From a virus, in IMG/VR virus record IMGVR_UViG_3300025120_000571, positions 1-23,397 of that record: a DNA stretch of 23,397 nt. The stretch is one strand, 5' to 3'. The position numbers and the translations under genes were made by a program. The notes below the pieces were generated by a model. The model was not told the DNA's origin and made no database searches. It saw only the letters and a list, made by a program, of their open reading frames with translations. This document shows, one piece after another, positions 1-23,397 of this stretch (positions within the stretch are counted from its first letter, which is position 1; every line of letters begins with the position of its first letter).

Positions 1-156
1 ATCTGACTGATAAAATGCCTGCAACATACGATTTCTACCCGCCCCAGGTGGTTGATCCGTGTTGTTGAATTCTGTGACTTGCCATCCTTGCTGTTGCCAC
101 CATTCTGCTTGTGATGTTCTTGAGTCTGTGGTTAGTATGTGAATGTGTTGGCTCAT
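1..156 (-). CDS. Glycosyltransferase-like protein, N-terminal fragment cut by the left edge
   Basis: An ATG at 156-154 opens a frame that stays open for 52 codons to the edge of the window, so the rest of the gene lies outside. It begins only three bases after the stop of the methyltransferase, which fits the operon. The fragment starts MSQHIHILTTDSR, a short beta strand followed by a polar turn. It later carries PPGAGRNRMLQAFYQSD (residues about 36-52). A small-residue turn followed by RN and an amphipathic helix recalls proteins related to GT-A glycosyltransferases in other marine phages. I infer that likeness from the pattern only; the catalytic DxD region would lie beyond the edge. The ribosome binding site is weak, so translation may depend on coupling to the upstream gene. 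The reading frame is well supported; the function is not. Confidence 0.55.
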   Translation of the reverse strand, partial: MSQHIHILTTDSRTSQAEWWQQQGWQVTEFNNTDQPPGAGRNRMLQAFYQSD

Positions 157-159
157 ATT

Positions 160-1314
160 CTATTCAAACAGTGTGTGTTTGGGGTCTGTCAGTGTGGCAT
201 CTATTCTCTGCTGTGCCGTGGTCACATAGTTCTTGTCCTGCTCTATGCCTGTGAACTTATTGCCCAACTCTTTGCACGCCATGCCTGTGCTACCTGATCC
301 ACAGAATGGATCCAACACGTGTGCTCCTTGTGGTGTTACCAATTGGACCAAATACCGCATCAGTGCAACAGGTTTGACCGTGGGATGATTGTTGCCTACG
401 TTAGGGATCTTGGCTCTAGTGATGGCCTGTTCGCTTCCATACATTTCCCCTGCTGACTGGTCTATTCTTTGATTACCAATATCAAATCCCCTGTGTCGCT
501 CCTTACGGCTGACTTTGGGACAGTAGAAGAACTTTTGATAACCTTCAACTTCACCCAACACATTACTTGGGTATCTACCTTTGTCATTACGGATCATTTG
601 CTTGTCGCTGTCGTTCCATTTGGCAGGTTCTGATTGTGAATACGTTGTTCTTTTTAATCCATCAGCACAATAGTCAAAAGGTTCTGATTCTATCCTTGTA
701 GCGTCTATGTTCAGTGCCCCCACACCGTGAGTCAACACATTGTCTATGGTGCTTCCTTTGAAAGGTTTACGAGCCATACATATGGGTTCGTGTGCTGGCT
801 TGAGTGCTGTCTTCCAACCACTCCATTGCTTTGCTTCTGGTGATGTTGGTATGGTTGCTCCCCTCACATTGTTCTGTTGCCAAGCGTCGCCATTGCCATC
901 GCCACCAACACGCGGATGATTGTGTTTGTATAATTCAGTCTTTTCAACACCCTGTCTTCTCTGTATGCTTTTGCCTAGGTCCTGTGCCTTGGGGAATCCT
1001 GAAGCATACAACCACATTATCTGATCCCTGATCTCAAATCCCACTGATTCTATGTTGGTAGCAAGATGATGGTATGTTCTTGCCGCTGAGAATGCCAATA
1101 GGTAGCCACCTGGCTTCAATACCCTAAAACATTCTGACCATATCTCCACTGCTCCTGTGTTTGAGTCCCATTCCTTGGCTAGGAATTCTATGCCATAGGG
1201 TGGATCTGTCACCACAGCGTCTATGCTGTTGTCTGCTAATTTTTTTAGTTCTTGTGCTGAATCGCCGTGTATAATCATATTTTGTTTGGGATGGATGTGC
1301 CGCAAAATGGCCAC
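160..1314 (-). CDS. N4/N6-type DNA methyltransferase
   Basis: Transfers a methyl group from S-adenosylmethionine to the exocyclic amino group of adenine or cytosine in DNA. With the GTG start, motif IV (DPPYG) lies at residues 37-41 and motif I (DPFCGSGSTG) at 335-344. That order, catalytic motif first and SAM-binding motif near the C terminus, is the beta class of the N4/N6 methylase family. The middle (about 100-300) is the likely target-recognition region and contains the family phrase GALNIDATRIE. No restriction enzyme is next to it, so it probably protects phage DNA or alters its regulation. Start choice is uncertain: the GTG at 1314 has no clear ribosome binding site, and an ATG at 1278 gives 372 residues beginning MIIHGDSAQEL, a typical beginning for the family. 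Target sequence unknown. Confidence 0.9.
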   Translation of the reverse strand: MAILRHIHPKQNMIIHGDSAQELKKLADNSIDAVVTDPPYGIEFLAKEWDSNTGAVEIWSECFRVLKPGGYLLAFSAARTYHHLATNIESVGFEIRDQIMWLYASGFPKAQDLGKSIQRRQGVEKTELYKHNHPRVGGDGNGDAWQQNNVRGATIPTSPEAKQWSGWKTALKPAHEPICMARKPFKGSTIDNVLTHGVGALNIDATRIESEPFDYCADGLKRTTYSQSEPAKWNDSDKQMIRNDKGRYPSNVLGEVEGYQKFFYCPKVSRKERHRGFDIGNQRIDQSAGEMYGSEQAITRAKIPNVGNNHPTVKPVALMRYLVQLVTPQGAHVLDPFCGSGSTGMACKELGNKFTGIEQDKNYVTTAQQRIDATLTDPKHTLFE

Positions 1315-1350
1315 AAATTGGAGGGCACATCCACCTGTCTTTTATTGAGT

Positions 1351-1365
1351 GTGCATGACGCACTT
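1351..1365. repeat. GTGC-ATGAC-GCACTT inverted repeat, copy 1
   Basis: GTGC (1351-1354) and GCAC (1360-1363) are inverted arms around ATGAC, followed by TT. A close relative lies at 2062-2075 (GTGC-TGAC-GCACTT), sharing the ten bases TGACGCACTT and the inverted GTGC arm. Copy 1 directly precedes CTTATAAG (1363-1370), a palindromic sequence resembling a -10 box on either strand. Two copies flanking one intergenic region suggest a protein-binding site, but the arms are short. Confidence 0.35.
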
Positions 1366-1535
1366 ATAAGTTCGAAACATATGTGTAAAAGTCAAACCAA
1401 CGCCATGCACAAAAATATTTACGCTACCTGGTTGATGCTTGTGACAAAAGTGGGTGGACACATACAAAGGATTATGGCAATAATAGGTTGTAGTGGTCCA
1501 CCCGGCAGTCGTAAACTCTGCAAGGAGTTTGGGGA

Positions 1536-1616
1536 ATGACTGCACTCGTATTTAACTGGTGCTTGACCCACTCAAACATTATGTTTACAGCGTCATACAG
1601 CGTCATACAGCGGTGA
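1536..1616 (+). CDS. Possible 26-residue peptide with a strong ribosome binding site
   Basis: ATG at 1536 is preceded by AAGGAG (1522-1527) with an 8-base spacer, the best ribosome binding site on the plus strand of this region. The ATG overlaps the TGA of an upstream plus-strand frame (ATGA, 1536-1539), a classic coupling arrangement. The peptide starts MTALVFNWCLTHS and ends SYSVIQR, with its last third encoded by the 10-bp tandem repeats. No convincing promoter was found upstream; the nearest -10-like box (TATAAG at 1365-1370) has a poor -35. The upstream frame (for example from ATG 1381 to 1539) is not convincing as a protein. It could be a leader peptide or a coincidence. Confidence 0.25.
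   Translation: MTALVFNWCLTHSNIMFTASYSVIQR
1586..1612 (+). repeat. Tandem 10-bp repeats (TACAGCGTCA, 2.7 copies)
   Basis: TACAGCGTCA occurs at 1586-1595 and 1596-1605, followed by a partial copy TACAGCG at 1606-1612. The 10-bp period places each copy on the same face of the helix. The array ends 16 bases upstream of the -35 box of the perfect promoter at 1629, where activator or iteron-type sites are often found. The binding protein is unknown. Confidence 0.7.
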
Positions 1617-1628
1617 TGCCAGAAAAAC

Positions 1629-1658
1629 TTGACACGTGATACCCAACTGCTATATAAT
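1629..1658 (+). promoter_or_regulatory. Perfect-consensus sigma-70 promoter (P1)
   Basis: TTGACA at 1629-1634 and TATAAT at 1653-1658 are separated by 18 bases; both hexamers match the consensus exactly. Predicted transcription start is near 1665, inside the first of three ATAGGCA repeats. Transcription runs rightward, opposite to the late operon. No protein gene with a good start lies immediately downstream, so the product is likely a small RNA or a leader. Confidence 0.75.
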
Positions 1659-1663
1659 TGTGT

Positions 1664-1703
1664 ATAGGCAGTAATAGGCACAAACAAATTTCTCAAATAG
1701 GCA
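1664..1703 (+). repeat. Three direct copies of ATAGGCA at the P1 start site
   Basis: ATAGGCA occurs at 1664-1670, 1674-1680 and 1697-1703. The first two are offset by 10 bases (one helical turn) and the third by 23. They sit over and just after the predicted start of transcription from P1, a common place for repressor operators. They could also act in the RNA. Confidence 0.5.
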
Positions 1704-1838
1704 AACGTAAGGGGTGTAAAGAACGCACCGTCCGTTGTGGCAACACAATGATCAATCAAGTGACAAATGACTTTGTGAAAGTTGATCAACTAATGACTTT
1801 CACTTAATAGGTGTCCCGCTCACAAGCGGGTTTGAGTA
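1665..1838 (+). ncRNA. Candidate small structured RNA transcribed from P1
   Basis: The segment between P1 and the hairpin at 1815-1833 is about 170 bases and folds readily by eye. GGTG (1712-1715) can pair with CACC (1726-1729), GTTG (1735-1738) with CAAC (1741-1744 region), and GTGAAAGT (1775-1782) with ACTTTCAC (1796-1803, 8 of 8 pairs). The segment also contains the palindrome GTTGATCAAC (1781-1790). A frame open from 1658 to 1808 contains a 19-residue ATG-started peptide (ATG 1748, no ribosome binding site), which I do not call as a gene. I recognise no known RNA family. The supporting facts are promoter, stems and end hairpin; function is unknown. Confidence 0.4.
1815..1833 (+). terminator. 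Terminator-like hairpin after the candidate RNA
   Basis: CCCGCT (1815-1820), loop CACA, AGCGGG (1825-1830), then TTTGAG. The six-pair GC-rich stem is ideal but the T run is only three long, so termination may be partial. Transcription passing it would meet the T8 run at 1931-1938. Confidence 0.45.
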
Positions 1839-1882
1839 GAAGCAGTAGAACGCAACCTGAAAGTTGTTGGATTGGCAAGGCA

Positions 1883-1953
1883 GAGACAGCCGAGGACATA
1901 TACCAGTAGGACCTGATAAACCATCGTCTCTTTTTTTTGGATCTCAAAAAAAA
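1883..1953. terminator. Possible second terminator, T8/A8 bidirectional element
   Basis: GAGAC (1883-1887) and GTCTC (1926-1930) can close a stem immediately before eight Ts (1931-1938), as in an intrinsic terminator with a long branched loop on the plus strand. The T8 run is followed by GGATCTC and then eight As (1946-1953), so the same element can fold as an A-T hairpin on either strand. This symmetry would suit a region between opposing transcription units. Confidence 0.35.
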
Positions 1954-2037
1954 TCACGTTCTGGTCGTGTGACTTAAAAACAACACCAACAATGATATCA
2001 AAAAGAAGAAGTTTGCGAGTCATTTATGACGAAGCAA

Positions 2038-2056
2038 AGACGAACTACGTTCGTCT
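2038..2056. promoter_or_regulatory. 19-bp operator-like palindrome
   Basis: AGACGAACTACGTTCGTCT has 8-bp perfectly inverted arms around TAC. It lies 39 bases upstream of the -35 box of the promoter at 2095. Outer arms ACGAAG (2028-2033) and CTTCGT (2073-2078) enclose it together with the GTGC-TGAC-GCAC repeat (2062-2073), so one strand can fold into a three-way junction. The core GAAC-N3-GTTC resembles a LexA-type SOS box of Gram-positive style but with one base fewer in the spacer, so I regard it only as a repressor-type operator. Confidence 0.5.
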
Positions 2057-2061
2057 ACTCT

Positions 2062-2075
2062 GTGCTGACGCACTT
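2062..2075. repeat. GTGC-TGAC-GCACTT inverted repeat, copy 2
   Basis: Partner of the element at 1351-1365. Arms GTGC (2062-2065) and GCAC (2070-2073) surround TGAC. It lies just upstream of the second plus-strand promoter, between the 19-bp palindrome and the -35 box. Confidence 0.35.
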
Positions 2076-2094
2076 CGTATTTCTTGACTTCGAG

Positions 2095-2122
2095 TTGACT
2101 TCTACGTGATTTGTGTTATAAT
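2095..2122 (+). promoter_or_regulatory. Strong extended -10 promoter (P2) of the small plus-strand gene
   Basis: TTGACT at 2095-2100, 16-base spacer, TATAAT at 2117-2122, with TG at 2114-2115 giving an extended -10 (TGTTATAAT). Five of six bases match at -35 and all at -10. A second TTGACT lies at 2084-2089 but is too far away to pair with this -10. The predicted start is about 2128-2130, on the ATG of the following gene. Confidence 0.75.
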
Positions 2123-2127
2123 ATGAT

Positions 2128-2310
2128 ATGACAAAAGGATTTAATTGGACCAAAATCACCAAACAAAATCAAATGAGGCGTAATGGCACACAAGAGATAG
2201 AAGCCATGACTGATTCATTTTTAAAAAAACATAGTAAAACCAAACGTTTGGTCAAATCCAAACCAAAACCACCAATTGTATACGAATGGGATCCTAAAAG
2301 ATCTACTTAG
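2128..2310 (+). CDS. Small basic protein, apparently leaderless (60 residues)
   Basis: The only well supported protein gene on the plus strand. The ATG at 2128 coincides with the start predicted from promoter P2, so the mRNA would carry no leader and no ribosome binding site. The protein is lysine- and arginine-rich: an N-terminal part with FNWTKITKQNQMRRNG, a middle KKHSKTKRLVKSKPKP and a C-terminal YEWDPKRST. No family recognised; charge suggests nucleic-acid binding or an anti-host peptide, which is inference. Its last 8 bases overlap the end of the convergent 91-residue late gene, so the two transcripts are antisense at their 3' ends. In-frame ATGs at 2173 and 2206 are alternative starts, but neither has a good ribosome binding site. 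Confidence 0.65.
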   Translation: MTKGFNWTKITKQNQMRRNGTQEIEAMTDSFLKKHSKTKRLVKSKPKPPIVYEWDPKRST

Positions 2311-2578
2311 GACCTTTGCCACGTGGCACAAGATATTTTTTAAAATAGCCCTCACCACTTTGATTGGAATAATTTCTCATTCGCTGTTGTTCCACAGTGT
2401 CATATCGAGGCAGTAGTCTGTGAATGGTGTAGGCAATGGGTGGATCAAACACAAAACGACAACTGTGTGGAGTTGTGCCATTGCATCTGATATAATTGCC
2501 TTTGCCAGTTTTTTTCTTGCCCACACAATACCATTTGCCCCATTGGCTCATTATCTGTTCAAATTCACTTGCCTGCAT
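2303..2578 (-). CDS. Hypothetical protein at the end of the tail operon (91 residues)
   Basis: Starts at an ATG that shares one base with the stop of the tail-tip hub (TAATG at 2580-2576), so it is the last gene of the coupled tail cassette. Not recognised. The sequence has an acidic N terminus (QASEFEQIMSQWGKW), a Cys at about 18 and two more at 32 and 40, a lysine- and glycine-rich stretch (GKKKTGKGNY), and a basic C terminus. Position after the hub suggests a tail-tip accessory or the first post-tail gene. It ends by overlapping the convergent plus-strand gene by 8 bases. No obvious terminator separates the two. Confidence 0.7.
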   Translation of the reverse strand: MQASEFEQIMSQWGKWYCVGKKKTGKGNYIRCNGTTPHSCRFVFDPPIAYTIHRLLPRYDTVEQQRMRNYSNQSGEGYFKKYLVPRGKGPK

Positions 2579-4926
2579 TAGGATACCGTGTGTGCTGATG
2601 CATTGGCAAAGTTGGAACGTCTGTCCAATTCATTACGTGCCGCCACCCTCACGTTGTATACTTCACCTGTGCCCACAGGAGCAATAAAGAACGTGGTGTC
2701 ATTGGTTATGCCTGCTGTTAGATATGGAGTTGCTGAGGTTAATTTGTATTGCACAATGTATTCAGTAACAAATGGATCTGTGGATGCTGTCCAAGTGACT
2801 TTCATCTGTGATGCTGATGTGTATCCACCACCGCTGGCTTGTCCAGAACTGACCACTGTAACATTGGTAGGTGCTGTGACCTGTAATGGGTTGGGTAAAT
2901 TAATTGAGGGTTTGGCGGCCGCCGCCGCATGTCCATCCAACACATAATCATTTGAATTGTGTTCAGTTGCCACAAAGCCAAGGCTTCCTTCTGCTGATAG
3001 ATCCATGCTTTCTATACGGAACACACCGTCAAAGTTTAAATTTTTGTTGATCACACGCACTAGGTCACCCACACTCACGTTGGTTGCCGCAGTGGTGGTT
3101 GAAAATTGTATGCTCATTTTGTTTCTGCTGGCTTTCACCAGTGTCTCTGCCATGTTGAGTGCTCTTTCTCTGTGTGTGCAGTGTGGCAGTGCTATCTGTT
3201 TGTGCAAAGGTATGCTGTTGTCCTGTGTTAGGTATCCTGAATATGTGCTACTGCCAGTCGGAGGCCAAAACACATCATTAGGTTGGAAGTCAGCGTCTGG
3301 ATCAGTGTAGGTCACACGCAGTTGATTAATTTTTCTCTGTTTGCTTTCACCCTGTATTCTCAGTCCACCAATCAGTATGTCCTCATTGATCACCATGCTT
3401 ACTGGTGGTGGATTTGGTGCCGCATCAATGTCTGCCAAATTGCCACCATGGTGTATTTTAACAAAATACTTGCCTGCTTGATATGGCATGATGCCATTGA
3501 AACTGGATAATATGCTTTTGACATTGTTGAGTAGGCTGGAGCCACTGTCCAATACACCATCAAACTCACTGAACTTGCCAGAGGTGCTGGATGTGTAAGG
3601 CACAGTTTGACTGCACTGTTGGGCCGCTTCTTGTATGCTGGTGAAATCAAAATAATCATTGCTCAATCCCTTGCCATATCTTGGATTTCTAAGATAATCC
3701 AACAACACGTTGACTGGATTGGTTGAAAAAACTTCTGTTTCACTGGCGTATGCTGTGCTGTGTGCCAGTGTGCTGGTTGTAGGCAGTTCAACGGACCAAG
3801 CCACTGTGCCAACTGGTGTTGGTCCTTTAGATGATGGAAAAGGTCCCACTGTTGATGTTAATTGTATTTGATATGCACCAGCACTTGGTATTGCAATTTG
3901 TTCGTCTATGAATGCTGTTGCTGGTGTGGCGTCTTGTGTTGATACTGCATTGAATGGTCTTCCATCTGTGTTGGAGTTGAATATTGTAGAGCCATCAGAA
4001 ACCTTTGTCACCGCATATTGAGCAACCACCCTAACATTGTCTCCTGCTGTGTTGTCTCTGACACTGGCTGTGTTTGCCATTTTGATGTTAACCACTGCGT
4101 TGCTGGCTGTGGTAGTAAGAAACACATTGGCTGTGTAACTTTCACCATTTCCCACAGGTATCTTTGTTACGTTGGTTCCGCTGGCAAAATTAGCCACGTG
4201 TGCCACAGTGTTTGTGGTTCCGCTTGGTCCTGCGTTGTTGGACGCTGTAATTCCACCTTCAAATGCCTGTGTGTATCCTGATGTTACATCAAATACTTTT
4301 CTACCTTTCATCCTCACGTTGATTTTAGGTATGCCTGATCTGTAAGGATTGTTGTCTGCGTCTTCCTGTGATTCAATCTTCTTCCATTCAAATCTACAAG
4401 CCAAATAAGCAATACCTCTCAGTCTGTGATTGGAGCCCCAACCTGGTGCTTCATCCAATAAAGTTGACACAGTCTGATCGTCTCTGCCGTCAAAGAATTG
4501 TGTTTTTAATCTGTCTGAATAATCGCCTGAACTTGGTGTTGCTTGTGTGCCGTGTGCATAACTGCTCATTGGCACATCCACGTCGTCTATAAAAATTTTA
4601 TCTATGCTGTCTACCTGTCCTTCAGCAAGAGCAAGTGCCACATACAAATACTGATTGGTTGAACCATTAGTGGATACAAAAACTCTAAAGCCTCCCAGTC
4701 TTCTCTCGCCATACACAACTGGTATGTTGCCCACACCTGAATCTTTGTTTACAAGTGGTCCTAAAATTTGTTCGCTTACTTGTCCTCCAGTGCCATCTCC
4801 ACCAGGCACATCAGGCATCTTAAATGGTGACGCAACAATATCAACCGCGGCTTTGAATGTGTCTGTTACAAAATCAACAGCGTCATCAATGTATTCTTTA
4901 AATTTTTTAAATATTTTCCACCCCAT
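2578..4926 (-). CDS. Tail-tip central hub protein (gpJ/host-specificity type) with a C-terminal fibronectin III domain
   Basis: Closes the distal end of the tail and probably contacts the host surface. The first 35 residues form an amphipathic helix (WKIFKKFKEYIDDAVDFV). The phrase IPVVYGERRLGGFRVF near residues 68-83 is the conserved beginning of the tail-tip J family. Middle parts (about 210-400) are Thr/Ser/Asn-rich beta domains, probably inserted. Residues 685-782 (from APTNVTVVSSG to the end) read as a fibronectin type III domain, with VTW, YIVQYK and YNVRVAARN strands. At 782 residues it is shorter than lambda gpJ (about 1130) but in range for marine siphophages. It is coupled by TAATG to the genes on both sides. 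The ribosome binding site is AGGA before ATG 4926. Confidence 0.85.
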   Translation of the reverse strand: MGWKIFKKFKEYIDDAVDFVTDTFKAAVDIVASPFKMPDVPGGDGTGGQVSEQILGPLVNKDSGVGNIPVVYGERRLGGFRVFVSTNGSTNQYLYVALALAEGQVDSIDKIFIDDVDVPMSSYAHGTQATPSSGDYSDRLKTQFFDGRDDQTVSTLLDEAPGWGSNHRLRGIAYLACRFEWKKIESQEDADNNPYRSGIPKINVRMKGRKVFDVTSGYTQAFEGGITASNNAGPSGTTNTVAHVANFASGTNVTKIPVGNGESYTANVFLTTTASNAVVNIKMANTASVRDNTAGDNVRVVAQYAVTKVSDGSTIFNSNTDGRPFNAVSTQDATPATAFIDEQIAIPSAGAYQIQLTSTVGPFPSSKGPTPVGTVAWSVELPTTSTLAHSTAYASETEVFSTNPVNVLLDYLRNPRYGKGLSNDYFDFTSIQEAAQQCSQTVPYTSSTSGKFSEFDGVLDSGSSLLNNVKSILSSFNGIMPYQAGKYFVKIHHGGNLADIDAAPNPPPVSMVINEDILIGGLRIQGESKQRKINQLRVTYTDPDADFQPNDVFWPPTGSSTYSGYLTQDNSIPLHKQIALPHCTHRERALNMAETLVKASRNKMSIQFSTTTAATNVSVGDLVRVINKNLNFDGVFRIESMDLSAEGSLGFVATEHNSNDYVLDGHAAAAAKPSINLPNPLQVTAPTNVTVVSSGQASGGGYTSASQMKVTWTASTDPFVTEYIVQYKLTSATPYLTAGITNDTTFFIAPVGTGEVYNVRVAARNELDRRSNFANASAHTVS

Positions 4927-5387
4927 TATGTTAACATCCTATACATTGTTTGTGGTTTGGCTAGATTTACGATTGTTTTTGCAAACACAGGACAATCATT
5001 ACACAGTGTCCAATCGTCGGTGGTTTTTATGTTGTCAATTCCAAGCACAGCAAAAGTTCTTACCACGTGTTTGAGAATTTTTACGTAATTTTCTTCAGTT
5101 CTAAATTCAGGTAAAATGTAGATTTGATCTACCATGGCAAATCCTTTTTCTTCGTAAGCATACTGTCCAAAATCAGTAAACACAAAACCTATCAAGGTGT
5201 TAAGTTTAAACAGTCCAAAATCAAAACTTTGTAATTTTTTAACCAAACTGTTTTTTAAATGTCGCATCAATATGTCTTCTTTGATGTTTTCAATGCCTTT
5301 CTCTAGCAAACAAACCTTTGTTATGCCAAACAACTGTTGTATGTCTCTTTCTTCTAGTCTTTTTATTCTGTAATCATTAACTTGCAT
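4926..5387 (-). CDS. GNAT-like acetyltransferase-fold protein in the tail-tip cassette
   Basis: 153 residues placed where lambda-like phages carry the tail-tip assembly genes K and I. The segment VDQIYILPEFR (86-96), followed by a helix (YVKILKHVVRTFAVLGI), matches the central GNAT pattern of a strand, a P-E-(Y/F)-R turn and a cofactor-binding helix. The usual Q/RxxGxG/A pyrophosphate loop is not intact (RTEENY), so acetyl-CoA binding may be lost. The N terminus (YRIKRLEERDIQQLF) also fits the first strand and helix of the fold. Junctions on both sides are TAATG. I infer an assembly or modifying role in the tail tip; catalytic activity is doubtful. Confidence 0.55.
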   Translation of the reverse strand: MQVNDYRIKRLEERDIQQLFGITKVCLLEKGIENIKEDILMRHLKNSLVKKLQSFDFGLFKLNTLIGFVFTDFGQYAYEEKGFAMVDQIYILPEFRTEENYVKILKHVVRTFAVLGIDNIKTTDDWTLCNDCPVFAKTIVNLAKPQTMYRMLT

Positions 5388-5968
5388 TATGTTCTACCCC
5401 ATTTTATGTCTGTTTGTATTTGCGGTGCGAATTCAAAACCCACATCACTTGAAAAAAATCTTTGTTGGCTGTCGCTGTTGGTTCTTCTGCCTGAAATTTT
5501 ATCATAATCAGCAAACTGGCTACCCACGTTAAAAGACAGTGAAGCTGTTTTTGGTGATTCACTGATTGAAAAATCTTTTATTCTGCCATCAAAATATTGA
5601 AACACTTTGGTTGAGTCAATGGCAAAGTTCTCATCCAACACTGCTCTGTAAATTACCACACGTCTGTCTATGTATTCATTGTTCAACACATAACCCAGTG
5701 TGGTATAATCAACAGCAGTAAAAGCCACCCTCATTGATCCTATTTTTATGTCTTTTGATTCTTGAACATTGCCTAGTCCTAAAAATTGTCCTTGTGCGAT
5801 GTAACTGTTAGCACCTGAATCTGGTGCTGTTGCACTGTCATAGGAAAGATCAAGAAAACTGTTGTTGAAATACACAGCAGTTGACAGATGTATTTCTACT
5901 AGATCCGCGACCCTTTGCTGTTGTCCGGACAATGATGTTATCAGTCCTGATGAAAGCGACCTTGGCAT
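5387..5968 (-). CDS. Minor tail protein, baseplate-hub type (DUF2163/BR0599-like)
   Basis: 193 residues between the distal tail protein and the tail-tip hub. The C-terminal stretch DYDKISGRRTNSDSQQRFF (about 155-173), then a D-x-G-F-E-F turn, is typical of minor tail proteins of GTA-like and alphaproteobacterial phages, where such proteins form the hub ring. The N terminus (SLSSGLITSLSGQQQRVADLVEIHLS) also fits that family. The middle is beta-rich, with FDGRIKDFSISES resembling the conserved core. It is coupled by TAATG to both neighbours. Family name is from memory of the motif, so treat it as likely. Confidence 0.7.
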   Translation of the reverse strand: MPRSLSSGLITSLSGQQQRVADLVEIHLSTAVYFNNSFLDLSYDSATAPDSGANSYIAQGQFLGLGNVQESKDIKIGSMRVAFTAVDYTTLGYVLNNEYIDRRVVIYRAVLDENFAIDSTKVFQYFDGRIKDFSISESPKTASLSFNVGSQFADYDKISGRRTNSDSQQRFFSSDVGFEFAPQIQTDIKWGRT

Positions 5969-6576
5969 TAGATGTCCTCTCTAACCGTTATCGATATTGT
6001 GCTTGTCCCGTCTGTGTTGGTTTTGAATACTGTTTTGTCTGATGTCAAATAAACTTTGAACGGAACATTGTTGTAAACCACTGTTGTGCTGTTAGTAATA
6101 GCAGTAGTTAATGGTGGTGAAATGTGCAAGAAGTCCTCTGTGCTTGAGTCTTGATTGATGTCCTGAACCAGCATATACACCTTGTCATGATTTGAAAATT
6201 TTATGTAGTCTCCAGCCTTTAATGAACCTGATCCACTCTGTGAACTCACACGGCTTACACCAGCGGCAAAAGTTGCTGTGATTGTTGGTATGCCACTAGC
6301 ATTGGTGCTGGCAGTTGATCCATATATGGGTGGAACAATAGTAAAATCTGAAAATGATCCTTGTTGTTTGACCAAAAATGAATACAAAATACCCAACTCT
6401 TCTCTGTTGAGTGGTTTACTTTGTAGTTGAATCATCCAATGTTGTCCACCTACTGCTTTCCTTTGTGTTTTACTACTAAGGCTTTCGCTAATTCTTGTGG
6501 TGTTTTGACTTGATATTTCTGCTGACGCGAAAAAATTAGTTGATAGTGCGTCGGATGTTGTTGTTGTGCTACTCAT
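5968..6576 (-). CDS. Distal tail / minor tail protein
   Basis: 202 residues immediately after the tape measure gene, where distal tail proteins normally lie. After a Ser/Thr-rich N terminus comes the recognisable segment GGQHWMIQLQSKPLNREELG, followed by a helix and GSFSDFTIVPP (about 43-85). That pattern of aromatic strands, a helix with L-x-R-x-E and an F-T-(I/L)-V-P-P strand is common to distal tail proteins of siphophages with this gene order. The rest is a beta domain with a KAGDYIKFSNHDKVYMLV hairpin. It starts by TAATG overlap with the tape measure, with AAAGGAG upstream. Confidence 0.65.
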   Translation of the reverse strand: MSSTTTTSDALSTNFFASAEISSQNTTRISESLSSKTQRKAVGGQHWMIQLQSKPLNREELGILYSFLVKQQGSFSDFTIVPPIYGSTASTNASGIPTITATFAAGVSRVSSQSGSGSLKAGDYIKFSNHDKVYMLVQDINQDSSTEDFLHISPPLTTAITNSTTVVYNNVPFKVYLTSDKTVFKTNTDGTSTISITVREDI

Positions 6577-8582
6577 TATACTAGACTCCTTTGACCGTTT
6601 TCATTTAGTGCTTCATTGATTACACCAACAATAGTATCTCTTCTCTGCACCAGTAATTCGTCAAAACTTTGTGCATCTGTGGCTGTGATATTGAAATTTA
6701 CATTCACTTCTGTCTGTCCTCCTGACTGACTGTTTGGTGCTATCATGCCTGTTGAACTGGGTCTAAATGTTTCAGGTCCATTTTCTCCCACTGTGTATGT
6801 TCTGCCTGCCATAACCTGTCCACCAAATTTTCTGCCTGGGAACTGTGTGGATTTGATAGCATTAACTTGTGCCACACCAGCCGCCAATTGTGCGGCCGCC
6901 ATTATAAAACTAAACGGTGGTGGATATGCCTTCAATGCGTTTGTGACACCAACAGCAGTGTTGACTATTGCCATTGCTATTTGCGCCTTCTTGTTGAGTT
7001 CAAATGCTTTCTTGTTAAAAGTTGCGGCGTTTGACAGCATCGATCCTAAACCAGCCGCGGCTACCTCAACTTTTTGTTGAGTAGTCATTTTTTCAAAGTC
7101 AAGTTCTTCAATTTTGCCTTGTTTGATATTTTCAATTGCTGATTTGAAATCTTGTCGACGTTTGGTTTCGTTTCTTGTTTCAATTCTGTCTCTTATATTG
7201 GCATGTTTTATGGCTATTTCTGTCCTTGCCTTCTCATACTCTTCGAAAGTGATGGCTCCCTCTTTCAATGCCGCGTCCATGTTCTTTATCTGTTCTCGTT
7301 CTTTTCGATCATTTGCCTCTATTTCAGATTCATTGAGTAACAACACCTGCTGGAATTGTTTCTTCATCGTCGCTAACAGTCTCTTCTGTGCATCGGTTTG
7401 TGTATTTGTGGCCTCTGCACTTTTAAATTTGCCTATCGTGTTCTCAGCAGTCGCCGCCGTGTTGGCCGCAATGGTCCCTGTTGCTTTTGTGTATGCATCG
7501 TTGTTGGTGAACAGTGCTTTGCTGTTGGAATTAACAGATTCTGTTGCGTCGGCGTTGGCGTCACTGAATAGACCTAATTTGTCGGCAAGAATGCCAAGAC
7601 CTATCGCTATAACTGTGGCCGCCGCTATGTAAGGGTTGGCCCGTGCCGCCGCAGTTAGTAATTTTGTTGCTGTTGTGACTGCGGCTATACCAGTGGCAAG
7701 TCTTCCAAAACTTGCTATCACCGAACCGATTGCCAATGCGGCTAGAACTTTTGTCAGCAGTTCAAAATTGTTTCTTACAAACAATAACGCATCACCCAAT
7801 GTTTTTCCTAAGGCGTGTGCTAAATCTTTGTTCTCTTTGGTTAAGGAAATAATGTCTTTGGTTATAGTCGTGAGTGCATCGGTCAGTCCACCCTCACCAA
7901 TCTCGTTGGCGGCGATGGCGAATTCATCTTGCAAGTTGGATATCGCACCTGTAAGTGTCTGCGATTGTCGTTCAATGGCTCCAGCAAATTTAACTCTACC
8001 TATCTCATTTAGGAAATCAATAATTTCTTTACCATCGTTTTTAATGTTAAAGGCTGTGCCCCTAAAATTGACAGTTAGTCTGTCTCCTTCTGTTTTAACC
8101 TTGATACCCAACTGTTTGAGCATCTCAAATTCACCAGTGGTGGCATTGAATACCGCTTGGGACACGTCGTCTATACGCCTTCCCATACCCGCGGCAATGT
8201 TACCAATATTGGTCATAAACTCGGCGGTTGGATCTAAACCAGCATTCTTGAATGTGATAAACGCATTGGTTACCTCACCCAATTGGAATGTGGTCCCAGC
8301 TGTAAATTCTTTGATTAAGTCAAAAGATTTTGCCGCTTTTATGGCATCACCTTCTATGGTTATTAGTGTCTGTCTTAGATCCTGGAATTGTCTGATGGAA
8401 CTGACAACGTTGCCAATTAGTCTCGAGAAACCAATAGCGGCAAATGCCGTCGCGGCGATCTTGGCCGCTGAACCTAAGCCTATGGTAGCCTTGGTTGTTC
8501 TGCCTAGACTTTTTTCTAATTGTGCGATCCTTTTCTGGTTCGAAACAACTACGTCTACATCTATTCTGGCTTTATCCGCCAT
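6576..8582 (-). CDS. Tail tape measure protein
   Basis: 668 residues; by length the tail should be roughly 100 nm if the usual 0.15 nm per residue holds. It sets tail length and is ejected during infection. Features in order: N-terminal coiled coil (about 10-30, NQKRIAQLEKSLGRTTKA), an alpha-helical region with tape-measure phrases (TTGEFEMLKQLGIKV, about 148-162), two hydrophobic stretches (about 275-330, LLTKVLAALAIGSVIASFG and then IAAATVIAIGLGILADKLG), a charged coiled coil (about 405-490) and the common C-terminal signature GRTYTVGENGPETFRP. No lysozyme or peptidase domain is visible. AAAAGGAG precedes ATG 8582, just after the stop of the frameshifted chaperone extension. Confidence 0.9.
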   Translation of the reverse strand: MADKARIDVDVVVSNQKRIAQLEKSLGRTTKATIGLGSAAKIAATAFAAIGFSRLIGNVVSSIRQFQDLRQTLITIEGDAIKAAKSFDLIKEFTAGTTFQLGEVTNAFITFKNAGLDPTAEFMTNIGNIAAGMGRRIDDVSQAVFNATTGEFEMLKQLGIKVKTEGDRLTVNFRGTAFNIKNDGKEIIDFLNEIGRVKFAGAIERQSQTLTGAISNLQDEFAIAANEIGEGGLTDALTTITKDIISLTKENKDLAHALGKTLGDALLFVRNNFELLTKVLAALAIGSVIASFGRLATGIAAVTTATKLLTAAARANPYIAAATVIAIGLGILADKLGLFSDANADATESVNSNSKALFTNNDAYTKATGTIAANTAATAENTIGKFKSAEATNTQTDAQKRLLATMKKQFQQVLLLNESEIEANDRKEREQIKNMDAALKEGAITFEEYEKARTEIAIKHANIRDRIETRNETKRRQDFKSAIENIKQGKIEELDFEKMTTQQKVEVAAAGLGSMLSNAATFNKKAFELNKKAQIAMAIVNTAVGVTNALKAYPPPFSFIMAAAQLAAGVAQVNAIKSTQFPGRKFGGQVMAGRTYTVGENGPETFRPSSTGMIAPNSQSGGQTEVNVNFNITATDAQSFDELLVQRRDTIVGVINEALNENGQRSLV

Positions 8583-8585
8583 CTA

Positions 8586-9100
8586 CTAACTCCTTTTTTG
8601 TCTGATCGCACTGTGTCTTGCTTCAGCCTGTTCCACCTTGTAATAAGCGGCCCAGAGATCCATTTCCGCCGATGTCATTTCAAGCACTTCCGCCACGGAC
8701 TTTTTAAGTCTGTCAGCCAAAACAAGGAAGAACCTTAGATCACCGCCGGTTTTTATTCCTTTGCGAGTGTTTCCAAATCAACTCTTGCTTCAAAGTTGTT
8801 GATAGCACTTGCAACCTTTGTTATTACTGCAGGATCGGCTTCATGCATCAGTGAGGTCTTGTCTAGATCCACAAAGATTCTTTTACCGTCCTTGTCGAGT
8901 GCTTTGATTATCAAACTTTCAACAAGGGCTTCCACCGTCTTGCCTTTGGATTGTAATTCAACCACTCTTGCTTCGTCCTTGAATGGATAAGTTTTTCTGC
9001 AATAGATATCCATATCCCATTCAGGAACGTTTATTTTCATCATTTCACCACCGATCGCTGATCTGTAGTGATCTGTTATTTGCTTCATTGTTGAAGACAT
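8586..9100 (-). CDS. Tail assembly chaperone, long form made by programmed -1 frameshift (gpGT-like)
   Basis: The 170 bases between the short chaperone stop and the tape measure have no gene of their own, but in the -1 frame they encode 58 codons ending at TAG 8588-8586. The peptide contains ADRLKKSVAEVLEMTSAEM then DLWAAYYKVEQAEAR, matching the small helical T domain (DUF4035-like, with W-x-A-Y-Y and E residues). The shift must occur after the last -1 frame stop (TGA within GTT-GAT, about 8779) and before TAA 8755. The best slip point is GCA-AAG-GAA (8764-8756), where tRNA-Lys can re-pair from AAG to AAA. It is not a canonical heptamer. The product would be about 171 residues. Confidence 0.7.
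8753..9100 (-). CDS. Tail assembly chaperone, short form (gpG-like)
   Basis: 115 residues directly upstream of the tape measure, the fixed place for the lambda G/T type chaperone. Features of the family are visible: KINVPEWDMDIYCRKTYPF (about 22-40), then ALDKDGKRIFVDLDKTSL (about 67-84) and a helix around DPAVITKVASAINNFEARV. The frame ends at TAA 8755-8753. AAAGGAG precedes the ATG. The chaperone binds the tape measure and recruits tube subunits. A longer product arises if ribosomes slip back one base near the end (see the extended form). Confidence 0.8.
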   Translation of the reverse strand: MSSTMKQITDHYRSAIGGEMMKINVPEWDMDIYCRKTYPFKDEARVVELQSKGKTVEALVESLIIKALDKDGKRIFVDLDKTSLMHEADPAVITKVASAINNFEARVDLETLAKE

Positions 9101-9105
9101 ATTTT

Positions 9106-9396
9106 CTAACTCCTTTTGTTTAGAACTTCCCTAATGGCAGGTCGCGTTATACCCTTAGGTGATTGTTTTGAGTAGCCTTGGTTAAGACGTTCAATGTAAG
9201 GAGTTTTGTTGGTTACCCTAAATTCTCCTTTTCTGCCCGTCAACCTCCAATTTGATCTAGCACGACCAGATCTTTTTGGAGTGTGCTTTGCCAACTTCTG
9301 CAAAGCGTCCTTAGCCACTGAGGCGACCTCCTGATCTATATCACGTCTGAGACCAGCGATTGCCAATTGTGCATTTATTAACTTTATTTTTAACAA
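9106..9396 (-). CDS. HK97 gp10-like tail completion / neck protein
   Basis: 96 residues between the tube protein and the chaperone. The segment LAKHTPKRSGRARSNWR (about 35-51), followed by a strand and KTPYIERLNQGYSKQSPKG (about 64-82), is the signature of the HK97 gp10-like family, which closes the tail or links it to the head. The start is unusual: TTG at 9396 without a clear ribosome binding site; no ATG or GTG occurs in frame and an in-frame stop lies at 9417-9415. Translation may depend on ribosomes ending at the tube gene stop (9404-9402), six bases away. Confidence 0.75.
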   Translation of the reverse strand: MLKIKLINAQLAIAGLRRDIDQEVASVAKDALQKLAKHTPKRSGRARSNWRLTGRKGEFRVTNKTPYIERLNQGYSKQSPKGITRPAIREVLNKRS

Positions 9397-9401
9397 ATCT
9401 A

Positions 9402-9818
9402 TTACAAATCTGCTTTAGTTAATGCACCAGAACCTTGGAAAGAGACTGAAGCCTCTACCATACCGTCAAAGTTTGACGTTATAGAGTGACCTGTTACAAT
9501 TATCTCTCCAGATAGTTTAATACCAGTTGATACTCCTGATGGATATATTTCTACAGTAGCCGCACCTGCGCCAATACCTGCGAATAAGGCATTTGCCGCG
9601 TCGTCGTTATCTCTAAAAAATACGTCCATTGATCCAGAAAACTGGGCTAGACTAGGAAGATAAGTTCTTGATGTATCTCCCATTTTTGTTGTTTCAACTG
9701 TTGCTTGTTCTTGATCCACTGTGAATGATCTTACTTCCGCAACTGCTGTTGGCGTGCCTGAAACGTCATATTTAATAACTCCAGTTTCGCCTGTGTAAGT
9801 TGTAGTGTTTACCGCCAT
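9402..9818 (-). CDS. Major tail (tube) protein
   Basis: 138 residues, in the range of small siphophage tube proteins. It forms the stacked hexameric rings of the tail tube. Recognisable points: a beta-rich N-terminal strand set, VRSFTVDQEQATVETTKMGD (about 29-48), where the tube family has its conserved T-x-M-G segment, then YLPSLAQFSGSMDVFF (about 53-68), the G-x-(V/I/L)-(D/E) strand pattern, and a C-terminal GEIIVTGHSI strand. AAGGAG lies before ATG 9818, one base after the previous stop. Likely strongly expressed. Confidence 0.85.
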   Translation of the reverse strand: MAVNTTTYTGETGVIKYDVSGTPTAVAEVRSFTVDQEQATVETTKMGDTSRTYLPSLAQFSGSMDVFFRDNDDAANALFAGIGAGAATVEIYPSGVSTGIKLSGEIIVTGHSITSNFDGMVEASVSFQGSGALTKADL

Positions 9819-9819
9819 C

Positions 9820-10017
9820 TTACTGCTCCTTGTTGTTTAGATCTTTTTTAAGATCTGTTGTTTCAACCTCGCCCTCAGCAGTGATTTTACCCTTGCTGTG
9901 TTTGAATGTTGCTGTTGGTTGTGATGGACTAAATGTCCACCCGTCTTCCAGATGCTGACGAACATCTCTGTTGTCAACTATCTCTGAAACTTTTCCTTTA
10001 TACATTTGTATAGCCAT
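9820..10017 (-). CDS. Small hypothetical protein between tail terminator and tube (65 residues)
   Basis: Starts by TAATG overlap with the tail terminator stop and ends one base before the tube gene start. Sequence: N-terminal MYKGKVSEI, then VRQHLEDGWTFSPSQP (about 19-34), a lysine-rich middle and an acidic/lysine-rich tail. The phrase of a basic residue, L-x-x-G-W and an aromatic strand resembles small proteins that bear a short C-terminal-like folding motif in other marine phages, but I do not recognise a family. It is probably virion-related because of its position. Confidence 0.7.
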   Translation of the reverse strand: MAIQMYKGKVSEIVDNRDVRQHLEDGWTFSPSQPTATFKHSKGKITAEGEVETTDLKKDLNNKEQ

Positions 10018-10454
10018 TATAGCACTCCTTTTTTGTATCTGTATACAACTTCCACAGTCACTACCACTTCACCCAAAGGCAAAGCTCTTTCAACGACATC
10101 TATTCCTGATATTCTTGTTGTGACGTTATGGATATTGTCTACGCTTTTTGTGATGTCTCTGTCTCTTGAAAGCTCTAATGTTTCTTCAATTCTTTCTACT
10201 ATTTCATTCCTTAGGGTGTCAATCTGTGTGCCTCTGACATAACATCTCATTTCGTATTGTAGTGTGCTCTCCCTAAGGCCCATTGATATGTCGCTCCTGA
10301 CCTCGTTGCCGGTTACCATTAGGATTGCTGGAAATTGTGTGATAGCAAGTTTCTGCACATCAAATACCTCTCTGGATATGTGATTAACAGCAGGATCAGT
10401 CATGTTCTCCAACTGTTCAAATATGTTCTTTGCTATGTTTTCTCTTGCTGACAT
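10017..10454 (-). CDS. Tail terminator-like minor tail protein
   Basis: 145 residues, alpha-beta pattern with an initial helix (RENIAKNIFEQLENM), then FPAILMVTG and the strand-helix set YEMRCYVRGTQIDTLRNEIVERIEETL (about 75-102), then VVVTVEVVYRYKKG at the end. This is the layout of tail terminator proteins (lambda gpU-like fold), which cap the tube and join it to the head. Position between head-completion and tube genes agrees. It shares a TAATG with each neighbour. Assignment is by fold pattern and position, not by a diagnostic motif. Confidence 0.65.
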   Translation of the reverse strand: MSARENIAKNIFEQLENMTDPAVNHISREVFDVQKLAITQFPAILMVTGNEVRSDISMGLRESTLQYEMRCYVRGTQIDTLRNEIVERIEETLELSRDRDITKSVDNIHNVTTRISGIDVVERALPLGEVVVTVEVVYRYKKGVL

Positions 10455-10903
10455 TATCTAATTAAACGTCCCATATGAAATGATTGTTTTTCTGAATCTT
10501 CAAAAGTGCCACTTGAATCCATATCGTAGTGAACGCCTTCTCTTAAAATAAGTTCAAATTCTTCTTCAAATCTTGACTTGTAGTAATTCATCTTATTGTT
10601 AAAAGCATCACCATCTGGATCAAAAGTAGACAGTCTTGGATAGATGTAATATGCCAACACATGATACACTGCCGCTCTTTCTAATTGACTTGAATCTAGT
10701 TTTCCGTTTTCAAGTTTAGTATTGTTGGCGCCGCCGCCAATGTCGTTGGTTGTGTATTGTTGTGTAGGCCACCATTTAATATTGAGTAGTCTAATTATGT
10801 CGTCGTATGTTTTAGAGTGTAAGTCTGAAAAGTCCTGTATTCCATACTTGTGAATGTCAGGTTCGTATTCTTTCAGGTTCGTGTCTGTTGCGAATGTCGC
10901 CAT
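10454..10903 (-). CDS. Head-tail connector / head completion protein
   Basis: 149 mostly helical residues: DFSDLHSKTYDDIIRLLNIKWW (about 25-46), SSQLERAAVYHVLAYYIYP (about 71-89) and YYKSRFEEEFELILREGVHYD (about 107-127). Three helices with the final R-x-x-x-E-E-(F/L)-x-x-(I/L)-L-x-x-G-V-x-Y-D phrase are found in adaptor-type connector proteins between capsid and tail genes. GAAGGAC precedes ATG 10903. It lies after a 60-base gap that contains a 6-pair hairpin (10939-10955), and before the tail terminator. Confidence 0.65.
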   Translation of the reverse strand: MATFATDTNLKEYEPDIHKYGIQDFSDLHSKTYDDIIRLLNIKWWPTQQYTTNDIGGGANNTKLENGKLDSSQLERAAVYHVLAYYIYPRLSTFDPDGDAFNNKMNYYKSRFEEEFELILREGVHYDMDSSGTFEDSEKQSFHMGRLIR

Positions 10904-10938
10904 GGTTAAAGTCCTTCTTTAAGGTATTACTATATTTT

Positions 10939-10955
10939 ATCAAGTCCTACTTGAT
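10939..10955. repeat. Short inverted repeat between glycosyltransferase-like and connector genes
   Basis: ATCAAG and CTTGAT flank TCCTA. On the minus strand it is followed by A-rich sequence, not a T run, so it is not a good terminator. TATAGT just downstream (minus strand) might serve as a -10, with TTGCAT 19 bases further up; weak. Confidence 0.3.
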
Positions 10956-10963
10956 GCAAGTAT

Positions 10964-11464
10964 TTATTGGATATGTTCCAAGTGTGTTAATCTTAAATCT
11001 CTCTGCTTGCCATCATTACGCACAACAACAATTTCAATGTTTGGTTGTGCGTTCCAAATTTCAAGCAGTCGCGATTGTGAATTTGTATATTTCAATTTGG
11101 ATTTCCTTTTGTATTCATACACACTGTCGTTAGTGACACCCCAATCGCATCCAATGATGTATAATTTTTTATAACCCAAGTTTAAAGCACATCTCACAGC
11201 CATCATGCCTGAATTCTGTGGCTGACTGGACATTGAATACATCACCTGTTCAAATCCTGGTGATTGATTCCAACCATTCCTGGTCCAATATTTTACTTCT
11301 GGTTCTGTCTCTATGAATTGAATGGTGACTGGATCATACACGCACACATGGTCTACTTTTCTGTCTCTGCGGATATGATTGCATCCAAATTCTGTGTATT
11401 TTTTTTCAATGTCCAAATATGACTTTCTGCTAGGACCATTGAACCATATCACTGCTGTGTTCAT
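10964..11464 (-). CDS. Sialyltransferase/DUF115-like protein in the capsid region
   Basis: 166 residues. A G-P-S turn near the N terminus (FNGPSRKSY, 8-16), a middle strand VDHVCVYDP (37-45) and NSGMMAVRCALNLGYKK (84-100) followed by LYIIGCDWG (101-109) follow the layout of GT29/GT42-like sialyltransferases and DUF115 proteins: GPS loop, Asp after a strand, S-G-x-x-A helix, L-G-Y-K, then a strand to G-x-D. Such proteins bind CMP-sugar or similar nucleotides. It is shorter than typical enzymes and I cannot see the catalytic His motif clearly. It starts right behind the capsid terminator and has no ribosome binding site, so it may be an independently acquired accessory gene. Role might be virion or host-surface glycosylation. 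Confidence 0.55.
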   Translation of the reverse strand: MNTAVIWFNGPSRKSYLDIEKKYTEFGCNHIRRDRKVDHVCVYDPVTIQFIETEPEVKYWTRNGWNQSPGFEQVMYSMSSQPQNSGMMAVRCALNLGYKKLYIIGCDWGVTNDSVYEYKRKSKLKYTNSQSRLLEIWNAQPNIEIVVVRNDGKQRDLRLTHLEHIQ

Positions 11465-11481
11465 GCTAATATTTAAGTCGT

Positions 11482-11513
11482 AAAAAAAGGCCCCATATTT
11501 CTATAGGGCCTTT
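11482..11513 (-). terminator. Strong intrinsic terminator after the major capsid gene
   Basis: On the minus strand AAAGGCCCTATA (11513-11502), loop GAAA, TATGGGGCCTTT (11497-11486), followed by four further Ts (seven Ts in total, 11488-11482). Twelve pairs with one G-T wobble and a GNRA tetraloop. It lies 28 bases after the capsid stop, so capsid mRNA can be made in excess over tail mRNA. Confidence 0.9.
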
Positions 11514-11540
11514 CAATATATGAGCGAAAAACAATAACAA

Positions 11541-12425
11541 TTAACCTGCTATTGTGTTAAGTCCTTTAACTAATACACCGTAGTTTGCTTTGACCAATTT
11601 AGTTGCTACTGCTGTTGATCCAACATACTCTGTGTGTCTTAATGAAGCGTCTCTTTGGCTCTCTATTCTTAGAGGTCTTTTGATAACATGACCAAAAGCC
11701 TGTGGTGAAAAGACACAACCATTTGAGTCTGTTGCCACTGAGTCTGCCGGCACTGCTGAACTTTGAAATATTTTTATATTAAAAAGTCTACCAACATATG
11801 CAGATGAACTTAACATTTCATTACCTTTGTTAGATAATGCAATGGCACCGTCTGCTGTTAGTTTTTTAGCAACATTGAAAGCCTGTCCTGGGTGAAGCAC
11901 ACAGTGGTAGTCACCTTGTGCATCAGTAGGAGCATTTGCTTCTCTTAACTTGTAGACTGCCGCTAAAAGCGTGTCAGGAGTCACTGCCGCCGCATTGTCT
12001 CCAACGGAACCCATTACTGACGCCGCACCTGCACCGTCTGCCGTTGATTCGGCGAATAGTGCAAAAGCATTAGTGTCAATTTTTTCCGCAATTGATGATC
12101 CAATGATCTGTCCAACATCTGAACCCATGTTTCTGATTGTAGATTCTGATAGTAAATCAGAAACGTCTAATCTTGCTTGGATCTCAGCCGCTGTGATGTC
12201 AACATTAGTGATTGTCATTGCTGTGTCAGTCACGTCAGTTGTTTGGTTTCTTTCTTGTGCCAGGATCTCAGGATACACGGGAATTTGAGCTGTTAGGCCC
12301 GGTGTTCCACTCATGTCGTATACTGTGAACACTTTGTCTGCGATAGATTTCTCTGATGCTGTGAATACTGCTTCTTGAAGCATATTCGTCAACAATTGAG
12401 TATCGCCGGTATTTAGATTTGCCAT
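11541..12425 (-). CDS. Major capsid protein (HK97 fold)
   Basis: 294 residues following the scaffold gene and ending at a strong terminator, as expected for the main shell subunit. Features: an N-terminal helix (QLLTNMLQEAVFTASEKS), the strand-turn GLTAQIPVYPE (about 43-53), a helix DVSDLLSESTIRNMGSDVGQIIG (about 87-109), then the peripheral domain with VLHPGQAFNVAKKL (about 175-188) and a C-terminal beta set with RIESQRDASLRHTEYVGS (about 254-271). This order fits coat proteins of the HK97 fold. No protease lies upstream, so cleavage is not expected. GAAGGAGA lies before ATG 12425. Confidence 0.85.
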   Translation of the reverse strand: MANLNTGDTQLLTNMLQEAVFTASEKSIADKVFTVYDMSGTPGLTAQIPVYPEILAQERNQTTDVTDTAMTITNVDITAAEIQARLDVSDLLSESTIRNMGSDVGQIIGSSIAEKIDTNAFALFAESTADGAGAASVMGSVGDNAAAVTPDTLLAAVYKLREANAPTDAQGDYHCVLHPGQAFNVAKKLTADGAIALSNKGNEMLSSSAYVGRLFNIKIFQSSAVPADSVATDSNGCVFSPQAFGHVIKRPLRIESQRDASLRHTEYVGSTAVATKLVKANYGVLVKGLNTIAG

Positions 12426-12462
12426 TTGGTAAATCTCCTTCTTTTTTAGTTGTTAATAAAAA

Positions 12463-13185
12463 TTATAAACCTAGGTTAGGATATTTTTTTCTTCTAGCCT
12501 CAGCATATAACCGTTTCTGTTCTGGATCGCTTAAATCCAGTTTATTGATATCAACATCATTTAGAGAAGCGTCAGTGTTGGTGTTGGATGAACTACCGGC
12601 ACCAGCTGGACCAGCCTGGACGAAATGGGGATTAGATTTTAAAAACTCATCTACCAATCCATCTACAGACAAGGACTCACCCGTGTCAGAGTATCTAACT
12701 TGTCCAGTCTTACTGTCAATTACCTCAACCATTCCAAGTTCTGACATTTTAACCTGTTCTCTTACAAGTCTTACGACCTGTTCAGGGTTGATCGCTTTCT
12801 TGGTTGATGCCGCGTTAAGCAAGGCTCCATCCACTTTGATCTTTGTCAGTTCACTGGAGAGTTGACCAATTTTAGCATTAGACTTTTCAGCCTGTTGCTG
12901 TAAGATCTGTTCAAACTCACCTTTCCTTTTTTGCTCAGCCATTTGGGCCTGTTCTTCTTTAGCAATCAAGGTTTGATACTTCTCAACATCTACACCCTCA
13001 AATTTCTTTAACACTTTTGATTCTTCAGTTTTTCTTATCTTTGAAGCAATCGCATCAAGTTGTTCTTGTGTATAGGTTTTAGGTTCTGTCGATACCTCAT
13101 CCTCAGTTGGATTGTTTTTTATGACTTCTGGTTGAGCCTGAGTGGTCTCAACATTAATGTCCGTCAATGATGGTTCTTGTGTCAT
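12463..13185 (-). CDS. Capsid scaffold protein
   Basis: 240 residues, highly charged and mostly coiled coil (about 50-120, e.g. YQTLIAKEEQAQMAEQKRK), with an acidic Glu/Thr-rich N terminus and a low-complexity Gly/Ser/Asn linker (about 190-208). The layout and place directly upstream of the capsid gene define a scaffold that directs shell assembly and then leaves. The start is set at ATG 13185 because AAGGAG (13200-13195) is nine bases from it; the GTG at 13191 is only three bases from it. The gene begins inside the end of the preceding 118-residue gene. Confidence 0.85.
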   Translation of the reverse strand: MTQEPSLTDINVETTQAQPEVIKNNPTEDEVSTEPKTYTQEQLDAIASKIRKTEESKVLKKFEGVDVEKYQTLIAKEEQAQMAEQKRKGEFEQILQQQAEKSNAKIGQLSSELTKIKVDGALLNAASTKKAINPEQVVRLVREQVKMSELGMVEVIDSKTGQVRYSDTGESLSVDGLVDEFLKSNPHFVQAGPAGAGSSSNTNTDASLNDVDINKLDLSDPEQKRLYAEARRKKYPNLGL

Positions 13186-13510
13186 CGTCACTTTCTCCTT
13201 TTTTGTTTAGGTCTGATTTGACCGTGTTATAGTTATATTTACCGTGATTGCGTCCATCTTTGTAGACAAAGGGATTTACAATCTCTTTGCCTTCATTCTG
13301 TGATGGTGCATACAACGATAGTAGTTCAAGCCCAAGGGCGTGTGCCACAGACTTGATATTAACAAGAGCCTTCCTTGCCCTAATGGCAAATCTCATAGAA
13401 GGATTCTTCATTAATTTTTCTTGGTTGGAGAAATACTCCAAACATAATTTTTTAAACTGTTCGTGTCTTGCTGATTCGACTGGTTGTCTGTATAATCTTC
13501 TTCTAACCAT
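13154..13510 (-). CDS. Hypothetical basic helical protein (118 residues)
   Basis: Directly follows the 51-residue membrane peptide (TAAATG, no gap) and overlaps the scaffold start by about 30 bases. Arg/Lys-rich N terminus (VRRRLYRQPVESARHEQFKK) with two amphipathic helices (about 15-35 and 40-65, FAIRARKALVNIKSVAHALG), then a polar tail with KDGRNHGKYNYNT and an acidic DDD. The helix pattern could bind nucleic acid. No recognised family. The overlap with scaffold suggests coupled production, perhaps in amounts linked to head assembly. Confidence 0.7.
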   Translation of the reverse strand: MVRRRLYRQPVESARHEQFKKLCLEYFSNQEKLMKNPSMRFAIRARKALVNIKSVAHALGLELLSLYAPSQNEGKEIVNPFVYKDGRNHGKYNYNTVKSDLNKKGESDDDTRTIIDGH

Positions 13511-13666
13511 TTATTTTCTCTCATTGATCTTGTTGATCAGTTCAAATGCTACTTTGACTTTCTCTTCTAACACTTTGATACGATAGTGTGCCTGTGCCAA
13601 TGTCACTATCAACAGCACGAATGCTACAAAAATGGGCCACAGTGCTGTCAGTGTTTGTATGTCCAT
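13511..13666 (-). CDS. Small single-span membrane peptide with a coiled-coil tail (51 residues)
   Basis: Starts at the ATG that shares a base with the stop of the SpeD-like gene (TAATG, 13668-13664). A longer frame from 13723 lies inside that gene and is not needed. The peptide has a short N-terminal segment, one hydrophobic span (about 8-25, ALWPIFVAFVLLIVTLAQA) and an amphipathic helix with heptad-like leucines and valines (YRIKVLEEKVKVAFELINKI). It resembles small membrane proteins found in head or lysis modules. A holin or spanin role is possible but unproven; there is no endolysin nearby. Confidence 0.7.
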   Translation of the reverse strand: MDIQTLTALWPIFVAFVLLIVTLAQAHYRIKVLEEKVKVAFELINKINERK

Positions 13667-14109
13667 TAGTCGTATACCACCTCGTCTGTCCAGTTGGTGT
13701 TGTATTGTTTGTTGTCCCACCAACTTAATTCATTGTTGTCTAATGTTTTGAATCCATGCTCTCTGTCAATGTATTTGTAATCCACTTTCTCCAAATCAAA
13801 CTGTGCCAACCAATTGAATATGGTTTTTATTTTGAAATCTTTGCAACTGTAAACATCCAATTGAATAACTGATGGTTGTAACCAACTGTGAAATGTTATT
13901 GAACTGGTGTCTATAATTGCAACAGAACTGTATCCTTCATTACCATCAACATCACTCCATTTGGTGTGTGGTCCTGACAGTATGTTCATATCAATGTTTT
14001 TGATTAGGCTTTTCATTTCGTTGTCTAAACGTTCTCTGTCTTTGAATAAAGGTGGTGAGTTTACTTCAGCTCTCACTAACAGATGTTTATGCACTAGTCT
14101 TGGATTCAT
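13666..14109 (-). CDS. speD-like: S-adenosylmethionine decarboxylase-like protein (SpeD family, class 1B type)
   Basis: 147 residues. In known SpeD enzymes a Ser becomes the pyruvoyl cofactor after self-cleavage, and decarboxylated SAM feeds spermidine synthesis. Here the segment VAIIDTSSITFHSW followed by LDVYSCKDF aligns with the family's pyruvoyl-Ser, His and Cys region: S69, H74 and C89 have the same 5- and 15-residue spacing as Ser63, His68 and Cys83 of the Thermotoga enzyme. The N-terminal HKHLLV strand and helix also fit. Odd points: Thr68 replaces the usual Glu before the Ser, and the PE after the His-x-Trp is LQ, so substrate could differ. It lies in the head module, between portal and scaffold, with AAAGGAAA before ATG 14109. 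Confidence 0.85.
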   Translation of the reverse strand: MNPRLVHKHLLVRAEVNSPPLFKDRERLDNEMKSLIKNIDMNILSGPHTKWSDVDGNEGYSSVAIIDTSSITFHSWLQPSVIQLDVYSCKDFKIKTIFNWLAQFDLEKVDYKYIDREHGFKTLDNNELSWWDNKQYNTNWTDEVVYD

Positions 14110-14452
14110 TTGGTTTTCCTTTTCTAGCTTTATTTAATATTACTAAATCCTGCTGTATTAAAATTGGTGTTGGTGCTGAATGACCCTTGTATTGTGGATG
14201 TGAATACAACCACTCCTCTGTGGGTCTGTCCTCATTCAATCTGTAGTGTATGTTGCAAAGGACCCTGCCACTTGCGTTTGGATGTAGCCACATTCGTGCC
14301 ACATAATCCCCCAGTGGTGTAATCTTTGTTTCACCACGCCAACGTTGCACATCAATCTTTTGTTTTAGCCAGTATGCTTTGCTCCAAGGACACACGGATG
14401 TGATTGAAGCAAAGTATTCTGTCCAATTAACCTCTTTTTTTCTTACCGCCAC
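14087..14452 (-). CDS. Hypothetical protein (121 residues), GTG start
   Basis: Begins with GTG 14452 (AAAGG eight bases before) inside the end of the basic mini-protein frame and ends inside the start of the SpeD-like gene. The protein has a Trp-rich N-terminal half (EVNWTEYFASITSVCPWSK, then RWRGE) and a compact middle (ARMWLHPNASGRVLCNIHYR) with 7 Trp in total, 2 Cys and several His. Basic C terminus (NKARKGKPNESK). No family recognised. It could be a small nucleic-acid-binding or virion protein; position beside SpeD suggests the same functional unit. The next in-frame Met is residue 54, so the GTG is the only good start. Confidence 0.6.
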   Translation of the reverse strand: MAVRKKEVNWTEYFASITSVCPWSKAYWLKQKIDVQRWRGETKITPLGDYVARMWLHPNASGRVLCNIHYRLNEDRPTEEWLYSHPQYKGHSAPTPILIQQDLVILNKARKGKPNESKTSA

Positions 14453-14660
14453 GTTTGCCGCCTTTAGACGCCATAGGCTTCTTCTTTTTTTTAGCCATTA
14501 TGCTCTCCTTTATTGTTGCCCACCATCCAACCCAACCTTTGAGTAAAGATTTCACCTCACAAATACATTTTCTTTTCATTCGTCGTGACATCTTATCTAA
14601 GAGTTTTTCAATCTCGTAAATTCTAATCTTAAGGTTATTCTTGTGGTGTTTCTTGTTCAT
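14427..14660 (-). CDS. Very basic small protein; 77-residue frame, probably expressed from an internal start as 23 residues
   Basis: The frame from ATG 14660 overlaps the portal end by 26 bases and lacks a ribosome binding site. Inside it, ATG 14498 is preceded by AAAGGAG (14511-14505) at a good distance and gives a 23-residue peptide, MAKKKKKPMASKGGKRGG then KKKRG, with 12 of 23 residues Lys or Arg. I favour the short form, but cannot exclude the long one (contains MSRRMKRKCICEVKSLLKGW, also basic). A DNA-condensing or charge-neutralising role is inferred from composition and the place in the head module. An A7 run near the end (about 14433-14439) lies where the next gene's frame also runs. 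Confidence 0.5.
   Translation of the reverse strand: MNKKHHKNNLKIRIYEIEKLLDKMSRRMKRKCICEVKSLLKGWVGWWATIKESIMAKKKKKPMASKGGKRGGKKKRG
14496..14511 (-). promoter_or_regulatory. Ribosome binding site for the 23-residue basic peptide
   Basis: AAAGGAG (14511-14505) followed six bases later by ATG (14498-14496). It is the strongest ribosome binding site between portal and SpeD-like gene and decides the likely start of the basic peptide within the longer 77-residue frame. Confidence 0.6.
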
Positions 14661-16200
14661 TGCTGAAAAACTTTGCGATCTCTGGATGTAGTTCTTTAAT
14701 TTGTTCGTCAGTCATACCTTGTTCTATCATGGATCTCATATGTGCTACCATGTCATTTTGATCTGTCATGGGTGCGTGTGTCAATGTGTCCATTGGTTGT
14801 TGCTGATTCATTGCATCTAGTTCGTCTTCGTCTTTAGCAAGTAGTTCTTTGATTTTTTGATTTATTATTTCTCTGGTCATGGTGTTATCAGATTTTGTTA
14901 TAAGAGCCGCTGTTTCTGCCACTTTTTTAAGTATGTCCATGTCTAAGTTTTTATCTCTGATATGGAACGCCATTGGATATTTTACTGATCCTGTCCATGC
15001 TTGTCCTTGCCATCTAGAGAACAATCTCCAAATTTGTTCTTCAGCAAGTTCTAGGTTCTTTGCTTTCTCACAGAGCTTAGCATCTAAGAGTTGGAACTCC
15101 GCTTGCTGTGATACCCCGGACATCTGTCTAGTTTCAATTGCTCTGATGGCTCCCATGTGTGCCATTCTATCAATGCTTTTTATTGTTTGGTCTATAGTTT
15201 TTAATATGGCATCTAGGTTTGATCCATTTGGTTGCAACAAGAATGGACGAGTCTCTGCTGTGACTGTGTCACTCATTGTTATCACAGCACCTGCACCTGC
15301 TGTTGCTTCTGTTTCTCTGTCTTTTACAAGTGTTGGGTGATTGGTTAATCTAATAAGTTGTTCTGCTTCTGAATAAAGTGAGAACAAGAAGTTTTGATTG
15401 TCTGCTATGTCTCCTACGTCTGAAACACCTATGCCTCTGATTGGTGATCTAGCGGCATAACACCACACAGCTGGTATAACACCAATTGGATTGGGTTTCC
15501 TGTCTATCATTGTCATTGGTTTGTTGGACTTTGCATCAAAAGATTCTAAGTATATCTCATCTTTGGTCCAAGTTCTAACATGATATGAATCTGCTTCATT
15601 GTGTGTTCTGCTGTCTGTTTCTAAAAACTTAACGTATTGTAATTCGTAATGTCCTGATGGTAGTCTAGTCCAATGCCAATCTATCACATTCTCTGGAGTG
15701 TATAATGTTGCATATGGACGTATGCCTTGTTCTAATTCTTCTGCTCTTGTGCCTACTGCTGTTTCTGGTCTGTCTACCAAAACCACACAGTGACCATACA
15801 CTGAGCTCATTATGTTGACGTCTCTCATAAATGATTGCCAACTTCTGCCTTCCATGTCAGCATCTTCTAAGAAGTTTTCAACTTCAGCCATTCCTTTTAG
15901 ATTGCCTAGTTCTCTCTTTGGTTCATTTCTAAACAAGAAACTGTTGTAGATATGGATGATACTTTTTACATGATTGTCTAATGGTGTCTGTCTAAGTCTT
16001 GCTGTGAATTCGCCCTCTGTCTCATACACATATCTTGTTAGATATTTTCCTAATTTGTATTGCACACCACCTAGGTATGATCTCATTAGGTAGTTCCATC
16101 TAGGAATGTATGCTGAATATTCGCTGTGAACAGGAAGTCCTTCTGCGTGGAAGTTCTCGTCGGAAGGGTGTTGGTTTAGTAGATAATTTTGTTCAGCCAT
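14635..16200 (-). CDS. Portal protein (DUF4055-like)
   Basis: 521 residues directly after the large terminase. The portal is a dodecameric ring at one capsid vertex, through which DNA is packed and released. Portal-like features: an N-terminal helix set with YIPRWNYLMRSYLGGVQYK (about 31-49), a wing domain with VYGHCVVLVDRP (about 134-145) and GIRPYATLYTPENVIDW (about 156-172), the stem/clip region RETEATAGAGAVITM, the crown helix (LLDAKLCEKAKNLELAEEQIW, about 371-391) and a Gln/Met-rich acidic C terminus. The order and the wing phrases best match DUF4055-type portals. AGGAG lies before ATG 16200, three bases after the TerL stop. Confidence 0.85.
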   Translation of the reverse strand: MAEQNYLLNQHPSDENFHAEGLPVHSEYSAYIPRWNYLMRSYLGGVQYKLGKYLTRYVYETEGEFTARLRQTPLDNHVKSIIHIYNSFLFRNEPKRELGNLKGMAEVENFLEDADMEGRSWQSFMRDVNIMSSVYGHCVVLVDRPETAVGTRAEELEQGIRPYATLYTPENVIDWHWTRLPSGHYELQYVKFLETDSRTHNEADSYHVRTWTKDEIYLESFDAKSNKPMTMIDRKPNPIGVIPAVWCYAARSPIRGIGVSDVGDIADNQNFLFSLYSEAEQLIRLTNHPTLVKDRETEATAGAGAVITMSDTVTAETRPFLLQPNGSNLDAILKTIDQTIKSIDRMAHMGAIRAIETRQMSGVSQQAEFQLLDAKLCEKAKNLELAEEQIWRLFSRWQGQAWTGSVKYPMAFHIRDKNLDMDILKKVAETAALITKSDNTMTREIINQKIKELLAKDEDELDAMNQQQPMDTLTHAPMTDQNDMVAHMRSMIEQGMTDEQIKELHPEIAKFFSNEQETPQE

Positions 16201-16203
16201 TTA

Positions 16204-17442
16204 TTATGCTCCTGTTTTAACCGTGAATCTTTGCGGCCTTGTTGATGTAAAATCTCGTGTGATTGGATATAAAAATGAAATTAGGTATCCTAAAGCGTCA
16301 TTCATATGATCTAGTCCACTTGTTTTGTCCGGCAACGAAGTTCCTTCTTTGTAACATTGTTTGCTTATGCTATTTAACACATTCCTAACCTTAGGGTGAA
16401 AGATAACACTTCTGATGTCTGCACTAGAACACAGTTTAGAATTGACACTGTTGACCCTGTCTCTGATTGCCATGTGCCTGTTTGGAACCTTGCATATAAA
16501 TCCTGCATTTTGTAAAATTGAAAGATCCGTCTTACCACCTGCTGAAGTCCTTCTCTGTCTCGATGCTGGATCTGGATAGAATATTATTTTTTTGTTTTTG
16601 TATCTGTTGTGTATCTCTTTACACAATTCGTCTGTGTTTGAACTCCAAATTTGTATCTCATCAAAAACATACACTATATTGTTTTTGATGTATGACACCA
16701 CAGCACTCATAGGATCCAAGTTAAAATCTCCTCCTATGTGAAGCACGTTTACATCATCAGGCACTTCAAAATGTTTAACATTGTGTTTCATATCAAAACC
16801 ATAATATATCACTCCTGAGAACGTCTCCCACGTCGACTCGTATTCTTGTCTGAATGTTTTAGCATCTAGATCTTTCCTTGCTTGTTCTATCTCTTCAGCG
16901 TCTACAAATCCACCTTGAAGTGTGGTGTAGAGCCAACTGTTCCACTCTTGTTCTGTTTGATCCTGTCCTCGTTGATACAAGTCGTGAAACCAATTCATTC
17001 CTTTGGGTGTTCCGCAGAACAATGCTTTGCCTTTGGTGTCTGATAGTGTGGGTCTGAGTGTCGCCGTGAATGCACTCTCAGAAATATCTGCACATTCATC
17101 CATTACCAAAAAGTCTATACCAACACCCCTCAATGAATCAGGATTGTCAGCACCTCTTAAACATATCCTTGATCCGTTCTTTAGAAATATTGAAAGTTCT
17201 GCTTCATTAACCCTGTTGATCCATCTTAGATCTTGTAGTATTTTTTTAATTTGGACCCATGCAATCTGTTTGGCTTGTCTGTATGATGGTGCCACATACC
17301 AGCACACTTTACCAGGTGTCCTTGCGACATAACATAGTTCTCTGATTGCTAGTGTGGTTTTGCCAAATCGTCTGCCAGTGACTAAGACCTTAAATCTGCT
17401 TGAATCTTTAGCCACTACCTGTTGTGGTTCAGATAGTTTCAT
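16204..17442 (-). CDS. terL: Terminase large subunit (packaging ATPase and nuclease)
   Basis: 412 residues. Drives DNA packaging through the portal and cuts the concatemer. Walker A lies at 22-30 (TGRRFGKTT), Walker B with catalytic Glu at 111-116 (FLVMDE), coupling motif III at 142-147 (FCGTPK). The RNase H-like nuclease has Asp at 239 and 243 (GGDFNLDP) and a late Asp pair near 380 (GLDHMNDALGYLI). ATPase and nuclease domains are both complete. It is preceded by the small subunit and followed by the portal in the standard order. The ribosome binding site is weak (GGAAG about 14 bases up), so coupling from the small subunit is likely. Confidence 0.95.
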   Translation of the reverse strand: MKLSEPQQVVAKDSSRFKVLVTGRRFGKTTLAIRELCYVARTPGKVCWYVAPSYRQAKQIAWVQIKKILQDLRWINRVNEAELSIFLKNGSRICLRGADNPDSLRGVGIDFLVMDECADISESAFTATLRPTLSDTKGKALFCGTPKGMNWFHDLYQRGQDQTEQEWNSWLYTTLQGGFVDAEEIEQARKDLDAKTFRQEYESTWETFSGVIYYGFDMKHNVKHFEVPDDVNVLHIGGDFNLDPMSAVVSYIKNNIVYVFDEIQIWSSNTDELCKEIHNRYKNKKIIFYPDPASRQRRTSAGGKTDLSILQNAGFICKVPNRHMAIRDRVNSVNSKLCSSADIRSVIFHPKVRNVLNSISKQCYKEGTSLPDKTSGLDHMNDALGYLISFLYPITRDFTSTRPQRFTVKTGA

Positions 17443-17451
17443 TAGTAGTAA

Positions 17452-17757
17452 TTATTCTTCCCAAGGAAGTGGTGCAGTATTTTCTTGTTCTGTTGGTGTG
17501 TCTTTTTGATCTAGGTATTGTTTGCCCATCCAGATAAGCATTCTCACATCGCCTTGTAGTGCTTTTTCCATTTGTGCTCTTCTTAAACTTTTCTTACCTT
17601 CTGATCTACCCTTGTCTATGATTGCTGAATATCTTTTTTCAAGTGTTGCCACAGAGGTTCCGGCACAGTCTGCTATTTCTTTCAGTGTGCAGTGTAGGGT
17701 GGCTAATTTAAAAATTAGATCCCTGTCTAGTTTGTAATGTTTTTGTGTGTCAGCCAT
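17452..17757 (-). CDS. terS: Terminase small subunit
   Basis: 101 residues. Recognises the packaging site and loads the large subunit. A helix-turn-helix lies at about 22-48 (LHCTLKEIADCAGTSVATLE), and the C-terminal core has RRAQMEKALQGDVRMLIWMG then KQYLDQKD (about 60-87), characteristic of this family. The acidic end (PLPWEE) probably contacts the large subunit. TAATG shares one base with the stop of the Ig-like gene before it; nine bases separate its stop from TerL. Confidence 0.9.
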   Translation of the reverse strand: MADTQKHYKLDRDLIFKLATLHCTLKEIADCAGTSVATLEKRYSAIIDKGRSEGKKSLRRAQMEKALQGDVRMLIWMGKQYLDQKDTPTEQENTAPLPWEE

Positions 17758-18101
17758 TATGCTTGTTTGTCCTCTACCACTATTCTAAAATGTCTTGCAT
17801 CTGTGTTGCCTTGTGAAGTTACAACTTTGGCTTTGATGTTGTATATGTTGCCGTCAGTGCCACCATTCAATCTAATGTTTGTAACAGCGCCTGTTATGGT
17901 TACGTCAGTGCCTGCATTTGTTGGCAGTGCCAGTGGTGCCGCATCGCCTGAAATTGTTTCAATAGTAACAGTGCAACTGCTTAAACTGTCACCTGCTGGT
18001 AACCAGTCTGTCCAATCAAGTCCGTATTTCACATTGGCGTCACTGTCTTTGGTTATGAATAATCCTTTGTTATCGGATTTAAAACCTGTTAAATTTGCCA
18101 T
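17757..18101 (-). CDS. Ig-like virion surface protein (114 residues)
   Basis: A short beta-sandwich protein: DWTDWLPAGDSLSSCTVTIE (about 29-48), then DVTITGAVTNIRLNGGTDGN (about 66-85) and YNIKAKVVTSQGNTDARHF. The pattern of strand, W-L-x-x-G-D, and G-T-D-G-x-x-Y is common in small phage Ig-like proteins near terminase genes, which decorate heads or tails. It is coupled by TAATG to the 648-residue protein and to TerS. The function on the particle is inferred. Confidence 0.7.
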   Translation of the reverse strand: MANLTGFKSDNKGLFITKDSDANVKYGLDWTDWLPAGDSLSSCTVTIETISGDAAPLALPTNAGTDVTITGAVTNIRLNGGTDGNIYNIKAKVVTSQGNTDARHFRIVVEDKQA

Positions 18102-20047
18102 TATGTTTCACTCCTCACTCTTGGTGTTGAAAATCTATCTGTTATGCTTGGTATTTTTAATTTGTGTGTTCTTGTTTCTTGCATAATTTTTGTCAGTCTG
18201 TTTTCGTTGATGATAGTATTTAAACGATTTTCTTCCATAATCGCCGTAATTCTATTTTCAGTTGGTATCACTATGGTTCTTGTTTCTGCATCTACTGTGA
18301 TTATGTTGTAAGGATCTGTCTGTGTTAGTAGTCTACCTACATTTAAAGTGGATGCCAAAGCATTAAAGGTTGGAACTGTGGGTGCATATTTTATATGTGC
18401 AACAAAGTCTGTTGTGAAAGCACTTGGTGCCGTGTCTGTGATATCTGACTTAACATTTCCTACAGCCAATGCAAAATTAAATGCTGATCCAATAGTCTGT
18501 GTTGTGTCTTGTTTGTGACTGGCTGTTGCTGTTAATGTGAAAGCAGAACTTAAAGTTAGTGGTTCTAGGTTGTCTTTGAAATCAACATCGCTGACTGCTA
18601 ACGTGAATGCTGATGCCAACGTGGTGTTTGGTATGTCAATTAAGCCTTGTGCCGTGGCTGACACAGTGAATGCAGATGCTAATGTCTGTGCACCTGGATT
18701 CTGAACAAATGCTGATGTGTCTGACAGTGTAAATGCTGATGTTAGTGCCGACTCGGCAAATTTAACATGTAGGTGATCCACATCTGCCATGGTGAACACA
18801 CTAGCAAATACAAATTCTCTGTTCCATGTGTTGCCAGGCCATTGATCCCAAGTTGCTTCGTCACCTATCCAAGTGCCATATGTCCAATTGTTCCAAGTGT
18901 CAGTTGTAAGATCATTCCACTCATATTCAGCGTCATTGGTGTATCCACCTTTGACATATCCTGACACAATGAATGGATTGTTTGAAAATTGATTCCAAGT
19001 GTAATCACCTTCCACATCAAATTTGACTGTGTTTGCTTCTGTGAGTGTTGCCGCACTTGTGATTGTTGTAACTCCGCTTGGTTTGAATGTTGGTTCAATA
19101 GTCATTGTGAAAGCACTTGCGGCTGTCACTGGATCCATTTTTACAAAATTGAAAGTGGTTGCTTGTAATTCAAAAGTAGATGCTAGTGCTACTGTGGGTT
19201 TAAACACTAGCCCATGCGTGGTTGACATGGTAAAATTGGATGCCATCGTGGTTAATGGTGCTATCACAAAGTTTTCTGATGCTTCTGTTAGTGAAAATGC
19301 TGTGTTTACTGATACAGGTCCTGCGTCTCTTACTAAAAAACTATCTTCTGTGAATGTGAATGCTGATGCAAATGCCGGCAGTGTGTGACTGCTGTCTGAT
19401 CCATCAATTACTATTTCATCAGCCTCCCAGGTTCTTGACAATGGACCACTAATAAAACATCTTACATTGGTAATAGTAGTGTCAGGTATAGAGTTATCTG
19501 GATTACCACTAGATGCAAGGATTTTAATTTTGTTTAGTATGGTGTTTTGATTAAGTCCTCCTGTTTGTGTGGTTACATCACTACCTGTCTGTGTGAGATT
19601 TGGGACATCGCCCCTTGCAAGGGTAAAATTTGTGGCTGTGCCTGAGGAATTTACAGTTGTGCTATTAATAGTTGTTGAACCAGTGGCTCTTATGGATACG
19701 CCTGATCCTGCTGAAGAAACAGTAAAATTGCTTTGAACTGCTGGATTAAAATCAACAGAACATCTCGAAGCAGGAACATTGTAGCCTGATACAGTGTCAG
19801 CAATTCTGTAATCATCTATTGTGATTAGTTGTGTAAAATCTTTACTTTCTGGAGCCGCTGTGTTTAATGTAACAGTTCCAAATTGATTGTTACCAGTGCC
19901 GGTGTCGGTAGCATTGGTGATAGTGAAATCTTGACCAGAGCCTGTGTTAGACGCTTGGTGTGTGATGTTGCCTATAGATACACTTGGGTCGTTGGGAAAA
20001 TTATTCGTAACCGTTTCGTGTCGAATAATTTTACGTGTAGTTGCCAC
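18101..20047 (-). CDS. Large repetitive virion surface protein (648 residues)
   Basis: Starts with GTG 20047, with GGAGG eight bases before, overlapping no gene. Four regions: a Ser/Thr/Asn-rich beta N-terminal part (1-215); about eleven degenerate units of roughly 20-30 residues around S-A-F-T (e.g. ALTSAFTLSDTS, TLASAFTVSATA, TLSSAFTLTATA; about 220-560); a Trp-rich insert (about 355-420, with WNQF, WNDL and WDQWPGNTWN); and five 9-residue repeats at the C terminus (588-632: ETRTIVIPT, ENRITAIME, ENRLNTIIN, ENRLTKIMQ, ETRTHKLKI). Such modular beta proteins make fibres or adhesive coats on the virion. It shares TAATG with the Ig-like gene. No enzyme motif is visible. Confidence 0.75.
   Translation of the reverse strand: MATTRKIIRHETVTNNFPNDPSVSIGNITHQASNTGSGQDFTITNATDTGTGNNQFGTVTLNTAAPESKDFTQLITIDDYRIADTVSGYNVPASRCSVDFNPAVQSNFTVSSAGSGVSIRATGSTTINSTTVNSSGTATNFTLARGDVPNLTQTGSDVTTQTGGLNQNTILNKIKILASSGNPDNSIPDTTITNVRCFISGPLSRTWEADEIVIDGSDSSHTLPAFASAFTFTEDSFLVRDAGPVSVNTAFSLTEASENFVIAPLTTMASNFTMSTTHGLVFKPTVALASTFELQATTFNFVKMDPVTAASAFTMTIEPTFKPSGVTTITSAATLTEANTVKFDVEGDYTWNQFSNNPFIVSGYVKGGYTNDAEYEWNDLTTDTWNNWTYGTWIGDEATWDQWPGNTWNREFVFASVFTMADVDHLHVKFAESALTSAFTLSDTSAFVQNPGAQTLASAFTVSATAQGLIDIPNTTLASAFTLAVSDVDFKDNLEPLTLSSAFTLTATASHKQDTTQTIGSAFNFALAVGNVKSDITDTAPSAFTTDFVAHIKYAPTVPTFNALASTLNVGRLLTQTDPYNIITVDAETRTIVIPTENRITAIMEENRLNTIINENRLTKIMQETRTHKLKIPSITDRFSTPRVRSET
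18152..18286 (-). repeat. Five 9-residue repeats (27 bp each) in the fibre protein
   Basis: The encoded units begin E-(N/T)-R and carry hydrophobic residues at positions 4 and 6-8: ETRTIVIPT, ENRITAIME, ENRLNTIIN, ENRLTKIMQ, ETRTHKLKI. A 9-residue period with alternating hydrophobics suits a beta-roll or small beta-helix. Confidence 0.75.
18390..19390 (-). repeat. Degenerate S-A-F-T repeats with a Trp-rich insert
   Basis: About eleven copies of a unit with core S-A-F-(T/N) followed by hydrophobic-x and an acidic or polar run. They stand either side of a Trp-rich segment (about 18780-18990) containing eight or nine Trp in about 65 residues. Repeats are diverged at DNA level, so they are old or under selection for protein shape. 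Confidence 0.65.
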
Positions 20048-20060
20048 AAGGAAGTCCTCC

Positions 20061-20522
20061 TTATGCTAATGATACCGTTAAATTTCCTGTAGACACCGTG
20101 AACTGATCTCCTGAGGATACAGTTTTTGAGGTTGTAAGTTGACCGAAAAACAAAACATTACCACTTGAAGATGCATCAACGACTGCTATGCAAGTCACTG
20201 TTGCTCCTGAAGTTGCTGTGTTGTTGTAGTTGGCTGTTGCCACTGGAAAAGTCACAGTAGAGCTAGAAGCCGATGATCCACTTGAAGCCGCCGCAAAGTC
20301 CACTGTCTGTCTTGCATATGACCCAGTTGTGATTTCATAGTGTCCCCAGTTGCCTGTGCCTGAAGTTGAATTTGTTCCTGATTCCAATGCTGTTAACACG
20401 TCTGACGCCGTTCCTGCGAACAGTGCCACGTGGAGTGCTGATGGTGATGTGAAATTTCTTGCTCCTTCACCTAACACATGGTCTAGGACTTCTAATTCTA
20501 AATAATTTGATGCCGCTGACAT
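20061..20522 (-). CDS. Virion structural protein, tail-fibre-associated beta domain (153 residues)
   Basis: N-terminal helix (NYLELEVLDHVLGEG) followed by SALHVALFAGTASD and SYARQTVDFAAAS, then VVDASSSGNVLFFGQLTTSKTV and DQFTVSTGNLTVSL. The layout L-x-V-x-L-F, Y-x-R, D-A-x-S-G-N and final G-x-L-x-V is a common small phage virion protein domain. Many fibre modules carry it. The gene stands between two other beta-rich genes, with AAGGAGA before ATG 20522. Its stop is followed directly by GGAGG used by the next gene. Confidence 0.7.
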   Translation of the reverse strand: MSAASNYLELEVLDHVLGEGARNFTSPSALHVALFAGTASDVLTALESGTNSTSGTGNWGHYEITTGSYARQTVDFAAASSGSSASSSTVTFPVATANYNNTATSGATVTCIAVVDASSSGNVLFFGQLTTSKTVSSGDQFTVSTGNLTVSLA

Positions 20523-20589
20523 AATTGTTTTCTCCTTAATTGTTGTTATAACGTTTTTATTTAGTTGCTATACTCTAACATCTTTGTGT

Positions 20590-21135
20590 TTAAGTTTCTA
20601 TCTCAAACAAAGTGATAGTATATCCAGGCACACTAAACGTGTGTCCACCGCTAGGTGACAATGTGCTCTTCAAAAACAAATATCTTTTACTGCTTGAAAA
20701 TGTAATGTTGCCAAGATCCACCGGAAGGTTGGCTGTAATTGGAATGTTTCCAGAAGTTCCTGATCGTGATCCTGTAAAAGTATTACTGTCTGAAAAAGTA
20801 AAACCGCTTGGAAGACTGCCTGTGGAACCAGTATGACCTGCTCCTATTTGACCAGTATAACTAGCCGAGGCACTTGCACCATGAGTGGCATTCGTTGAAC
20901 TGATAGCAGTAATTTGAACATTGTAGGTTCCGTCTGCAATTTCTATAGCCTTTCCATTTACGCTTCCAACCACATTATCCGCTATGTCTAATTCGTCTTT
21001 GTTAACTGTATAACCTGTATGTCCAATTCCAGATCCAGAAATATTAGATCCACTACTACCTTCTATAGTAATAATTGTTTCTTGTGGGGTAAAACCTGAA
21101 CCAGTTAAGTTTGATTTGGCAAATCCAATTGGCAT
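20590..21135 (-). CDS. Hypothetical beta-rich virion protein (181 residues)
   Basis: Follows the 268-residue fibre protein with TAGGAGA at the junction, where the stop codon forms part of the ribosome binding site. Sequence: Gly/Ser/Thr-rich strands (GFTPQETIITIEGSSGSN), then GTYNVQITAISSTNATHGAS, then SKRYLFLKSTLSP and a final strand. No motif recognised. Composition and location place it in the fibre or surface group. A 67-base gap after it contains only A/T-rich sequence and the ribosome binding site of the next gene. Confidence 0.65.
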   Translation of the reverse strand: MPIGFAKSNLTGSGFTPQETIITIEGSSGSNISGSGIGHTGYTVNKDELDIADNVVGSVNGKAIEIADGTYNVQITAISSTNATHGASASASYTGQIGAGHTGSTGSLPSGFTFSDSNTFTGSRSGTSGNIPITANLPVDLGNITFSSSKRYLFLKSTLSPSGGHTFSVPGYTITLFEIET

Positions 21136-21142
21136 GTTTCTC

Positions 21143-21949
21143 CTACGCCGCGAATGCTTTGGCTAGGTTACCTAAAAAGTTTGTGCCATCGTTGAATATT
21201 GTTACCACGTCAATGGCACTGCCTGCCGTTGACAGTGTTGGTGTGCCACCTGCGAACTTGACTGCTGTTGAACTGTCAGTGCCAAACGATGCTGTGTTTG
21301 TGCCTCCACCGTCTTGTGTTATAATAAGTGTGACTGAACCACCTGTTGGTAGGTTTGATATGTTGAATTCTGTGTTGGAAGTCAACGTTACTTTGTGTGT
21401 GCTCGCCAGCGAACAATCCACAGTAATCGTTGACGAGCTCGTCAATGCGTTGATGTCTTCTTTGTAGCCTGCGTTGAATCTAACTGTGTCATTGAGATCA
21501 ATTACTCCTGTGCCTGCTGTTGTTAGTGTTAAATCACCATTGCTGGGTGCTGATATGGTAGACCCTGTGAATGTTAAATCACCTAGGCTTGGTCCTGTTA
21601 TTGTGATTGTGTCTGTGCCAGCATTTGTTGTTATGGTCATGTTAGTGCCTGCAACCAATGTCAATGTGTCCGTTGCGGCATCTGCCACCACGTTGCTCTG
21701 TCCTGCCACTGCTATGGTGTTGAATAGACTCTGTGAACCTGCTTCAGCCTCCATGTCAAATTTTGATGTGCTTGAATTGTATTTTAAAATGTAGTTGTCT
21801 GATGGAGAACCTGGTATGTTGAACATGTCAATAATTGAATTGACATTGTCTACATTTTGTTTGATGTCAGCACGAGCCAATCTCGGTGAATCTGTTCCTG
21901 CGTCTAAATTAGTTGTTGGTGCTTTTGTGCTTGAAGGCCATGTAGCCAT
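21143..21949 (-). CDS. Tail-fibre-type protein (268 residues)
   Basis: The N terminus (WPSSTKAPTTNLDAGTDSPR then LARADIKQNVDNVNSIID) is a typical attachment module of phage fibres. Strands follow with DLTFTGSTISAPSNGDLTLT and TAGTGVIDLND, a triple-beta-spiral-like pattern; then STITVDCSLASTHKVTLTSN and a final domain with a LIITQDGGGTNTASFG hairpin. The last residues, VVTIFNDGTNFLGNLAKAFA, recall the C-terminal tip of other marine phage fibres. AAAGGAGA lies before ATG 21949. Trimeric assembly is inferred. Confidence 0.75.
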   Translation of the reverse strand: MATWPSSTKAPTTNLDAGTDSPRLARADIKQNVDNVNSIIDMFNIPGSPSDNYILKYNSSTSKFDMEAEAGSQSLFNTIAVAGQSNVVADAATDTLTLVAGTNMTITTNAGTDTITITGPSLGDLTFTGSTISAPSNGDLTLTTAGTGVIDLNDTVRFNAGYKEDINALTSSSTITVDCSLASTHKVTLTSNTEFNISNLPTGGSVTLIITQDGGGTNTASFGTDSSTAVKFAGGTPTLSTAGSAIDVVTIFNDGTNFLGNLAKAFAA

Positions 21950-21970
21950 TGTTGTTCTCCTTTACTATAT

Positions 21971-23397
21971 TTAATTTGTTTCTATGAATGATTCACCTGT
22001 GTATTCTTCTAATTTTTTAATCATTCGTTCCATGTTAACTCTTAATTTCTTGCCTGTTTTCTTGTTGTAAGAATAAAATTCCCATTCACCTTTGTCATTG
22101 TGCGGTGATATTTTCGATGCTGTGCCTGATTCTTCTTGAACCCAAACGTGACTGGTGCTACCATCGTCTTTGGCAAATATCCAACCAGCATCAGCAGTGC
22201 TGTTTGCTGGATCACTTGATTGGTTGTCTAATCTTATTGCACCCATTCTTGATGATGCCGCCGCATCTTCTGAGTAGAATGCGTATCTGTTGGTTGCTGT
22301 GGCATCTTCTGCCCCTGCGTTGTAGTATGCGTAGACGTTTGTGATTACACCAGCGGATGTCTTGTAGTATGAAGAACGATAACTGTAACCATTTGTTATT
22401 GTTGCTGTTCCACTTGCTCCCGATGATTCGTCCGCGGCATAAACTGTTGAGTTAGCGGAAAACACATCTGTAAGTGTTAGATCACTGGCAAGGTTACTTG
22501 CAGTTTCCACATAGATACCTGCTTGTGCATCAAAACCTCTTGTGGTTTTAATTGTGGATCCACTGCCACCAGTGTTCATCATATTCTGTCCAAATGTTAG
22601 TGCTACCGGACCTCTTGAAAAACCTGATCTTGTGTATGATAAACCATTTGTGTCAACTGTATTGGTTACCAACAAGTTTCTTGGTCTAAAGTTGGAGTTG
22701 CTTCCTGAACTCGAACCAATCATTTTGGTATCCATGTTAACAAGGTTGGCGTAGGTTTTGCCTGTTGAAGAAGCATCAACTTCTTGATTTTTGTTTAGTA
22801 TAAAGTTTTTGATGTTGCTTACACTACCAAAGAAGTCTACATATCTGCTTCCAGAGTCGGCTAGTTGTGAACCATCACCTGATATCTCAACAAGCCCTGT
22901 GCCGTTTGTGCCTATTACAAGATTGGCATTTGAAGCATTGGTTGAAATTGTGTTGTCTGTGATTGTGACACCGTCCAGTGTTGAAGCACCAGTGACTCCT
23001 AGTGTTGTGGATACTGTTGCCGCTCCTGTGACTGCGAGTGTGCTACCATCAAATGTCAAGTTGGCTTCACTGTTCATTGCGTCAGCACCTGTGGCTGTTA
23101 CAATTCTGTTGTCTGAACCGTTGGTTAAAAAGTCTGATACATCAACTGATACAGCATCTGCCGCCACATCAATACCTGTGCCTGCTATAACATTAAGTGT
23201 GACATCTCCTGTTGTGCCTCCACCTGTCATACCTGCACCTGCTACCACTGATGTGATATCTCCACCTATGCCTGATACAGATGAGTCAACGTATGCCTTG
23301 ATTGATTGCTGTGTTGCAAGGTGTGTGTCGCTGTTGGAAGACATGTTGTCTTCGTCTTTGACCGCTGTGCCACTTACACCTGTTTTAAGAACTGCTG
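21971..23397 (-). CDS. Large tail fibre protein, 5' end cut by the right edge
   Basis: The frame is open from the stop at 21971 to the edge of the window: before the ATG at 23344 it continues upstream without a stop as ...LKTGVSGTAVKDEDN. That phrase is normal for the interior of marine phage fibres and the ATG has no ribosome binding site, so the gene starts outside. Visible part: SIKAYVDSSVSGIGGDITSV module, then beta repeats (TGAATVSTTLGVTGASTLDG), a middle domain with unique strands, and a C-terminal cap SPHNDKGEWEFYSYNKKTGKK followed by LRVNMERMIKKLEEYTG. The last part resembles a fibre-end trimerisation helix. Host recognition is the expected role. Confidence 0.75.
   Translation of the reverse strand, partial: AVLKTGVSGTAVKDEDNMSSNSDTHLATQQSIKAYVDSSVSGIGGDITSVVAGAGMTGGGTTGDVTLNVIAGTGIDVAADAVSVDVSDFLTNGSDNRIVTATGADAMNSEANLTFDGSTLAVTGAATVSTTLGVTGASTLDGVTITDNTISTNASNANLVIGTNGTGLVEISGDGSQLADSGSRYVDFFGSVSNIKNFILNKNQEVDASSTGKTYANLVNMDTKMIGSSSGSNSNFRPRNLLVTNTVDTNGLSYTRSGFSRGPVALTFGQNMMNTGGSGSTIKTTRGFDAQAGIYVETASNLASDLTLTDVFSANSTVYAADESSGASGTATITNGYSYRSSYYKTSAGVITNVYAYYNAGAEDATATNRYAFYSEDAAASSRMGAIRLDNQSSDPANSTADAGWIFAKDDGSTSHVWVQEESGTASKISPHNDKGEWEFYSYNKKTGKKLRVNMERMIKKLEEYTGESFIETN

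Follow-up and report, generated by a model that had tools for sequence, protein, structure and literature searches.

A putative structured noncoding RNA gene with a conserved pseudoknotted core in marine and lake tailed phages

Phage-encoded structured RNAs of unknown function are known as a general kind, and GOLLD and ROOL are phage- or prophage-encoded, structured, with pseudoknots, devoid of coding capacity and of unexplained function; they are large (many GOLLD exceed 800 nt), are often located close to tRNA islands and assemble into multimeric cages (PMC12286853). The manA and wcaG motifs are structured RNAs from marine metagenomes and phages; they belong to T4-like cyanophages and work in cis on metabolic or polysaccharide genes (PMC2864571). 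Phage-derived small regulatory RNAs are noncoding transcripts driven by host-type promoters, and they act mainly by base pairing (PMC12197685).

We analysed an IMG/VR virus contig over its full length of 23,397 bases (hereafter the window), which derives from a tailed phage with all late genes (2303-23397) on the minus strand. Among named phages its terminase is nearest to that of DSL-LC06 (52%) and of the pelagiphages HTVC112P, 111P, 202P and 026P (about 50%); for DSL-LC06 (OR003941) the predicted host belongs to the Pseudomonadota, and its terminase clusters with those of Pelagibacter phages (PMC10611076). Between a DNA methyltransferase gene (160-1314, minus strand) and a tail gene (2578-4926, minus strand) the region up to 2128 is without a credible gene. 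We consider it probable that this interval holds a gene for a structured noncoding RNA which forms its own transcription unit and, with less certainty, works in trans by binding protein or as a scaffold. Like GOLLD and ROOL it would be phage-borne, pseudoknotted and noncoding, but with about 300-425 nt it is far smaller than they are, does not match their Rfam models, and lies in a window without tRNA (ARAGORN found neither tRNA nor tmRNA). It differs from manA and wcaG in having its own promoter and in lacking an Rfam match, and from the small regulatory RNAs, with which it shares a promoter of host type (here predicted), in that conservation falls on a folded, pseudoknotted core. The preliminary description of this DNA had stated that no known family fits, which the Rfam check bears out: no Rfam 15 family matched at the gathering score in the window or in 11 relatives, and E-value searches gave chance-level matches only. 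The RNA, termed family A here, thus matches no catalogued RNA family; a nucleotide similarity search of a phage collection returned nothing except DSL-LC06 itself, and the family was not found in the literature searched.

Promoter, leader and extent of the transcription unit

The predicted sigma-70 promoter TTGACA-18-TATAAT (1629-1658, plus strand; hexamers 1629-1634 and 1653-1658, expected start near 1665) agrees with the consensus at 12 of 12 positions, with an 18-nt spacer, and is indeed, as had been claimed, exactly at consensus and directed against the late operon. It is the sole exact match on both strands of the window, with a chance expectation of 0.024-0.035. The related contigs L117, L125 and L209 carry TTGACA-18-TATACT and L149 carries TTGACC-17-TATACT, so that spacers have drifted between relatives and hexamers have been retained. 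Loss of promoter or stems in relatives had been named as what would refute the reading as an RNA; both are conserved, the hexamers in these four contigs and the stems through compensatory changes.

The promoter is followed by an unpaired A/C-rich leader (1664-1707, plus strand) with three ATAGGCA repeats (at 1664, 1674 and 1697) and AATTTCTC. A conserved promoter and AGGCA-repeat leader precede the core in the window, L117, L125, L149 and L209; no such leader was found before the core in L066, L092 and DSL-LC06, and the resemblance seen in DSL-LC06 probably arises from codons by coincidence. In related phages, similar leaders come after the -10 boxes of other RNAs and also of a single protein gene. 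The latter case, a promoter and AGGCA-repeat leader ahead of a protein-coding gene (ATGGCACAACGGG), occurs at L141:11517 (minus strand) and L145:9009 (plus strand), and we therefore regard the leader as a shared regulatory feature of these phages.

A strong promoter, an unpaired repeat leader and a T8 run at 1931-1938 would also be expected of a regulatory sRNA whose targets are mRNAs of host or phage, with pairing perhaps by way of the leader and a U-rich end. This explanation is distinctly unlikely, because the distant homologs have no leader yet retain the folded core, and because the strongest conservation falls on this folded core, whereas seeds are normally unpaired. The T8 run, which we tried and rejected as the end of the RNA, is absent in L209 and DSL-LC06 and lies upstream of a conserved pseudoknot strand; an Hfq-type sRNA would be expected to end in the conserved U-run of a Rho-independent terminator, and this run is neither conserved nor located after the 3' pseudoknot strand.

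Since that pseudoknot strand lies at 1957-1962, the functional RNA reaches at least 1962, and the 3' ends proposed earlier (1833 or 1938) are too short. Nor is the GC-rich hairpin at 1815-1830, formerly taken as the end hairpin, a 3' end: it is internal and no T run follows it. Farther downstream, a module of three hairpins (2019-2086, plus strand) followed by TATTTCTT is conserved in position and strand in L117, L125, L149, L209 and L211, and its stem at 2039-2055 is replaced wholesale in L209 and L211, with six pairs changed on both sides. Judged from these sequences, the module is probably the 3' end or terminator of the RNA, which would then end near 2090. The next unit (2095-2310, plus strand) is separate from the RNA and consists of a promoter (TTGACT-16-TATAAT) and a 60-codon basic ORF, the product of which is 58% identical in L125. 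On the minus strand, a terminator-like hairpin with T8 (1951-1972), missed by a simple terminator scan, probably marks the point where the late operon ends; it is convergent with the RNA and overlaps it.

The preliminary description saw no convincing gene here, and we agree: the longest plus-strand frame (1658-1807) has 49 codons, and its only start, a TTG, overlaps the -10 box. A frame beginning GCKERTV is open in both the window and L125, which could be taken for a small protein gene, but the chance of this is negligible given that a proper start codon is absent, a leader difference of 2 nt shifts the frame relative to the open stretch, and L149 departs in sequence after GCKERTV. Furthermore, 5 of 7 changed codons between the window and L125 are nonsynonymous while the base pairs are preserved (counted by hand in alignment A1).

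Other elements lie upstream of the promoter. Tandem ACAGCGTCAT repeats (1559-1620, plus strand) adjoin it directly and are identical in L117. A nested hairpin, GCAGTC..AAACTC[TGCAAG]GAGTTT..GACTGC (1497-1538, plus strand), is likewise the same in L117, and TGCAAGG loops recur in L004, L016, L017 and L125. A recurrent element, present in two tandem copies (1292-1333 and 1452-1503, plus strand), has a long perfect stem, the sequence of which differs in every phage, with ATGGCA or ATGGCC in the loop and often followed by CTTATAAG and ATATTTA; it was also seen in L009, L016, L032, L033, L069, L076, L111-L116, L125, L141, L142, L148, L149, L160 and L211, and the pattern resembles strong stem covariation.

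Structure of the RNA and its covariation among phages

Besides the window, seven distinct IMG/VR phage contigs and the complete genome of DSL-LC06 carry the RNA. We define family A by four elements, in this order: a P1 hairpin with the nine-base loop UAARRMACG, a pseudoknot between this loop and the tail, a 4-bp helix between the bases after P1 and a GGNN motif, and the internal loop GAyAAAC. All four were found in the window, L117/L002, L125, L149, L209, L211, L092, L066 and DSL-LC06. A pattern for the internal loop of the P5 domain led to L125, its relaxed version to L209, L211 and L149/L210, and a pattern of the P1 stem and loop alone to L066 and L092, in which the partners of the pseudoknot and of GUCC:GGAC agreed after this discovery. 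DSL-LC06 was spotted through an unannotated gap and has its homologous core at 751-1035 of the genome, unannotated in the record; it also scored with a P5 model, though it was part of that model's training set. A small zinc-finger-like frame of DSL-LC06 (L121; 606-797, plus strand; ..HKAQY*CQDCNKHIAWISEKDLLLLRGLKHDPS), with an in-frame TGA and unannotated, overlaps P1 of the core; we accepted this P1 despite its position at the end of a reading frame because the pseudoknot is compensated.

P1 (1713-1729) pairs GGUG with CACC around the loop UAAAGAACG, which always has nine bases (UAAGGAACG or UAAAACACG in variants); the stem is GGUG/CACC in five sequences and GGGU/ACCC in three. The last six loop bases, AGAACG (1720-1725), pair with CGUUCU (1957-1962, followed by GG) to form pseudoknot 1, the two strands being separated by about 140-280 nt in the different homologs. 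Most of these have AGAACG:CGUUCU, L149 has GGAACG:CGUUCU with one G.U pair, and DSL-LC06 and L066 have AACACG:CGUGUU, in which two pairs are altered on both sides. The four bases 3' of P1, GUCC (1730-1733), form a second long-range helix with the GGNN motif in the internal loop of P5 (GGAC, 1894-1897), which varies from GUCC:GGAC to GUUC:GGAC, GCCC:GGGC (L066) and ACCC:GGGU (L092). P2 (1734-1749), GUUGUG[GCAA]CACAAU with a GNRA-type loop, shows a two-sided change from U-A to C-G in L125, and could be extended by C1733-G1750 unless C1733 is taken by the second helix. The P5 domain (1878-1930) comprises AGGCA, an outer stem GAGAC/GUCUC, which is GAGAG/CUCUC in L149, L209 and L211 and AAGC/GCUU in DSL-LC06, an inner stem CAG/CUG, and a conserved internal loop, CCrrGGACAyr / GAyAAACC (in the window GGACAUA/GAUAAACC).

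The P1 side is separated from P5 by a variable domain, which the long-range helix P6 (1753-1874) closes; in this helix, 1753-1757 pair with 1870-1874 and 1766-1774 with 1860-1868 (window strands CAAUC and AAUGACUUU); all 14 pairs are kept, with two one-sided changes. Read by eye, L066 (ACUAUAACAA/UUGUUAUAGU) and DSL-LC06 (AAUAUUAUAAUC/GAUUAUAAUAUU) have longer equivalents. P6 encloses two hairpins: P3 (1775-1803), the nine-pair stem GTGAAAGT/ACTTTCAC that had been singled out before as perfect and is present as such, with one two-sided and three one-sided changes and no broken pair, and P4 (1815-1830; CCCGCTcacaAGCGGG), a GC-rich arm that is wholly replaced in L117 and L125 (CCGGC/GCCGG; C-G to G-C) with loss of the loop-closing pair alone. 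An RNA switch, with two TGAAAGTT copies competing for one ACTTTCA, was considered and dropped, because pairing of the 3' TGAAAGTT copy with the first GACTTT (1766-1774) explains all the changes with no broken pairs.

The comparison of near relatives shows where the sequence is held. In L117/L002, with a tail protein 97% identical to that of the window, the RNA is mostly unchanged and the GC-rich hairpin rewritten. L125 is much more distant (47% identity in the tail protein, 58-64% in small neighbouring proteins), and its RNA is 92-98% identical to the window in most 50-base stretches of 1700-1949, with stem changes that preserve pairing; the exception is 1800-1849 (58%), which holds the variable P4, and the upstream flanking non-coding stretches are mostly 52-76% identical. 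In the hand-named fold of 52 pairs for the window, L117 and L125, the sole unpaired position is one loop-closing pair of P4, and three pairs changed on both sides; the consensus minimum-energy fold, taken as the alternative, leaves three pairs broken in a single sequence.

For the core pairs in eight sequences, 112 of 112 cells were paired and six pairs had two-sided changes, a covariation score reached by none of 500 shuffles, and slid controls were 31-52% paired; the composite alignment was trimmed manually to the elements, so that the percentage paired is flattered, and the roughly eight independent sequences all come from phages whose terminase, tail or methyltransferase genes are related. 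The two-sided changes of the pseudoknot and the second helix in L066, L092 and DSL-LC06 played no part in finding those sequences. Full-length MAFFT alignments (A4, A11) misplace the variable middle and were excluded from the pair counts. A descriptor of the core matched the homologs only in 1.68 Mb of related DNA and had no match in 10 Mb of shuffled DNA. Taken together, the comparison shows conservation of a sigma-70-type promoter and, at the level of RNA, of a core of P1, loop-tail pseudoknot, GUCC:GGAC helix and P5 internal loop, with the variable domain under P6 in its middle. The secondary-structure and covariance checks proposed beforehand are thus borne out by covariation in relatives and not by folding energy, which was no better than in shuffled sequences (z = -1.47 for 1665-1838, +0.82 for 1665-1940 and -0.69 for 1708-1938); the case for structure therefore rests on comparison rather than on stability. 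Nine pattern matches in genome contigs (L126-L134) were rejected, being at chance level for the pattern and without the rest of the core, as was L208, a chance match in coding sequence; a covariance model of P5 and tail had no match in 385 genomes belonging to the same class as L126, a negative that says nothing because there is no positive control genome.

The fold also identifies the strand. Four to five of the 52 pairs are G.U on the plus strand and would be A.C on the minus strand, so that the plus strand is the RNA strand. This asymmetry weighs against an element acting as DNA (a replication origin, packaging or recombination site, with hairpins forming in single-stranded DNA), which the non-coding character of the region, its place at the end of the late region and the adjoining repeated hairpin elements might suggest; with pseudoknots conserved across about 240 nt and a conserved promoter directed into the region, the prospects of this explanation are slim. 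TnpB/Cas12-like nucleases use guide RNAs in which a pseudoknot precedes the guide, and on that model the stretch 3' of the pseudoknot strand could serve as guide for a nuclease of the host or phage. The likelihood of this is very slim, since that stretch is identical in the window, L117 and L125 despite the divergence of the phages, no TnpB/Cas12-like nuclease occurs among the gene families scanned, and the Rfam models of such RNAs remained unmatched.

Possible role and other RNAs in the same neighbourhood

The context of the core varies: in the window it has a promoter of its own and is convergent with the late genes, in L209 it lies on the late-gene strand, and in L066 and L092 it follows small ORFs. 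The core is therefore independent of any one neighbour, and no neighbouring gene is constant among the homologs (a methyltransferase gene is nearby in the window, L117, L092 and L066). A cis-acting leader, attenuator or 3' UTR element, which would control transcription, stability or translation of adjacent small genes, has to be weighed here: in L066, L092 and DSL-LC06 the core begins 0-18 nt past the end of a small ORF, or is in line with or overlaps one, and the AGGCA leader also stands ahead of a protein gene in L141 and L145. Yet the neighbouring genes are not the same across homologs, the downstream ORF has its own promoter in the window, L125 and L209, and read-through in the window would be antisense to the late operon, so that we judge such an element unlikely, if worth keeping in mind. 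Close behind the upstream ORF, the core in L066, L092 and DSL-LC06 may be part of an mRNA, and autonomous transcription is then not universal.

Because promoter and ORF context, orientation and neighbours all vary, a trans-acting RNA is favoured over a gene-specific leader. As a separate unit it would be transcribed by host RNA polymerase from about 1665 to about 2090, and its pseudoknots would give it a compact body. By analogy with RNAs of the GOLLD/ROOL kind, it might then act in trans during infection, binding protein or serving as a scaffold, a role that is our best guess, held with modest confidence. The near-invariant single-stranded pieces (UAA of the P1 loop, AUA/GAUAAAC of the internal loop) might be contact sites, and the RNA would perhaps be neither an antisense regulator nor the leader of a neighbouring gene. 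The initial reading as a small RNA is supported by the conservation of promoter and stems, but "small" undersells a pseudoknotted RNA of this length. Pseudoknotted structured noncoding RNAs are rare, and the phage-borne ones are mostly mysteries with surprising structures; the present one is compact, has a strong predicted promoter, is more tightly conserved than the adjacent structural proteins and is found in phages of both sea and lake. The core has been defined sufficiently for searching other data, for probing and for deletion.

Two further families of RNA occupy the same neighbourhood in related phages, with the same type of promoter and leader. Family B (L111-L116, e.g., L112:12294-12760, and L160:10853-11220, both plus strand) is conserved and structured, measures about 350-400 nt, follows TATACT and an AGGCA leader, and shows two-sided changes in nine predicted pairs. 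Family C (L012:6729-7260, plus strand; L011, L017, L004, L015) lies downstream of the tail gene and on its strand, is marked by GTGCTCTG..AACAC and AACAGGTATAGC.TTACCGCC, and has 19 predicted pairs with two-sided changes. Neither family B (L160 was searched) nor family C had an Rfam match. The arrangement points to a locus at which one RNA is exchanged for another, and these other covarying RNAs in sister phages suggest a common need met by RNA. We tentatively raise the possibility, without giving it even chances, that this group of marine phages reserves a site close to where the late region ends for noncoding RNAs, and that at least three unrelated, elaborately folded RNAs (A, B and C) interchange there behind a common promoter and AGGCA leader. 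If true, these would form a class of large structural RNAs of phages whose bodies can be swapped while the role is shared, e.g., against host defences or the host's RNA machinery.

A minor observation concerns the window protein encoded at 10964-11464 (minus strand), which has weak similarity to PHROG 4603 (alpha-2,3-sialyltransferase; E 2e-4); a protein resembling it adjoins the family C region in L004, L010-L012, L015 and L017.

Follow-up and report, generated by a model that had tools for sequence, protein, structure and literature searches.

Our analysis of a 23.4-kb uncultivated virus record (IMG/VR record IMGVR_UViG_3300025120_000571, positions 1 to 23,397; this whole stretch is referred to as the window) indicated that the long G-T form of a tail assembly chaperone of the lambda type very probably arises by a programmed −1 frameshift. 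The predicted slip site is not a textbook heptamer but matches, with A as X, a pattern proposed recently, X_XXG_GAA. Comparison with related viruses showed that the −1 coding frame is conserved, that the slip heptamer is invariant, that a Shine-Dalgarno (SD)-like element is enriched, that a stem covaries, and that textbook heptamers have been swapped in; the occurrence of slippage, its efficiency, and the movements of the tRNAs are what we infer from these sequences.

The window carries a siphovirus head-tail module on the minus strand, in which the tail tube gene is followed by a neck-type gene, G, T, and the tape measure gene. The major tail (tube) protein is encoded at 9402..9818 (phrog_1407, E value of 1.3e-13) and the tape measure protein of 668 amino acids at 6576..8582 (phrog_1716, E value of 5.8e-39). 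The neck-type gene (9106-9396) lies between the tail tube gene and the gene for the G-like tail assembly chaperone (8753..9100), whose 0-frame product of 115 amino acids matched the tail assembly chaperone family phrog_344 with an E value of 1.1e-4. A chaperone located between the tail tube and tape measure genes is what is expected of G/G-T genes. The capsid matches pointed toward pelagiphages and DSL-LC06; a DNA-level search of the phage collection with the window yielded no match, no relatives of the window were found among GTDB genomes, and an Rfam search returned no match. Elsewhere on the minus strand, we observed a gene for S-adenosylmethionine decarboxylase (polyamine synthesis) within the head gene module (13666-14109; PF02675, E value of 8e-14), a phage DNA N6/N4 methyltransferase gene (160-1278; PF01555, E value of 1.7e-34), and, between the capsid and head-completion genes, an open reading frame for a 166-amino-acid protein without a Pfam match (10964-11464), which looks like an inserted extra gene.

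The original prediction held that a −1 frameshift joins the G-like chaperone to a hidden T-like domain and placed the slip, in the absence of a textbook heptamer, at GCA-AAG-GAA within an overlap of about 8 codons. Its coordinates and overlap proved right: the open −1 frame runs from 8777 as far as the TAG at 8588-8586, just before the tape measure ATG at 8582, and overlaps the open 0 frame by 7 to 8 codons. No X_XXY_YYZ heptamer occurs in this overlap of the window, and the only point of good re-pairing is GCA_AAG_GAA_TAA at 8764-8753, which contains AAAGGAA at 8762-8756. The putative slip site, A_AAG_GAA (8756..8762, minus strand; −1 codons AAA GGA), conforms to the X_XXG_GAA pattern: within the overlap and in the 0-frame register, GGAA comes after XXX. 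It can also be read as a Z_ZZN tetramer with a strong 3′ stimulator, namely, A_AAG plus a covarying stem-loop.

Comparison with related IMG/VR contigs and five phage records provided 131 distinct junctions, 127 of which combined a recognized slip motif with a G of sufficient length (81 of the AAAGGAR type and 46 with textbook heptamers). A textbook X_XXZ_ZZN site was not used in any of the 81 junctions of the AAAGGAR clade, in which AAAGGA was followed by A in 73 and by G in 8. Two later scans added 10 new clade members, all with AAAGGAR, bringing the total to 91 distinct junctions; the single exception inside the clade was one lineage carrying a textbook heptamer. After thinning to 58 sequences, each of the six AAAGGA columns held 2.0 bits, and many columns a few bases upstream held 0.1 to 0.5. 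The codon preceding AAAGGAR was variable (GCA in 48, GTA in 19, ATA in 6, TCA in 6, and GAA and CAA in 1 each). The slip had also been predicted to occur next to a stop codon, as is the case in the window, where the 0-frame TAA (8753..8755) lies immediately 3′ of the slip site. This adjacency was found in 67 of the 81 junctions; in the other 14, the stop lies 6 codons downstream, and therefore a stop codon in the A site does not appear to be required.

The T-like domain occupies 8586..8759 on the minus strand (57 amino acids, beginning GIKTGGDLRFFLVLADRLKK, plus the TAG), and the predicted G-T product has 171 amino acids, in agreement with the fusion of about 171 residues originally envisaged. 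The comparison of this junction in related genomes, which had been suggested as a check, gave a clear result: the −1 frame was open and homologous in every clade member examined, that is, in the 81 distinct junctions and in the 10 further ones from the later scans, the T-like frame was likewise open in the junctions with textbook heptamers, and the aligned T frames shared the pattern EL.F...LADRLK..V.EVME.T.LELDLWA. In the AAAGGAR clade, 35 disjoint pairs of close relatives gave dN/dS ratios of 0.17 (T frame), 1.0 (0 frame), and 5.6 (+1 frame). The first 11 codons past the slip site by themselves had a T-frame ratio of 0.26, and the codons beyond had one of 0.14, with the 0 frame at about 1. 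Judged by these ratios, the −1 frame is evolving as protein, evidently under purifying selection from the first codons past the slip. Collectively, a frame that is open and homologous across the clade, its dN/dS ratio of 0.17, and the invariance of AAAGGA amid freely varying neighbors argue that the −1 frame is not a product of chance.

Profile searches tied both halves of the product to lambda. G proteins of 18 out of 24 relatives matched phrog_344 (best E value, 2e-7), a family that lambda G also touches, and phrog_337 was common to the T of the window (E value of 7e-4) and lambda T (E value of 4.7e-7). When the window's G and T were joined at the predicted slip point, residues 23-154 of the product matched positions 22-154 of 160 of phrog_16513, a tail assembly chaperone family, in one stretch with an E value of 1.5e-9, compared with 2.4e-3 for G and 0.05 for T alone. 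The T of the window by itself gave weak profile matches. T-domain profile homology, another proposed check, was thus found through phrog_337 and not through DUF4035, the family named for it: no tail-related Pfam family was matched by any of 12 T peptides at an E value of 0.1, and NCBIfam yielded nothing for T. On the basis of these matches, the window gene is most reasonably assigned as a member of the G/G-T tail assembly chaperone kind.

Two conserved elements, neither of which was part of the original prediction, flank the slip site. One is an SD-like element, which, by the criteria published in PMC4066793, was present upstream of the slip site in 39 of the 58 thinned junctions, mostly at −13 to −8, compared with 21% at in-frame control positions inside G (binomial P of 6e-14, a value that ignores kinship among the sequences). 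It was likewise present in 22 of 34 relatives with canonical heptamers. The corresponding position in the window (8770..8776, minus strand) holds a weakened form, TTGGAAA, which has only GGA and falls short of the strict SD criterion; its nearest relatives carry TTGGAGA or GTGGAGG. In the AAAGGAR junctions, the element lies 1.5 nt (95% interval, 0.9 to 2.2) further upstream than in the canonical relatives, an offset halfway between the predictions of tetramer and heptamer slippage.

The other element is a predicted stem-loop downstream of the slip site. Sixty-nucleotide segments starting at +13 and +30 folded better than their dinucleotide shuffles (mean z of −2.4), and the effect was gone from +60. 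In an unbiased helix scan, the top rank was taken by a 9-bp stem pairing +13..+21 with +88..+96. Across the 58 sequences, this outer stem was paired in 91.2% of cells, compared with 27 to 47% when it was slid, and double-change cells numbered 92 versus 31 in shuffles. Three of its pairs link wobble positions to wobble positions, and at one of them each of the six standard pair types occurs. Of the 9 outer pairs, 8 form in the window (8749-8741 with 8674-8666), where the whole predicted three-tier element of 84 nt (8666..8749, minus strand) folds with −27.8 kcal/mol (z of −2.0). The middle and inner stems were supported within two subclades, and their register changes between subclades. Single-structure RNAalifold on all 58 sequences found nothing over most subsegments, which we attribute to the register shifts of the middle stem between subclades. 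The spacer between the slip heptamer and the stem is 6 nt (8750..8755), as it is in the sister clade with A_AAA_AAC, where a homologous 10-bp stem begins 6 nt past the heptamer and is 98% paired.

Textbook heptamers occupy the equivalent place in relatives outside the clade. A_AAA_AAC was found in the DSL-LC06 clade and in pelagiphages, and G_GGA_AAC was the heptamer of L057-L059 and Dinoroseobacter phage R4C. The tree built from the fused proteins placed all AAAGGAR rows in one clade with a support of 99/98, and a lineage with A_AAA_AAG (L034, L045, and L050) was nested inside it, which implies an exchange between AAAGGAR and a textbook heptamer at a single position. The AAAGGAR version was present in no cultured phage of the collection; the five records matched by G all carry textbook heptamers. 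In three records, the T domain is unannotated despite a textbook heptamer at the G stop, namely, OR003941 (L155 3316-3525), MN698248 (L156 2289-2454), and MK882925 (L159 2349-2504). In four distant relatives (L063, L065, L236, and L238), the +1 frame at the chaperone stop region encodes a T-like domain (..DW.F.F.LAK.L..T...L...), and AAAAGC occurs close to the G stop or immediately ahead of it. The sequences suggest either a +1 shift, with tRNA-Lys on AAA_A, or a −2 shift, and the direction of the shift would then differ within one chaperone family.

We propose that most ribosomes would end at the TAA and yield G (115 amino acids) and that a minority would slip back one base at A_AAG_GAA and continue through T to give the G-T product of 171 amino acids. 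The signal would consist of three parts, the SD-like element about 8 to 13 nt upstream, A_AAG_GAR, and, after the 6-nt spacer, the 84-nt stem-loop, which should stall the ribosome. Lambda G-T binds the tape measure protein and recruits the tail tube protein (PMC5009743); by analogy, G-T should couple these two proteins here.

A programmed −1 frameshift is, as far as sequence comparison can tell, the only account that fits all of the observations. Points that weigh against it are the weak SD-like element of the window, the intermediate SD spacing, the register changes of the middle and inner stems, and the weak profile matches of T by itself. An error of sequencing or assembly, or a decayed gene, could have split a single reading frame, and a short homopolymer (TAAAAA) does adjoin the junction; nevertheless, many metagenomes supplied the 91 distinct junctions that show the same arrangement, which isolated phages with textbook heptamers share, so that this explanation is refuted by the comparison and retains practically no probability. 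We also reject transcriptional slippage as extremely improbable: it would likewise yield a G-T product, yet no result favors it, the runs at the slip site comprise only three A and two G residues, and the spacing of the SD-like element and the 3′ stem suits a ribosomal event. Hardly more credible is independent translation of T, initiated at a start codon of its own for which AAAGGA would be the Shine-Dalgarno sequence, and we reject this as well. Pairing of AAAGGAR with the anti-SD would be good (about −5 kcal/mol), and many relatives have ATG or TTG codons in their T frame. However, no start codon is conserved in this frame, the commonest position being filled in 43 of 58 sequences, so that the independent start that would have spoken against the original prediction did not materialize. 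In addition, the T frame has no start codon at SD distance from AAAGGA, none occurs in the window from the slip site to a TTG at codon 15, selection on the T frame sets in directly past the slip, and the sister clades carry frameshift heptamers at the same spot.

Which tRNAs move is a closer question. We favor tandem slippage on the heptamer A_AAG_GAR as the probable movement: tRNA-Lys would leave AAG for AAA, and tRNA-Glu would leave GAR for GGA, where a G-U pair would form at the second position. Alternatively, tRNA-Lys alone may slip on the A_AAG tetramer in the A site, with an NNA codon in the P site and no part played by GAR, a reading that we consider possible but hold with less confidence. 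A_AAG is the best tetramer in Escherichia coli, with up to 5.6% frameshifting in the presence of a strong 3′ stimulator (PMC4066793), and IS1222 uses it as G_CGA_AAG (PMC5009743); a strong stem-loop is present here, and the displacement of the SD-like element relative to the heptamer relatives amounts to part of the 3 nt that tetramer slippage predicts. Against this, GAR is invariant in 91 of 91 junctions even though the added T-frame glycine is lysine in the canonical relatives, although coding could partly hold GAR, since two coding frames overlap there. Moreover, A_AAG_GAR keeps the exact register of A_AAA_AAC to the stop and the stem, and the same second codon, GAA moving to GGA, has been proposed for GGGGGAA and CCCGGAA, where no lysine codon is involved. 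The heptamer is therefore the reading that we prefer, and the earlier argument that tRNA-Glu re-pairs too poorly on GGA, so that only the P-site tRNA would slip, is probably wrong, given the invariance of GAR and the same move in G_GGG_GAA of phage D29 (PMC10885494).

The heptamer reading finds its closest counterpart in actinophages, for whose tail chaperones GGGGGAA and CCCGGAA (named "fivetwo" and "threetwotwo" by PRFect) have been proposed as slip sites, with GAA re-pairing on GGA via G-U (PMC10885494); we read GGGGGAA directly in the D29 chaperone sequence for comparison. AAAGGAA fits threetwotwo, with the first codon moving from XXG to XXX and the second from GAA to GGA. In contrast to the actinophage sites, X is A (tRNA-Lys), GAG also occurs, the phage lineage is another one, marine and with 41% GC, and conserved stimulators are shown here. 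In the literature searched, mostly open access, we did not encounter AAAGGAA described as a slip site. The tetramer sites of the IS1222 type share a strong 3′ stimulator and an A_AAG that follows a variable codon with A in its third position, but the next codon is invariably GAR in our clade and the product is a tail chaperone, not a transposase. With the lambda G/GT system (G_GGA_AAG), the window has in common the order of tail tube, chaperone, T, and tape measure, the −1 direction, and both phrog_344 and phrog_337; it differs in its A_AAG_GAR site, its much shorter T, and the flanking SD-like element and stem-loop. DSL-LC06 and the pelagiphages HTVC202P and HTVC026P (A_AAA_AAC) have homologous G and T, and the DSL-LC06 clade shares the SD position, the 6-nt spacer, and the homologous outer stem; their differences are the textbook heptamer and a T left unannotated in the GenBank records. 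Whether X_XXG_GAR constitutes a distinct slippery class, in which tRNA-Glu would move from GAR to GGA through a middle G-U pair and which would have arisen separately in actinophages and in this marine clade, being swapped with textbook heptamers while both stimulators stay, is to our mind an evenly balanced proposition.

Since slip-site catalogues and gene finders seek X_XXY_YYZ, a T domain of this kind is missed, and T is unannotated even in isolated relatives with a textbook heptamer. More than 80 related phages, most of them uncultivated, have retained an AAAGGAR slip site with its two putative stimulators. The clade represents a natural experiment, in which the heptamer has switched among A_AAA_AAC, A_AAG_GAR, and A_AAA_AAG within an otherwise constant three-part signal, and it allows a test of whether tRNA slippage extends to codons whose middle position must form a G-U pair.

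Follow-up and report, generated by a model that had tools for sequence, protein, structure and literature searches.

A SpeD-family gene between the portal and scaffold genes

The window analyzed here is the whole 23,397-nucleotide stretch of IMG/VR record IMGVR_UViG_3300025120_000571, which is probably a fragment. On its minus strand, a portal protein gene (14635–16200; PHROG 145, 8.4e-63) and a head scaffolding protein gene (12463–13191; PHROG 2303, 6.6e-10) form the upstream and downstream boundaries of a cargo slot. The slot holds a speD-like gene with an ATG start (13666–14109, minus strand), encoding a 147-residue pyruvoyl decarboxylase proenzyme and lying between portal and scaffold as the first-pass annotation had placed it. 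The other occupants, all on the same strand, are orf121 (14087–14452), which shares 23 bp with the start of speD and belongs to no Pfam or PHROG family; a small ORF directly downstream of speD (13511–13723), with one hydrophobic helix, a basic tail and a weak DUF5472 match below cut-off (E 0.01); and orf118 (13154–13510), a protein of unassigned function that relatives retain in the slot whether or not they carry speD. The sequence AAAGGAAAA stands immediately 5' of the speD ATG. Elsewhere in the window, a 384-residue ORF (160–1314, minus strand) carries a DPPYG motif that suggests a DNA methyltransferase.

The ORF at 13666–14109 is a genuine SpeD-family gene. In profile searches its product matches PF02675 (AdoMet_dc; E 8.4e-14; score 52.3 bits, cut-off 25) and PHROG 3125, 'S-adenosylmethionine decarboxylase' (E 1.6e-14), and comparison with ten relatives with unsaturated dS gives a dN/dS of 0.05–0.15, reflecting strong purifying selection. 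The AlphaFold model (pLDDT 85.4, pTM 0.80) has a stretch below 50 pLDDT only in its last 11 residues; its top structural match is Thermotoga maritima SpeD (Foldseek 2.4e-5), followed by the Aquifex and human AdoMet decarboxylases (AdoMetDCs). Alignment to T. maritima AdoMetDC 1tlu (Z 14.1, rmsd 2.1 Å over 110 residues), a comparison the first-pass annotation had proposed, returned a matching predicted fold, and the window protein is therefore modeled as a class 1b SpeD. Pfam, PHROG, fold and dN/dS jointly rule out a chance motif or a wrong reading frame, and the original assignment to the SpeD family stands: of the refuting conditions named at first pass, two were examined, a fold different from SpeD and loss of S69, H74 and C89 in homologues, and neither came true. 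The protein looks like a functional decarboxylase of this family.

Predicted processing site, phylogeny and cargo slot

Searches of IMG/VR recovered 30 related loci by protein query (40–91% identity) and 80 by profile, and relatives also turned up on 39 genome contigs of bacteria or archaea. Isolate relatives comprise Pelagibacter phages and one Microcystis phage, joined by one fosmid phage genome; megablast detected no near-identical isolate phage. The Microcystis phage MaAM05 (L040) carries two tandem speH genes followed by speE, possibly a SpeD paired with a SpeD-derived decarboxylase.

Alignment to solved SpeD structures (2iii, 1tlu and 1vr7 for the Ser) equates S69, H74 and C89 of the window (minus-strand codons 13903–13905, 13888–13890 and 13843–13845) with T. 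maritima S63, H68 and C83, S69 being the predicted pyruvoyl precursor. All three occur where they had been reported and are invariant among 40 aligned homologues, together with T68, W76, Q83, D85, V86 and Y87. The alignments exclude rows with stop codons, and one row, an extended HTVC109P frame, was disregarded as wrong. T68 (13906–13908, minus strand), the residue before the predicted self-cleavage Ser, takes the place of the Glu of ESH-type SpeD. Two further oddities noted at first pass are likewise present: S70 rather than His follows the pyruvoyl Ser, giving T-S-S, and L77 and Q78 replace PE after H-x-W, giving HSWLQ. The window protein lacks both the E-S-H site and an HTWPE motif with its conserved Pro, whose position is occupied by Leu, while the Glu position varies among Q, E, N, D and T in the TSS clade. 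The Pro is an imperfect marker, since the SpeD of phage phiYS40, an assayed AdoMetDC, also lacks it.

Across the alignment the processing site reads E-S-H in ten true-SpeD-like rows, T-S-H in 72 and T-S-S in 44 (window included). Because both Thr forms are this widespread and E-S-H is confined to true-SpeD-like rows, Thr marks the clade; T68 is indeed present as first described, but it is no peculiarity of the window, and a 'unique' Thr before the pyruvoyl Ser is rejected. Of the 72 TSH rows, 69 have a His-to-Cys spacing of 17; TSS rows show 17, 15 or 14. The 15 residues of the window had been taken as an exact class 1B signature; this variation among relatives removes that argument, and the spacing most likely arose by shortening rather than by retention of a class 1B feature.

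The tree places the window and the SpeD of HTVC201P within a 63-row T-S clade (99/99), outside which fall the true AdoMetDCs assayed from phages S-PM2 and phiYS40. Within it, the window belongs to a 15-row TSS clade (99/88); the sister group of the latter, L101/L117, is TSH, so that a single change from TSH to TSS is the parsimonious reading. Given a short alignment, 28 open inner forks and several long outgroup branches, conclusions are drawn only from the nodes just named; the inner order of the 63-row clade is weakly resolved.

Throughout the TSS clade and its TSH sisters, speD lies between portal and scaffold wherever the locus includes both. The window portal is closest to those of Phage DSL-LC06 and Pelagibacter phages HTVC111P, 202P, 112P and 026P (41–47% identity), and in DSL-LC06 and HTVC111P, whose gene order was read, other genes stand between portal and scaffold. 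Among portal relatives with both boundaries (n = 51), speD occupies the slot in 21 and other cargo in 30, including a Dam-like ORF, a methyltransferase-like ORF (both named by sequence inspection) or orf121 alone. Many relatives, and a second type of phage, have orf121 together with speD, but orf121 also occurs without it. L018 and L027 represent this other phage type, which has a Phage_capsid_2 head protein; in both, an orf121-like gene and speD lie between a capsid-assembly-like protein plus a 2OG-Fe(II) oxygenase on one side and the major capsid gene on the other. The link of speD with head modules is recurrent, yet the slot serves as a general site for cargo. Its position makes late expression of speD likely. 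Polyamine supply for packaging, as first proposed, is a conceivable role, but the head position says little about such a role because the slot is a recurrent cargo site in this phage lineage; with cargo so variable, position is weak evidence of function.

Just after the major capsid gene, the window also encodes a weakly sialyltransferase-like ORF (10964–11464, minus strand; PHROG 4603, E 2e-4). A matching ORF is found in the same place in several relatives, and L018 (6301–6813) and L027 (6091–6612) have similarly placed ones.

Substrate of the predicted decarboxylase

The SpeD of HTVC201P (AXH71538) is a pyruvoyl-dependent L-arginine decarboxylase (Km 0.87 mM, kcat/Km 290 M-1 s-1) for which activity on L-ornithine and L-lysine was undetected, and it gave no spermidine rescue of a speD mutant (Li et al., PMC9992855). 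Agmatine rose in E. coli with a close homologue, BAR31446, and SAR11 hosts were proposed to convert agmatine to putrescine (Li et al., PMC9992855). The window protein groups with this enzyme and scores 35.9 bits against the AdoMetDC equivalog TIGR03330, below the cut-off of 75.65. These data agree with the earlier suspicion of an altered substrate, and the window SpeD is probably not an AdoMet decarboxylase. A new substrate, as that suspicion went on to suggest, is unnecessary because the Thr-type clade includes an assayed arginine decarboxylase. By analogy with this nearest tested relative, which makes agmatine from arginine, the gene is most likely an ordinary phage helper, of a kind described only recently, rather than a new enzyme class.

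We therefore favor, at a probability of roughly 55%, a self-cleaving pyruvoyl arginine decarboxylase of the SpeDA type that would supply agmatine and putrescine late in infection. The class 1b proenzyme would cleave itself between T68 and S69, assisted by H74 and C89, to generate the pyruvoyl cofactor. The mature enzyme would then decarboxylate a small amino acid; most likely it would convert L-arginine to agmatine, as HTVC201P SpeD does. From agmatine, host enzymes, whose route we assume, would produce putrescine and larger polyamines, and the enzyme would act at the late stage of head-gene expression. The 20 related phage records, mostly fragments, yielded no spermidine synthase, arginase/agmatinase or agmatine deiminase. 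PMC10407285 looked for non-AdoMet enzymes by, among other criteria, a SpeD homologue in the absence of SpeE; two Pelagibacteraceae genomes have a TSH homologue and lack a SpeE match above cut-off.

A diverged but genuine AdoMet decarboxylase feeding host spermidine synthase would also keep the SpeD fold and catalytic triad, as the window protein does. Genomic context lends this reading some weight, as TSH relatives divergently adjoin a true speE in four gammaproteobacterial genomes, each with one above-cut-off SpeD. In L046 such a head-to-head pair of genes lies at 3199–3915 (minus strand) and 3989–4372 (plus strand), and the genomes of L047, L062 and L070 have the same pair, with no second SpeD above cut-off. 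These pairs suggest either an AdoMetDC within the arginine-decarboxylase clade or an unusual pathway, and AdoMet decarboxylation may thus persist in part of the clade. For the window itself, however, the Glu before and the His after the Ser are lost together with the Pro-Glu of HTWPE, the Glu position of which drifts in the TSS clade; the equivalog score is far under its cut-off, and the assayed clade member HTVC201P has no AdoMetDC activity (PMC9992855). PMC10407285 describes a Pro completely conserved in true AdoMetDCs, which we take to be the Pro of HTWPE. We consider a genuine AdoMetDC unlikely.

Rather less likely still is an ornithine decarboxylase (SpeDC) that would make putrescine directly, even though PMC9992855 identifies five homologues from uncultured phages as ornithine decarboxylases and PMC10407285 reports HTVC201P-type proteins as close to such enzymes. 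The latter paper gives Gln, Thr, Phe and Tyr as SpeDC diagnostics. As stand-ins for SpeDC references we used patescibacterial homologues with a Gln-Leu-Ile-Glu-Thr-Ser stretch, which resemble SpeDC and carry Q, T, F and Y at positions -5, -1, +6 and +14 of the Ser, respectively, fitting the four diagnostics in order; the diagnostic positions are placed on this basis. The window shares with them the Thr before the Ser, but under this placement it has Ala at -5, Ser at +6 and Gln at +14, and the patescibacterial set falls outside the 63-row clade. With only the Thr of these diagnostics present on that placement and the HTWPE Pro missing, the arginine enzyme fits the window best.

Finally, it is improbable that the protein self-processes poorly or not at all and serves, for example, a structural or regulatory role, as its altered processing-site neighbors (TSS for ESH), its variable C-terminal tail and its place among head genes could suggest, given the invariance of S69, H74 and C89, the low dN/dS, and the human AdoMetDC, which also has Ser-Ser at its cleavage site yet processes.

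A shared C-terminal peptide and comparison with known systems

The window SpeD ends in DEVVYD. In one group of sister phages SpeD instead ends in KDPFIYK, or in a few cases KDPFIYE or RDPFIYK (L013, L016, L019–L025, L027, L182–L190 and L234), and in other sisters the same ending closes a Cys-rich protein of 70–91 residues encoded just 3' of SpeD (L002–L011, L026 and L080). The tag was never found on both proteins in one locus (0/11 versus 8/14, related loci counted individually). Across IMG/VR, the DNA pattern for KDPFIYK followed by a stop gave at least 120 matches and a scrambled peptide 2, while non-terminal KDPFIYK, before a codon not starting with T, occurred 12 times; the codons of the peptide vary synonymously. 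Among the matches listed (L258–L374), most carriers are amphipathic microproteins of 27–55 residues, many encoded directly 3' of a primase-like gene. These tagged microproteins gave no usable match to isolate phages, Pfam or PHROGs, in searches where BLAST masks low complexity, and no description of the string was found in the literature searched. The ending (K/R)DPFIYK is common to non-homologous marine phage proteins: some SpeDs, the Cys-rich protein and many microproteins. It is doubtful, although conceivable, that the TSS subclade represents a late SpeD decarboxylase adapted to the head module, with a rewired site and loop, and that KDPFIYK docks the enzyme of its sisters at a phage or host partner; if so, the peptide would bring a polyamine-making enzyme to a specific partner.

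On the favored arginine-decarboxylase reading, helper genes that derive from SpeD and probably act on arginine, known from T7-like pelagiphages, would also occur in another marine phage lineage. Where marine phage genes of this clade are automatically annotated as 'AdoMet decarboxylase', the annotation probably names the wrong substrate, and the TSS subclade, altered around its self-cleavage Ser, should be useful for mapping the evolution of substrate choice and self-processing.

Among known systems, the T. maritima AdoMetDC (class 1b; 1tlu, 1tmi and 1vr7) shares its fold and the S63/H68/C83 equivalents with the window protein, but is only 16–20% identical to it, has ESH and HTWPE motifs, and is a true AdoMetDC. 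The SpeDC ornithine decarboxylases (PMC10407285) have in common with the window the Thr before the pyruvoyl Ser; under the positions assigned here, the other three diagnostics are missing from the window. The nearest isolate homologues, from Pelagibacter phages HTVC103P, 104P and 115P (48–50% identity), are TSH, unlike the window, and are encoded after a DNA polymerase and a single hypothetical gene. HTVC201P SpeD, also from a marine phage, shares with the window protein its fold family, the Thr-Ser site, the invariant QLDVY-x-C strand and the absence of the HTWPE Pro. The two are 34–36% identical and differ in that HTVC201P SpeD has TSH rather than TSS, a His-to-Cys spacing of 17 rather than 15, and no C-terminal extension, and its gene adjoins an exonuclease and a ribonucleotide reductase rather than a head module.
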